NCBI RefSeq assembly: GCF_000002985.6
Contig: NC_003284.9
Span: 8,618,001-8,682,000, forward strand
Direction of reading: 5' to 3'
Length of the DNA stretch: 64,000 nt
Origin: Caenorhabditis elegans
Taxonomy: Eukaryota > Nematoda > Chromadorea > Rhabditida > Rhabditidae
Shown here: positions 1-64,000 of the stretch, piece by piece
Layout of the letters: every line of letters begins with the position of its first letter
Position numbering within the stretch: the first letter of the stretch is position 1
Notes under the pieces: generated by a model
Told to the model about the DNA's origin: nothing
Database searches by the model: none
The model's input: only the letters and a program-made list of their open reading frames with translations
Translations under genes and position numbers: made by a program

Positions 1-530
1 TCTAACTGAAACGGAACAGAACAAACCTATCTGTTATTCCTTTAAAATCTAAAAATTTTATGGGCAAAGCTGAACAATGTAGTTAATATCACACCCAAAT
101 AGGTAGAATATTTTTAAAACTGTATTTCAATATTCTATGTACAACTTTTTTTGAAATTTTGGAACTTTCCGAATGTTTGAAATGCCCAAAAATTTGATTG
201 GCCTCACAATCTACAGTATTATCGTAAACACTAATCTTGAACCAAAATTCCAGCCACATGTCTCAGCTCCCTTATGAATTCATTGTTGATGTTTTCTTAA
301 CGCGCTTATGTATGTAACGTGTAATTATTTTTGTGGTTGCTTGCCATTTATAATATGAACATAAGTTTGAACTCTGATTTCCGAGCTCCGCCTATCTTCT
401 ACGTTTCGATTCCCAGATGCGGACAGTCAAACGACGTCTTGCTCCCAGATTAAGCTTTCCAATTTGGTTTTCCCACCCAGACTTCAGATTGCTGTTCTTA
501 ATCTTTTTTCAAAGTGCGTATTTTTTGCAG
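1..530. other. Upstream non-coding stretch
   Basis: No exon can be supported here. The last ten bases (521-530, TTTTTTGCAG) form a good splice acceptor, so the region just before it is probably the outron or a 5' UTR intron of the small gene that follows. The short open frames between 417 and 713 lack donor and acceptor support as exons, except where they overlap the gene starting at 578. Confidence 0.5.
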
Positions 531-577
531 AACTTCTTTCTCGACCCGCCTCTTCATCATTCGACAACGACGAGAGA

Positions 578-1756
578 ATGGGAGCGTGCTCATCGTGCTT
601 GCGTCTTCTGCTCGACGCCGAATCCGACGTCAAAATCCATGGTAGGTAATCCGCCCAGAAAATCTTGTGTTCACGTATGTAAAAACCAAAAGTTTGAACT
701 TAGAAATGTTTGAGTAAAGTGGTAAATATATGTAGACTACACGTTTTCGAAATATTTGTAATTTTTCAATTTTACAGTTATCGAACCAACTTCGATCAAC
801 AATGGAGAGGGCTCATCAGTAGTCCATCGCGACGCAACAGCACCACCAACGCCACCCGTTGTGCCAACCTCAACGTTACAAGTTCCAGGCCTCCAGAGAG
901 CGCGCACACCGGAACCCAATGATCGTAAGTTTTGTGGGCATGCTAACAGAGCAACTGGCTGATTTAGTGACAACATTAGCTTTTTGACGGGTCTATACTT
1001 TCAATCATATGTTTCACGCCTCGCAATTTAAATTTCTGTATTTTAATTTTGTACGCAGCTGTAAACATTGTCAAGAAAGTAAAGTGGTCTAACGAAAGCT
1101 AGTTATAGTCAATTCCATAGTGGACATCGTAAATCGTAAATTTCTTATACAATTTATAACACATTTTCAGATAATTAACGCGCCCAATTTTCAAATAAAG
1201 CATCACTCGTTTGGAGTTACAGCCAATGATTTTGATTTCGCATGCCTGAAATTAACCAGAAAACATGAGTACGTTTTTACTAAAAACTTCTATATTGCGG
1301 AAATGACAATAGTACAAAGAGTCTACTTAAAGAATGGATAGCACTTTATAACACCGTGTTAATTGAACTCAATTTGTGATAATGTTTTAATAAAAAGTGT
1401 GCAATTTAAATTTGACTAATTGAATGCGTTCTAACGATTGATCAGCGCCAGTAGATAATTTGTTAAAAACCAATCCTATGGTGTCAAAATGATTGAACAT
1501 CTTAGTCAAAACAAGGCAACTTTTTTTGTTAAATGAGTCGGTAAAATGAACTTAAATTCTCTTGTACCAATTCTTTCCTACACGTTTCATAAAGTCAACA
1601 AAAAGAATGCAACTTGCGTCATTGCTTTAATTATCCGTCAATAAAAACCCTCCGGGGACTACTAAAGTCCAAAATATCAACCTAGAGTGACACTCGCCTT
1701 TAAAAATAAACAACTTCTTAATTTTTCAAATTTCAGCACGTGTGGCCAACCTGTAA
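578..1756 (+). CDS. Small protein with probable N-myristoylation/palmitoylation signal
   Basis: Three exons, 578-641, 778-924 and 1737-1756, join in frame to give 76 residues. The start follows a strong acceptor at 530, which suggests SL1 trans-splicing or a 5' UTR intron. The protein opens MGACSSC: glycine 2 with serine 6 suits N-myristoyltransferase, and cysteines 4 and 7 could be palmitoylated, so membrane attachment is inferred. The rest is low-complexity, with a proline/threonine stretch (APPTPPVVPT) and a TPEPND motif near the end, and looks disordered. No family is recognised. An alternative third exon after the weaker acceptor at 1058 would give a different tail (PVNIVKKVKW). The acceptor at 1736 (TTTCAG) fits the nematode consensus better, and an AATAAA lies at 1919. 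Coding status is fairly likely; function is unknown. Confidence 0.68.
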
Positions 1757-1918
1757 TTATTTACTCCTCGCATCTCGATTCATTTCATCCGGTCTCAGCT
1801 TCTTTACTCCTTTTAACTTAGTTTAATTAATCTATCAAGTTTTTGCCCATTTTTTTTCTTCATGGACTGAGCATGTTGCAAGCCAATTTTTATTTTAATT
1901 TTATATTTCTTGATACAC

Positions 1919-1924
1919 AATAAA
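1919..1924 (+). terminator. Poly(A) signal of the small lipidated-protein gene
   Basis: A canonical AATAAA sits about 160 bases after the stop codon at 1754-1756, followed by T-rich sequence, as expected for a worm 3' end. Confidence 0.6.
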
Positions 1925-1977
1925 TTATTTTCACATGACTCTCTACAATTTTGAGCCGCTAAATAGTCGCAACTTAC

Positions 1978-2170
1978 ATGCCTACTTTGTGCCTACCAGA
2001 GTACATATGCACTGCAGAAATAATCATTTTTTGCTTAATTTGTATTTTACAGTTTTATTCTAAATAAATTACTTGAATATAGGCAATAAACTATTTTACG
2101 TACACTATACAAGAACCAAACGTTAATGTTAATATGCAAAAGTAGGCGGCAGGTAAGCACGTAGGCTTAT
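1978..2170. repeat. Degenerate inverted repeat of TGCCTAC/GTAGGCA type
   Basis: CATGCCTACTTTGTGCCTAC near 1978 is mirrored by GTAGGCGGCAGGTAAGCACG near 2143. Together they form an imperfect inverted repeat between the converging small gene and the GPCR gene. Similar TGCCTAC runs recur at 7400-7570 and 50209-50375, so this is probably one member of a dispersed family. Confidence 0.45.
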
Positions 2171-2240
2171 AAAATTTCCGCCAAATAAGACAATTTTACA
2201 AAGTGCAATGTTTTTCAATGTTATAAAATTTGATTATGGC

Positions 2241-2246
2241 TTTATT
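2241..2246 (-). terminator. Probable poly(A) signal of the GPCR gene
   Basis: TTTATT on the plus strand reads AATAAA on the minus strand, about 325 bases beyond the GPCR stop codon. It is the nearest canonical hexamer I found, so the assignment is tentative. Confidence 0.4.
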
Positions 2247-2569
2247 AGAATGTCAATTCATGGTAAAACATGGAATAAATGTGTGATAATGAGGAGATGT
2301 GGTAATTTTTAAAAGTACAATGAAAAAAGAAAACCGAAAGCTATGCAATCAAATTGAAATATCACAGTCGCGAGAACTCTCTTTGTTAGTGCACAACACG
2401 GGAACACACAACAACATGGAAGATTTTGTTCATATGAACTCACAAATTTGGGTGACAGATAGAAACATGTAAAAATGGTAATTTTGGCAAGAATCAGATG
2501 TTCATAGATCATTAGAGAGGAAAAAGAGATCATCAAATAAGATGTGTAGTTGGTCATCCATTAAAATAA

Positions 2570-5500
2570 TTAAATGCTCGCTTTTTTGGCAAATTTCACC
2601 CAATGCTCAACTGTTTGCCGCCCCAAATCTAGCACGATAGATTTCGCCTCTCGTTCGCTGTCAAATCGGGATGATCCACCTTGATTGTGAGCAGATTCCA
2701 ATTCTTTTGTGAACTGTAAAAAATTAATAATTTCAGCGGAACTTTTTTTAAAATTTACTGATACTAATTAGAATGGTTTACACATATTGATGAACTAAAC
2801 TCTGAAGAGTAGATACATAAAAAAAACTTTATTCCAATTTTTTTTAAACAGTAACATAATCGAGTTTTCAAGATTTTCTCAATAATGTTTTGTTTGATGC
2901 AATTTATTACTCCATTTAGTTTTAATTGTTGGATGGTATGTATACTAACTACTCTTGAGCATTACTGCCTTTCACCTTTATGAGTTTAGTCATCACTTTA
3001 AAAATTTTAATAACCGTTCTTTAAAACGTATTGAAAGTTTTGTCTCAAGCTGTTTTCGTGTACAAAAAGTAATGGGTTAAATTAGAATAACTTTTTTTTA
3101 AATGAAAAATGGTGCGATTGAAAATTTTTCAATTCCGACTCTCGATACCTCGCTTGCTATGCATTAAGTTTATCAAAAAATATGTCTTTTTTTTGGGTAT
3201 AGATTAAAGCTTAAGCTTTAGAAAAGTTTAGTATACCATTTTAAATTTTGAATAACTAGAAAGACAAGTCCTTACCTCTGGCTGGAATGGTTCATCATCG
3301 CTACTTTCCCTCCATCCCTCACTGGAATCGTACAATGGGTTGACTCTCATTATGAACTCGCATAGCTGCTCAAAGTCTCGACTCTTCAAATAACAATTAT
3401 AAAAGTTTAAAGAATATGTGCTCGTGCAACACTCACCTGCATTTGCAGTGAATTGCGCACAAAATTACCGTCCCTGTTTGTACGGCCCGATCGAGCTGAT
3501 ATTCGCGTCGATTTCATTCCAGCTGCGTTGGATCGTCTGGAAATTTTCGAAATATTGAATTAAAATGTCGTGAATATATTTTTTTAGCATTTCGAAAAAG
3601 AAACAAGCATACTTAGAAACATTATGTCGCCCATGCATTCTGAAGGGGTGACTCGATCTTCGTTTTCTGATTTGATATCGAATCGCCGCACATGTTAAGA
3701 TTTCTTTGTATGTCAAGCGCATTCTGTCATTGAAATATGCATAAATAAATGGGTTACAGGTATGATTGCACAACCATAACTGAAAAAATAACTTTGCAAG
3801 TTTCAATTTTAAGTTTAGAAGTTTTGAAGCTTACGAGATGAAGAATAACTAATTGCCACCCGGAAAGATATTCAAATGCATATGGTTTGATGAAAAAGAG
3901 AAATGTAGAAATTGTGCACAAAATTGATGGGTAGAAGAATTGAAACGTCAGTCGAGCCTTGAAATTGCCAGTTACAATTATTTCATTGAGCGCTAAAATT
4001 ACCTGTTTCCTGAATCTGTTTGCTGAGTTTTGATTAAGTTTGTTTTTGCTGATTTTCTTTTTTACTTGACGAATTTTCAGCAAAACCAAAGTTGAGCACA
4101 CCCATTGAGCTCCAAGACCGAGCAGATTTGCAGCGCAAAGAAGTGTGAAAAACAGGGCTAGAATATCAAAAATTGTACATTTTTAATTAAAAGTGCAACA
4201 TACTCGTGTGAGGTCTTGGTTCTAAAAAACTGATACTCCACATAGTTCTCTGTATTCCAATCATTGGCTGGGACAGTGTTCCAACAAGTGCCGCTGCAAT
4301 TCCGACTATCCATGTACTTGCAGAACAAGCAACAGCAACTGATACTTGATTGAGTGCTCTTGCTTTAGTTCCATAATAACATATTGCAATGCATCGGTTC
4401 GTTCCTAGCATTGCGTAGCTGATCTGAAAATATGAATTACTTTAAAGCGTTAATTATAGAAAAAGTTTCAAATTTTTTATTTAAAAAATTTTCTTCAGGT
4501 TAAGATTTTTCTTTTCGCTTGGAGAATGTTATTTTAAAGATATTAAAGCAAAACTTAAATTTATTCACTTCTGGAAAAATTAATAAAGGTAGGTTTTTTC
4601 TTGGTACAAGAGTGAGCTGACAAAGCCTCCTGCGGATAAGAGATTTGTCAGGGTTACAGGTGGCGTTTTTACCTCTTCTCGTCTCAAGCATGCCCGATTT
4701 ACCTGCCTTGAACCAATTTCACTACCCACTTTCCGAGCCGGCTTGGTGAGCCTTTGGGTTGGGTGGGGTTGATCTTACGACCTCTTAGGTAAAAGTGCTA
4801 CACCACCACCACTTAGACACTCGTGCCCCCTAAAACTGAGTGTACTAATATTTTTTGAAATATTTTGTAATGTTTTTATAGTTAAGTTAGTTTACTAACA
4901 AATATTCATAGATTCTGAGAGGTAGGCTATAGTTTTTTTTTTTTAACTTTTTTGCAAAACAAAAAATTTAGGTATTCAAAGAACTTATTTTTTGGAACAA
5001 GATAGTGTTCTTTCTGAGTTGAGCCCCCTTTTGTTAAATATATGTCTGCAATTTTTCTTGCGAAAAGGAAGTATGTCACTTTTTTTTCATATTTTCTCTG
5101 AAATTTAATATTGGTGACATAGAGGCCCGCCTTCACTTATGCATATTTTGCAGTTAAACACTGACCACTCCAGCTGTCCATGCAGCGACAAATGAAAACG
5201 AGAGCACCGCGTGAATATTTCCAGTCTCGAAACCAGCTGCTGATGAATCTGTTTTTGAGTCGTTTCGGAGCGACACAGGGGCAATCTATAATAAAACGTT
5301 CAGATAGTGCAGCTTGAACTTGAAAAAATTAAGAGATGTCGAAATTTCCAAAAAATAGATTTCTTGAAAAATTACCTTCTGGTATGGTTCTTCAAGACTG
5401 GGAATGAATGACGTGAGATCATTTGGATTTGGCCACATAACATCCATCCCGCATGCTACACCAGCTGAAATTAAATTCTATTATTTTAAGTATTTTGCAA

Positions 5501-7190
5501 AACTTAAAAAAATGTGTTTATCATTTTGAATTTTGAAACAGCAAATTTTTTAGGATGAAACTATTCAGCAAACCAACTTAAATCGAAGAAAAGGTAAAAC
5601 GTGGCCGCGTGGGGCAATGGATAACGCGTCTGCCTACGGAGCAGAAGATTGTAGGTTCGAATCCTGCCGTGGTCGTAACCTTTTTAAAATTCGTTCTCTC
5701 TTTTTTAGGAGTACGGTTTGCCAATTTTTCAAAAAACAAAAGTCGATGTGTCAAAAATTATTTAGGGGGCACCCGGAGTTGAACCAGGGACCTCTCGATC
5801 TGCAGTCGAATGCTCTGCCACTGAGCTATACCCCCATGTGGTCAGCAAATATTTGACTTTTTTAAGAAAAGAGAGAGGGAATTGGCGGACAAGAATCATT
5901 GCAGAAAAGATAATGATAAATGGAAATCAATCGGGCTGAAGTAACAGCGCTCTATTGAACTACTTGCTAGGTTACAGTTGTTGTTCAAAAAGTATTTAGG
6001 GGGCACCCGGAGTTGAACCAGGGACCTCTCGATCTGCAGTCGAATGCTCTGCCACTGAGCTATACCCCCACATTCGTTCACGCTTTGGGCTTTAGAGAAA
6101 TGATGGACAATTTGTTGAGAAAAAACCAAAAGCTGTGTGGGAAATTGGACAAACGCAGACACGGTCAGTTGTCCATCCCGGCGTATTTGTCCTTCACGGA
6201 GAACGTCCAAAACAGTTTATTTGGTCATATCTCCGCAAAATGTCAATCATTTTCCCGTAGCTGGATCACTTTTGTACATGTGGGGGTATAGCTCAGTGGC
6301 AGAGCATTCGACTGCAGATCGAGAGGTCCCTGGTTCAACTCCGGGTGCCCCCTATATACTTTTTTCTTAATTTTGGGATTTTTTACCAAATGACTGCAAG
6401 CCGTACAGCAGAAAATGTATATTAGCCGAAAACATCGAATAAAAAAATTTAAATGTTTTCGACCACGGCAGGATTCGAACCTACAATCTTCTGCTCCGTA
6501 GGCAGACGCGTTATCCATTGCGCCACGCGGCCACGTTTCGGTGTGACTCAGATTTCACTTTTTACCCCCTAGAAACATTTTATCAAGTTTTTTGTGATAC
6601 TGATGATCAGGGGTGAGCGGAAATCGAATTTTCGGCTATTTCGGCAATTGGCGAAATTGCCGAAAATTTCCGATCGCCGTGCACAGCAGTTGATGATATT
6701 GTAAAAAGTTTTCAACTACTAATTTTTTGTGAAAGTTACCAATTAACATGACAATACTGTCTGCCAGTGCTACATTTGCCATTATTGTGTATGCGGAAAG
6801 GCGAAACACTCGGTTGGTCAGAATCATGATAACCGTTGTTACATTGCAGAAGACTCCCAAGAGACCTGCAAAAAACTTTTGTTCGAGAATTTTCATTGTA
6901 TTTATAGAGTATATAGGTTTCTCCTAGTCTCCTAGTCCCATCAGTAATAAGACCCATCAGTAATAAGCACTTGTAAATGATTCACTGTGCGCATCGAAAA
7001 AAATCCCGGAGGAATTTTTTTCAATATTACCAAATAGAACAAATGAGAAAATATATTTTTAATGTTTCCAAAAAAAAACAGTACGCCCCGACTTACCAAC
7101 AGCTGTGTATGCCACACCGACAATTGAGATGTATGAGTCGAATGTGAAAAACGAGATCATATCGGCCCGATGTCTAGTAACCGACTCCAT
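2570..7190 (-). CDS. Rhodopsin-like (class A) G-protein-coupled receptor, 498 aa
   Basis: Ten minus-strand exons: 7190-7097, 6865-6740, 5464-5376, 5285-5160, 4423-4204, 4157-3835, 3779-3613, 3536-3437, 3383-3276 and 2713-2570. They total 1497 nt with compatible phases. Seven hydrophobic spans lie near residues 18-47, 52-79, 125-150, 171-195, 218-245, 290-310 and 319-345. The end of TM3 carries TNRCIAI (Asn154-Arg155-Cys156) in place of DRY, and TM7 carries NPFIY (335-339), the NPxxY motif. Unusual features are a long, polar TM2-TM3 loop (about residues 80-124) with an N-glycosylation sequon (RNDS), and a tail of about 150 residues rich in Arg/Ser and then acidic residues. A nematode chemoreceptor (srx/srsx-like) or an orphan peptide/amine receptor are both possible; the ligand cannot be read from sequence. 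It is expected in the plasma membrane, coupled to a heterotrimeric G protein. Intron 2 contains five tRNA genes. Confidence 0.9.
5603..5675 (+). tRNA. tRNA-Arg(ACG), with a D-stem substitution
   Basis: A 73-nt cloverleaf. Acceptor strand GGCCGCG pairs with CGTGGTC (some G-U pairs), the anticodon stem TCTGC/GCAGA encloses CTACGGA, and the T loop is TTCGAAT. The anticodon ACG decodes CGU, CGC and CGA arginine codons after A-to-I editing. The other complete copies (6460, 22794) read GTGGCGC where this one reads GTGGGGC; the C-to-G change disrupts the C11-G24 pair of the D stem. It lies in intron 2 of the GPCR gene on the opposite strand. It may be weakened or inactive. Confidence 0.88.
5764..5835 (-). 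tRNA. tRNA-Cys(GCA)
   Basis: A 72-nt cloverleaf with acceptor GGGGGTA pairing with TGCCCCC, anticodon loop CTGCAGA (anticodon GCA) and T loop TTCAACT, plus discriminator U. It lies in intron 2 of the GPCR gene, on the same strand as the host gene. Its sequence is identical to the other tRNA-Cys copies in the window. Confidence 0.95.
5998..6069 (-). tRNA. tRNA-Cys(GCA)
   Basis: Same 72-nt sequence as the copy at 5764-5835 and in the same orientation, about 160 bases away. It is the second of three tRNA-Cys genes in GPCR intron 2. Confidence 0.95.
6282..6353 (+). tRNA. tRNA-Cys(GCA)
   Basis: Plus-strand copy of the 72-nt tRNA-Cys, head-to-head with the copy at 5998-6069. A T run (ACTTTTTTC, 6359-6366) soon after the 3' end can stop RNA polymerase III. 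It is still inside GPCR intron 2. Confidence 0.95.
6460..6532 (-). tRNA. tRNA-Arg(ACG)
   Basis: A 73-nt cloverleaf with the undamaged D stem (GCGC) and anticodon ACG. It is convergent with the tRNA-Cys at 6282 and closes the five-gene tRNA cluster in GPCR intron 2. This appears to be the intact form of the family. Confidence 0.95.
6605..6700. repeat. Dispersed CGGCAATTGCCG-type repeat fragment
   Basis: The segment is rich in CGGCAATT/AATTGCCG units and ends in GCCGTGCACAGC. Related, decayed segments occur at 16690-17000, 27215-27275, 34372-34430 and 42603-42668. Two of them share a GGCTGTGCGGCA-like terminus, so this is probably an old interspersed element. Confidence 0.45.
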
Positions 7191-10100
7191 TTTTCCTTGC
7201 AACGCTACCACATACCGTGGAACAATTGATCACTGTTACTAAAAAAATTGTTGAAATTGGAAAGTAGAAATGAGATAGAAAATAAGAATGGAGCTAGAAA
7301 ATGTGGGTTGAGTCAATGAGCTAGTAGAAGAGGAGGGCATGTGCTTGAGAGCTCAAGAGCAACTATTGAATGTCACTATTTTTCAGTCAAGAATTTTTAA
7401 AGCTTTAACAGGCCTGCCTACGAGAATGGGAACATTACTTGCCAAAATGTTGTCTTCCAACAGATTAGTTAAAATGAGTGAGCGTGAAATGTGTCAAACA
7501 CCGAATACTGATTTCAAAAATAGAAGATAGGTAGGTAGGCACGAATGAACACGTGATTGCCTGCTAGGTGAGATTAATGACAAAACGAAGTCGAAAAAGA
7601 AGACGTTGTAAACTAAGGTAAACAAGATACTGGAAGTAGCTTATCCCATTCAAACAATATTCCATTCAAATCTATAATTTTTTAGATTCATAAGATTTCA
7701 TTTACAGAGGAGTATATAGAAAATAATGACGATATTGAATGTTTTGTTGTCAGGGGCGTGCAATTGCAATTATTGAGCAAAAATCTTATTTCCTTTAATT
7801 TATGGTGAATGAGATTTGGAAAAAAAGTGTTGCTTCAATTTTCCAAAGCTAAAAGCTGAAGCGTATTTTATTTTCCTAATAAATTCGAAAATTCCGAAAT
7901 AGAGTAAAATTGCCTACAGACCAGACACAATAATTTCTTTTAACATTCATTTGACAGTGGCATTATCAAACTTCAAGTCCTGATTTTTTCAGAATGAAAA
8001 AAAAAACAGCTGAAACTTTTCAAGACAAGAGTCAAGTGCGTCGGACGGTTGCCAAGAGCTGCAGACACGTATACATGCATAAATGCAGCTGGTACTAAAC
8101 TTTGAAGTGCTCTGAGGTGATATGTTTTACAATAGGATATCAAAATATATATAGCTTTTTTGGGTATTGTGTAAAACAAGGTTTGAGCGAGTTTAGTAAC
8201 CAACTCGATACGGGGAGCCATAAAATCGCTCACACAGCGCTCCAATATCTAAAAGTGGCTCGGTTTCTTTTTTCTTTCAGTGTCATGGTGTATAGCTTTT
8301 CAACTCAGTGAAATTATAACTTCTGGTGAGAAGGGTGGCATTTATCTTGTATCCAAGCACCCTTCAATTGACGTTTCAATTTTACAAAAGTGCTTGTTTT
8401 GGTGTTTGAGAATGAGGGAACATATAACGTGAATCTATGGGGATTGTGGTGTAGAGGGGTTAACCTTTTTTTTTAGCAAAACTTGAGAATCGCCTTTAAA
8501 CTTTAAACAATTTGAATTCAAAACCTTTTTTATTATCTAAATGTGCTTCAAATTGCTTCAAGTGGATCTAATATATAAAATATTAAAAAAAACGAAAACC
8601 CCTTTTTATGGAAAAATTCTTTTGATTGATGAAAAGTGCGCAACACACAGCTAATAAAACGCAAAAAAGAACAATTACGTTATAACTAAATTTCGGACGC
8701 TACAATACATGTAAGAATAGTTTCAGACTCCAATTACAGTTTTCTTTTATTTCTAGTCTATCAAAGTTCTAACAAAAATATGTCGTTGTAGCAAAAATGT
8801 AAAAAAGAAAAAACTACAGAGACGTAAAAAGCTAGAAAGCAAAAAATTAACCAGAGAGTCTGTTTTAGAACTCTCAAGAAATTATTTTAGCCTTTATGAA
8901 AAATTAAAGATTAAGGCAACCAAGTAATTTGGTCATAACATTTTACTGGTTAAAATATTTTTTCAACAAATAACTGTTACAAACCTTTAAACACTATCAC
9001 CAAATAATGTTTTTGTTCCACATAATATTAAATTTTATATTCTGGCTGGAAGAATTGTGTTCATTATAATATACAGTTTGAATAACTTAACTGGACACTA
9101 AACGCGATGTTGGTTAAAAATGGAGTTCAAAACGCTCAAATAATATAATTAAAATTCACACGTTTAAAGATTATTAAGTGTAGTTTAAGCTTCGGTTAAA
9201 TTTTCAAGTTTATGAAAAGTTCGTAGATTTTTAAAAACTAGACTAAAGAAAGATAATTTAAATTGTGAACTGTCGTAACAAAAGAGTAAATTATTTTATA
9301 GGCTCTGACAAAATGCAAGGCACAAACAAAAAATAACATTTTTGGTGCAATACAAACCAAGACTGACTAATTATTGACTGTGCGCCTGGGTGCAATTTTG
9401 ATAGAATATAAGGTGGTTGTCACTTTTTTTATACAAAATTAAATTTTAAAAAAACTTTTTTGAACAGTGTTACTTTGATTTTTTAACGTTTTCTGGGTCG
9501 TTACTCCAACTCTGATTGAAAATCTCAATTATTTTTTCATGATATACTAATCTACCCAAGGAGTGTTCCAGAGTTATCTAGATTGATAAGACTTTTCCGA
9601 GCATTGCAAGGTTTTTCCTATTCATCATGGCGTGTCCGATCCCCTCCCTAATGCCACATTTATTTTCAGAGAACCTATTTCTATGCTTTAATGATATTTT
9701 ATTTTTGTAACCCGCAAGATGCCGGTTTCCGGAAAAACAGAGAGCAGGGGTGAATAAAAGAGAAGAGACAAGCGATCGAAAGGCGCACATATCAAATGTG
9801 AGAAGTCTGTGTGGGGAAGAGTGGATGAAATCTCTCCTAACCTCGTTTTTCACTTGCCCCTCCTTCTCAAATTGACGCTCTCTGAACATTGTTCGTTATG
9901 CGTAAGGGGTCTGAGGTCACATTTAAAGTAAGTTAGCATGTAGTAAGGTGGCTCTGAAAATATCCATCTTAAAGAGGGATCTTTGATACAAAGTATTTCG
10001 ATGAAGTACAATGTTCAAATACTTATTTTATTATCGTCTTTTTGCTATTGAAATTTAGAAAAAATCACTACAACATCCGAAAAATGTATAGATACTACGT

Positions 10101-10686
10101 ACAAAAAAATATAGTTCACTCAGCAAATTTGCTGTAGTAACTTTTTACGGCAGGTGGACGTTATCAATTATCTTTGAAAGAACCTAATTTAAAGGTGGAG
10201 TATTCTCAACTGTTACTAAAATGACTAAATATAATAGTAAATCTTTTGGAAACTGTTTCGATTTTCACAGTTGACGTCACAGTGGTCATCTATCATGATT
10301 TTAATAGTAGACCGATATCAATTATTTCTACAAGTTTTTGTTCCAATAATTTGATTTTGAACATTGTACATTGCTCACATTTTTTGGAATGTTCGATTAT
10401 GGACATGTTTGACTATTATGCAAATGTATACGAAATTCCAATCAAATTTACTGATGCTAACAATACCAACAAATTTTCAATTTGAGCTACCACCCAGTTA
10501 TATAGGAAATTTCAGAATTCTAATTAAACTGGGTGGCCCCCGGATACTTCACGGCTTCAACAATAGTCTTGAAATCGCGTAAAGTGCATCAAAATTGAAA
10601 AGCTCAAAATAGGGGTGGGGGAGCAAAAAGAAAAAGCAGTGAATATATCTTTATATGAAAAAGGATAGAAGAAGGGCTTGAGGTCT

Positions 10687-10706
10687 CCCCCCCCCCCCCC
10701 CCCCCC
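10687..10706 (+). repeat. Homopolymer of 20 C (G-tract on minus strand)
   Basis: An uninterrupted run of 20 cytosines. The minus-strand G20 can fold into a G-quadruplex. In C. elegans, long G/C tracts of this kind are the sites that delete in the absence of the DOG-1/FANCJ helicase. Confidence 0.97.
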
Positions 10707-11454
10707 AATGTCTCCTGTCGCCATCCGGACTTTTTTGATAGACGATGAGAAGAACAAGTTGACTAGTGAGTTGGATTGAATACACCAATCGTTTTCCTTT
10801 CCTAGTTTTTTGGTTCTTGTCGCTCGGTTTCTTCCTCCTCCCAGTTTTCCGGAGTCAGTTTTGATGCAAAACGACGAGTAAAACCAAATTTGAAAGACAA
10901 GGACACTTCATGAAATAAAAGGAAAACAGAACAAAAAAGAAATTTCTCTGAATATGCCGAAATCAAGTTTCTTGGGAACGTCACTCCACTATAACCTTCT
11001 TTTCAGATGAGAGAGCGCGTGTAAACTTTTGGTCCTGCTAGTCTCTCTCTCTTACTTCTCAAACTTATCTTCCCACACAGAATCAGCGGATCAAAAAAAC
11101 GTCAATTTCAGTGAAAAAGTGGTTTTCGAATGTTTTGGAGTGGTCCTTTTATGTTCTGATCAAGTAATAATTGTTTGCTCTCAAATGTTCCATTTTTCAT
11201 AATGTTTCAGTTCAAAATATTTATTGTAGCCTGTGAATCAATAGATTAAATAAAATAAAAACACTTCACTTAGCTTTTTTTACTTTAAAATAAACTTTTT
11301 TGCTTATTAAAACACCACATACTGAGAATAAACGGATTCTCAATCTATTCAAGTACTTTATTTAAACTGATAAATGTATTTCAAATGTATTCCTATGTCA
11401 GAGAGCTCAAAAATGATTTTTAAGTTTTTATTCAAAAATTAATTTTAAAATGTG

Positions 11455-11493
11455 AGTATACGTAAGTACTATATATAGTATACGTAAGTACTA
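11455..11493 (+). repeat. Direct duplication of a 17-mer
   Basis: AGTATACGTAAGTACTA occurs at 455-471 and again at 477-493 of this kilobase (11455-11471 and 11477-11493), separated by 5 bases of AT. Each unit contains the near-palindrome GTATACGTAAGTAC. Confidence 0.8.
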
Positions 11494-13109
11494 AATTTAT
11501 CAATGATTTCTTCAAATCATTTTATTTTCTTATTTCTATGATAGAGTAATACATTTTTAAGGAAACACTTGAAAAGTGCTGAATTTTTAATGCTGCATTC
11601 AATTTAATCGTCCGCGTTGATAAATATTTCAAAACTACGAGCGATAAAAATACAGTTTTCACCAATTTGATGGAAAATCGCCGATCAAGAAGAAAACAAT
11701 TATTTTAGTTTAAAGCTTAAGTTATGTTCAAAGTATTTGTACTGTAATACTGTATGGATTCGAATACGTGACAGTGCTTTAAATATCTCAAAAGGGACGC
11801 AAGCTAAGTTTTCACCGCTTGAGTCAAAATAAAAAATGTTACCAAAAATTTTGTCAAAGTTTTATTAGGTTTATCACTTTAGTTCCACAAAAAAGTTTTT
11901 GATAATTTTCATACAATCCATAATTCCAATTTAAAAGCCCAAAGTTGTTTTGCAAAATGGTAGTTTATTCATCCTTATTCAGTATTCAAAAATATTACTT
12001 GTATAGGATTCAAATTGCAAAATAATTCCTTTAAAAAAAGAAGAAAAAAACATACAACACTGTGTATCAGTTACTCTACTTTTGTTTTCTTGCTAAACCA
12101 AAACTGAAAATATGACGTCAAACACATTAGGGAGTAGGTTGTTGATCAGCAGCTACTTTTTGTGAAATTCGAAAATTCAATGAGAAACAATGTGATAACT
12201 GCGAAAAAAAACAAAACAGGTGTTATTTGGAGCAAGCTATTCCATTCATAATTTATCAAACACTTAATTATTCAATTTTCGAATTGTTTTACTTTCTAAT
12301 AGGCGGAAGTGAGTAAGTATTACTCAAATGTGTTTAAAAAATGTGAAATGGAAAAGTTCTTTGTTAGTTACAATTGTAAGATCAATTTCCATATAGACAT
12401 TTCACAATCTGTGGCAAAAACTGAATTTTGTAATGATTTGAAAAAAATTTTAAGTAAAAATAACAGAAGAATAACTCTAATACTGTAGAAAAAATTATTT
12501 ATACAGTTGAATATTGTTAATCTTAATGAATTTACGAAATAAGGAACGTTCACATAAAATGTTTAGAATTCTAAAAACACTTTTCGAGTGAACCAATTGT
12601 TAAAAAAAAAAAGTTAAAATTTTGGTTTTTCAATGACATGATAACATAGTAAGTTGAAAATAGCAATTGCTCAGTTTTCACCTATCATAACTTGTAAAGT
12701 GGCTTGGAAAAAAACTGTTTACAAATTTGTTCTAATTAAGTTTTTATTGTTTGTAGCAATACAATTCAGTTTCACTCAAGACAACTATCAACTATTATTT
12801 TTGGTTTTATGACACTGCTGTAAGTTCTACCAGCAAAAATGTTCACTGGCGTCACTTCGTTTTCAATTTTGTTTCTAGGTATTCTATTGTATATTTTGTC
12901 ATGCATTTGGTCAAACAAAATATAAAAGCTCATTGCATTAAGCAAAATTCACTGGAAATTTATAACTGGAATGTCAATTTCAGTGGGTCATATCCCAAAA
13001 CATTGAAATCGATTGTTTGATAGCTGAAAGTCTAGCTTGTTCTAGGTTTAGAACACAAAAAATTTAAACAAAGAATTAATTGCCGAAACTGCCCAAAATA
13101 ACGCGACGT

Positions 13110-13470
13110 TTTTTAAACGGACCAGTGAATCGGATAGAGAGAAAAGGCAGCAAAGAAGAAGAATAAGAGATCTTGTTAAGTTCTGCTTTTGCTCCAAGAG
13201 CTTCTAGAGCTCAATTCTACTTCTTGAGTTGTGTCGGCGGCGGTATGGGTGCATTTCTTTTACCGACGGCGATGAATGTCAAGAAGGAATCGAAGAAAAA
13301 ATGAAGACGAAGAAGCAGGAGAAGAAGACGTCTCCATCTCTCATTCAGGACAAGAATAGGAGCATGTAGAAGGACCCGGCTGGCACAGATCAAATCAAAC
13401 AACACAAGTGAATGAGAAATAGAAAAATGAAAAGGAAAGGAGCTGAATTTAATATATTTCTTTTTTACTT
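13110..13470. promoter_or_regulatory. Purine-rich, moderately GC block in the desert
   Basis: A block with long AAGAAGA/GGAGAAG runs on the plus strand (pyrimidine-rich on the minus strand) and GTGTCGGCGGCGGTATGG. It stands out from the surrounding AT-rich DNA. A similar purine-rich block occurs at 26870-26960 upstream of the TARP-like gene. No coding frame is convincing, so a regulatory role is only inferred. Confidence 0.3.
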
Positions 13471-16400
13471 GCATCTCAAAAATTAGACATTGTATTTGAA
13501 AATAAGCTTAGCAACTTTTGAAAACTGTTTCACCTGTTTTGAATGACTTAAAAATTCAAGGTCTGCTGTGGCAATAACGGAGTGGTAACTGTTTTCCACA
13601 ACAACGTTTGCGTGGACGAAGGTGCGCGGCAAATATGCAAAAACGTGATAGCGTTTGTTAGAGTATAACGTTTGACAAACGATTGAAATTAATTTCTTAA
13701 ACAAAAAACTAGTTAATTCAAGAACAATTCATAGCAGTTTTCAAAACGCCAGAATTTATTCACGATCCATTATTATTTATTTAATATCAAATTTTGTTTT
13801 TTTCTCAAATTAAATACTTATTTCAGTAATTAAAAAAAAACCCAGAGCATAGATAATAAAATGCTGCTAGAAATATAGAACTTCTAGCTTTTATAAACAA
13901 TGAAAACTTGTCACAGGTTATCAAACAAAGGAAATTGGCTTACGTATTTTGGAAGATCATAATGAGCAAAAATACAGAATGAAACTTTCGCAGAATACAT
14001 TTCAAAAAGGTTTAATGTTTTTGACACTTTCAGAATATTCCCGAGTTACAAAAACGACACAAAAACGGTTTGGTTTTCAAATTTCTTAAAATTGCAGTTT
14101 TCATTTATTCATAATAAAGGGTATGCTGGTGAAAAAGGCGGAGGAAAACAGAATGAACCCGTTTTCTAAATATAAATAACTTGCTTATATTTTTATATAG
14201 CCACCCAATGGTCTCCGCCTATCAAAATGTACTGGGAATTGGTATAATCCCAATACTTCAATTGAGGTAGCAAGAATCTTATTTTTGATCACCAACTATA
14301 CAACTTGATAAAAAAAAGTGACGATAGTAATGATCAAGTTATGAAGACTCATGATGAAACATGCAGTGAGATTGGCTAGCCAAAAATGAATTTCAAATTC
14401 GCTGACATCATGAATGAGAATGCGCTATTAAAAAATATTAGTCTTCCACCAGAAAACAACGTGTGACCAGAGAAACTACTCTAAATCAAGAATCAGGAAA
14501 AATTTGGTAGTCATTTTAACAATCAACGTTTTTGAGCAAAATGAAAATAAACGAAAAAAAAACACGGATTGAGATGAGAGAAAGAGAAATAACATCGGAT
14601 AATTACAAATTGCAGCAATTTGCGCTCATCTGGACACGGCTCTCGTCATCGAATGAGATATGGATAGGGACGAATCTTCTATTTTGCTTTTCAAGCTTCA
14701 GTACAGACTGTTGCTCAATGTGATGTCGTTCATATTTCGCTTTTTTCGAATTGAGAAGTGTCAAATCACATGTACCCGAGCATTTCAATAACAGTGACAC
14801 TTTGAACCTAAAATAGAGTCGGAATCGGAAGTAGGTGAATTAAAAACACCAGGATGTTCTAAAGCAGTAATTTTCATGAGAAGTAAAATTTCTTCAAGTT
14901 AAAGGTTTTTGGTAAAGTTCCTTTGTCGTTTTTGCGCGTTTCGTGAGTTTTATAATGATATGCATTAATTTTTAATTATTGAATTTTGAGAAAAAAAAAT
15001 TATATTAAACATTGTTCTTCTTATGTTAAAAAATACCTAGTTAATTATAGATTATCTATTATATTAACGGCGCGAGTTACATCTGAAAAATTGTAGAAAT
15101 GACTCTGCAGGAAATTTTCAGTACAATAGTTTAGATATGATATATTAAGTTATGATATTCTCTATCAAATGGATGTAGTTCATAGATCAGAAAATTTATG
15201 ATGTGCGGACATAATACGCCCATTGTGGACCTCGAAAGTTGTCGGTTGCGCATTACCCAAAATATAATTCGAATTTTTGTTTACAATTTTTGTTTGAGTG
15301 TACCCATGTGTCTGTTCTCCAGATATTGCGGAACAGGCAACTGGTATCATGCAAGTCGACGGCATTTTTTGAACAGTGCTCTGCGTGATTTTTATTCCAA
15401 TCAATTTAGAACACTGTTCAAACCGCTAGGGACCACCGCTTTTTTGGGAGGAGAGTGCATTTACTGGAAGATGAAATTGCCTACTGAATAAATTTGATGT
15501 GACCATTTGACTGTACGACAATTGTAAAAAGCTTGCGAGTATATTTAATTGCCGCAATTTCTGGAGACCATGCGAATGAAAACCACTAGGACAGTTACAT
15601 AGAAAGAACCAAAGCAATTTAAAATAATGTTTTGATCTATCTAGTACACTCCTCTAATATGTCATCAGACTATTTTGTCAAAAGAAACAAGGCCAGTTCA
15701 CAAGCAGGTCAACAAGTAATATTTCCTGAAAAGAAGTGATAGTTTTTTCTCCAGCTCATATTGTCTGAACCGAATTTTATTATTCAAATCGTTTTTACTG
15801 AACACAATTTAATAAAATGTTTGATAATAACTTTACTCAAACATTATATAATTAGTGTTTTTGACAAACGATAAGATCCAAAAAATCTTTATTAACTTAA
15901 AACGAGCCAGCTCCTGTTTTTTTAGAAATACAATTATCGAAGCTCATTTTCACTGAAAACGTGTTTTGAGTAATTTTTCCAACTCATATCTGGAACCAAT
16001 CTTCCAACAAGACAAATTGTTTTCTCTTCCTATAATTCAAAATTTAGATCTATCGGTGTTGACGAAAAATAATGTCCGAAGAGCAGACATTTCTGAGAAA
16101 ATTGATAAGAAACACAAAATGAATGGTTTATATGAATGAATTGAGTGAACGAGAGGTAGCCAACAAAAGATGTGCGCGTTCTCCTTGCTCAATATGAAGA
16201 AAAAATTAATTCGAGTGTAGATCGACATATATAAAAAATAGAGACAGGCAAATGAGAAACATGGACAGGGAAAATGCTGAAAATAAAGTTTTCATTGTGA
16301 CAGGAATTTTTTTTTTTTTTCATTTCTTATTTGTATATCATTGGTTATAATGATGACTAACTAGAGTGTATTCATATGAGGTAAATTAACATTCAAATTG

Positions 16401-16689
16401 GCTTCCATCATTTTCTCTATTTTTAGTATTCCTATTCCAAATGTCTTTGTCCTCACATCGTATGGACATATTTAAGAAAACAAAAAAGAAAATTAGGAAT
16501 TTATTTTTCCTTTTTTTGGTGATCACATTCAAGAGCACTCCAAGTTACAAACGGAATTGACTAATGAAGGTTTGAAAACCGGAGTTGGAAGATTTGGAAG
16601 TTTGGAACATTTAAAGTTTTTGTATTGAATAAATAACCTTAAAGGGACACTCTAAAGGCACACGATATTTTGATTGGTGTGTTGTGATC

Positions 16690-17000
16690 AGGGCTGTGCG
16701 GCAGCCGGCGCATAGAAAAAATTTCCAAAGTTTCAACAACTTCGGCAATCCCCGGTTGCTAAATATTGTAGAGTTCCTACACGTTGCCAACTGCCGATGA
16801 CAATTTAAAGGTTTTTTGCTTCAAAAAGTTTATGCAAAAAACCTGCCAAGGTACCACGGAAAATAAAACAAACAATTTTTTAGCCTCCAAAATATAAGTT
16901 AAACTGAAATTAATGTTTGAAAAACGTCAACACGTTTTCAAATTGGTTGCCGGTTTCCAAGAGACTTTTAACGTTCGGCAATTGCCAGTTGTCCAAAAAA
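16690..17000. repeat. Dispersed CGGCAATTGCCG-type repeat
   Basis: Begins near GGGCTGTGCGGCAGCCGG and contains several CGGCAATC, GTTGCC and CGGCAATTGCC units spread over about 300 bases. It is the longest member of this family in the window. Confidence 0.45.
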
Positions 17001-17214
17001 CGTTTTAATGATATTAGTTTTAGCGTATTAAGTGAGAAACGTTCACAGGGGGCTCAAACTTAAAAAATTTTAACTTGTATACATAGAAATCATGTTCGAA
17101 AACAAAAATCCAAAGAACCAAAGTGACCATCAACAATCAAGAGAAACGAAATTCCAAAGGAAATAGGATGTGAGGGAGTAACAAAGAAAGGGAAGACAGA
17201 GCTCACAGCGAATC

Positions 17215-17430
17215 AAAAAAGAGCAAATCATACTTGTTCCGCATCCGAGAGGGACTCTCGCATCGAAATAAAGTCGCCCGAGCGGCAATGATTGCGATGG
17301 CGGCGTCGCGCCAAATCGGAGTCGTGGTTCTTCTCAATTCGCATTGGATTACGGTAGGTAACGAGATAGGAAGAACCATAAAACGGCGGATGAATGTCGT
17401 TATGTACCTGCCGTCTAACCAAAACTGACA
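17215..17430. other. GC-rich island with hairpin potential, unassigned
   Basis: Base composition rises sharply here. CGAGAGGGACTCTCG can fold into a perfect 6-bp hairpin, and GCGA...TCGC pairs follow. Open frames run on both strands (17228-17464 minus, 17234-17428 plus) but neither has convincing splice sites or a recognisable product. A structured RNA gene, a lone exon or a regulatory element are all possible. Confidence 0.25.
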
Positions 17431-20400
17431 ACATTAAAACAATTACTTCTATCCTTTTTAACAAAAAACGATTTGCAGCATAGGAAATTTATGATTGCGT
17501 TCAAAAGTGCTGGCGTGAATATTTATTTTATTTTTATTTTTTTTGAAATAATGGGTCAAATTTTTTTTGCAAAAAACTTCATAAAAGTTATTCAAAAGTT
17601 TTGTAGAGCTGACCACACAACATAATGACTTAATGTTAGCTAAATTTTACAGTTTTGCCACTCTGTATTGAGAGTTTTTGAGATTATGAACCGCCATAAA
17701 AACATATTTTCTACGTTTATAGAAAAGTTTAATTGTGAAATTTGCCTTTTTGGGGTCAGAAACAACACTTTTTAAAGCTCGCTCTCGGAAACTATTTAAA
17801 AACTTAATTTTTAAATTCCCGCGCAACTCTTATAACATTTTCCCAAAAACTTTATATGTCCTGCAAGAAATCAGCTCAAACATTGATCAACAGTTAGTAG
17901 TTGAGTATTATTTCAAAAAAAAATGTCTCATGAATTTTTCGGATATTGGATAAAAAAAATTTTCTCGAAAAGTTCATATTTTCATGGTTCTATTGACATA
18001 TTTCATTACTCTCAGTGAATGAAATGATGTTCATGTTTTTACCCCTCAAAACAAAAATCGATAACAAGATTCAAAAAAATGTGCCAAAATTTGAAATGAC
18101 CATCGTGATGAAAAAGGGATCAGGGCATATTGATAAATCATTCATACGAATCTTGCTCCCTCTTATAAAATAATTTCGAAAATTTTGAAATCTTGAAGGC
18201 TAGAAAATTTAAAATCCAGTGAATGATAGATAGGGAGAGCAAGGTGCTCTTTCGCTCCAATGCTCTATTGAATACTTAATTCACTTTTTCTGCCGTACAA
18301 TCATTAGTTCGAAGGGATCCAGAATTAGACAATTGAGTCATAATGATCAAATCCGACGTAATTTCAGTTTTAATTTAGAAGTGCATGTGTAGACAAGCGG
18401 AACAGATTTTCGAAGATACGATGAAGTGGATCGTGTAGGAAAAACACTTTAGAAATGGAAAATGTCAATTACAAATGACTAGTTTAGTTAAAACCAATGA
18501 GAAAGTATTTGTTTCTTTTGAAATCATGTCTTTTCTAGTTTCAAAAAAATTATTTTTTATAATTGAAGCGCACATAAACTGTTCGAGATAACCATTAAAA
18601 ATAGAATAAGTTATCCAAGTTTTCAAAACCTATTTTGTACAGATTGACCATTATTTTTTAGAAATTTTGCTCTATAGTATTTTTCCATGAAAAGTGATGG
18701 CCTTTCAGGGAGATCGTTACCCCAAAAAGTTTTCGAAGTTTCTTGAATTGGAACGTGATTTTAGGCTTTTTTTAATAATGTTATTTTTTATCATAAAAAG
18801 TAAAGTAGTAATACATGAAATGTTCCTTTGCGAGCAGAATTTGAAATATTCCATGTTAAAAAAACCAAAAACTTTTTCGAGTGAACGAAACCCACAAGTA
18901 CTCAATATACAATGAAAACCTACAGAAATTTACCTGTTTAAAAAAAGTCATGAGTTTTATTTTGTGAACGTCCAAAAGTTAATGTTTCCTGCCCGTGATG
19001 AATATGAAAATAATGAAAAACGATCGATTTTCAGTCACCCAAAAATAACACGAGAATTATAAGCGAAAATAAAAAATCCGCGCAAGTCAGAAAGACGGGG
19101 GAGGATGTAAAACGATAGGCACCAATGAGAAAGATCCTTTCCCAACAAATGAGCTGCTTTCTTTGAGTCGAACCAACTCGGATTTCAAAACGCGCATTAT
19201 AAACAAACGAACGCGCTTTTTTTTCTGTTCAAAAAAGTACTTTGGACCAATATGATAATTGCAAACTGGAACAGACTGTAACTTTCAAAATTTAAAATAT
19301 ACATATACCGTATGTTTCTTATTTGTTTTAAGTTTTTAATTAGTCTTCAACTGATTAATTCTTATTTTTATAACGAAATTGAAAAGCTTGAAAATTTCAA
19401 ATTGTTTTTTTGGATTTTGCATCATCCAAATATTTTTTTGTTTTTAATCAAATTCGACTTATTTCTTCCAGTTTTTCCGATTTGTTGATTGACGTTGGTT
19501 ACCGTAGAGGAATAAAAAAAATACTATTAGAGGTGCAAAAATAAAAAAGGGAATACGACAAGATTATTCAATTTCTTAAAGCCAAAAGTTAAATACAAAA
19601 GTTCCTTTTTAAAAAGTTCCTTGGGATTTTTTATAACAATCGAAGAAATCTAAGTTTTAGTTATTTAAGGCATGAAAAATTATTTTGCCACAGTTTTTCA
19701 TTCTTAAATTTGATTTTGAATTTTTGGCATTTTATAAAAAATATTGAGTAAGCATTTCCAAGAAACCTGCAAACATGTATTCTTAAGTTATGCAAAAATG
19801 AAATCAGGAGCAAAGCTGAAAAAATATATAAATTTTTTGGTGCAGTTTATCTCTTTTAAATATCCGGGTGGGCGGAAAGGAAATTTGGGTTGTTACTGAG
19901 TATCCAGTAGATTTGCGCTCAGTCCCCATTGAAAAACTCGTAAAGATAGTCGTTTTACGGGCATCATTGGCTTGCAGAAGATGAAAATCAGAAAAGTAAA
20001 AATAATAAAACTAGCTTTATTTGATAGTGCTGGAGTTCATTTGTCAAAGATCAGAGCAGAGTTTAGAAGATTTGAAGATAGCTCATTAGAAAAAAAACAC
20101 ACACAAAACAGGAACATCTTACCTCCAAGTAAGATCTCATGAATCTAGAAAAGTGTGTTTAGAAAAACCTGGCTGAAAATGTTTTTGGTTACGCACCACT
20201 GGTGCTGTTTTCACTTTTTTTTGACTGGTAGCCGTATGAAGAAGGAATGTCGCCAAACACAAACATCACGTTCCAATATTGCAACTAAAACGGCAACAAA
20301 GTCAACTTGTTGAGCATTTTTGATAGGTTTGTTGTTCTCCTGATCGACGTTTTGCTCCAATCAGAAAAAAACAATAATACAATGCAATATCGCTTACATT

Positions 20401-20619
20401 TTGTCAATTAACGTATAGATACCATAGAGGCTGCAATGCAGGAGCTAATAATAGATTATAACAAAAACTGTTCAACAGTCTTAAGAAAACAAAAAAAAAC
20501 GCGTAATTGAAACCTATGGGATAAAACAAAGATGGTGGTACTTTGAAAATAACACTTTTTAAAGTGGAAAAATTATTAAGTTTTTGAATAGTTTTTTTTT
20601 AAAGATTACCAAAAGATTT

Positions 20620-20691
20620 AGGGGGCACCCGGAGTTGAACCAGGGACCTCTCGATCTGCAGTCGAATGCTCTGCCACTGAGCTATACCCCC
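20620..20691 (-). tRNA. tRNA-Cys(GCA)
   Basis: Identical 72-nt tRNA-Cys, on the minus strand. With the plus-strand copy at 20922 it repeats the head-to-head arrangement seen in the GPCR intron (5998 and 6282). The spacer also retains similar pieces (GTTGGACAAAC and CGTATTTGTCCTT), so the two pairs look like descendants of one duplication. Confidence 0.95.
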
Positions 20692-20921
20692 ACACTTCAG
20701 ACGATGCGCCCATTTTGGGAAAAATTTTCGGAACTTTGTGTGAGAAGCCTGTATCTAAACAGCCATCCCAAAGTTGGACAAACAAATTGACCACAGACAG
20801 AGAGAGAAACGAGATCGGGAGACAACAGTGGGACGGTGATCCCGTATTTGTCCTTGTGTCCTCCGCATCTCTCCACTTCCAAATTAACCAATTCTTTATA
20901 TCGTTATATCTATGTTTATGT

Positions 20922-20993
20922 GGGGGTATAGCTCAGTGGCAGAGCATTCGACTGCAGATCGAGAGGTCCCTGGTTCAACTCCGGGTGCCCCCT
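20922..20993 (+). tRNA. tRNA-Cys(GCA)
   Basis: Plus-strand 72-nt tRNA-Cys, head-to-head with the copy at 20620, followed by ACTTTTTCC, a likely polymerase III stop. Confidence 0.95.
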
Positions 20994-21224
20994 AAATACT
21001 TTTTCCTATTTTAAACTTTAGAGGGTGTCTAACTAATTGACGTGATATTCGCGGAATAATGTTTTAATTTAGAAAAAACAAAAAGTTTCGAAATTTTTCT
21101 TACCCGTGCCAAAATTTATAGATATAGAAAATAAAGTTCATAAATTTACAGATGCATTAAATAAAGTTCATATTTCAAAAATGATAAAATTTAAAATGTT
21201 TTCGAATCATTTTCAAAAACTTTT

Positions 21225-21295
21225 CGACCACGGCAGGATTCGAACCTACAATCTTCTGCTCCGTAGGCAGACGCGTTATCCATTGCGCCACGGCC
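21225..21295 (-). pseudogene. tRNA-Arg(ACG) copy lacking two bases (probable tRNA pseudogene)
   Basis: The copy matches the tRNA-Arg at 6460 and 22794 except for a 2-base deletion at the acceptor/D-arm junction (CCACGGCC instead of CCACGCGGCC on the plus strand), leaving 71 nt. A seven-pair acceptor stem can be redrawn as GGCCGTG with CGTGGTC, but then the two linker bases U8 and G9 are missing. These are structurally important in nearly all tRNAs. The anticodon and T arm remain intact. It lies just past the 3' end of the TARP-like gene. Confidence 0.8.
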
Positions 21296-21390
21296 ACATT
21301 TTAGTTTGACCCAGTCTTCTTTTTTTGTGTCTTTTATTTGAGATCAAGAAAATTTTACACTACAAAGTGTAATAGTCAGACAAAAGCAAA

Positions 21391-21396
21391 TTTATT
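21391..21396 (-). terminator. Poly(A) signal of the TARP-like gene
   Basis: TTTATT on the plus strand is AATAAA on the minus strand, 66 bases after the stop codon at 21464-21462. Confidence 0.65.
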
Positions 21397-21461
21397 TTAA
21401 AAGAAAAACGAATTGTTCGAAAGAAATTTTAATATATTTTGATAGTAAAAATGATAACAGA

Positions 21462-24400
21462 TCAAACGTCTTGCATAAATAACAGGCTGGGATTCGAAAA
21501 TGATGCCTGACTTGACCTTCTTGAGTTTCTCCGCGATCCCTGTGAAAAACTCGGAATTGGAAGATATGAGGCAAGTGAACCCCTTCGAAAACTTTCAAGC
21601 GGTGGTATTCCGAGCTCTTTATCAAGTTGGGCTCGCCGTACTGAAATGAATAGTGTCAATAGTTGTTATCTTGTTTATAAATTTACATTTCGCTTCCAAT
21701 CCAGGGACGAATTGTAACTTTTCCACGACAGAAGGATATCGCCTAAAATATAAAAATGCGTGCAGACATGCGCATATTTGCACTGGTATGAATGACAGTG
21801 CAGATGAAAAGAAAGGTGGTCCTGGAACAAAATTATTGGTGGTTTCTTTTAAGGTTAAATCTACCATATGTATAACTGAATTTGCTTGGCTCTCCGGCTG
21901 CATTCGGTTTCATTCGTGGTGCTAACTCGTCATCCACTACACAAACGACCATTAAAACAGCGATGCAAAGAATGATACCTGAAAAAAATCGATGTATTGT
22001 TTTTAATTTAAATTTCAACCTTAGTTACTGAAGAAAATGAATTTTCAGACATCCGTATATTCTCTATTAGTGCGGCGTGCCTTTTTCCGGGCTCCCAGGG
22101 ACTTGTGAACTATCAAAGACTGCCGGACAACAGGAGACTGCCGCACTGGTTTGCGATAACATCTTACTTTGAGGTTACTACTTTTGAAGGTAGTCACTTC
22201 GAAAAGAAATCAAAGAAGAATGAACAAGGATACCATTGTAGTAGTCGAATATTTGAGGTGGGTTTCGCAACCAAAAAGAAGAGATGCCGCACTATTAGAG
22301 ACTACCGTACTAATAGAGAATATACGGTAACAACATTATAATAAATTCCTTCACACGTGCACAAATCGTTCATAGAATGAGGCATATTAAAAAATTAGCT
22401 TGTTAACGAAACATTTCATTCACAGTTTTTTAATGTGGTCCGCACAAAAACAATTTTTGTATTTTTTTTTAATAAAAAAAAATACGTCATCCAAATTGAA
22501 AAAATACCTAGGTTAAAAAGATTTACTTGTGCATTTTTCCCAATTATATTTTCCATTTATAAAAAATGAACATACGCAGAATATTTTTATAATTCTACGC
22601 TTAGCAAACATCAAGCTTACGAAATTTTTTTTTTGACAAATCAGTTTGAAAGCACGCGCTGTTTTTCCGAGTGAACAATACCAAAGTTTAGAGATTTTTC
22701 TTACAGGTGTCAAAATTTATGGATGTGAAAAATAAAGTTCATATTTTAAAAATAATAAAATTTAAAATGTTTTTGAAGTATTAAAAAAGTTTCCGACCAC
22801 GGCAGGATTCGAACCTACAATCTTCTGCTCCGTAGGCAGACGCGTTATCCATTGCGCCACGCGGCCACATTCTTCCCAGTCACGTTTTATTTAAACGAAG
22901 AAGTTAATGAAGAAATATTTTTAGTTTCATAAATATACCTGTACCAATTACATAATTAGCCCCCTTATTTTGAGTAAGACTAAACTGCAAATTAAAATTG
23001 TTTACTTTCACAAATATCGTAAATTTTTTTTTTTTGAGTTTGAGTAGTTGAACATAGTAAATTAAGACTCTAAACCTCGACAGAAATACCTTTATACTTT
23101 TTGAATAGAAAAAACTTACTTCCGCAAATATATGTAATTGATGAGAATAGTGTGTAAAACGAAGATCGAATATGTCCAACAACCCCTAAAAAGAAGGCAA
23201 AACAACAAACAAGTGCACCACTGACATGTAATAGAGCAGGTAAGCCTAGCCGTACTGAAAAGTGAACATTTTCTATACGTAAAGGGAGAACGTCGGTGAG
23301 GGTAGTGTTACGAAGAGAGAAGAAAAGCTAAAATTGAATCAGGCACTCACTAATTACCGCGAGAGAAGCAAGAGAAATGTCAGTGAGATCGACTTGAGAA
23401 AGCAATGGGTTGAGGTAGCATTTGTATTCACTTTCAGATGCTGTAATTAGGATTTAGTTGAAATCAATTTCAAATTTAAGAAAATAAAACTCACGAGGAA
23501 TTTCAATTTCATCATAAATAATTCCAGAGTTATTATTGATATGGACTCTACAAATTTGAAAATATCCCGTATTGTAATGAAATGTTGACTCCTGAAATGT
23601 TTAACCATTATTCTTAATACATTTTAGCGTAATTCAATTAAGTGTGTATAATATATATTTGTCTACTTTCTTTAAAGTTTTTCAGCCCTAAGTTATCCAA
23701 CTACGCTGCGCTAGTTTAACATAGAAAGTTACTTTTAAAAGTTTTTTTTTTCACAATCGCAACTTTGCTCTTGACATTTGAAGTGAAAAACTACAATAAT
23801 CTACTTAAAAACTTTGTTTTTGATTTTATTTTATGATTAACAGTTTTCGCAATGATTTCTCATTTTTTGTTTAAACTAATGTATGTATAATAAATAATTT
23901 ATTTAATTTCAAACATAGCCTTCAAATAAGTATTTTCGTGAATGAGAAAGTAACCAAAAAAAGTAGTACCTGTTCCAATACATACTATGTCAAAAAAAAT
24001 CTTACGATTTTCGTAACAGTAAGAAAAATTAACTTGAAATGATTTTCAAATTTTGACATTCCTTGTAACTTTTCAAAATTCTAGCACATTCTTTATTCGT
24101 TAACGTGGTTACATTTAAACTATGATTTTTCATAATTTTCTGTTTTTTTTAATTGCAAACACATGAATGGTTTGAAGTAAATTAAAAAGTGAAAGTAAAC
24201 ACTTTTACTGAAAAAACATCTGAAGACTAAATTTGAATTCCCGCATAAAATCATTTACATGCGAAATTCAAAAACGGTCACTTTCAGTCATTTTTGTGGA
24301 TTTTTTGTAAGAATTCCTAATTTCAACAGATTTTCCGAATATTCGAAAAATTAAGTTTTTTCATGCTTCAGAATGTTTAATTTCAGTTTAAGAATCTAAC

Positions 24401-25272
24401 AGAACTTTTAAGTATTATTACCATTGAGGAGACTCTTTGCAAGAAGTTGTTGAAATATACTCGCATTAAGTTCCAAAAATGTATTCATTCTTAAAAACTC
24501 CAAAATAATTTATAATCTCTCAAATGTTCAACAAAAGTTTTGGAAATTAGTTTAAATGTTCTAAAAAAAAGTTGTTTTTGGAAATTTGAAACATTCTTCC
24601 ATGCTGGAAGATGTTGGAAGAGTAAGTTCAACTCTCCAACACGGCCAAATTGTTTTACGACTTTTTTCCCAAAAAAAGGAAAGAAAAAAATGTTGGAAGA
24701 GCAAGGCATAACAATTAAAAATAAAATTATAGAAAAACGTTTTTCTGAGTCGTTGCATTTTTTCTTGTTAATAAAACAGTTTGAAATTTTAAAATAGGTT
24801 TTATTACGATATTTAGAATTTTTTTTACTGGCAATATTCTACCTCTATATAAATGTGTTATTATTATAATGGAGTAAATGAAAACTTACTAATTGTTCAC
24901 CATTCTCGTTTGTTTTATTAATCCCCCGAGGTTCTGTGAGAAAAACCCAATTGTTCATAAAAATAGGAAAACTTTGCATAATCAGTACACAGGCACCAAC
25001 AGCCATCGCTCCGGAAAAGAGAATATTGTCTGTGCATCGTGCTTCAATTACAAACTGAAATTATAGTACAGTAAATCAGTTAAAAAAAAAGTACAGAAAT
25101 CATAAATACTTACTTTGGACACACGTTCACCTAAGGTCATTTCATTGGTGCCAATCTGTGGTAGAAGTATCACTGGAGGAGCTTCTGGGTGCGTTGTTTT
25201 CTTACAAGAAAGCGGCGACGTCGGCAGGGGTGGGTGGTGAAAATGCTCTTCAACAATTGTGCCAAGCGCCAT
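21462..25272 (-). CDS. Stargazin/TARP-like four-pass membrane protein, 357 aa
   Basis: Eight minus-strand exons: 25272-25114, 25054-24890, 23591-23495, 23440-23351, 23254-23120, 21978-21865, 21821-21687 and 21640-21462. They sum to 1074 nt in phase. Membrane spans are near residues 62-84, 173-195, 203-228 and 255-280. The first extracellular loop has GYFQIC where vertebrate claudin/TARP proteins have GLWxxC, plus NKT and NNS sequons. TM3 (SSITYICGSIILCIAVLM) followed by FSYTYG before TM4 is the strongest resemblance to stargazin. The tail has RRNSRRSSQAS, like the Arg/Ser cluster that kinases modify in stargazin. Such proteins traffic and gate AMPA-type glutamate receptors at synapses; the worm members are STG-1 and STG-2, but I cannot say which, if either, this is. 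The open frame continues upstream of Met1 to a GTG at 25470 without an ATG, so a further 5' exon is not excluded. Confidence 0.87.
22053..22327. mobile_element. Non-autonomous DNA element with terminal inverted repeats
   Basis: The left end CCGTATATTCTCTATTAGT is the exact reverse complement of the right end, which finishes ACTAATAGAGAATATACGG. An extra GCCGCACTATTAGAGACTAC block inside the right end mirrors the adjacent GTGCGGC of the left end. The element is about 275 bp with no transposase frame, so it is MITE-like. It sits in intron 5 of the TARP-like gene. No clear target-site duplication is visible. Confidence 0.75.
22794..22866 (-). tRNA. tRNA-Arg(ACG) inside an intron of the TARP-like gene
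   Basis: A complete 73-nt copy, identical to that at 6460-6532, on the same strand as its host gene (intron 5). The upstream plus-strand flank (22700-22793) matches that of the damaged copy at 21225, so the two arose by a local duplication. A run of Ts follows its 3' end on the minus strand. Confidence 0.95.
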
Positions 25273-28200
25273 TTTTGAGCCAATTTCTTTGGGAGGCCAA
25301 AGAAGGAGGAGCGGAAGAAACCCAATGAACCGCGTAGGCTCACGGAGCACACGAGTCTCTTTTTTCGACGACACCAGCACACAATGAAGAAGTAGACAAA
25401 AAATTACGAAAATACTTTTCGCTATACTTCGTTTTCTACGAAAATGAGGGTTAGTTTGGATAACGTCCACCTAAAAAGGGATCTTCATTTATCATTTTTC
25501 AAATTTTTTTTCGAAAAAAAACGTTTACTGATCAATAGCAATAGTAAAACATAAAAAGGAAAACGAACGTTTTTCGCAAAAAAAAAATGGTGAAATTGGT
25601 CAGTGAGTTCTTAGTTTATACAGAGAGGTACTTGAAAAATCTCCACAAGCGGAACAAAAATTCAAGTTTTTTCTTCTAGTCAATTGCAGAGGATAGTTCA
25701 AAACACAAAAACTGCTGAAATCTGCTTTGCTTTTCAAACTGAGTTTTATTAAAAGATTTACGAACTAATTTTCTTTCAAAAAACGATAACTTTGACCATA
25801 TGGTTTGAAATAAAATATTGTATTGCCTGTTTTGAGTTTTTTTTTACGATGTCAGGTTTCTTTTATTTGATGTGTTTTTTTTTTCAAAATTTTGTTAAAG
25901 TTTATTAAAGTGCACTTGTTTTGGCTATGGAAAAATAAATTCATGAATGGTGCTAATCGTAAAAAATAATAAAATTTTAATTTCATTTCTGTTATTGCAG
26001 TTTGTGAAATAAATGATGATGATAATTAATTTAAACTATTTTTAAAGTTTGTGGTGCTAAAATGACCAATAATCTCAGTAAAAATTTTCAGAATATTTTT
26101 TTGCAATTTTTTAAAAAAGTTTACATTTTAAAAGTGGCAATTTATCAGATTCTACCAATCGCGAGTTTTCACCAATCAAAATCATTTTCAAAAAAATTGT
26201 TGGACGATTGTATGCGTTTTTACGCAGCAATGTTTGAAGTTCTTCAAAAATTTGATAGTTTTACATTTTGGCAATTGTCCAAATCTTTGACCGTGTTTAA
26301 AAAAAATTTAAAACACCTTGAAGTGTTTAATTGTGATTTTCAATTCGGAAAATAAAGCGTGTGATGATACTCTAAAGAAAAACTGTAACTTTATATTACC
26401 ATCGCGATATCACAAAATCCGTTTTCGTAAAAGAGTTTAAAAAAAACCAAAAACAGTATCAAAGAAATAGTTAACAAAGTTCACATAAATTGAAAAAAAC
26501 AATTTGACGAGAAATATCTTTATGCTTTACAAAGTATGTAAAAACTCCTAGGCTACCATACAAAACTCTATGCTACTTTTTTTCAATTTTCTAAACCAAA
26601 ACTTGATATCACAATTAGTTTCTTAATATTTTTGGCACTCGAATTCAATCAAATCAAACATCAAATTTGAATGTAAGGGTAAAATCTGATAAGCCGAACC
26701 GGAAATAGTGCAACAAATATATAATTGGAGGTATGTTCAACACTCAAGTAGTACGAATAAAATGACTGAGTCCACCAAGCTCTATTTGGAGAAGATTGAA
26801 CTATCTAGGGAGTGCCCCGCAATGGGTAATGCAATGCACGAAGATGAAAAACGGGACAAGCCGACGGTGCATCATCAAACTAGAAGAAGAAGGAGAAAGT
26901 AGAAGCAGAAGACGGGGCGAAAAATGTCCAAGAGACTCTGAAGGTTGACGAGAGAAAAGCCAGCGGCCACTTGCCTTCAATAATGTCAAATTCTGGGACA
27001 GGAGCTCATCTAGCTTTACTTATTTGACAAACATGGGGCTTATTCACTTAAATTATCGGATTCCGTTGGCCGAATGAAAACTCGTTGGCATGGAAAAGAA
27101 GAATAAAAGTTTACTCTTGAAACATCTTTTCTAGATATTGTAATTTTGCAAAAATTTTGTCATCTTAGTTTGAAGGCTTACTATGGATAGGGAAAGCAAT
27201 TGTCGTTTCGCAATCTGAGACTTTCAAAGTCTTCGGCAATTGCCAAAAATGCCGATTGGGAAACTTCAAGACTGAATGTGCAACATCTGTAAAATTTCAT
27301 TTAGGAGAGAACAAGTTGTATTTCAATGAGAACGAAAAATGCTAACTACAGTAGAAGTTAGTTTCATAATCACATGTTGAGTTTTTTTTCCAAAATTTTT
27401 AGACTCGATAAATTTCGAATTATTGAAAATTTTGAAAAAAAAACATTAATTTTGCAAATTACTCTAGGTTCTACAGTTTAAAACCACTAGTTCCAAAATA
27501 TTTTCTTCGAAGATGCGGTAATATAAAAAGGTCAATTGAAATTTGCGGTAAAAGGAAATTTACATATTTCTAACCTCAAAAAAGATGAAAATGGAAACGA
27601 AGAAACAAAATGCACTTTTTGAAGCAAGAAAAAGGGCTAGTAGGTGACTATGTCAAATGAAAAGGAAAAAACGTATTCAGGGTTCTCGGAAGCTAAAAAG
27701 AGATGAATAGGTCATAGAGTTACCAGTGTTGATCTTCTCAGTGAACGAGGTCCGTTGGGGATCAAACAGCTAATAAGCTTATAGAGCAAGAGTGGGTGGA
27801 TATAAAAATACACATTCAGTAAAAATGTGGTATTCAGAACACACGGTTAAAATAATTGGACGTGATTTCTGGAAATCAAACAAAGGTATTGCACTCTTAC
27901 AGCGTCTGTAAAAATCACTTATCGTAGATCATTTAATTTTTTTGAAACTGTGACAGCCATGCTATTATTCAATTTGAATACACCAATAGAATTTAAACTA
28001 CGAATCTATACAACAAGAGAAGATATATATTCAAATATAATTTGTTAGTTTGTTATTCCGAAGATAACCTATTCAAAAAAGTATTTTGAGAACCACCAGA
28101 TTTTTAATTTCCTTCAACCTTCCAAACTCATTTTCAGAGTTTCATTTCCTCCCTACTTTATTTTTACACTCTGTAAAAATTTATTTAAAAAACTAGAATT

Positions 28201-28479
28201 ATGCATTGGAAAAACTGCTTCAAGTTTCCTTCCGGTTCATTTGTATTTAATGTCACCAAATAGCAAGTTCATTTTTTCCCCAAAGTTTTTTGAATTTATG
28301 ACAATTTATTTGTGCACTACTTTAACTCATCGATTATTCACCAAAACGAAAACTTTCATTTCTACCTAAATGCTTTATGCCAACTCAAGTCCGTTTATTA
28401 GGTTTTCATCATTTGCGGCAGGCAGCTGAATGTGCGAACAGCAATAAAGTAGCTGCCAAGTGTTCACTCTTTGCCGTAG
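25273..28479. promoter_or_regulatory. Upstream region of the TARP-like gene, no gene seen
   Basis: No exon set can be supported. The region includes a purine-rich block (26870-26960) and a CGGCAATTGCC repeat remnant (27215-27275). Because the TARP-like gene begins at 25272 on the minus strand, this 3.2 kb probably carries its promoter. Confidence 0.4.
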
Positions 28480-28551
28480 TCCCATGTGGTCTAGTGGTTA
28501 GGATTCGTGGTTTTCACCCACGCGGCCCGGGTTCGATTCCCGGCATGGGAA
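28480..28551 (+). tRNA. tRNA-Glu(UUC)
   Basis: A 72-nt cloverleaf with acceptor TCCCATG pairing with CATGGGA, anticodon stem CGTGG/CCACG enclosing TTTTCAC (anticodon TTC), T loop TTCGATT and discriminator A. TTTCTTTTT follows as a polymerase III stop. It points towards the 3' end of the intronless gene at 28606, only 54 bases away. Confidence 0.96.
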
Positions 28552-28605
28552 GTTTCTTTTTGAATTTTGAATGGAAAAAGATTATGTTGTTTATGTTATA
28601 AAAAA

Positions 28606-29097
28606 TTAAGTGCGAACTCCTCCCGGCTTGTAGAAGGAGCCCGCTGGACGAAACCACTTTTTAGGTTGGTGTTGGGACGAATTACGAGACGTCTTGTCTG
28701 CCGCAGTTAGTTGTAGGATAGCTATTAGACGCGCTGAATCCGTGGACGAAGAAGATCCCATGATAGCTGTCAAAGTCTCGAATTGTTCGACTTTTTTCAT
28801 TGCATTCGGATCCATTTCCAGGAGTTTCAGCTCTTCGTTGCGCTTACGCAGCGCCTCGATCGCTCTTTGAGCGGCTCCTTCCAAATCACCTTCTTCTATG
28901 CCGGTTTTCAGCCAATTGATGATGGACGTGTTAAGGTCTCCTTGAATTTGGAATCGTTTTTGTGAAAGCACTGGTACTTTTTCTTCCACCGGTTTCTTCA
29001 TCATTTGGAGCAGTTCCGGTCTCACGAGCGATAGCGGTTCGTCCTTGAAATCAGCAATCTGATATCTTTTTTCCGCTGCCTCCTGATTGTCGGACAT
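28606..29097 (-). CDS. Intronless 163-aa protein of unknown function
   Basis: One uninterrupted frame from ATG at 29097 to the stop at 28608-28606. The protein is hydrophilic, with no signal peptide or membrane span. Residues roughly 60-115 are charged and predicted helical (EEGDLEGAAQRAIEALRKRN and onwards), the middle has a Ser-rich patch (GSSSSTDSA), and the C-terminus is basic and aromatic (KKWFRPAGSFYKPGG). A nuclear or RNA/protein-binding role would fit but is not shown. The GC-richer base composition, a CTGCGTCTCT-type promoter motif and an E2F-like site upstream (29324-29420) argue for a real, broadly expressed gene. The absence of introns in an intron-rich genome suggests a retrocopy or a fast-evolving single-exon gene. 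No AATAAA lies before the oppositely oriented tRNA-Glu; the first is the complement of TTTATT near 28393, so the 3' UTR may run antisense through the tRNA. Confidence 0.65.
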   Translation of the reverse strand: MSDNQEAAEKRYQIADFKDEPLSLVRPELLQMMKKPVEEKVPVLSQKRFQIQGDLNTSIINWLKTGIEEGDLEGAAQRAIEALRKRNEELKLLEMDPNAMKKVEQFETLTAIMGSSSSTDSARLIAILQLTAADKTSRNSSQHQPKKWFRPAGSFYKPGGVRT

Positions 29098-29323
29098 CGC
29101 GAATACGAGTGAATACTAGATGCATAATAGATACAGTAGTACAAGTATACGAATTTCAGTTCGAAAATACTCGAAAATCGAATAAAAACGACAAAAATCG
29201 ATCGATAATTACCACCAGTTCCGTATACACGTAGAATGATTTGAGAAAAGGCGGTTCGCTCATTTCGAACACTCGTCGTGGTGAGACCCGCGCGCGTCGC
29301 ATTAATCGATGCGCTTTTACACC

Positions 29324-29420
29324 CTGCGTCTCTCTCTCTCTCTTGCGGAGCGCTCGTCTCGGGAAAATATACAATTATGGAACCACCAGTTCATGAGAAT
29401 ACCTACTTTCTGGCGCGAAA
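29324..29420 (-). promoter_or_regulatory. Promoter region with CTGCGTCTCT motif and E2F-like site
   Basis: CTGCGTC followed by a TCTCTC run (29324-29343) matches a motif known to be enriched in promoters of broadly expressed worm genes. TGGCGCGAAA (29411-29420, reverse TTTCGCGCCA) matches the E2F/DP consensus. A GC-rich GTGGTGAGACCCGCGCGCG stretch lies between them and the gene. All are 220-325 bases upstream of the intronless minus-strand gene. Confidence 0.5.
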
Positions 29421-32400
29421 ATAGCGGCAGCAGAGAGAACATGCTGCGAAGAGAGATTTAGTTGTCTTCGCTACGAGATATTCCCGCGTCAAAACGGTAG
29501 GCATTATCATGATCTGATGGTTTCTTAACATTTGGTCGGATATTAATTCGAAAAGTTGTCCATTATTGCAATTTTGTCCTTGTGCCATTAGTTTTTGGAC
29601 ATGTTTTAGGAGATAAGGTGTTTTGGCATGGTGAGATGATTGACAATCATGTCGTGTTTCAAATTATTAGACTTTGTAATTCCTGGAAACTATGAGATGA
29701 AATATATAACTGTATGCATTTCAGTTGTTAACACACATTTTTAGATCTCACTCATTTGTCTTTCTAAAAAAGTTAAAAAATCAATTAGGAACTAGTTTTT
29801 GAAACAAAAAACTTTTGCATTCAAACAAACCAATCAGCTTTTTTCAACCTTCATCCCTGAAAGTTTTCACGTTTTTCATCCACTCTTTGTCCTCCTTGAA
29901 ATGATTAATTTCTGCGAAACATACCTATTTTTCTTGCATGTCCGTCCGTCAGTTTCGTCCGGCGGTGAGTTCGAGTTGTATTTCTTCAATTTGTCAACCT
30001 GTGGTCAACACGGATGTTTTAGTAGGTTTTTAAGTATTTCTTGGTATTGTTAAACCGAAAATTTATTTTATGAGTGAAAAGCAGTAAGTAAATTCATTTC
30101 CCTACGCAATCTACTTTTTAGGTCAGCGCCCCAGAAAAAAGATTGATTTACAACTTGTTTGCTCATCCTTTCGGGATGTGGTTTTTTCCTCTTCATATTC
30201 AAATTTTATCCCGCAGTTCAAATATTTACACTAGTTTCTCCGTTTTGTCGTTTCCAGTAGAACAATTTGATTTTTCCTTAAATTTTGAATAAATAGGTTT
30301 GGAAGAATTAAACCAACTATTGAAAAATTTGCTATTCCTAATCCAAGATTGTTACAAAAAATAGAAAACAAGCCTTTTATGAGATAATGCCTTCATTTTT
30401 GAAAAATCGGAAATCTTAAAGAATAACTCAAAATCGTTTTGCCCACAACCACAAACAGTTCAGGCATTGAAAATAAAATTTTAAAATTTTTTGAAAAATT
30501 TTTTGAGAGCTCATAAACTCAGAAACTTTAGTTAATCAGTGAATTGAAAGACATATCTTAGATTTTGAAAAAATTTTTGTATTTGTAAACTTTTCTCAAA
30601 ACCACGGAAGAAAATTGTTCTAAATGTTCAGTTTGTTTCTTGGTGACTCTCCCATTTTCAATATCTCCCAATTATTCAGCAGGAGACCTGCTCGAAATCC
30701 AATTTAATTTTGTTCTAAGTAGTGGAAATTACAAATTAGCTGGCGTGCACTCAGAAATTAGTTTCCATACGGTTGGTTAGGTTGAGAAGTTGGTTGTTTA
30801 GCCTTCTTTCTTTGTCTGGTGAACACCGCTAAGTGTATTACGACAAGCTTCGCATTGGGTCAGAATGGTTAATTGCCATTTTTATGTTGGAAGGGTGGCT
30901 GTGGGAGGAGTATCGAGTGCAGAAACAGCTGCAGCCGGTAGAGCTAAAATATTTTATTGAACGATTTGAAAAATTGATTTCAAATTGAATTTACTTTGTC
31001 ACCACTTGTTTGACCAAAATTCATGCCGGTGATTAAAATTTATTCACCGTTGAGGGAATTCAAAATTAGCTTATCCCATATTTAGAACTATTCAATTGTT
31101 CTTACGATTGCGCAAAAATTGTGGATCAGCAATAGTTAAAACTGCCATTACCAAATATGAAAATTTCCGAAAATACATCATTTTGGAAATGTTTGCTAAA
31201 TGTTATCTTTTCTGAATAAAAGTAAATAAAACTTCAAAATACTTTTTTCTTTGAAAACATGAATCTGAATACCAAATTCTGATTACAAAAACACAAACTG
31301 TATACTAAATGAGCAATTTTGTCAAGCTTTAAATTTAATTTTATGAAGTAAAAATGGATCTGAACACTGCAATAATATATCAGCAATTTTTAAAACTTTA
31401 AGATTAAAGAAAATTCAAACAAAGACCAGGAAATGCCTAAGAATGTTCATGTTCCAAAGCATATTGCCGGGCACCTCTACATATAACTAACTAAATAAAA
31501 ATAATAATGACTATTACCTAACAAGACCTTCACTTCAAGAAGTTTATAATATATATAGCAGTGTTTCGCTTTTTTTAAGTTTTTCTTTTTCAAAATCAAT
31601 AACTGATTGTCAAAACTCATAAACTTCTCACTCAAGCTTCACTTTTTATTTTCATGAATAATCAATGTTTTCGAATATCTAACAGACCTCGTATTCCAAT
31701 TATTAGGCCAATCAATGAGCTAATACATATCTTAGAATATGAAAATCCGAACACGAAAACAAGATGCTCAAAAATGCATAGTGAGATAGTAAACCCTGAA
31801 TTTTAGAAACTTTTTCTCTCATACTTCCCTTGCCCCACACACGCGAAAACTCGAGAATTCGATTCCTAAAGCACTGAACTCAAGAATTTTAAATATGTAA
31901 TAATTACATCTCATCATGCATTTAGTATCACCCCAAAAAGATATACACATTTGAATATTTGCAAACAGACATGACCATTCGAACATTTTCCATTTTTCAG
32001 TGCTCTTTCATTCACAAAGAAGAAAGAAAATAAATAGAGAGATATAGAGAGGGTGTACATCTCCGAACCTAACCTAATACGTCTGAAAGGAAGAAAAGAG
32101 AAGTGAAAAAGTATGTAAAGTACATCTATATGTATGTATATTCACACTTTTTTCTCGTATTTTTCGATCCAGTATATATCTTTCTTCTTATTTTTTTTAG
32201 CGGGTTTGGTTTGGAGTAAATTACTTTGGTGTTTTATTCCGCCAATGTTTTTGCTGCAATTTCATCACACTTGAGGAAACCGCTTTCCGATTTTCTTTCC
32301 TTTTTATTTCTTACGCTTCTCACATTCAGTCAATTACCACGTCTCGTTTCTTTGTCTAACATGCCCACCGTTAGGTGTTTTGTCAGAAGTGGAAGCAACC

Positions 32401-32708
32401 TACAATGTCAATAATTGGTTACTAATAATAGATAAGAAAAACAATTTCCCAGTATTCAAGTTTTGCACTACATAAATTGAAATTTGCTTAGAAATAACTT
32501 TGATAGTTCAAACGCAGAATGAGTAATTAATTTGTTTTATTATTAGTGTTAGTTCGTTGGTTTATTAAATACGAAATTTTTAAACATATTCTTGTACCAC
32601 GTGTTATTTTAATTATTTAAGTGTTTTTTTCAATGGTTTATAAATCCAAAAATTGCCCACCAAATTTTCGTGCCTATCGCCTTAACCAACGATTTATAAA
32701 AAGAAGAC
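29421..32708. other. Non-coding stretch
   Basis: AT-rich sequence with no supportable exon on either strand. The short frames at 29403-29588 and 29799-30053 lack splice support and family resemblance. Confidence 0.5.
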
Positions 32709-32781
32709 TGATCTCGGGCGGGCTCGAACCACCGACCTTCTGTGTGTTAGACAGATGTGATAACCACTACACCACGAGACC
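32709..32781 (-). tRNA. tRNA-Val(AAC)
   Basis: A 73-nt cloverleaf with acceptor GGTCTCG pairing with CGAGATC, anticodon stem TCTGT/ACAGA enclosing CTAACAC (anticodon AAC), T loop TTCGAGC and discriminator A. It stands alone in the desert upstream of the Ig/FN3 receptor gene. Confidence 0.96.
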
Positions 32782-35700
32782 ACACGATACGGCGGGATAA
32801 ACGAACAAAATATGTATTAAAAAGTGCTGATACAATAGAAACTAATTTCCGGTTTTTTCTCGGACTATCTTATTTCGTAATTAACTTTGTTCTTTATCGC
32901 CGTCTCAGATGATCGAATTAAAAAAAAAATTTAAAAACTTATCAAGGAAACTTCGGCGAATTCTCTTGCTCATTCCTGCAACTTGTCTAATTTAGAAAAC
33001 GTTATCAAACTGGGAGTACTCCGAAAAAACTTGATGGAGAAAATAGTGTGGAAGAAATTAAAACAAACGCCATTTTTCTTGTACTCTACTTCTAAAAATT
33101 TCAAAATTTACAATTTTTCTTAAAATTTTAAAATTTCTACTTCACCTTCCCCGCGACAATTCCAATTTCACAAAATCTCGTTTAACAAGCTCTCTCTACT
33201 TTGCAGTTTTCCTCTCTGCCACCTTTTGTTTTCACGTTGGAAATGCGAGGGAGGTTCAGTTTCCGGACACCTTTTAGACATCCTACCCTCTCTCTTCCAT
33301 CTCCCGTTTCCTTCCTTTTGCATCTCTCAACTTGCATTCCATTTCACAAGAGTAGAGCCATCTCGGCAGTGTTTCCTGTCGGTAATGATGTTGTTCCTAG
33401 CGAACGAATGATTTGGAACCCTAAGACTTCCGGAAGAAGACATCATAATTTTAGATGGTTGTCTGATTATTAAAATGAGCAATTTGTCAAATTGTTACTT
33501 TTCAGGTCGTTCTATTTTCTTTTTAAAATAATCACTTTGAACTAGTTACATATTTCCCAAGTTTGCGAAACCGTTCAATGAGTAAATGAGCTCTAGAGAA
33601 TTGCAAGAAATTGTTTTTTCATCACAATAATACACTAATACTTAGGACATAAAATCACAAAGCTAAAATTTATTTTATTTGAACAAACTGGAAAAAAAAA
33701 AGTTGGAAACAGTTGAACTGGCCCATGTTCCCAGGGGCATAGGCCAGTTGAACTATGTCTTTTTAAATGAAGTTAACACCATTTTAAGAGAACCGACTTT
33801 TGCAAGGTAAATTGTAATTTCATGATCCATACCTTTTGAGCTATTTTTATTCATAAAAAGTATATCTTATTATTTTATGCATTGTGCTGTTTCGGAACAC
33901 GTTTTGAATCCCATACATTTAAACTGAAAATATTTGTGCCTATTTTTTAATGTCTAGAGTTGATTTCTATTTTATAATGTACTTGTAATATGTATTTGTA
34001 GTTTATACATTTTTCAACTTTCAGAAGTTTTATTATACATCACTTTCGATGAGCTGATAAATATTTTTTTAAATCAAGTTATTGAATTCAAATTATTTAT
34101 GTAAATATAACTTGACATGCAATTTGCTTTCCATCAATGGTAGCAATCGAAATTTGACAAAACGAAATATTGGTACTTGTGTATTATATCCCCGCCATTT
34201 CAAATAGTATTACTAAGATTCCGAAATATTTTTCCAGAATTAGAAAAGCTCGTCTTATTTTTACGTAAAGAAAAAGTATTTATAAACCTATGGGGTTCAA
34301 GAAATTTTGAGCTTGAAATATGAAAATTTTGCAAAAAATAATTCTAAATGAACAAAAGTCTATATTTTAATCTCCGGCAACTACCGGTTTGTGAAGATGC
34401 CGAATTGAAAACGGCAACTTCCGACCCTCTGACACAACCGTGGTTACTGCTGAATTTGCTTTCAAAAGATGTTTTCAAATTGAGTTAGGGTTCAAATGAA
34501 TAGAACCGTGGTAGGCAAAGACCCGTTGAAGGACAATCTCGCAAACGAAATGGAGCGAACATGTCTAAATGAATTACCTCGAAAAGTTACCGCTAGGTCT
34601 TCATCTTCTCAGTTTCTCTGCTACATCACTTTGGCGCGTAATCCGTTATCGTTTAATATTTAATTTGAAAAATGCAATTTTTTCAACTCAGGACAAAAAA
34701 ACGTAACCTTTTCACCAATTCACCAATTTTATCTCCTTTCAATTACGTTTTTTTCTCAACAAAAATTGTTCCCACGGATTTTCGTTCTCACTAACGGGTT
34801 ACGGGAAGAGTGGAAAAAGCCGGCTGACCAAATGGCCACTCGGAAAACCTTCTACCAATCTGTTGGTATTAGTTTTTTTCGTAGCCTCAAGGCACAAAGA
34901 GAGTCCCAGGTCCTTTTTTAGATTAGCTGACCAAGATCTTCTGAAATGCCTACTTTTAGTTTGTAAACGAAATATTTACAATTTTAGTGTAGCATTTAGT
35001 TTTACACAGTTGATTTTTTGAATATTAATTGTAAATCTAAATATAGTAATCACACATGTTTAAAAAAAGAATATTCAAAATAGCTGCCAAACTACTAACA
35101 CACAACAAACGTTTTACTAGTTACAACTGCTGAATTCAGGTACATCTTCGCACGACGTTTCCAACGTTATGCTTTTTAATTTTGTTAAATTTTATACAAT
35201 CGTGCAAAAATATGTTCTTAATTAAGTTTTAGGTCCACACTGATTTGAGATATCCTGTACATTTTTTGCATCGGTTTCGGATATGGTAAAAATCTCGCCA
35301 TCGGTTATCCAAATGGCTTTAAAACATTTGCATATCTGGTCACTCATTACTCATATAACAAAGCTTTGCGATTCTGCCCAAAACTTATTCTCATTTCCTC
35401 CTTTTGTCGACTCCTGCTGCGTTGTAGAAAAGGTGAGTGTTTGTGGGTGGCCGGAACGTTTTCAAATAGGTGTAGAACAAAAAAAGACGAATAGAATTGT
35501 ATTTGTACGTCACTGTATGGGTCCATGTGCCGACATTTCATTTATTCTGTCAAGCTTTTCTTTTAAATCATAATGAAGCTCCTTTGAATCATTCATAATG
35601 TGTTTTGTGTTATACAAAAAATTGCGTACTTATTGTGTAGCCTCAAATTATTTAATCAAATGTTTTAATATTCCAAACAATAACTGTCTACTACGTAGAT

Positions 35701-38700
35701 TAGTGCTTGAAACATATTAATAGTTTTAAGGGCTATCATTTTTTAATTCTGGCTGTTGGATACTTGCTCCATTTTTAAAAAAAAAAAGAAGTAAAACAAT
35801 AGGAAAACGAGCCGGCAAAAATAAAAGAGGTTAAGGATTATCCACCGGAAAATAGCCACATCGACCATTTGGATCGCTAAACCCATTACCATGCGGTTCG
35901 AGTTAATGTGCTTGGCCAGATCAGATATTTGTTCATGCTAATGAGCATAAGTGATCACGCAGATGGAGGATCATGTTGAGTGTAGATCAAGAGCCGTTCA
36001 ATTTAATGTTATTTTAATCTCAATATTTTTTCCACAGAATGTTCAGTTTTGTACCAATATTTACAATTTGAGAAGTATCAAATTTTGATTTTGGTGAAAT
36101 TGTTTCTCATGAGTTCATTGTCTTTGTCGTTATATTTTATAGACATCAAATGATGTTAATACCTTATTTTGCGTAATTAGTATTGTTTCCTCTACTAGAA
36201 TGGGATCTGTTCTACAGTTAAACTTCTCCATTCGCAGGATCAAATACAATAGTTTGACTTTTAATTGTTGAAACGGCTTGATTTAAACGATATATTTTTG
36301 TATTCTCAATTACACTGATCCTGGAGTTGGTGGCAACCATATCTATCTTGACTACCGCATGTTCCCTTTTTTGTTCACTAAACCTACTTAATTCGGTAGA
36401 GAACAGTCACACCCCTGAGAGTACTTATACTTCCGTTCCAAACAATTCAATCCTTTTTTCTTGTTTTCTTTTCTGCACCGAAGAAAAATAGGTTCTCATG
36501 GATAATCAACAGGCGGTAAAGAAGCGTGTGTGCTTTTATCTCAACAGCATTAACACGGCATCCTCGTCCACTTGACCCACGACAACAATTAACCGTCTCC
36601 CGCCCTCATTCTATATATTCCCTCAATCCGACCTTCTGCCATCTAGTACAGAAAACGATCAGGAGTGAGGGGGGCTCCACTTGAAATCGTTATGCTCCCG
36701 TGGTTATCGTCCCTTTTAAGTTGCAATCTAATTTATTTGATAGAAGGTGCCACCTTCTTGAGTGCGCTTCACCGATTTTTGAAGATTTTGGAAGTTTAGT
36801 ATAGATTATAATGATTTAGTGGTGCGAGAAAAATAGTGATTGCAAGATTTTAAACTATGGAAAGCAAAGAAATATGAATGTAAAGCGCAGAACACACATT
36901 TAAATGAATTTATACTATTACAAGTGTAAATTTTTGAGATTACACGTTCGGCTTAGATAGCACTTCTGGAAACCGAATAACACGCTCTCCATACTTTGAT
37001 CGAATTTTAGCAAAAGTTAGGCAACTTTGTGAGCTCAGTTGTTACAATGCATCTGGTCATGAATTTCTAATTAATTCTTACAACAACTGAGTTCTACTGT
37101 TAAACTTATTTTCACCTTTTCACTGTTTTTCTGTTTCACTTTTTGCTAACCTAATTTATTAGGTCAATTGTGAGGTGCACAGTTGTCACTTCAATTTTTG
37201 GGCTAAAACATTTTACCTATTCAGATCCGTGTTAAAGAGATTTTATCCATATTTTTTGCCATCCCTCCGAACCCGGTCGTTTTATGATCCGTGTTCGGTT
37301 TTAGTGGTAAAGGGCCTTTCGGTTTCGATTTAATGACATGTTTGCATTACCCTCCTCCTTATTCTCGGCGTTCAGTATCAATGTTCGCCTACTATCGGAG
37401 GAACGAGTACCCTTCCGAATAGGCAAAACCATATGTAACCCTTATATGAGTTTTGGCAGTACAGGAGTAAACATTATTGGTTTTGGTCATTTACATTACT
37501 TACTTCTTACCGTTTCGGGTGACTGACGGAAGTGATGAAGAGGTAGTGCGCAATGAGTGGGCGCCTTTTATTTGTCTCCGAATCTGAACATTACGCTTCA
37601 TTTAGAGAAACAATTTTGTTCAATCTGCATAAACGTTTTATTTGATTTTGATTCGACTCATTTCACCATATCTTATTCTTCGTACCGTCATTTTTTAGTT
37701 GGTAATTTTTCCAGAATTTATTAGGGTGGGATAATTAGTCAGGAAGAATCTCTTCGTACGTATAATTGTTAAATGTGTTAGCTGAACAACTGTAGTTTTT
37801 ACGCAGAGTGTACTAATTTTTTTTGGCAAAAAACATTTATAGATACAGAGTCTAAATTGGTATGTTCCAATAATTGCTCCTCGCTATTTTACGTCACTTT
37901 ATTGCCCACCAACAATAGTTTACTTATTCAACCAGTTGTGTTTCAATGACCCGTTTAGTAGGTTCCATGATTAATGGAAGTCACTACTTACCCTCCTTGG
38001 TCCATAGCTCCTCTGAGACTTTATTCTACTCAAAAATGGTCATAAATCTTTGAGAAAATGCTATTGTGCCCTTGTCCTTTTGTCACTTTAATTTTGACTT
38101 CTTGCAACTTTTTTAAATTAAAATTTTCCTACTCTTTTGTTTTGTTTTGTTCTGTTAATTATCGTCACAGAATATAAAAGATCCCGGTGACGCAACCACT
38201 CATTTATCACTTTTTATCACCGTCAGAGAAATACTTCAATATATCTTGACAGCCGACTGGCCTATTCTTATCTTTTAATCAGAAGTCTTTACGTTTTCCT
38301 AACTGTTTTGTTTGTTACTATCGAAACTATACTTGATGCTACTGATTTTGTTTGGTGGATGGTTTTGAAACAATAGGTGTTTTCATTCGGTTCTAAATAC
38401 AAACAAATGAAATGAATTACTGAAAAATCAATTTTTCAATTACCCATTATGAAGTTCAATTTAAATAGGGACGAAGTAGGAATAATGTGGAATAGTGAAA
38501 TTAAAATTAGATTGTAACAGAACGTTATTTACATATTTTACCAAGTGGCAATTTAATCAGCTCTGACCTCAACACCAGAAATGGGCAAAAAACGATAGCG
38601 GGCACTTGATGTGTATCGCATTTCTGTGCACAGCCCAGTGTCACACCAAAATCTCTGTCACCAAACAGCCCCCGACCACCCGATTACGTCATCATTGTGT

Positions 38701-41700
38701 GAGTCCTTCACCCAACCCTCCAAGAACAGTTTTACGATCCATGCCGCCATGTTCAGATCCTTTTGATTTCCACCCAACCGATGGCGATTTCGTGACAAAA
38801 TGCAGTAAAACTGTGTGGCCGTTTTGAGAAATCATTGCTTTTTTGGATGAACATATTTAAAAATGCGACAACGTCTTGAATTGTAAGGCTTCTCCGCTTG
38901 CCTCATTTTGTTTTTATCTATGCGCATACCTCATCTTTTCAATTATGCATGACAAAAATAGCTCGTTCTATGTATATACTTGCTATTCCGCTGCATACTT
39001 CTTTTACTTTTCTTTGAAATAGAAAAAGTGTGTTAAATATTGTTTTCGGTTGATGATACCAAATGCATACCTCATCAAAATTTAAAGTGTGTGTGTTATC
39101 ATAAATAATTACATTAATACACTTAAACACTAATTAATCAAAAAAGTAAGCAAATTCAATTGTATTCACTTGAGTGTTTGCAAATATCTAGGAATACGTT
39201 AATTATTAAGGTTTTACGAATTTTGTAGTAGTCGTAGCTGAAACCCAAATTTTGTTTAGTTGTTCAGATTGTTGAGAGATTTTAAAGTGGTATTAGCATT
39301 TTAAGGTGTAGGATAGATGTGGCAATGAAAACGCAAGTTGGGAAAAATCAATTTGAAACATTTTGGCGTATAACTACAAATTTCACAAGCATTAGTTTTG
39401 CAGGTTTCCATCCATGTTGCTTAAAAACATAATCAAGAAAACTTTAAAAAGTCCAATCTCAAAAATGTACAGTTAAAAATTAATACAAAGTTTTACTGTG
39501 ATTCAAAATTATGTAGCTCAACAAAATTTATTTTCAACTTTAAAACTGAAATATGATATTTTTGAAAGAATTTAACTAGGTGACTTGGTCTGGGTGACTT
39601 GATTAAAACTAGGCATAAAACCAAGATGTAGATGCCACTTTCACTTTAATATTTTCTCCTAGGACATTTTAATTGCTAATATTGTTGAGCACTAATTTCC
39701 AGGATCCTAGTTCAATTGTTTCACCGTTCTCATAAATTTTAAAGCATCTCAAACAATTTCTCACTTTGGCAGTCTTTGTAACAAATATATTATTTGAACA
39801 CGCCTAGAACAAACTAACCGACCATTACCGTCTGCTACTGGTTTAACTGCATCTGATGAAAAAGTTGTACACTTTAGGGCGTATGAGAATACCTACACAC
39901 ACGTACAAAAGCCTGGGTTCCCAGAACACATAACTAATCCGCTTGTTGTATAAAAACAGATCCCGCTAAATGTGAGTGAGAAGAACTGACCCTATTCCCG
40001 CTCTTGCATCATGTAATAAATACGAATATATCTGTGTTGAATTACACAAATTACCAACCGGATTTCATTCTTGACTTGTGCTGTTTTCTCGATTTGTATT
40101 TTCATGTCTTCTTGTCCGTGAGCCGCTATGAACATTTATTTACAACTAGACCTTCAGACCTACAATTCGACACCGAACATAAACATACACTCAGAAAATA
40201 TATATTCATTCATCTAAATGTGCTGTGCTCTTTTGCACTGCTCTCTTTACTCTCCATGTCATTATATTTGCATAACCAGTGCTCCGGCGGTCGCTCCTGA
40301 AGAAGGCGGAGAACGGCAGTGGTTGTCGTCTACCAGACTGAGGACACTGCTCCATTCCGTTCCATGAAATTTGCACAACATTAGATCCGATCTTCTATTC
40401 TCCTACTCATTTGCATGTCGGCAGTTCGGTCATTCAGGAGCTCTCGGTTTACACTTAAGAGTCAAGTATTTCATCACTTCATTCACCAAATTTCTTATTT
40501 TGGCAATGGCTGGGTCCTCTAGGAATTTAATTATTCCAAGAGAGATAGAGTCTGATCCTTTTCTTCGAAATTCATCAAGGTCATTTTTTTTGTGATTATG
40601 AAGCAACTTTAGTGATTTTCATATAAATTTTTATTATTGTGAATATAGTCTGCAACTGTAAAACTGTTTCCAAGCGCCCAGTTTTTAAGTTCGACGTTTT
40701 CACATTTTATAAAAGATGTGTTTAAAGTTCAATCAAAGTAATACTATTACAACCTTATTTCGTCTGAAAGAAAGTGAAAATCTTCCCACTAGTGTATTCG
40801 AAAATATGAAATTAACGTTGTCAACGTTTTTTCAAATGCATAACGTAATATATTGGTATTTCACCCCATTGTCCAACTTTGACCGCTTATGTCTCTGTTG
40901 TAGTTTGCCCTATGCTAAAGTTAACAACTGTTAGTGTATTTATTACTTCTTTTATATAGTTTTGTAGTTGACTTTTTATTAATGTCTTAAAATGAACCGA
41001 GATTTATTCCTTCCAAATAAAATTTATAGCTTAGTTAAACTTGCTTGGTGGTTTTCTAATTGTGTTCACGCTACAATTTCTCAAAAAGTCACTAAATTCT
41101 AGTTACCATTGGTACCGACTCACTGATTTCCCTTTCTACCTCTATCCCTAGATTCCCTCCAAAACGACCTCGCCCAATTAATCGGACTACCTATGTCTTA
41201 GGCATCCGAATGAAAACTCACCTGTCCAAGTCGAATTCTGTCACTTTTTTTGTATACACCCTCGCACTTTTCGCGCCTTATTTGTGGTAAGTTTGCTTAT
41301 TTAGCCATGGTTTTCAATTCCACGTCCAACTTCGTTCCAAAAATTTGTTTGTTTTATGTTTTGGACAAGATCGTATGACAGCCTTTATTTCTGAAAAACA
41401 TTCAGAAAAGCTCTTACTTTCTTTTTTCTCTTAAAAAAGTTCACCACAAAACAACTTCGCCGTTTTTTCCACATTTTGTCACATTACTTGCTTTTCGTTG
41501 AAATTGGATATTTAGTCGCTCTTCTGGTCAAAAGTTAACCCTGTCATTTCCATTTCAAATGAAAATGACTTAACCGCCGTGTACGTCTTCTTGTTGATGA
41601 CACGAAGTTTTCAAAAAACAAAAGACAACAACACACTTCTTATCCCTGTGTTGGAATGTGGAGAAATACGGGCAGAAAGGGACTTGCACGTTTCTCCCGC

Positions 41701-43277
41701 CAATTTGATTATCTTCTCACTTTTTTTCGTCTTGTCACAAGTAGATTCTTTCAGTGTCTATTGATGTTTCTTTCTCCATAATAGTATGTCTTTCACTTTC
41801 TATTTCTCTAAAGATCTCATAACAATTGATTAGTAACTGCTATTGAGATCATGACTGTTCCAAATATAAATACGAAATCTTGTTTTTCCTCTATTTATGT
41901 GTGTGTGTAGAATCAATTTATTAATGTGTTAATTAATTGGTTTAAAAACTTACAAAACTGCATATTAGTTTTAATTTCTAATCTGTGCACTGTCTAAATA
42001 TTTATTGCTTTTAAAACTGTTCTAAATTATTTAAAAAAATGATATTACCAAATAGTTCACCGATGTGACAGTCCAAAAGCTAAACACTTACGGAACCCTG
42101 TTCCTGTTTGAATTTTTTGCATATATTAAGCATGAAATAAAACCCTATTTCTATTTTAAATATTAATAGCGCTGTGGATTTTTGTTGCTTAAGGTGAACT
42201 ATCAGGCGGAAGGGAGTTTTGAATTGTTGCAAATCACCCCGACATGCCAAATTTATTTTGTGAAATATTTTTTTTTTCATAAGAGCTTATCAGAATCAGA
42301 GTTTTTTAGATATTCCCCATTCATTCTTGAGTTCGTAAAACATCTCCCTCGAAGAAACACCTACTGCCACATACCGTTTTGGTTTGATAGCATAAAAGAT
42401 TAGTGGAATGTGTGCACACATTGCACTGCGGCAAGTCCGGCCCCTCTTTCTACTCTTTTATGGTCCTCAGACCCTCCTCTTCACATTGACTCATTGTTTG
42501 GTCATCCTCCTTTGCACCCCATCAAGATCATTTAATCCTCTCAGCTATTCTTCTATATTAATTTTTGTTGCTTAAACTGTATTGAACTTCAAATAAAATT
42601 AGTTCCCGGTTGCCGAAAATCAAAACGTTCGGAAATTTCTGCAATCGCTGGTTGCCGCACAGCCTTGGTATGCATTTTTCAAATAGTCAAAAATCTGAAT
42701 TAGTTGGATGCCACCCCACTCACTTTTTATCACTTTTTCCGCCAAAAAGTCCATAATAATTAGCGTTAAGTTTGACGGCTGGCAGGTGTGTAAGAAGAAA
42801 TGGATATGGGAAAGAAACGAGAAATTGATCGTGATTATCGCTATCCTGCTAATCTGACTTTTCATATTCTTCTTTTCCCCATTTTGGAAAATAAGAAAAT
42901 AAAAATTTTTGACTATCACTTATAACTTTTCCTATGTGGACTCATGAAAACTAAATCCTAAATTTCAATTCTTTTGGTCACTTAAAGAGGCTAACTGTCA
43001 CTAACTGAGTTGACCTTGAGAGAATAAGAAAATAAGCGGTAGGGGCCCTTCCCTTTTCCCTCCGCTTCCCATAAAACATTAATAATAATGATACTGTGCC
43101 GAGACGAGAACTGTCAATACAATTACGCAATCGCTCCAGAAAATTATACACCTTCCTGACAACATCTGCTCGTTTCTCGACTCTACCTTTCCTGTGTCTC
43201 ATTAACCGATTTTTTTCGCGTTTTTGGTTCCATGTGTTACTCTTACCATTTATAATAATCATCGCTTATTTTTTCAG
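32782..43277. promoter_or_regulatory. 10.5 kb upstream of the Ig/FN3 receptor, no gene seen
   Basis: I find no exon chain here on either strand. Much of it is less AT-rich and pyrimidine-rich on the plus strand (for example 33180-33460, 36360-36740, 38600-38830 and 40250-40600), which fits promoter, enhancer or untranslated exons of the downstream gene. It also holds a short hairpin (33711-33754) and decayed CGGCAATT-type repeats (34372-34430, 42603-42668). Confidence 0.45.
33711..33754. repeat. Short near-perfect hairpin
   Basis: AGTTGAACTGGCC is followed after an 18-base loop by GGCCAGTTGAACT. The arms pair with one central mismatch. Confidence 0.6.
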
Positions 43278-43293
43278 AGGTCATGAAAAAACA
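43278..43293 (+). promoter_or_regulatory. 5' UTR after probable trans-splice acceptor of the Ig/FN3 gene
   Basis: TTTTTTCAG ends at 43277, just 16 bases before the start codon. This spacing is typical of SL1 trans-splicing or of the last 5' UTR intron in nematodes. Confidence 0.55.
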
Positions 43294-46200
43294 ATGAGGA
43301 ATTCTACAATGATTGCGTTAATAGTAGCACTTTGTTTAATTAGAGGAGTAGTTAATGAATTAGAATCACGTAAGTTTTTTTCTTTTTTTGTATTCATGTA
43401 AAACGCCTTCAAAAACAAAAATAATTATTTCAGAACTGTTCGATCTTCCTTCGTTAAATGTAAATACCGATCAGTTGTACCTTCACAAAAAGAATGCTAC
43501 AAACTTAACATGTGAACTTAGTGCAGGATACTCAGAAGCTCGCATGCAATCAGTTGTATGGCTGAAAGATCGAGAAATTATTTCCATTAATGATACAGAT
43601 TATACATGGAAAGGTTTTATGTACGTTATATTAATTTTTACTTAACACTTATTTTTGCAAATGTTTTTTTTCAGATTAACCATACATGGAACTCGACCTC
43701 AAAATGAGGGAGAATATCAATGCCTAGCAGAAATTTCTCGGATTCGCTTGACAAATCGCCAGTTGATAACAACAACAATGATATCATCTCCATTGAAAAT
43801 CCGGCGAGCGAGATTCACAAAATTTGATATAACATACCTGAATCACGTAAGACATTTCTATTTTTTGTCAAACAAACAATTCTTTGTGTCGGATTTGATA
43901 AGGTCTTTCCTATTCACATTCAGTAGTTGCTCAAAAGAGCAATGCAAATCAAAAAATGAGATTGATTGCACAAGTATGCATTGTTTCGCGTGACATTTGA
44001 TGATCTGACAGGCGACATGCATGTCAGTGTGACATTTCGTAGTTTTTTATAAAAAACTTTTTTGTTGTTATTTGAAAACGATGAGCTAGTTGAACGTGGG
44101 GGTCAGAATTTACCACCAAATTGAGTGTATAGAAAACAAGAAGGTGATTTAAAAATAATAAAAATTAGATAAATAATTTTTCAAGACCACGATTAGCATT
44201 TGTAGCGAAATCTTGGAGGTGTATGACAATACACTTTTGATGCAATTAAGTTATCAAAACTGACCACCAAAGTTTAATATTAGTTTAATAATTATGAAAT
44301 TCCGTAACAATTTTAACCTTTTCCGTCCGATCAACCAATATAAAAGAATATGTTCAATTAGGGTTACCGGAATTCGATAATATTTTAAAAAAGTGCTTTG
44401 TATTTAGCTTTTCGTTCACCAATCTTTAAATAATTTTCCCAATGAAACACATGTCCGAAATTTGATATCATGTTTTTATACTCGGGACTTGTTGATTGAG
44501 ACATTCGCATACTGTCAAAAGAGATGCTAATCTCAAGACGACCATCTGTTCTCAGCGGTTTATGCGTTCGTTCTTCAGTGTATCTATGCTCAGTTGATAT
44601 GCTCAAACATGGGCAGATCAAATGTAAATTAGTGAGCACTGGATTAGCGTACAGATGACACAATGAGGGATGTGCAAGAGTTGAAGTACATAAATATGGT
44701 AACAATGTACTAACAACAACATTAACTCAGGATATTGGGTGTATAATGCGGGAGGGGTTTATGGGTTGAGCATACGGCATAATTACTAATTGGTTCCTAG
44801 GTTCTCGAACATATGGTTAAGTGCCCGAAAACTATGTACATGTATATAATAGTTATGAATTCACAAGCTGGAAATATTTTGAGAATCTCAGAAAAAATAA
44901 CTAAACACATTTCATATGATTCCAGGCTGCAATAACAGTTCGAGAAAATGAAGTTGCACGTCTTCCATGTGCTGGAATGCCCGACGTGATTCCATCACCA
45001 GCGTCCATTTGTTTTGCTCGACTGGAAAACGAAGAAGAGTGCCTTGGAGGGAGAAGTGAGATTTTTGTAAATATTATTCATGATTCAAAGGTTATATTCA
45101 GATGATACAAAGTATTTCATTACGGATAGTGGAATGCAGATTTCGTTAGTAAATCCGTCAGATGCAGGATTTTATCATTGTATTGTGAGAAATGAATATA
45201 CAAATCAGACAAGGAAGAGTCCGAAACCTGTTCTGATTATTGTGAGTTTTTACTGAAATATAATATATTCCAAAATAGAAAATTAGTTGAAATGTGCACA
45301 AAACATTTACGAAATAAAAGTATAATTGTTGAACAACTTTGGCAGTTTAGCAGAGAGAAAATCCTTTTTTTTTTGATTTTTCAAATTGTGGCGATATTTT
45401 TTTACTAGCAATGTTGAAAATTCACAGAAGTTTTTCTGTTAGCAAAAAGATTATTGACAAAAAATTTCTTCAAATATCTCTAGTTAATATTTCGGTCTCA
45501 CATTAACCTCGATATGGCACTAATTTTTAGGTAGCGTTTTAGGTTCAATAGGGCTTACTTGGTAAGAATTTCATAACTCGTATATTTTTCATTGTTAAAT
45601 ACAAGTCTTCAAATCACTATATTATCTTCGAACAACTTCACATGTAAAAGCTAATATATTTTTTAAATTTCAGGTCACTGAATCAAACAGCACCGAGAAA
45701 GCACCTACTGAAGTTATCAAGCCAGCATTGGTTTATCCGGCCAAAGAAACAACCATTGACAAACCAATCGAATTAGCAGTAGCTGAAGGTGATGACGTTG
45801 TCCTTGAATGTGTTATCAATATGGCGAAAATTGTTTGGATAAAACACAACGATACAACTCCAAATGTCACAATGGATGACAATACTTCGAGATTTCAACA
45901 AATTTGGGGAAACTTAAAGATTCGAAGTGTGGCATTAGGAGATTCTGGAATTTATACATGTCTTGGACTTCCGATTGTTGGTGGCGACGGTGTGATTGAC
46001 AATAATACAACGAGACCTAGAGTTGATTATAACTTGGTTGTCTACTCACCATCCGGAGTGCGGTTGTCAATCACGCCACAATTTGATAAAAGATACTTGG
46101 TGAGTTTTGTTGATTTGAAGTTTATCAGTTATAACAGGAAAATTTGATTTGAACCATCTGAATAGTTTTCAGAATAGTCGCTGTATAAATATTAAATAGT

Positions 46201-49200
46201 CATGTTGAAAAATTATTTTCACATCATTAAGACAATTTTTTTATTTTAAAAAGTCCGAACTTCAAAGTTTTATTTACATTTTTTAGCTGGAGTGCTTGGC
46301 GACAAATCTACGATATGAAATCCCAACTGCATACATCAATGGAACTTCAATTGTTCATAACATTAACTCAATGGGTATACCAAGTAATACCAACTTTTAC
46401 ACAAATCCGATTAGAGTTCATCTTGAAGTGAAATCTTCTTTTACTGGAAGTATTCAGGTAACAATTAATTTAATTGAAACAATATTAATTATAATATAAT
46501 TACAGTGTGTTTCTCGGCCTGCAATGGTGGAAGCTGAAATTTACGGTTTCGGATTAGAAAGAGGAAAATCAATGAACATGTTTGTTATGAACACTTTGAA
46601 TTCAAACGATTTGATTATCAAAGGACCAAATAACATCACTGTGGTGGTTGGTCAGACTGCAGATTTCCAATGTTTGGTGCAAAGAGTAAAAGCAAGATCT
46701 TGGATGAAAAGTGAGAAATTTTTTACATTAGACAAATGAAGACCCGTTTTTTACTTTTCAGATAACCGCACACTTTCGTTGTTCACTTCAAGACGTACCA
46801 TTGTCGGCTCAAACTCATTGAGAATCAGCAAAGTTGAACTGAGCGATGAAGGGATGTACACGTGCGTTGCTCAAAGTGAAAGTGGCCATACAAGTTACTC
46901 TTCGGCCTATTTGACAGTAATAGACAATTCTTCTACTGTTGCACCATTGGTTACGTCCACAGAACCTTTTATCGATAAGAAGAAAGACTTGAAAATTGAT
47001 GTGGAGGACGTTCGAGGATTTGTGACAGGAACTGAAGTCAGAATTCAATGGTCGGTACTGGGAAAAATTGTTGCACTGACAAAAATTTCGAAGTTTTTGT
47101 AAGTTCTGCACTTTTTTGAAATTTATGAGGTTTTCAATCCCAGAATCGAAACCCAAAGGTTTGGAACATCAGAAGAAAATTGGATTGAAGCGGACACTGT
47201 TGATTCCCATGTTCGGGCAACTACCATAAAGTCGTTAATTCCTGATAACAAATATAAATTCCGCATTAAAATGATTCGTGATGACGGAAGCCATGTTTTG
47301 AGTCAATCGACGGATTGGATGAATGTTGAAACAACAACAGGAGATGTTCTCCCGCTAGCCCCAAAAGTAAGAGAGATCCATTGAGAAATCATTAAACTTC
47401 CGCAATTTCAGATCCTTTCCGTTCACCAACACTCGTCAGACTCTGCCAAAGTGTTCTTTTCACATAATGCGCCGATCGAAAACGCGGCCGCCAAAACATT
47501 TGTGATCGTTTACAACGAGGTGTCACCGGACCAGAATAAATCACAAGTGGTCAGTCGTTCTTTTATTTTTATCACCGTTTTGCAGCCGCTGAGGCTCGTT
47601 TTCCTCTATCCCATCTGCTTCTCAAATTTCTGGGAATTTTTTTTCTCGCAAACCTTTCAAACATGAGTGTACAGAAAAATCATTGCTCTGAGCGTTTTGG
47701 ATTATTAGATAAAACTGGAATAGAACAATAGTTTAAAAAAAAGATAAAATTTCCAAATAAAACTTTTCAAAAAATTTTTGAAATTTTTTATATAAAGTCA
47801 ATACACCACATTACTCCGTTTTCACCATTCATAATTTTGGAAATCGACATAAAACTTTCATCTACGGCTTTAGGGAATCAATATCAAAAATATTAATTGT
47901 TTTTTAAATTTAATTTTTCAAAGAGTTTCATGAAAATATTGAGTAAGTTTTGTTTAAATGTATCAACACAGAATTACCTCAACATAGAAGTAATTCAGGC
48001 TCTAAAGTGTCAGAAAAACATATGTTTTAAAATCGTTTTTTTTTTTTGGAAATACGAAAACATTAATTTCAGGTACAAGTGGACGGAACTCCAACTGAAG
48101 CAATTATAACCGGACTGGTGTTTGACACGCAGTACTCGATCCAAATGATTGCTGAAAATGCGGCTGGAAAAAGTTTGACAAGCGCCGAATATCTGTTCAA
48201 CACAACTCGTAAGCATTTGACTTTTGCACTCACTTCCCTTGCTTTTTCCCTTGTTCTTGTTCTGCAAGACACATATTTTCCACTGCCACACTCACACACA
48301 CGCACGACGAAAACTTCTGATTGTTACCAGATGTGTGGTGGGGGAGCCGGAGGAGGGTATAAACGAATGAGAACGGCTTTCAAAGTGAGCAACTCGAAGA
48401 GTTTGGTTCTAAATACTTTCTGCTCTGGAATTTTTCCTACAAAATGATAGATTCTTTCTAATTCGATACCGGTTTCGTAGGGCGGAAACATCAAAATTGA
48501 TTGAATTTGCCATTAATGAATACTTTTGATTTTTTTTGGTCATGGTTTCGTTTGAAACAAAATTTTGATTTTTAAAATCTTTCACTTGTACTTAGGAAAT
48601 TGATAAGTTTAGTTTTGTAGTAATCAAAGAATGTAAATTTTTTGTCTTCCGCTCGTTCCGATTAATAAAAAAAAGCGAAACGAGAAACATATCTTTTCGC
48701 GCCGCGAAAAATTGCACTTGCGTCATTTCGCGTTATGATATTATCAAATCGGAGCGTTCCTTGGTTTCTCGTTCCATTTTTTGTTTTATTTGAAGAAAAG
48801 CTAACCAATCATCTTAACATTTTTCCATCGCATTGGTTTTCTTTTTTGTAAATACGGATTCTAGAATGTCACAAGGAAAATGGAATTTGAAAATATTTGC
48901 TTCCATTGAGAGGTTTAAAATTTTCTCAGTATAGCTTTTTCTTCAAAATTTACGGCACGTTTTACCTACTGCATTTTTTCAATTTTGGCAGGAAGTCCCG
49001 TTTTGTGTGTGTAGATTCACGCTTTAGCAATAATTCTCAATGACTATGTAAAAAATTCAAGTGATCAGCAAGCTCACAAGGCCGTCAACAAGCTCAAATG
49101 TTAAACAAAACATATTTGAGGCATCCCTTTTTCCAAAACTTTCAAAACCACTTCCTCCAAAAGCTTTTGTTTGAAAACTGTATGATACTCTGCGGGCACC

Positions 49201-52200
49201 AATGTTTAGATATCAAATAACATCAAATAACATCAAACATACATCAAACGTATATTTTTAGCTAGCTTCTAGAACGTTGTTAATTCAAAAAAAATTTAGC
49301 TTCTCCCTTCGAAGATTTTCTCACACTTGCACTAGTTAAAGTTCTCAAATTTCTTTGCAAAAATTGATTTCATTTTTTGCGTCGACCTTTTCCCAAACTC
49401 ACCAAAATTTTTTGAATTGAAACTATTATTTTGAAACATCGTTTGTCATGTTCCTCATAAAAAAAATCATCATGAAAACATCTTGTTCTCTACAACTATG
49501 TGGTGACTAAGAATGCGGGAAACTGTTATACTGTTTCATGTCTGCGTCCAACTATCTCTTCACCGTTTTCTTTCCGTTGTCCTCTTGGCTAGATGAAGGC
49601 AGGAAGGCCTAGTGTAATACGTATTACTCATCACTTTTTATCTCTGTATCCTCAAACTTTTTCAAACTCATTATTTTTCGAAGGTTTACATCTAAAAGTG
49701 AGTTTTTCAAATGTATAAATGTTTCATAACTATCATATTCTATTTTCTGCACTCTCTACGAACTCAACCCACAGATACTCAAAAAAAAGTGGTCCTAGAA
49801 AGTTTTTATGCATACATTATCGGGGGCCATTGAAAAAATGTTTATGCAAATGATGGCCGGGGCACCGGGTCGTCGACCGGATGTTGCACACCACCCTTCT
49901 TTCTTCCCACCTCTACCAGATGCGTTTCGTATAAAATAAACCATCAGTCACCACCCTGTGTCATCAACTCTTTTATGTCAATGTCAACAATAGCTTCACC
50001 GCTTTTTTGTTTCAAAAAGCGTACTTGCAAGAAGGTTGCATTTGAATAATCCAATTTTTTAATTTTTGGTTTTACTTTTTGAAGATTACGAGTATAGTAA
50101 TTTATTTGTGACAATAACTTTACAAAATATTTTTGTCGTTTTGCGTGAAAAATCGCTCTACCGACACTCCTGAACTAAGGATTCATTACTATTCAATAGT
50201 CAAGGATTCATGCCTACATGCCGACATGCTTACCTAATGCCTGCCCACCAATGCCGAATATTGTGGTAACCTCCATTGTTTGATACTTCAATTCAGCAGA
50301 ATACATGCTTTTAGGCCCGAGATGTAGGCCGTCTAGTAAATAGCCGTTTTCATGCCTATGTGTTTAGAAATATGAACTTGGAAGTTGAAATAAATTATAC
50401 TTTCATGAATATGGTGCAAGGTTTTGTTTTTGGATACTAGGACTTTAATTATATTTTACAGAGCTACTGTTAAATTTGGCAGTGCTTGTGGATGAATTTA
50501 AAACGTATTAAATGTTTCAAAGTGTTCTGTTTACATACAACTATCATTTAAAAAACAGTTTTCAACAATACACGCTTTTCCAATAACAACATGAATTTTA
50601 TTTTTCCATATATTATAAATAAAGATTAGGTCAAAAGTCTTCTGACATTTTCAATTAAAAGCTCTAAGCTCTTTTATTATCTCGTATCACATGCTCTCAC
50701 ATTTTGCACCATTGTCCGCAACATCGATTTCCGGTCATAGTCCTATCATTTTACATATTACGGGTGGCACAAGCTTGTGAGAACCCATTACTAATGTTAC
50801 ACTTGACGAGCATCATTACGCTCGTTGTCTTCTTCTTCACTCGCTATCATTGATCTATTTTCTTATTGTTCCATGCATGTTTCCATTCGTTTTAAGAGTT
50901 TTCCAGGGTATTTATTCCAAAGTGTATAAGGATTAATGATGAAACTATGGTAACAATTTTTTGAAACTTGTCAGACTGTGGTGGTCAGAAAGTGGATGTT
51001 CGTTTCCAAATCATTAGAAAATAGGGCAGTTCGACATCATCACATTGCTTCCGGATAATAATGATGTCCTTGTTTTTGTTTTAGTCTAGTGATCCGTAAC
51101 TTTTGCTAAGGTCGAGAAATGTCATTGACTCTTTTCACACAGCTTAGCGCATTTATCACTGTGATCGATGACAACGCAGTGTATTAGAGTGTTCGGTCAG
51201 CAGCTAGAGTCACAATTTTTGTCACACCTGCTTCTGACTTTTCTACTATAAAAAAAAATAATAGTTCATATACATTTTAACAATTTTCAGAGAGCGGAAT
51301 GCTGTCTTCGGTCCGAGTTTTTATCGGATCGCTCGAACCCCATCTGACATTCAAGAACATTGCACTCGGAGGAATTATCACATTTTTAGCATTGATTATA
51401 TTGTTTGTCTGCTTCTTTGTGTTTTGTAATTTGAGATCAGGCGATAAACGGCAGAAAAGTCAAGGTGAGTTATTAATTCATTGTCTGAAAAAAGAAAACT
51501 CGCTAGTTTATTGAAGTTTAGTATTCCTATTTCGCCCATGAACGTTTGAAGTTTTCGAAATAATTCGAGTTTTTAAAAATTACTTGAAGGATCTGGGATT
51601 ATCATTTAGATAGATTCAAAACGTTACTACAAAATCAATTTTCATAATAAGGTTACTCTATGTAGAAGTTGTAAGAAATGTTTTTTTTTGAACCTTTAGT
51701 TTCAACTGAAGTTTCCGAAAATATGCAAAATTAAGGTGTGATTACTTTTTAAAAATCCCGATCGCTGGGATCAAAAATTGATAATCATTCCCCGCGAAAA
51801 ATTGAGCCCTTTTCTCTAAATTATTTAAACGCCATAAAATATTTCAAAATGTTTTAGTATTTTATATGAAAAGCACTTTGAAATATTTTTGAATCTATTA
51901 AACCAAAAAAACCATAAACCGTCATAATATCTTTAATTGAATTTTGTTTTTAATTTCAAGCTAATTTTTAAGTTAAATTTCAAATTTCAATTTCAAATTT
52001 AATTTTCTTTAAATTTTCATTTTTGAGTAATCCAAAATTTTCCGCAAGGTTTACTTTGCCTACAGCCAATTTATTTTTTACAGCAAATGGAAAGTTTTTG
52101 GACACCTCCTATCGAATTTTCAACGAACAAAAAGTGCATAAATCTCGCATGTTTGACGACAACGCCGAAATTTTGGAGGCCGACGTTGACGAATGCTCGC

Positions 52201-53355
52201 CTTTAAAAGTAGTGAGTCACATTTGTCATTTTGCCACGACTTTTTGCTATAGCATCCCGTCAGGTGTCCTCCACACAATTGAGGGGATGGATCGACAACA
52301 AAAAACCGATTAATTTATTGCAGAGACAAGTAGATGAGAGAAACTCGGGTGACTCGGATAAGTACGGATTCAACAATCACGATGAAAATGTGCCAAATTT
52401 GTACGGAAACTTGGACGATATTATAGACATGGAAGCAACAGCAGAGGTGCCAAATGATCCAACATATGTCTCTGCATCCAAGCTGACTGGAGATTACGGA
52501 GTTCACTCCACAGCTAGGTGCTATTCACCGGAAAGTCGGACCTCACATGAAATGTTGGTTTCCTATTCACAAAGTGCACCACATTCAAATGCCAACAGTT
52601 CATCTCCACAGGTAATTTTTGCCAGTTTAAATCTGTGGAATGTGTAATCACTAAAAATAAAGAAACACTAAAATATAAATTTCAAATTACACTAGCAGTC
52701 TAGATAGCTTGAAAACTGCCAAAATCTGTTAAACTAGTAATGAGATAAGATGTGGAAGATACAAACGTGGCTACTCTCAGGCTGCAATTTCTTCACTCGA
52801 ATAGCATCAAAAAAAGCTAGCCTGTTTTAAAACTGTTGTCGACAAACTACGACACATGAAATTCATTTATTACGTCAGTAAATTATTTTCAATTCTAATG
52901 TAAAATATTTCAGATGAACGGCTCGATGCAACGCGTAAAAGCTTACAACTATCCTGATTCACTTCTCTACTCGCCAGCAGGAACGACTTCTTCAATTGCA
53001 GAAACTAATAGCAGCGGGAACGGAGCAACAAGAGCTCAGTGTGACTCTCCAAATAACGCACCAGCGTAAGTTTTTCGATTTGTGATTTTTTTGCGAGCGC
53101 AATGTATGTACCTATGAAAAAATTAAATATATATTTAAAACTGAAAACATTTTGCAAAAATAAATGTTTCAATACCCAAATTGCAGAAGTGACGAAAGTG
53201 ATCAAGGAATCAGATGTGGTGGCTCGTCAAGAAATAGCCATATCTCTTCGACAGATGGGACAAAAATGATGACAATGGGAACTTTCAAGGGATCAACGCC
53301 TACAAGTTCATTTGTCAGTACATTCGACAGAAGACGCTCTGAAAATGTCGCCTAG
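43294..53355 (+). CDS. Ig/fibronectin III cell-surface receptor (Robo-like layout), ~1103 aa
   Basis: Seventeen exons: 43294-43369, 43434-43620, 43675-43846, 44926-45055, 45102-45241, 45674-46099, 46287-46457, 46506-46710, 46762-47098, 47144-47366, 47412-47549, 48073-48208, 51291-51464, 52084-52211, 52264-52611, 52914-53065, 53187-53355. Phases agree and the sum is 3312 nt. Order: signal peptide (1-20); Ig1 (ends NEGEYQC); Ig2 (DAGFYHC); Ig3 (DSGIYTC); a divergent Ig4 with only its cysteine pair (LECLA, IQCVS); Ig5 (DEGMYTC, residues about 460-535); two FN3 domains (about 545-680 and 690-780); a membrane span (about 804-827, GGIITFLALIILFVCFFVF); and a tail of about 275 residues rich in Ser, Thr and Tyr. 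Ig/FN3 receptors of this type guide axons or mediate neuronal adhesion. It is one Ig-FN3 set short of Robo/SAX-3 (5 Ig, 3 FN3); a worm neuronal IgCAM such as a RIG-type protein is likely, but I cannot fix the name. Two splice choices are ambiguous (donor 47549 or 47543; acceptor 52263 or 52323). Confidence 0.9.
48209..51290 (+). other. 3.1 kb intron 12 of the Ig/FN3 receptor gene
   Basis: This intron is far longer than the others and lies exactly between the extracellular domains and the exon encoding the membrane span. It contains TGCCTAC-type repeats (50209-50375) and pyrimidine-rich blocks but no exon that I can support. An alternative terminal exon giving a secreted form, or an internal promoter, would be natural candidates, but neither is visible with confidence. 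Confidence 0.5.
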
Positions 53356-53806
53356 ATGTTTAATTATTTTTGCCTCCATCCCCCATCAATTTTCTATTCG
53401 GGTTCCTCAAGTCAATCCACGTGTTTCCAATCGAAATCCCGTTTTTCTTTGCACTTATCCCATATACTCGTTGAAGGAATAGCTTTAATTTTGAATATTC
53501 ATAATTTCTCTTCAAGTTTTGTATTATGCACGGGTCTTCAACAATGTCCAATTGGAGATGTAGTTAATTGCAAATAATTATTTATCTGTTTCAATTTGCT
53601 ATTATGCATGTTATATCTTAACCCGTAAAGATCTCTCTTGAGACCACCAGCCACTTATTTTCAGTTCATTGCCGATTCTTGTTTAATTTAGAATGTTGCT
53701 ATGCACAATGTTATTTTTGCTTGTACTTGACAATGAATCATTTTTCGAAAAATAAGTTAACCAACTGTTAGCCAATATACTCACAGTTTTTCTACAGTAT
53801 TCTTTC

Positions 53807-53812
53807 AATAAA
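53807..53812 (+). terminator. Poly(A) signal of the Ig/FN3 receptor gene
   Basis: AATAAA about 450 bases after the stop codon, the only canonical hexamer I noticed before the palindromic repeat. Confidence 0.65.
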
Positions 53813-53890
53813 TTACTTAAAGGAGGAGTAATAGTTCTGGGTATTTATAATGTATAGGCCCAACATGTGCTCAAATGAACGAATTTCGTA

Positions 53891-54635
53891 ACAAAACTTA
53901 TATGTTATCAACTATGGTCTTTCATTTGACAATAGTCACAAAATTTTTTGGCCGTCCGAAGTGCCCTAACTCGGAGCCATTTTTTTCAGGCATTTTTCAG
54001 ATCTTCTTTTCAGGTTTCAAATGAGGTTTGTGTGCGGATTTTGCTTAGTTTAGTACACAATGTAAGAAAACAAAAAAAGTTTGGAAAAAAATCCGTCCAA
54101 AACAATTTTTTTGTCGGTCGTCAAAAAAATTTTTTTTCGAAAATTCTCCATTTTTTATACAAAAATGATGTAACCATGTGCAAACTATTTTTACACATAC
54201 AAAACATTTGAGTATGAAATTTGGATCTCGAGAAATACTCCAAAAACTCGAAAATTTTTCGAAAAAGCTGTGTTTTCTGTTATTGTTTTAGTGTGACGCA
54301 ATAAATTGAAATGTTTTGTATGTGTATGAATAGTTTGCACATGGTTACATCATTTTTGTATAAAAAATCGAGAATTTTCGAAAAAAAAAATTTTTGAAGA
54401 TTTTTTGATGACCGACAAAAAAAATTTTTTTGGACGGATTTTTTTCCAAACTTTTTTTGTTTTCTTACATTGTGTACTAAACTAAGAAAAATCCGCACAC
54501 AAACCTCAATTGTAACCTGAAAAGAAGCGAGATCTGAAAAATGCCTGAAAAAAATGGCTCCGAGTTAGGGCACTTCGGACGGCCAAAAAATTTTGTGACT
54601 ATTGTCAAATGAAAGATCATAATTTGTAACATAAA
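53891..54635. mobile_element. Large palindromic repeat (foldback element)
   Basis: Two arms of about 320 bases (53891-54210 and 54307-54635) are near-perfect reverse complements around a loop of about 95 bases. TTTGGCCGTCCGAAGTGCCC on the left matches GGGCACTTCGGACGGCCAAA on the right. The outer edges are less conserved. The mirrored open frames on the two strands are by-products of the symmetry and carry no transposase motif. It lies 80 bases after the poly(A) signal of the receptor gene. Confidence 0.85.
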
Positions 54636-57600
54636 TTCTCAAAGTTTCATAAAAATCGATACACAGCGAACAAAGTTATGATTTTTGACCCGGAACTTAT
54701 TTGGAGACCTAATAGTTATTATATGGTGCATCGAAATTAAATTGTGTTATAAAATTTAAAAACAGACAAAGTCTATGTATTATTATATCTGCAAGTAATG
54801 GTCATTTTATAGTCATTGTCAAAAACATCCAGTGCTTTATTGATTTTTTTATAGACAACCGGGATCTGAGCATTATGTAACTTTTTTATTCATGGTTGAC
54901 TTTTGTGGTTTACAACCGTTCTTCAACCCTATTGTAGTTTACAAAAAACGTTTATTTCCTGATCAAAGTACTTGTGTTAATTGTGAGCAGCTGACGCTTT
55001 TCGATCAATAGGTGATGCAAAATGCGTTCGAAATAATAGTTTCATTTTTTTTTTCTGACATTCATTTCATACTACATAGAATATTTCAGTTTGATTCCGT
55101 GTCTTCCCGGAAGTTGAAACATTCTTATAATGTGGAAAACTTTTGAAAACCGTGGTAAGTTATTTGTTCAGTGTTCAAATAGATTTTTGGTGTTGTTGAC
55201 GATGATCTTAGTAATTTATTACAGTGTTCTGTTTACGAAAATCACACATTAAAATTCCAATTTATGCTCTTGTTTTTGACCCATTTGTGTGTAAACATTT
55301 GTGTACTATCTAAATTGGTCTATTCTCGACGGCAGATGGAAAAACCGCGCAACGGTTCCTTGTGCGAGGTCACTAGTCTTCCTGCAATAGACACCCGCAA
55401 TTGTACTCTCATTTGTTCAGAGTGTATTATCATTGTCTATTAACTAATTTCCCTCTGATTTGTGTATTTTTTTTCAAAGATGAGGTGTGTACGGTGTATT
55501 TGATCTCATGGTAAAATCTGACTTATTTTTTCAATGTAATTCCTTTTTTTTCAACTTTTATTATAAGTCGAAAGTGGTTATATATTTATCTAACATGTAA
55601 TAATTTTAAAACCATACTCACTAACAATTTCTATCATCATGTCGCAAGCTACACTTCTGCAAAACCTGATGGTTTATCGTCACTGAAGTGAATACAAAAG
55701 TTCAAATCTTTATCATTTTTATTAGGTTTGCCCTAACCATAATATTTCATCAGAGACCCGACATATATTGCAGCAGATAGTGCGTAAAAATATATCTTAT
55801 CCTCAATGATAAAGCAAAGACAATGCCTTCATCTACACTAAGCAACGTAAAACTTCTTTAAAACCCCCGTATCATATTACTGCTGATTTTATGACTCATA
55901 CCGTTTTTATAACAGTTTGAAGAAATCTACAAAAAGTTGGTGATTTTATTCACTATAGGCCCCGCCCATGTTAAAGCTGTTCTGTTGCGTTTTTTGCATC
56001 AACCTTATATTTATTTTCCTGGTAGTTCTTAGATGTACGAAAGCACTAGTACTTTAAAAGAGGACTTACGGGGTTCTTTGCTTATTCAGTTTTAAAAATA
56101 AAATTTTTATTGCATATTTTGGTAAATTGTATCACATTATTCCGTCGATATAAAATTTTGTTAGTTTTGGTCATCTTTCCTGTTTAAATGTACCTTAATC
56201 AACAAAATATTGTAAGTTAAACTACCAAACTTGGCAACAAAAGATGCCAATCAGAGTTTATTTATGTTCACTGCGGCACGGGAAAGTAACCAAAACTAGA
56301 AACTTAGCTAAAATTAGCCCTGCTCGAAATTTTGAACAGCCGAAAACACTTTGTGAAATTTTCGAGAATTTGTATTATGAAATACATATGTTAATTTGAG
56401 CACAAAATCATTAGTCGGCGGCACTGAAAGTTTGAGCAAGCAATATTTTCAAATATTTTGCTACAAAACTTTTTCACAAAACTATCTCTAGTTAGGCAAA
56501 GTAAAAATGATTGAAAAAGTCGCAATGTAGTCATTTTGTAAACTCTACACATTGCAGACTCCTTTTGTTTATTTTTCAACCTATTGACTAAACTAAATGC
56601 ACGCTCCCATCCACCCATGTGATAGATGAACTCTTGTCATTTCAAATTTTTTATTTCGAATTAAAACCGTATCACGTGACTAGTATGGCTGAGAGGGAAA
56701 CCCTTTAGAAACGGTTTCACATTCTACCTGCCACCTATCGACTATCAACCGGCAACAACAATCACACGAGACAATTCGAAAATGTGCGAGGGAGTCAGGT
56801 GGGAGTTGAATTTTGGGAAGGAGTGGGGGGAACGTGTCGGTTTCATTTACTCCTCCACCAAACAGTCGATCATCATCAGTTGATCACTATTTGTCCAAAG
56901 TCAATAGAAATTAGTGTGGATTGTGAAAAAAGACGTTTGAAAATGACCTCCCATTCGATGCGTTTTCTTTAATATTCTTTCTTGGCACTCATGTTGGAAA
57001 ATTTTTAAATTAAAAACACCCGATTATTGTCGAACCACGCTAAAAGTACAGAATCGGAAATTGAAATACTTTAGTGCTTAATTTCTTGATTTTTTGATGT
57101 TTTTTCTGCAATTACAAAGTGACGTCTATTTATGTCCTAATGTCAATTTTTAACAAATTCAAAATTAGTTCGTAAATTGAATGAATTCGAAATGTCTCTA
57201 TTAGAATTCTTGCAGCAAAACAATCATTTTCAATTGTTGTCTTCAATAAAATGCAATTAAACCATAGAGCATTTTCCCGGCCGTAGGCGTTGTGCACTTT
57301 GCTGCTACCTGTATTTCAATATATTTCTTCTTTTTTATCAAATGAAAAAGACAACAATTTGTTTTCTTTTCAAAATTCCTTTTGTTGGTTGCTTCTATCT
57401 TGCAACTATCGCAGCATGCACAGTCACTCCGTCTGAGAATTTCCAAAAATTTCCCTGTTCAAACGATATTTATTTTTATTTGTAATGGTTGATCTAAAAA
57501 TAAATGTTGAAATTCATACTTAGCTTATATGAAGTGAAAATTGATTCAGTTAAGATATGTATGTGTAAAACTTTATTATTTCTTTGAGAGTTGTTTTTAT

Positions 57601-58673
57601 GTTGTTAGTGGCGTCAAATCAGAAGTAACGGTTCTGGGTATTTCAAATTTATTGACCCCAAAAACGTCGAAGCGGTCAGAAATAAGATTTTATTCAATTA
57701 AACTCTTTTATTGCATATTTTAGTCGTTTATCTCACATTATTTTGTTCAATAAAATACATTTAATACCAATATCTAACTAAAAGTTACTATATTTGGCAA
57801 CTTATAGGCTTCAAATGTACCATAATTGATAAAATAACCTGAGATAAAATTCCAAAATAACCTCGCACTGCCGCAACACGGAAAATCGTACAAGTTTGAA
57901 AAGTTTAGCAAAATTAGGTCATTTTTTTGAAGTTTTGAACTGCCATAAAACATTTTTGAGACATTTTTGAGATGTGTGATTTCAAATATGGTTCTCCATA
58001 TTTTTCCATATTTTGAGTCTTAAAAAAAAACCAAAACCGATACTCCTCCTTCTTAAAAGTTCATCCATCCCAAATCAGTAGGAAATTTCTTAAGAAAGGT
58101 ATTCCCTGAACACATTGTAGTCTATGCACCTTGTGACAAGTTATTTTTCCCCTTATCAATATGAACAATTGTCTCGGAATAAAACTCTGTTCGTTATCAT
58201 TTACAGTTTCAACGCTAAAACTTTTTGTGTGACAAACCAAAGTCATAAGGGGATACCCTGCACTATACGTTGCACGAGAACCATCTTTTTTTCATTTCTT
58301 TTTTTACAATCCATCCTCCTCCACCAAGGCCGTTTTCTTCGTTTTTCCATCACAGTTGCAAAGCGTCTTCCCCCGGCGTCGTCTCCCAACCGTCTTTTTA
58401 TGAGTCTATGTGTTGCGGTCTCTCAACTTCTTATCAATCCCCCTCAGTTCCCAATAGATAGTGTTCCCAGATCCGTTTAATGAAAGGGAATTTAGTGATT
58501 CCTGAGACTATTTCTTCGTCGTTGTATGTGTAGTGTAGGACTCAGTTGATCAAGTTCAATTTGTTTCGTTTCTCATTTCCGACCGCTTGCCACTTTTTTT
58601 TTGAAATTTTAGTTTTCTTTCAGATTTTTCTATTTCTCTTTTTGTTTTTCTAACACTCAATCAACACAACGTC
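54636..58673. promoter_or_regulatory. 4 kb upstream of the 210-aa protein gene, no gene seen
   Basis: No supportable exons. The proximal 400 bases (58270-58670) are pyrimidine-rich on the plus strand, with TTTCTCTTTTTGTTTTTCTA just before the start codon, as in many worm promoters and outrons. Confidence 0.45.
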
Positions 58674-59602
58674 ATGCCAGCCGAAACTGCATTCCACGTT
58701 CCTTCAGATTTCACACAAGAACCTGTAAGCTTTTACGTGATTACGGTCATTCACAATAACCATTTTCAGGTACAATTCGTTGCTCTCGAGGACACCGGAG
58801 CCATTCTCACACATAGTCGAAAAGGGCTCGTTGCAATTGGTGAAAAGAAAACCGAGATTTCAGTGGTTAGTGACTAGTGGAAATGAAATGGAAAAAAAGT
58901 ATTTCGATTTTAGTTAAATTTTTCTCTCAAAAAGTTATTCCAGGTTGACTTCGTCGGCTCCGCAGATGTTGGAGTTCTGGAGAACACCTTCACTATGCAG
59001 TGGCAAAATATTGGAAACACTACTCAAGTACACTTCACGGGTTTGTTTCTCATTTTTTCCCAATTTGAATATTTTCATTTGTAGGAACCGGTGGATCATT
59101 GTCCGGAGAGGGTAATCCTGGTGTTCTTCTTATCGACGGCGAGGTTATCAAAGTTAATGTAAGATACTTGAACTCGGAGTACATTTTACAAAAAATTTCA
59201 TTTTCAGCTTCTTCAAAAGAGAACAGATGGATCTTTCTATTTGGAGGCCAACGAGGACTTCCTGATGATTGTTGCCAAATCGAAAGCTGACGGATCTCCT
59301 GATGCTGAGACTCTTCAAGCTTCACAGTGAGTAATACGTAAAAAGTTTGGTAATTTATGTACCAACAAATGTTACACATTCAAGTTCATAATTTGATTTT
59401 TCGCAGATTCCCAGCAAGCGGAGCCAAGCTTCCAATCGGCTACTGGCACTCGGTCCCATTCCCAATTCCAGGGGCTGGAAAACTCAACCTGGTTGAATTG
59501 GTAGCTAAAACCGACAAAAATGCAGTGATCAACGTCCCAGAGCACACCGGAACACCACTCCGAATCCCAATCAAAACGGTGCTGGACGAGGATTCCGACT
59601 AA
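58674..59602 (+). CDS. Soluble protein of unknown function, 210 aa
   Basis: Six exons, 58674-58724, 58770-58865, 58944-59040, 59085-59158, 59208-59326 and 59407-59602, total 633 nt with compatible phases. All introns but one are under 90 nt, and codon use is strongly C/G-ending in the last exon, which suggests good expression. There is no signal peptide or membrane span, so a cytosolic protein is likely. The sequence alternates short hydrophobic strands and polar turns (for example TGTGGSLSGEGNPGVLLIDG), which looks like an all-beta domain. A later part reads PIGYWHSVPFPIPGAGKLNL, and the protein ends in an acidic tail (DEDSD). I do not recognise a family; it may be nematode-specific. An AATAAA follows at 59917. 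It is on the same strand as the next gene, 514 bases upstream, but nothing shows an operon. Confidence 0.85.
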
Positions 59603-59916
59603 CTCTACTATCCTTTTTTATTCCTCCCTTTCATCAAAGTATTGACGTGTTCTGAAAATTATATGGTACTTAATTTCGAGGATTTCGAGTTTGAATTTCA
59701 CCGTCTAACTTCCGTGTAGTAGTTGCATGTTTCCTAGTTACAATGCCCAGTAGTGTTTTATCGTATGTTGAGTTTTGGAAATCAAACTTCACAGTATTCC
59801 AACCTGGTATATGTTTCTTCTTCATAATCTTATATGAGCTCATTCCTTCTCCCACCCACTCTTCCATAAGCGTTGCCAATTCATACATAATTCTGTGAGT
59901 TTTGAAAGGTGTTGCA

Positions 59917-59922
59917 AATAAA
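59917..59922 (+). terminator. Poly(A) signal of the 210-aa protein gene
   Basis: AATAAA about 315 bases after the stop codon and 194 bases before the next start codon. Confidence 0.55.
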
Positions 59923-60115
59923 TGTTGACTGAGAAGGATATTCACTTCATTGAACCCACTAAAGAAAAATGTGATTCAGGGAACAGAAACAGAAACTACA
60001 AAAAGTAATCGAGTGGAAGAAACAAAAAGTGAATGACTGAAAAAGTGAAGTTTTAATAGCTCTGTCTCGTGTTTATTACTAGTGTTTTGTGTTGTATTCT
60101 TGTGATCTTTGCCTC

Positions 60116-63100
60116 ATGAACCGACAGTTTCATTGGTATGATTCAGAAAAAATGGAAGGATTGGTCGAGACGATGAAACAACTAAAAGTGAAATTTGAGA
60201 ATGAACAACAGGTAATTAATTCAATTTTTATTAGAAAAACACACTTTACAACTATGTATAACTATAATACATCATTGCCAATTTTATACGGAAACGAAGA
60301 CAACGTAATTTGTTTATAATTATATTCGAAAATATACAACCAAAAAAATTGCATAATTAATTTATTTTTCGTTTTTTTTTAATTTCTAAAAGTTTCACAT
60401 TGTTTTGATGATTCACCATCACAAATATCACCAAAAACCATTCCTCCTAATTGGAGAACACTTTTTTTTACAATTTTATGTGAAACACTTTGATCTTTGA
60501 GTGGAATCGTTACGTCGAAGGCGACATTCTCTACGATGTGACTGATGAGAAGAGTGCAAATACAGTTCACAGCTATGTACTCGACCCGGAAAATAACTTG
60601 TCGTTAGAAGATACTCACAAGTATTTCGACTATATAATGAAAGTAAGTGGGTAAAAAATTATTTAAGTTACTTTACTGGATTATATTATATTTCAGTGAG
60701 TTTCCAGAGTATCTAACAGTTTTATTAAATAAAAGATTAAAAAAACTGAACAGTTGAAAGTGAAAAGAAATAACACTATATGTATCTGGAAAGAAGTTTT
60801 TGCAATCGTACAATCATTTGCAAATTTTTTTTTGACGAATCAAAAATCTAATTTATAAATTGTTCATTCCAAAAATAGTACAATGCAAAAAAATCAGATC
60901 CCAATAGTAGAATTAACTTCAAATCAATGCCTTCATTTTTTGAAATGAATTGTTTTGCTATTGTGTAAAAATGCGAATATTTTTTGTGGAGTATTTGAAC
61001 CAAAAATTTCGAAGTGATTTCTAAAGAAAATTATTCAAATCTTTAATTTTTTTTAGTTTCGAGCATTCCCATTAAGTTTTCTTAACTTTGTTTTCTTTCA
61101 TAGGCTTTGACCAACTCATCTGTGGATAGTATTGACAAAACAGATTCAAAATGGTTGCAACTGGTTGCTCAAAACATGAATATATTTCAAGACGTGAAAT
61201 CAAAACTTTTGAAACGATGGACTTGGTTAGTATTCGAACAATGTGGGATTGAAAGCAATAAAAACGAAATCATATTCCAGTTGGAGAGTTTAACGCTTTC
61301 ATTCTGGAGGGCGTCGTCTGAAAGAAAAGGTTTAAATTTTACGCTGTTTCTGTAAAAAAGTAAGATTAATATTTTAAGGAAAAATAATATTTTTCCCTGG
61401 AATCCATATAGAAATCGTTCCGTTTCTTCAATCTATTCGAGTGGTACAACACTTTGAACAACACACAACAGAACTTCACAATGTCATGAAAAAATATCCT
61501 CTTGGTAGGTGAAACAAATTTGATTTTTATCATTAAGTTTATTCAGAATTTCTTTATCAATACGTGGAACCTGAAGAAGATCCCGAGCCTTATGATGAGT
61601 TAGTTCCGGACATATTTGTAGAAAATAAGCTAGTTACTAAGAAAAAGTTGAGAAAAAAAGTCGTGAAGAAAGGATTGACGTAAGTGATTTCAGAATTTAT
61701 AGAAGTTTTTTCAAATTTCAGAAATACAATTGAACTAGCACTAAAAAGTGGAGAAAAGAGAAAAAAGAAGCAAGCTCATTTATCTCAGCGAACTTTGGTA
61801 AGAATGAAATTTTCAACACTATACATTTTTAAATTTAAGCTTAGTAGATCACCGTCGTTGAAACGTGGAGAGCATATTCGTTTCAATCTTTACTCCGACG
61901 TCACTCCGATTTGGAAAAAGTCTGCAACGAAAGGTGATGGGGTTTGAACAGTTATGTATGTTGAAAAAGGGAATACTCTTTTAGAAAGATCAACGGATGG
62001 AACAGAACACAAAATAGATTTTGGTACAGAAGCGTTTCTTGGTCCAGTCTACCTAATTTCGTCATTTGAAAGTTCGAAGAAAACTCAAAAATATGGCTCT
62101 TGGACTTTGACGATAGGTTCATGGTTGAAGCTAATTTCAAGCCAAAAATTACAATTTCAGACGTGAAACTGGACGAGAGAAAGCTTAGCGGTGAAAGCCT
62201 ATTAGTTTCGCTCAAGGTGCCTGTGGAAGAAGTATTTCTCGGCTCAAATGAGCCAGTTGTAGCATTTCGAGATGAAACATCAACTGACTGGAAAAAAGGA
62301 GTGTTCACAACCCATACGCAATTTGATCAGAGTTGGTTGTTTTGTTGCATTCTTATAAGATATGAGTTTCAGAATGTGAAAATATATTTGTTATTTAAGA
62401 AATATGATAAAACTGACTGAACTAAGCGAATGTTAGATGATTTCAAAAAACTGAAAATTATTGTAAACTTTTCTCTTATCCCCTTTAAATTCCTCTGCAA
62501 TTTGGACAGCCAAAATGTCAAAAAAATCTGAAAAATTACGTGTTCTTTTATTTGAAGGGTTGCGAATGTTTTGCGATAAAATAGAGATAGTTTCAGCTTT
62601 AACATATAACAATTTAGATATTTTTCTATCACTTACAGAGGATTTGAAATTTTTTCAATTTTTTTTTAGCAAATTCATAGTGAAAATTGTGACAATTTGA
62701 TAGTTTTGTCAAATTGTCAACTTATCAAAACATTGGAACGCCTTCCACCTTTCCCCTACACATTACTAATTATGTCCCAGTAGGAAGTTCTAATTGGAAA
62801 ACAAATACTTTTAAAAAATTATAGTTTTTCTTCTGAATTTGTTGAGTTTTTCAGATACTTTTATTGTTACCACCCGCTTATCGAAAATGGGATATGTTTC
62901 ACTCTTCCAACACAACGACTTTCATTATCCTTACAAATCGTGGAAGATTCTTTTCGAACAAGACAAAATTTCATTGAGATTGCACACGAATGTTGTTGAA
63001 TTAGCATTTGTCATTGAGGTGTCGATAGAAGATTTCAGTGTTACTAGATTATCCTTGTTGTTTTTAAGGGAAATTACTTCTATTTGGACACACTGACTGG

Positions 63101-63588
63101 AGATGAATTCAGCAAGTTGAGAAACTTGCATCAGAAAAAAATGTCGTTGTCGGAACTGATTATGAAATTTGAAAAACATGGAGTACATATTGTCCCCAAT
63201 GATGACATAATTAACAAGCATAGAGATACAAAAAAGGTGGAATAAATTTTTAAAATTGAACAACACTCATTATTCAGGATTTGGATCTTGAAATTTTCAC
63301 TTACCGCCTTATTTGCCTCAACCAAATAAACTGCGAATCGTGTCGTATGAATAGCACAGTTTCCATGGAAACTGTTGTTCTCACTGTCAACGGAGCCCCG
63401 GTATATTTTAAGTTGTACAAAAAAATATTTTTTTTTTTCAGAGAAATATCACAACGAAATCTGCTGGAAAATATGTCGTGAATTTTGGAGAAGCTGGGAA
63501 AAAACAAAGAATCCATGAGAATTATGTAACACCAGCAACGCTGTTTCAATTTTTAATGGTCACACGGCCACTGATTGTTACAAAATAG
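60116..63588 (+). CDS. CASC1/DNAI7-like (axonemal dynein-associated) protein, 587 aa
   Basis: Thirteen exons: 60116-60211, 60502-60642, 61104-61329, 61412-61504, 61547-61679, 61722-61797, 61840-61933, 61985-62116, 62161-62331, 62855-63018, 63069-63236, 63278-63400, 63442-63588, total 1764 nt in phase. Similarity to human CASC1 (DNAI7), compared from memory, runs through the protein in order. QQWNRYVEGD matches the QWKHYIQCDG start of the N-terminal domain. GPVYLISSFE matches GGVYHLDILE. The VSLKVPVEEVFLGSNEPVVA stretch matches its vertebrate counterpart around FFEDPVVVRWD. YPYKSWKILF matches MPYQSWELRP, and the later HGVHIVPNDD region matches GLNIFPTRHS. The long N-terminal coiled coil of the human protein is mostly absent. 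CASC1/DNAI7 supports assembly of axonemal dynein in motile cilia, which nematodes lack, so a different or residual role must be assumed. The 51-nt intron 7 and the 44-nt intron 8 are needed to avoid a stop and a frame change. No convincing RFX X-box was seen upstream. Confidence 0.85.
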
Positions 63589-63909
63589 TTGTTTCTTTAA
63601 AAATTTTCTACATCTAAATTCAAATATGTAACATTTTCTGAATGCCATAAATCCCTATTCATTCTCAACAGTTTCGCAACTTAATTCAACAATGCCTAAT
63701 GGATCCAGCTTCTGTTTCATATGTTATCTGAAATCTGGCAAAAGAGATAAACAACCGAAAGCGTGAATGAACCAGTCGAGAAACGCCACCGAAAGTTGTT
63801 CGATACAGATCTGCAACAAAAAAGGCGCGCGCCATTTCATATAGTTTGGTTAATTTACATCAAGCGACTCATTAGACTCATTATTCACATTTTGTTTCTA
63901 CCAGCTGAC
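63589..63909. promoter_or_regulatory. Intergenic region between CASC1-like gene and the next gene
   Basis: About 320 bases. The distal part includes AAAAGGCGCGCGCCATTTC, a GC-rich palindrome-containing site (GGCGCGCC), and the region ends with an acceptor TTTCTACCAG at 63904 that probably precedes the 5' UTR of the next gene. Confidence 0.45.
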
Positions 63910-63988
63910 ATGCTTTTCCGGGTTTTTTCGTTTTGTGTATTTGCCAGCTTTTGGCGATTTGTTGTAACTATCGATTTACAGAAAGAAG
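63910..63988 (+). CDS. First coding exon of a secreted or membrane protein (partial)
   Basis: ATG at 63910 follows an acceptor at 63904 by five bases. The exon reads MLFRVFSFCVFASFWRFVVT and then IDLQKE, ending at a GTAATA donor at 63989 in phase 1. The first 20 residues form a typical signal peptide, or a signal anchor. The rest of the gene is outside the window, so the product cannot be named. Confidence 0.6.
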
Positions 63989-64000
63989 GTAATAAGAATA

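Follow-up and report, generated by a model that had tools for sequence, protein, structure and literature searches.

A thirteen-exon gene on the forward strand of the window (the whole stretch of Caenorhabditis elegans DNA analyzed here, 64,000 nucleotides) almost certainly codes for a protein of the DNAI7/CASC1/IC97 family, though a divergent one, as judged by profile comparison of its predicted sequence. By the same comparison, the C-terminal half of the protein is clearly homologous to this family. The initial annotation, made from the nucleotide sequence alone, had correctly recognized the host as a nematode.

We assembled the gene model from the raw sequence. The coding sequence comprises thirteen exons and runs from the ATG at 60116 to the TAG at 63588, the same outer coordinates as in the initial annotation (Table 1). 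The conceptual protein has 598 residues, not 587 as first given; the alternative model with an intron inside exon 3 gives 581. The continuous form of exon 3 was preferred because the length before the VTLYVW segment is then, by eye, similar to that of human DNAI7. All 12 introns follow the GT-AG rule, and their phases join without a stop. The exons had been described as in frame with good splice sites. All were indeed open and in phase, but only six of the 12 acceptors were CAG (three were AAG, two TAG, and one GAG), and several donors were weak (GTTTAA, GTTCAT, GTTGGT, and GTGTCG).

Codon scores were trained on 2,944 codons, taken from long open frames at the dhc-1 locus and from a single one in the window. 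The model frame had the highest score of the six frames in 11 of the 13 exons, the exceptions being exons 4 and 8, and in exon 13 it led by only 0.01. This score is not independent of the openness of a frame, as it penalizes stops. The joined coding sequence scored 0.09 bits per codon; the remaining two forward frames scored −0.32 and −0.28 and contain 46 and 39 stops. For exon 8, a frame ending in VI-stop was rejected; it contains a TGA, and the chosen frame aligns with the DNAI7 family instead. With thirteen exons open over the whole coding length and GT-AG introns throughout, the earlier reading that this is no obvious pseudogene was upheld.

When the genome (7 contigs, 100,286,401 bases) was searched with the protein itself, all nine matches (E up to 1) fell within the same locus, and the gene appears to be single-copy. 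The gene and the window lie on contig 6 (the window at 8,618,001-8,682,000), which we take to be C. elegans chromosome X; contigs 5 and 1 are presumably chromosomes V and I.

Table 1 Exons of the DNAI7-like gene and the palindrome in exon 12 (positions in the window).
Feature	Position	Strand	Remarks
Exon 1	60116..60211	+	Start codon; Casc1_N-like stretch begins (residues 14-74)
Exon 2	60502..60642	+	W..Y..GD segment, remainder of Casc1_N-like stretch; weak acceptor GAG
Exon 3	61104..61329	+	Continuous form; alternative 51-nt intron 61230-61280
Exon 4	61379..61504	+	Model frame not top of six by codon score
Exon 5	61547..61679	+	Gene model, codon score
Exon 6	61722..61797	+	Gene model, codon score
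Exon 7	61840..61933	+	Gene model, codon score
Exon 8	61985..62116	+	LGPVY...SWTL, aligned by mafft to human LGGVY...GWMI; codon score not top
Exon 9	62161..62331	+	Main profile match begins (residue 354 on)
Exon 10	62855..63018	+	PYKSW, aligned to human PYQSW
Exon 11	63069..63236	+	Middle of Casc1_C-like domain
Exon 12	63278..63400	+	Profile match ends (residue 544)
Exon 13	63442..63588	+	Includes stop codon
Palindrome GTTTCCATGGAAAC	63359..63372	none	Within exon 12; putative X-box (RFX/DAF-19) fit

The family assignment was evaluated using a profile built from the C-terminal halves of five family chains that human probes retrieved from the PDB (8j07_k3, 9fqr_Hn, 8glv_AE, 9e5c_5n, and 9y6s_9K). 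Against the worm protein, this profile scored 50.3 bits over the whole sequence (E 1.4e-17) and 45.6 bits in its best stretch (E 4e-16), both E values being calculated for a single sequence. The highest of 2,000 shuffles reached 7.1 bits and the exact reversal −0.3 bits, which bears out the CASC1/DNAI7 family named in the initial annotation. Human DNAI7 as a lone query gave 19.2 bits versus 7.4 bits for the top shuffle. The main match detected by hmmsearch covered residues 354-544, and residues 287-339 fell elsewhere on the profile with 3.0 bits; the mafft alignment carries the match back into exon 8, whereas hmmsearch does not. Identity of the worm protein to the five chains was 17.0-22.3%, and the distant members of the five share 23.3-28.0% among themselves. 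Of 23 columns invariant in the five solved chains, the worm protein keeps 10, including the Y and W of PYxSW; in 9 others the residue differs, and the remaining 4 are gaps.

The initial annotation had suggested a search with the Pfam Casc1 models. Both matched, in the order of the family, and each scored below its cut-off: Casc1_N gave 18.4 bits (E 0.0019, residues 14-74, cut-off 28.2) and Casc1_C gave 15.2 bits (E 0.013, residues 390-522, cut-off 26.2). No further Pfam family was found on the worm protein up to E 10, in a search whose filters drop most matches above approximately 0.1. A phmmer search of PDB sequences with the worm protein gave no matches at E 10, and Casc1_C searched exon by exon across the genome gave none. 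The C-terminal half of human DNAI7 likewise had no match in the genome at E 10, indicating that simple pairwise searches miss the homology between the worm protein and DNAI7. A search for related loci returned one patterned stretch in viral contigs and 23 stretches in genome contigs, none of which was confirmed as a relative.

Similarity had been described over nearly the whole length of the protein; only for residues 354-544 was it firm, and it was weak in the N-terminal half. Our own profile of the N-terminal part (five sequences) scored 3.1 bits and that of the middle part (three sequences) 0.0 bits; many shuffles scored higher. Thus, the N-terminal half is assigned from its position and from the Pfam match below the cut-off. 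In the DNAI7 family, the N-terminal part before the Casc1_N core is a coiled coil. Most of this long part is absent from the model, as the Casc1_N match begins at position 53 of the 201 in the profile, with just 13 residues of the worm protein ahead of it; there may be an upstream exon beyond the thirteen.

DNAI7/IC97 is described as an intermediate chain of inner-arm dynein f/I1 that has no WD repeats and is located at the light-chain tower (PMC10886578, PMC10266980), where Tctex-2b bridges IC97 and Tctex-1 (PMC10886578). In Chlamydomonas, IC97 is reported to be dispensable for assembly of the dynein f arm but required for FAP120 localization and normal motility (PMC11656769). The passages of these three reports contradict the role of dynein preassembly factor that the family was first given. 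C. elegans has secondarily lost motile cilia (PMC9633640) and is said to lack axonemal dyneins completely (PMC10605206). In the open-licence literature, we found no report of a DNAI7-like gene in C. elegans; automatic databases may already list the gene as a DNAI7 orthologue. The initial annotation offered a choice between a relic under relaxed selection and a function outside axonemal motility. That choice omits a third case: as the genome keeps a p28-like light chain and DHC-3, an inner-arm-type client may persist in sensory cilia. These other inner-arm remnants soften the puzzle of a dynein subunit in an animal without motile cilia.

We searched the genome exon by exon for dynein domains. 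Exons matching Ax_dynein_light (p28) were found on contig 6 at 16,842,016-16,842,350, which we take to be the published DYLA-1. Exons matching the stalk domain (PF12777) occurred at two loci, presumably dhc-1 and dhc-3. Dynein_C matched at the dhc-1 locus and at a second contig-1 locus, assumed to be che-3; this type of search misses parts, and it gave no stalk match at the putative che-3 locus and no Dynein_C match at dhc-3. The published positions of dhc-3 (B0365.7, V:13,150,172-13,150,276) and of a che-3 mutation (I:8,070,133) (PMC6237615) are consistent with where dynein domains were matched on contigs 5 and 1. Tctex-1 domain matches were found at three places in the genome, and CFA20 was also matched. 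Radial spoke 3 and DNAAF3 had no matches and DRC1/2 had one match below the cut-off; claims of their absence were dropped because the exon-by-exon search is of limited reach and the controls matched nowhere.

To characterize DHC-3, 23 hand-chosen + strand open frames were concatenated, some intron translation included, and compared with PDB sequences. Among the best 60 of 74 matched chains, the leading named chains were human DNAH3 (300.7 bits), DNAH7 (259.6), and DNAH12 (237.2), all of which are single-headed inner-arm chains. The best chain labelled cytoplasmic (27pt_A) scored 89.6, compared with 68.6 for cytoplasmic dynein 1 heavy chain 1; no dynein 2 chain occurred among these 60. With the linker stretch alone, DNAH3 again came first (111.2), followed at a distance by the best cytoplasmic chain (58.6), cytoplasmic dynein 1 heavy chain 1 (45.0), and dynein 2 (38.5). 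As a control, a dhc-1 frame selected cytoplasmic dynein 1 with 1831.2 bits. Open frames contained one Walker A motif (G4xGK[ST]) in the dhc-3 region versus four in dhc-1, a count that an intron-split motif would escape. The AAA1-AAA2 stretch of dhc-3 had no dynein match among PDB sequences at E 1. From the DNAH3/7/12 top scores, the single Walker A motif, and the unmatched AAA1-AAA2 stretch, we interpret DHC-3 as an inner-arm heavy chain that has degenerated, and not as an IFT dynein; its main ATPase site seems to be gone.

A 14-base palindrome, GTTTCCATGGAAAC, lies inside exon 12 (Table 1). We take it to fit the X-box (RFX/DAF-19) consensus, as a candidate site. It occurs at 9 places genome-wide, and the backwards control occurs at none. 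No exact X-box consensus was found near dhc-3 or dyla-1. A looser consensus with at most one mismatch was no commoner in the window than in shuffles (42 versus 52.4 expected); exact matches to it were found at four distinct places. The letters of GTTTCCATGGAAAC were not found in the open-licence literature on the X-box, among the matches listed; a similar site, GTTTCC AT GGTTAC, is reported in xbx-1 (PMC3112216). The palindrome was rejected as a promoter element of the DNAI7-like gene because of its position in a coding exon and the lack of an X-box in the dhc-3 and dyla-1 regions. The presumed ATG (63910) of a VWA gene follows approximately 540 bases downstream, and the palindrome may belong to this gene instead or have arisen by chance.

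One genome thus contains a heavy chain resembling those of inner arms, a p28-like light chain, and a protein of the DNAI7 family. We tentatively propose that the DNAI7-like protein works with a relic inner-arm-like dynein in sensory cilia, where it would link microtubules passively. The protein would be an accessory subunit of the light-chain-tower type. The relic arm would comprise DHC-3, DYLA-1, and Tctex-type light chains common to IFT dynein, and would sit in specialized immotile sensory cilia, above all those of OLQ. With its motor dead, such an arm would not drive movement but could connect doublet microtubules passively or register the strain between them. Put more broadly, and with well under even confidence, C. 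elegans might keep a fossil inner arm, consisting of a DNAH3-type DHC-3, the p28 DYLA-1, and the DNAI7-like subunit, in which the motor was turned into a linker of mechanosensory cilia.

Reuse of other motility proteins in C. elegans sensory cilia argues for the relic-arm proposal. EFHC-1 functions in CEP cilia and localizes to CEP and OLQ cilia (PMC6392500), and OLQ cilia are structurally defective in a cfap-20 mutant (PMC9633640). OLQ neurons, which form their cilia even in the absence of CHE-3, express reporters of dhc-3, dyla-1, and dyrb-1 (PMC3112216).

Several observations count against the proposal. The dhc-3 reporter was also expressed outside OLQ, in HSN, PVR, PVCR, and PVWR neurons (PMC3112216). 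OLQ cilia were described as free of gross defects in a dyla-1 mutant (PMC3112216), and OLQ mechanosensation was reported as normal in efhc-1 mutants (PMC6392500). Both a dhc-3 mutant and dhc-3 RNAi confer ivermectin resistance, which the authors read as an amphid/IFT effect, with dhc-3 as a che-3 paralogue (PMC6237615). In Drosophila mechanosensory chordotonal neurons, arm-f subunits including IC97 are described as absent by expression (PMC6367277). The partners proposed here are unmatched in known axonemes, since DNAI7/IC97 is in the two-headed arm f, whereas p28 anchors single-headed inner arms (PMC10886578) and DHC-3 is, by its matches, of the single-headed type. The lack of an exact X-box near dhc-3 and dyla-1, the weak N-terminal similarity, the use of hand-chosen concatenated frames as the DHC-3 query, and the silence of Dynein_C at dhc-3 also weigh on this side.

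The main rival to the relic-arm proposal is a DYLT-2-type attachment to IFT dynein. The protein could be an accessory of conventional IFT dynein-2 (CHE-3), bound through the Tctex2-type DYLT-2, that rides IFT or loads cargo in most ciliated neurons; we consider this possible but doubtful. It is consistent with the attachment of IC97 by Tctex-2b in dynein f, with the listing of DYNLT2B for both dynein-2 and IADf (PMC10886578), and with the Tctex-1 domain matches at three genome places. However, the literature passages on dynein-2 that we drew on mention no DNAI7-like subunit, and the 6 kb from window position 58000 to the end contain a single exact X-box consensus, located in exon 12. It is unlikely that the protein acts outside cilia, by binding tubulin or microtubules or in another cytoplasmic role gained after the loss of motile cilia; IC97 was reported to interact with tubulin (Wirschell 2009), but no result here points to such a role.

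Decay under relaxed selection, leaving a relic without real function, is less likely still. The 13 family-invariant columns that are changed or gapped, the several weak donors and acceptors, and the hardly recognizable N-terminal half would suit it, whereas the 598 codons in thirteen open, in-phase exons, the top codon score of the model frame in most of them, and a C-terminal domain collinear over approximately 240 columns argue against it. A role in sperm is very improbable, as we know of no flagella in nematode sperm, and the gene lies on the presumptive chromosome X, where C. elegans sperm genes are rare. This idea draws on the fly counterpart of IC97, CG15373, which is testis-only (PMC6367277).

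If the relic-arm proposal is true, the statement that C. elegans lacks axonemal dyneins would be wrong in an instructive way, and parts of the inner arm would outlive beating. A tractable genetic animal would then be available for roles of DNAI7 and inner arms other than motility. It would also invite comparison with insect chordotonal cilia, where mechanotransduction needs dynein activity and arm f is described as absent (PMC6367277). Even without this mechanism, a C. elegans DNAI7 homologue would open a candidate ciliopathy gene to simple genetics.

Compared with human DNAI7/CASC1/LAS1 (8j07_k3), the C-terminal domain of the worm protein is alignable over 238 columns with 21.0% identity (mafft alignment, worm insertions dropped). 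With IC97/FAP94 (8glv_AE), which we take to be the Chlamydomonas chain, it is alignable over 223 columns with 19.3% identity. Like DNAI7 and IC97, the worm protein has a PYxSW-type segment, and no WD repeats were matched. Unlike them, it occurs in an animal without motile cilia, does not keep 13 of the 23 family-invariant columns, and has a shorter, barely recognizable N-terminal part.

The putative OLQ dynein (DHC-3, DYLA-1, and DYRB-1; PMC3112216) is likewise a set of dynein-type proteins in the absence of motile cilia, and is the partner proposed here. DHC-3 was published as a possible second IFT dynein (PMC3112216), whereas its best matches in our comparison were inner-arm dyneins. The rows of the worm dynein table in that report, in the part available to us, include no DNAI7-like gene, no arm-f heavy chain, and no arm-f WD-repeat chain. 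EFHC-1 and CFAP-20 are similarly motile-cilium proteins retained in the immotile sensory cilia of C. elegans (PMC6392500, PMC9633640). They differ from the protein described here in being components of the protofilament ribbon and the inner junction instead of dynein arms, and in that their localization is known experimentally.

The von Willebrand A domain of the gene downstream of the DNAI7-like gene was identified by Pfam search (E 2.8e-28), and open-frame reading of the stretch L001 showed that this gene also has a Ser/Thr-rich long frame. By eye, its N-terminal start resembles a signal peptide. The palindrome in exon 12 lies approximately 540 bases upstream of the ATG with which the next gene presumably starts and is one of nine occurrences in the C. 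elegans genome. No family was detected for the upstream gene by Pfam search at E 1.

Coordinates of the features analyzed
Feature	Position	Strand	Remarks
Upstream gene	58674-59602	+	~210 residues, spliced by eye
Intron 9, DNAI7-like gene	62332-62854		523 bases
X-box-like perfect palindrome GTTTCCATGGAAAC	63359-63372		Within exon 12
Downstream VWA gene	63910-64000, continuing from L001:5910	+	PF00092 match
Two overlapping Tctex-1 matches	G000:C6:8939679-8940027		Genome domain search
dhc-3	G000:C5:13139499-13151430 (L003-L005)		Dynein heavy chain gene region

Intron 9, the longest in the 13-exon model, contains a 77-codon open frame (62467-62700, open-frame scan), and the codon score of the whole intron was negative in each forward frame.

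These two overlapping Tctex-1 domain matches on chromosome X are interrupted by internal stops and are perhaps exons of a single gene. For DHC-3, a motif scan of open frames across the dhc-3 region, which an intron-split motif would escape, detected a single Walker A motif. In PMC3112216, DHC-3 is described as a possible IFT dynein. Among the matches listed in a PDB sequence comparison of its concatenated open frames, the nearest solved relatives are DNAH3, DNAH7, and DNAH12.
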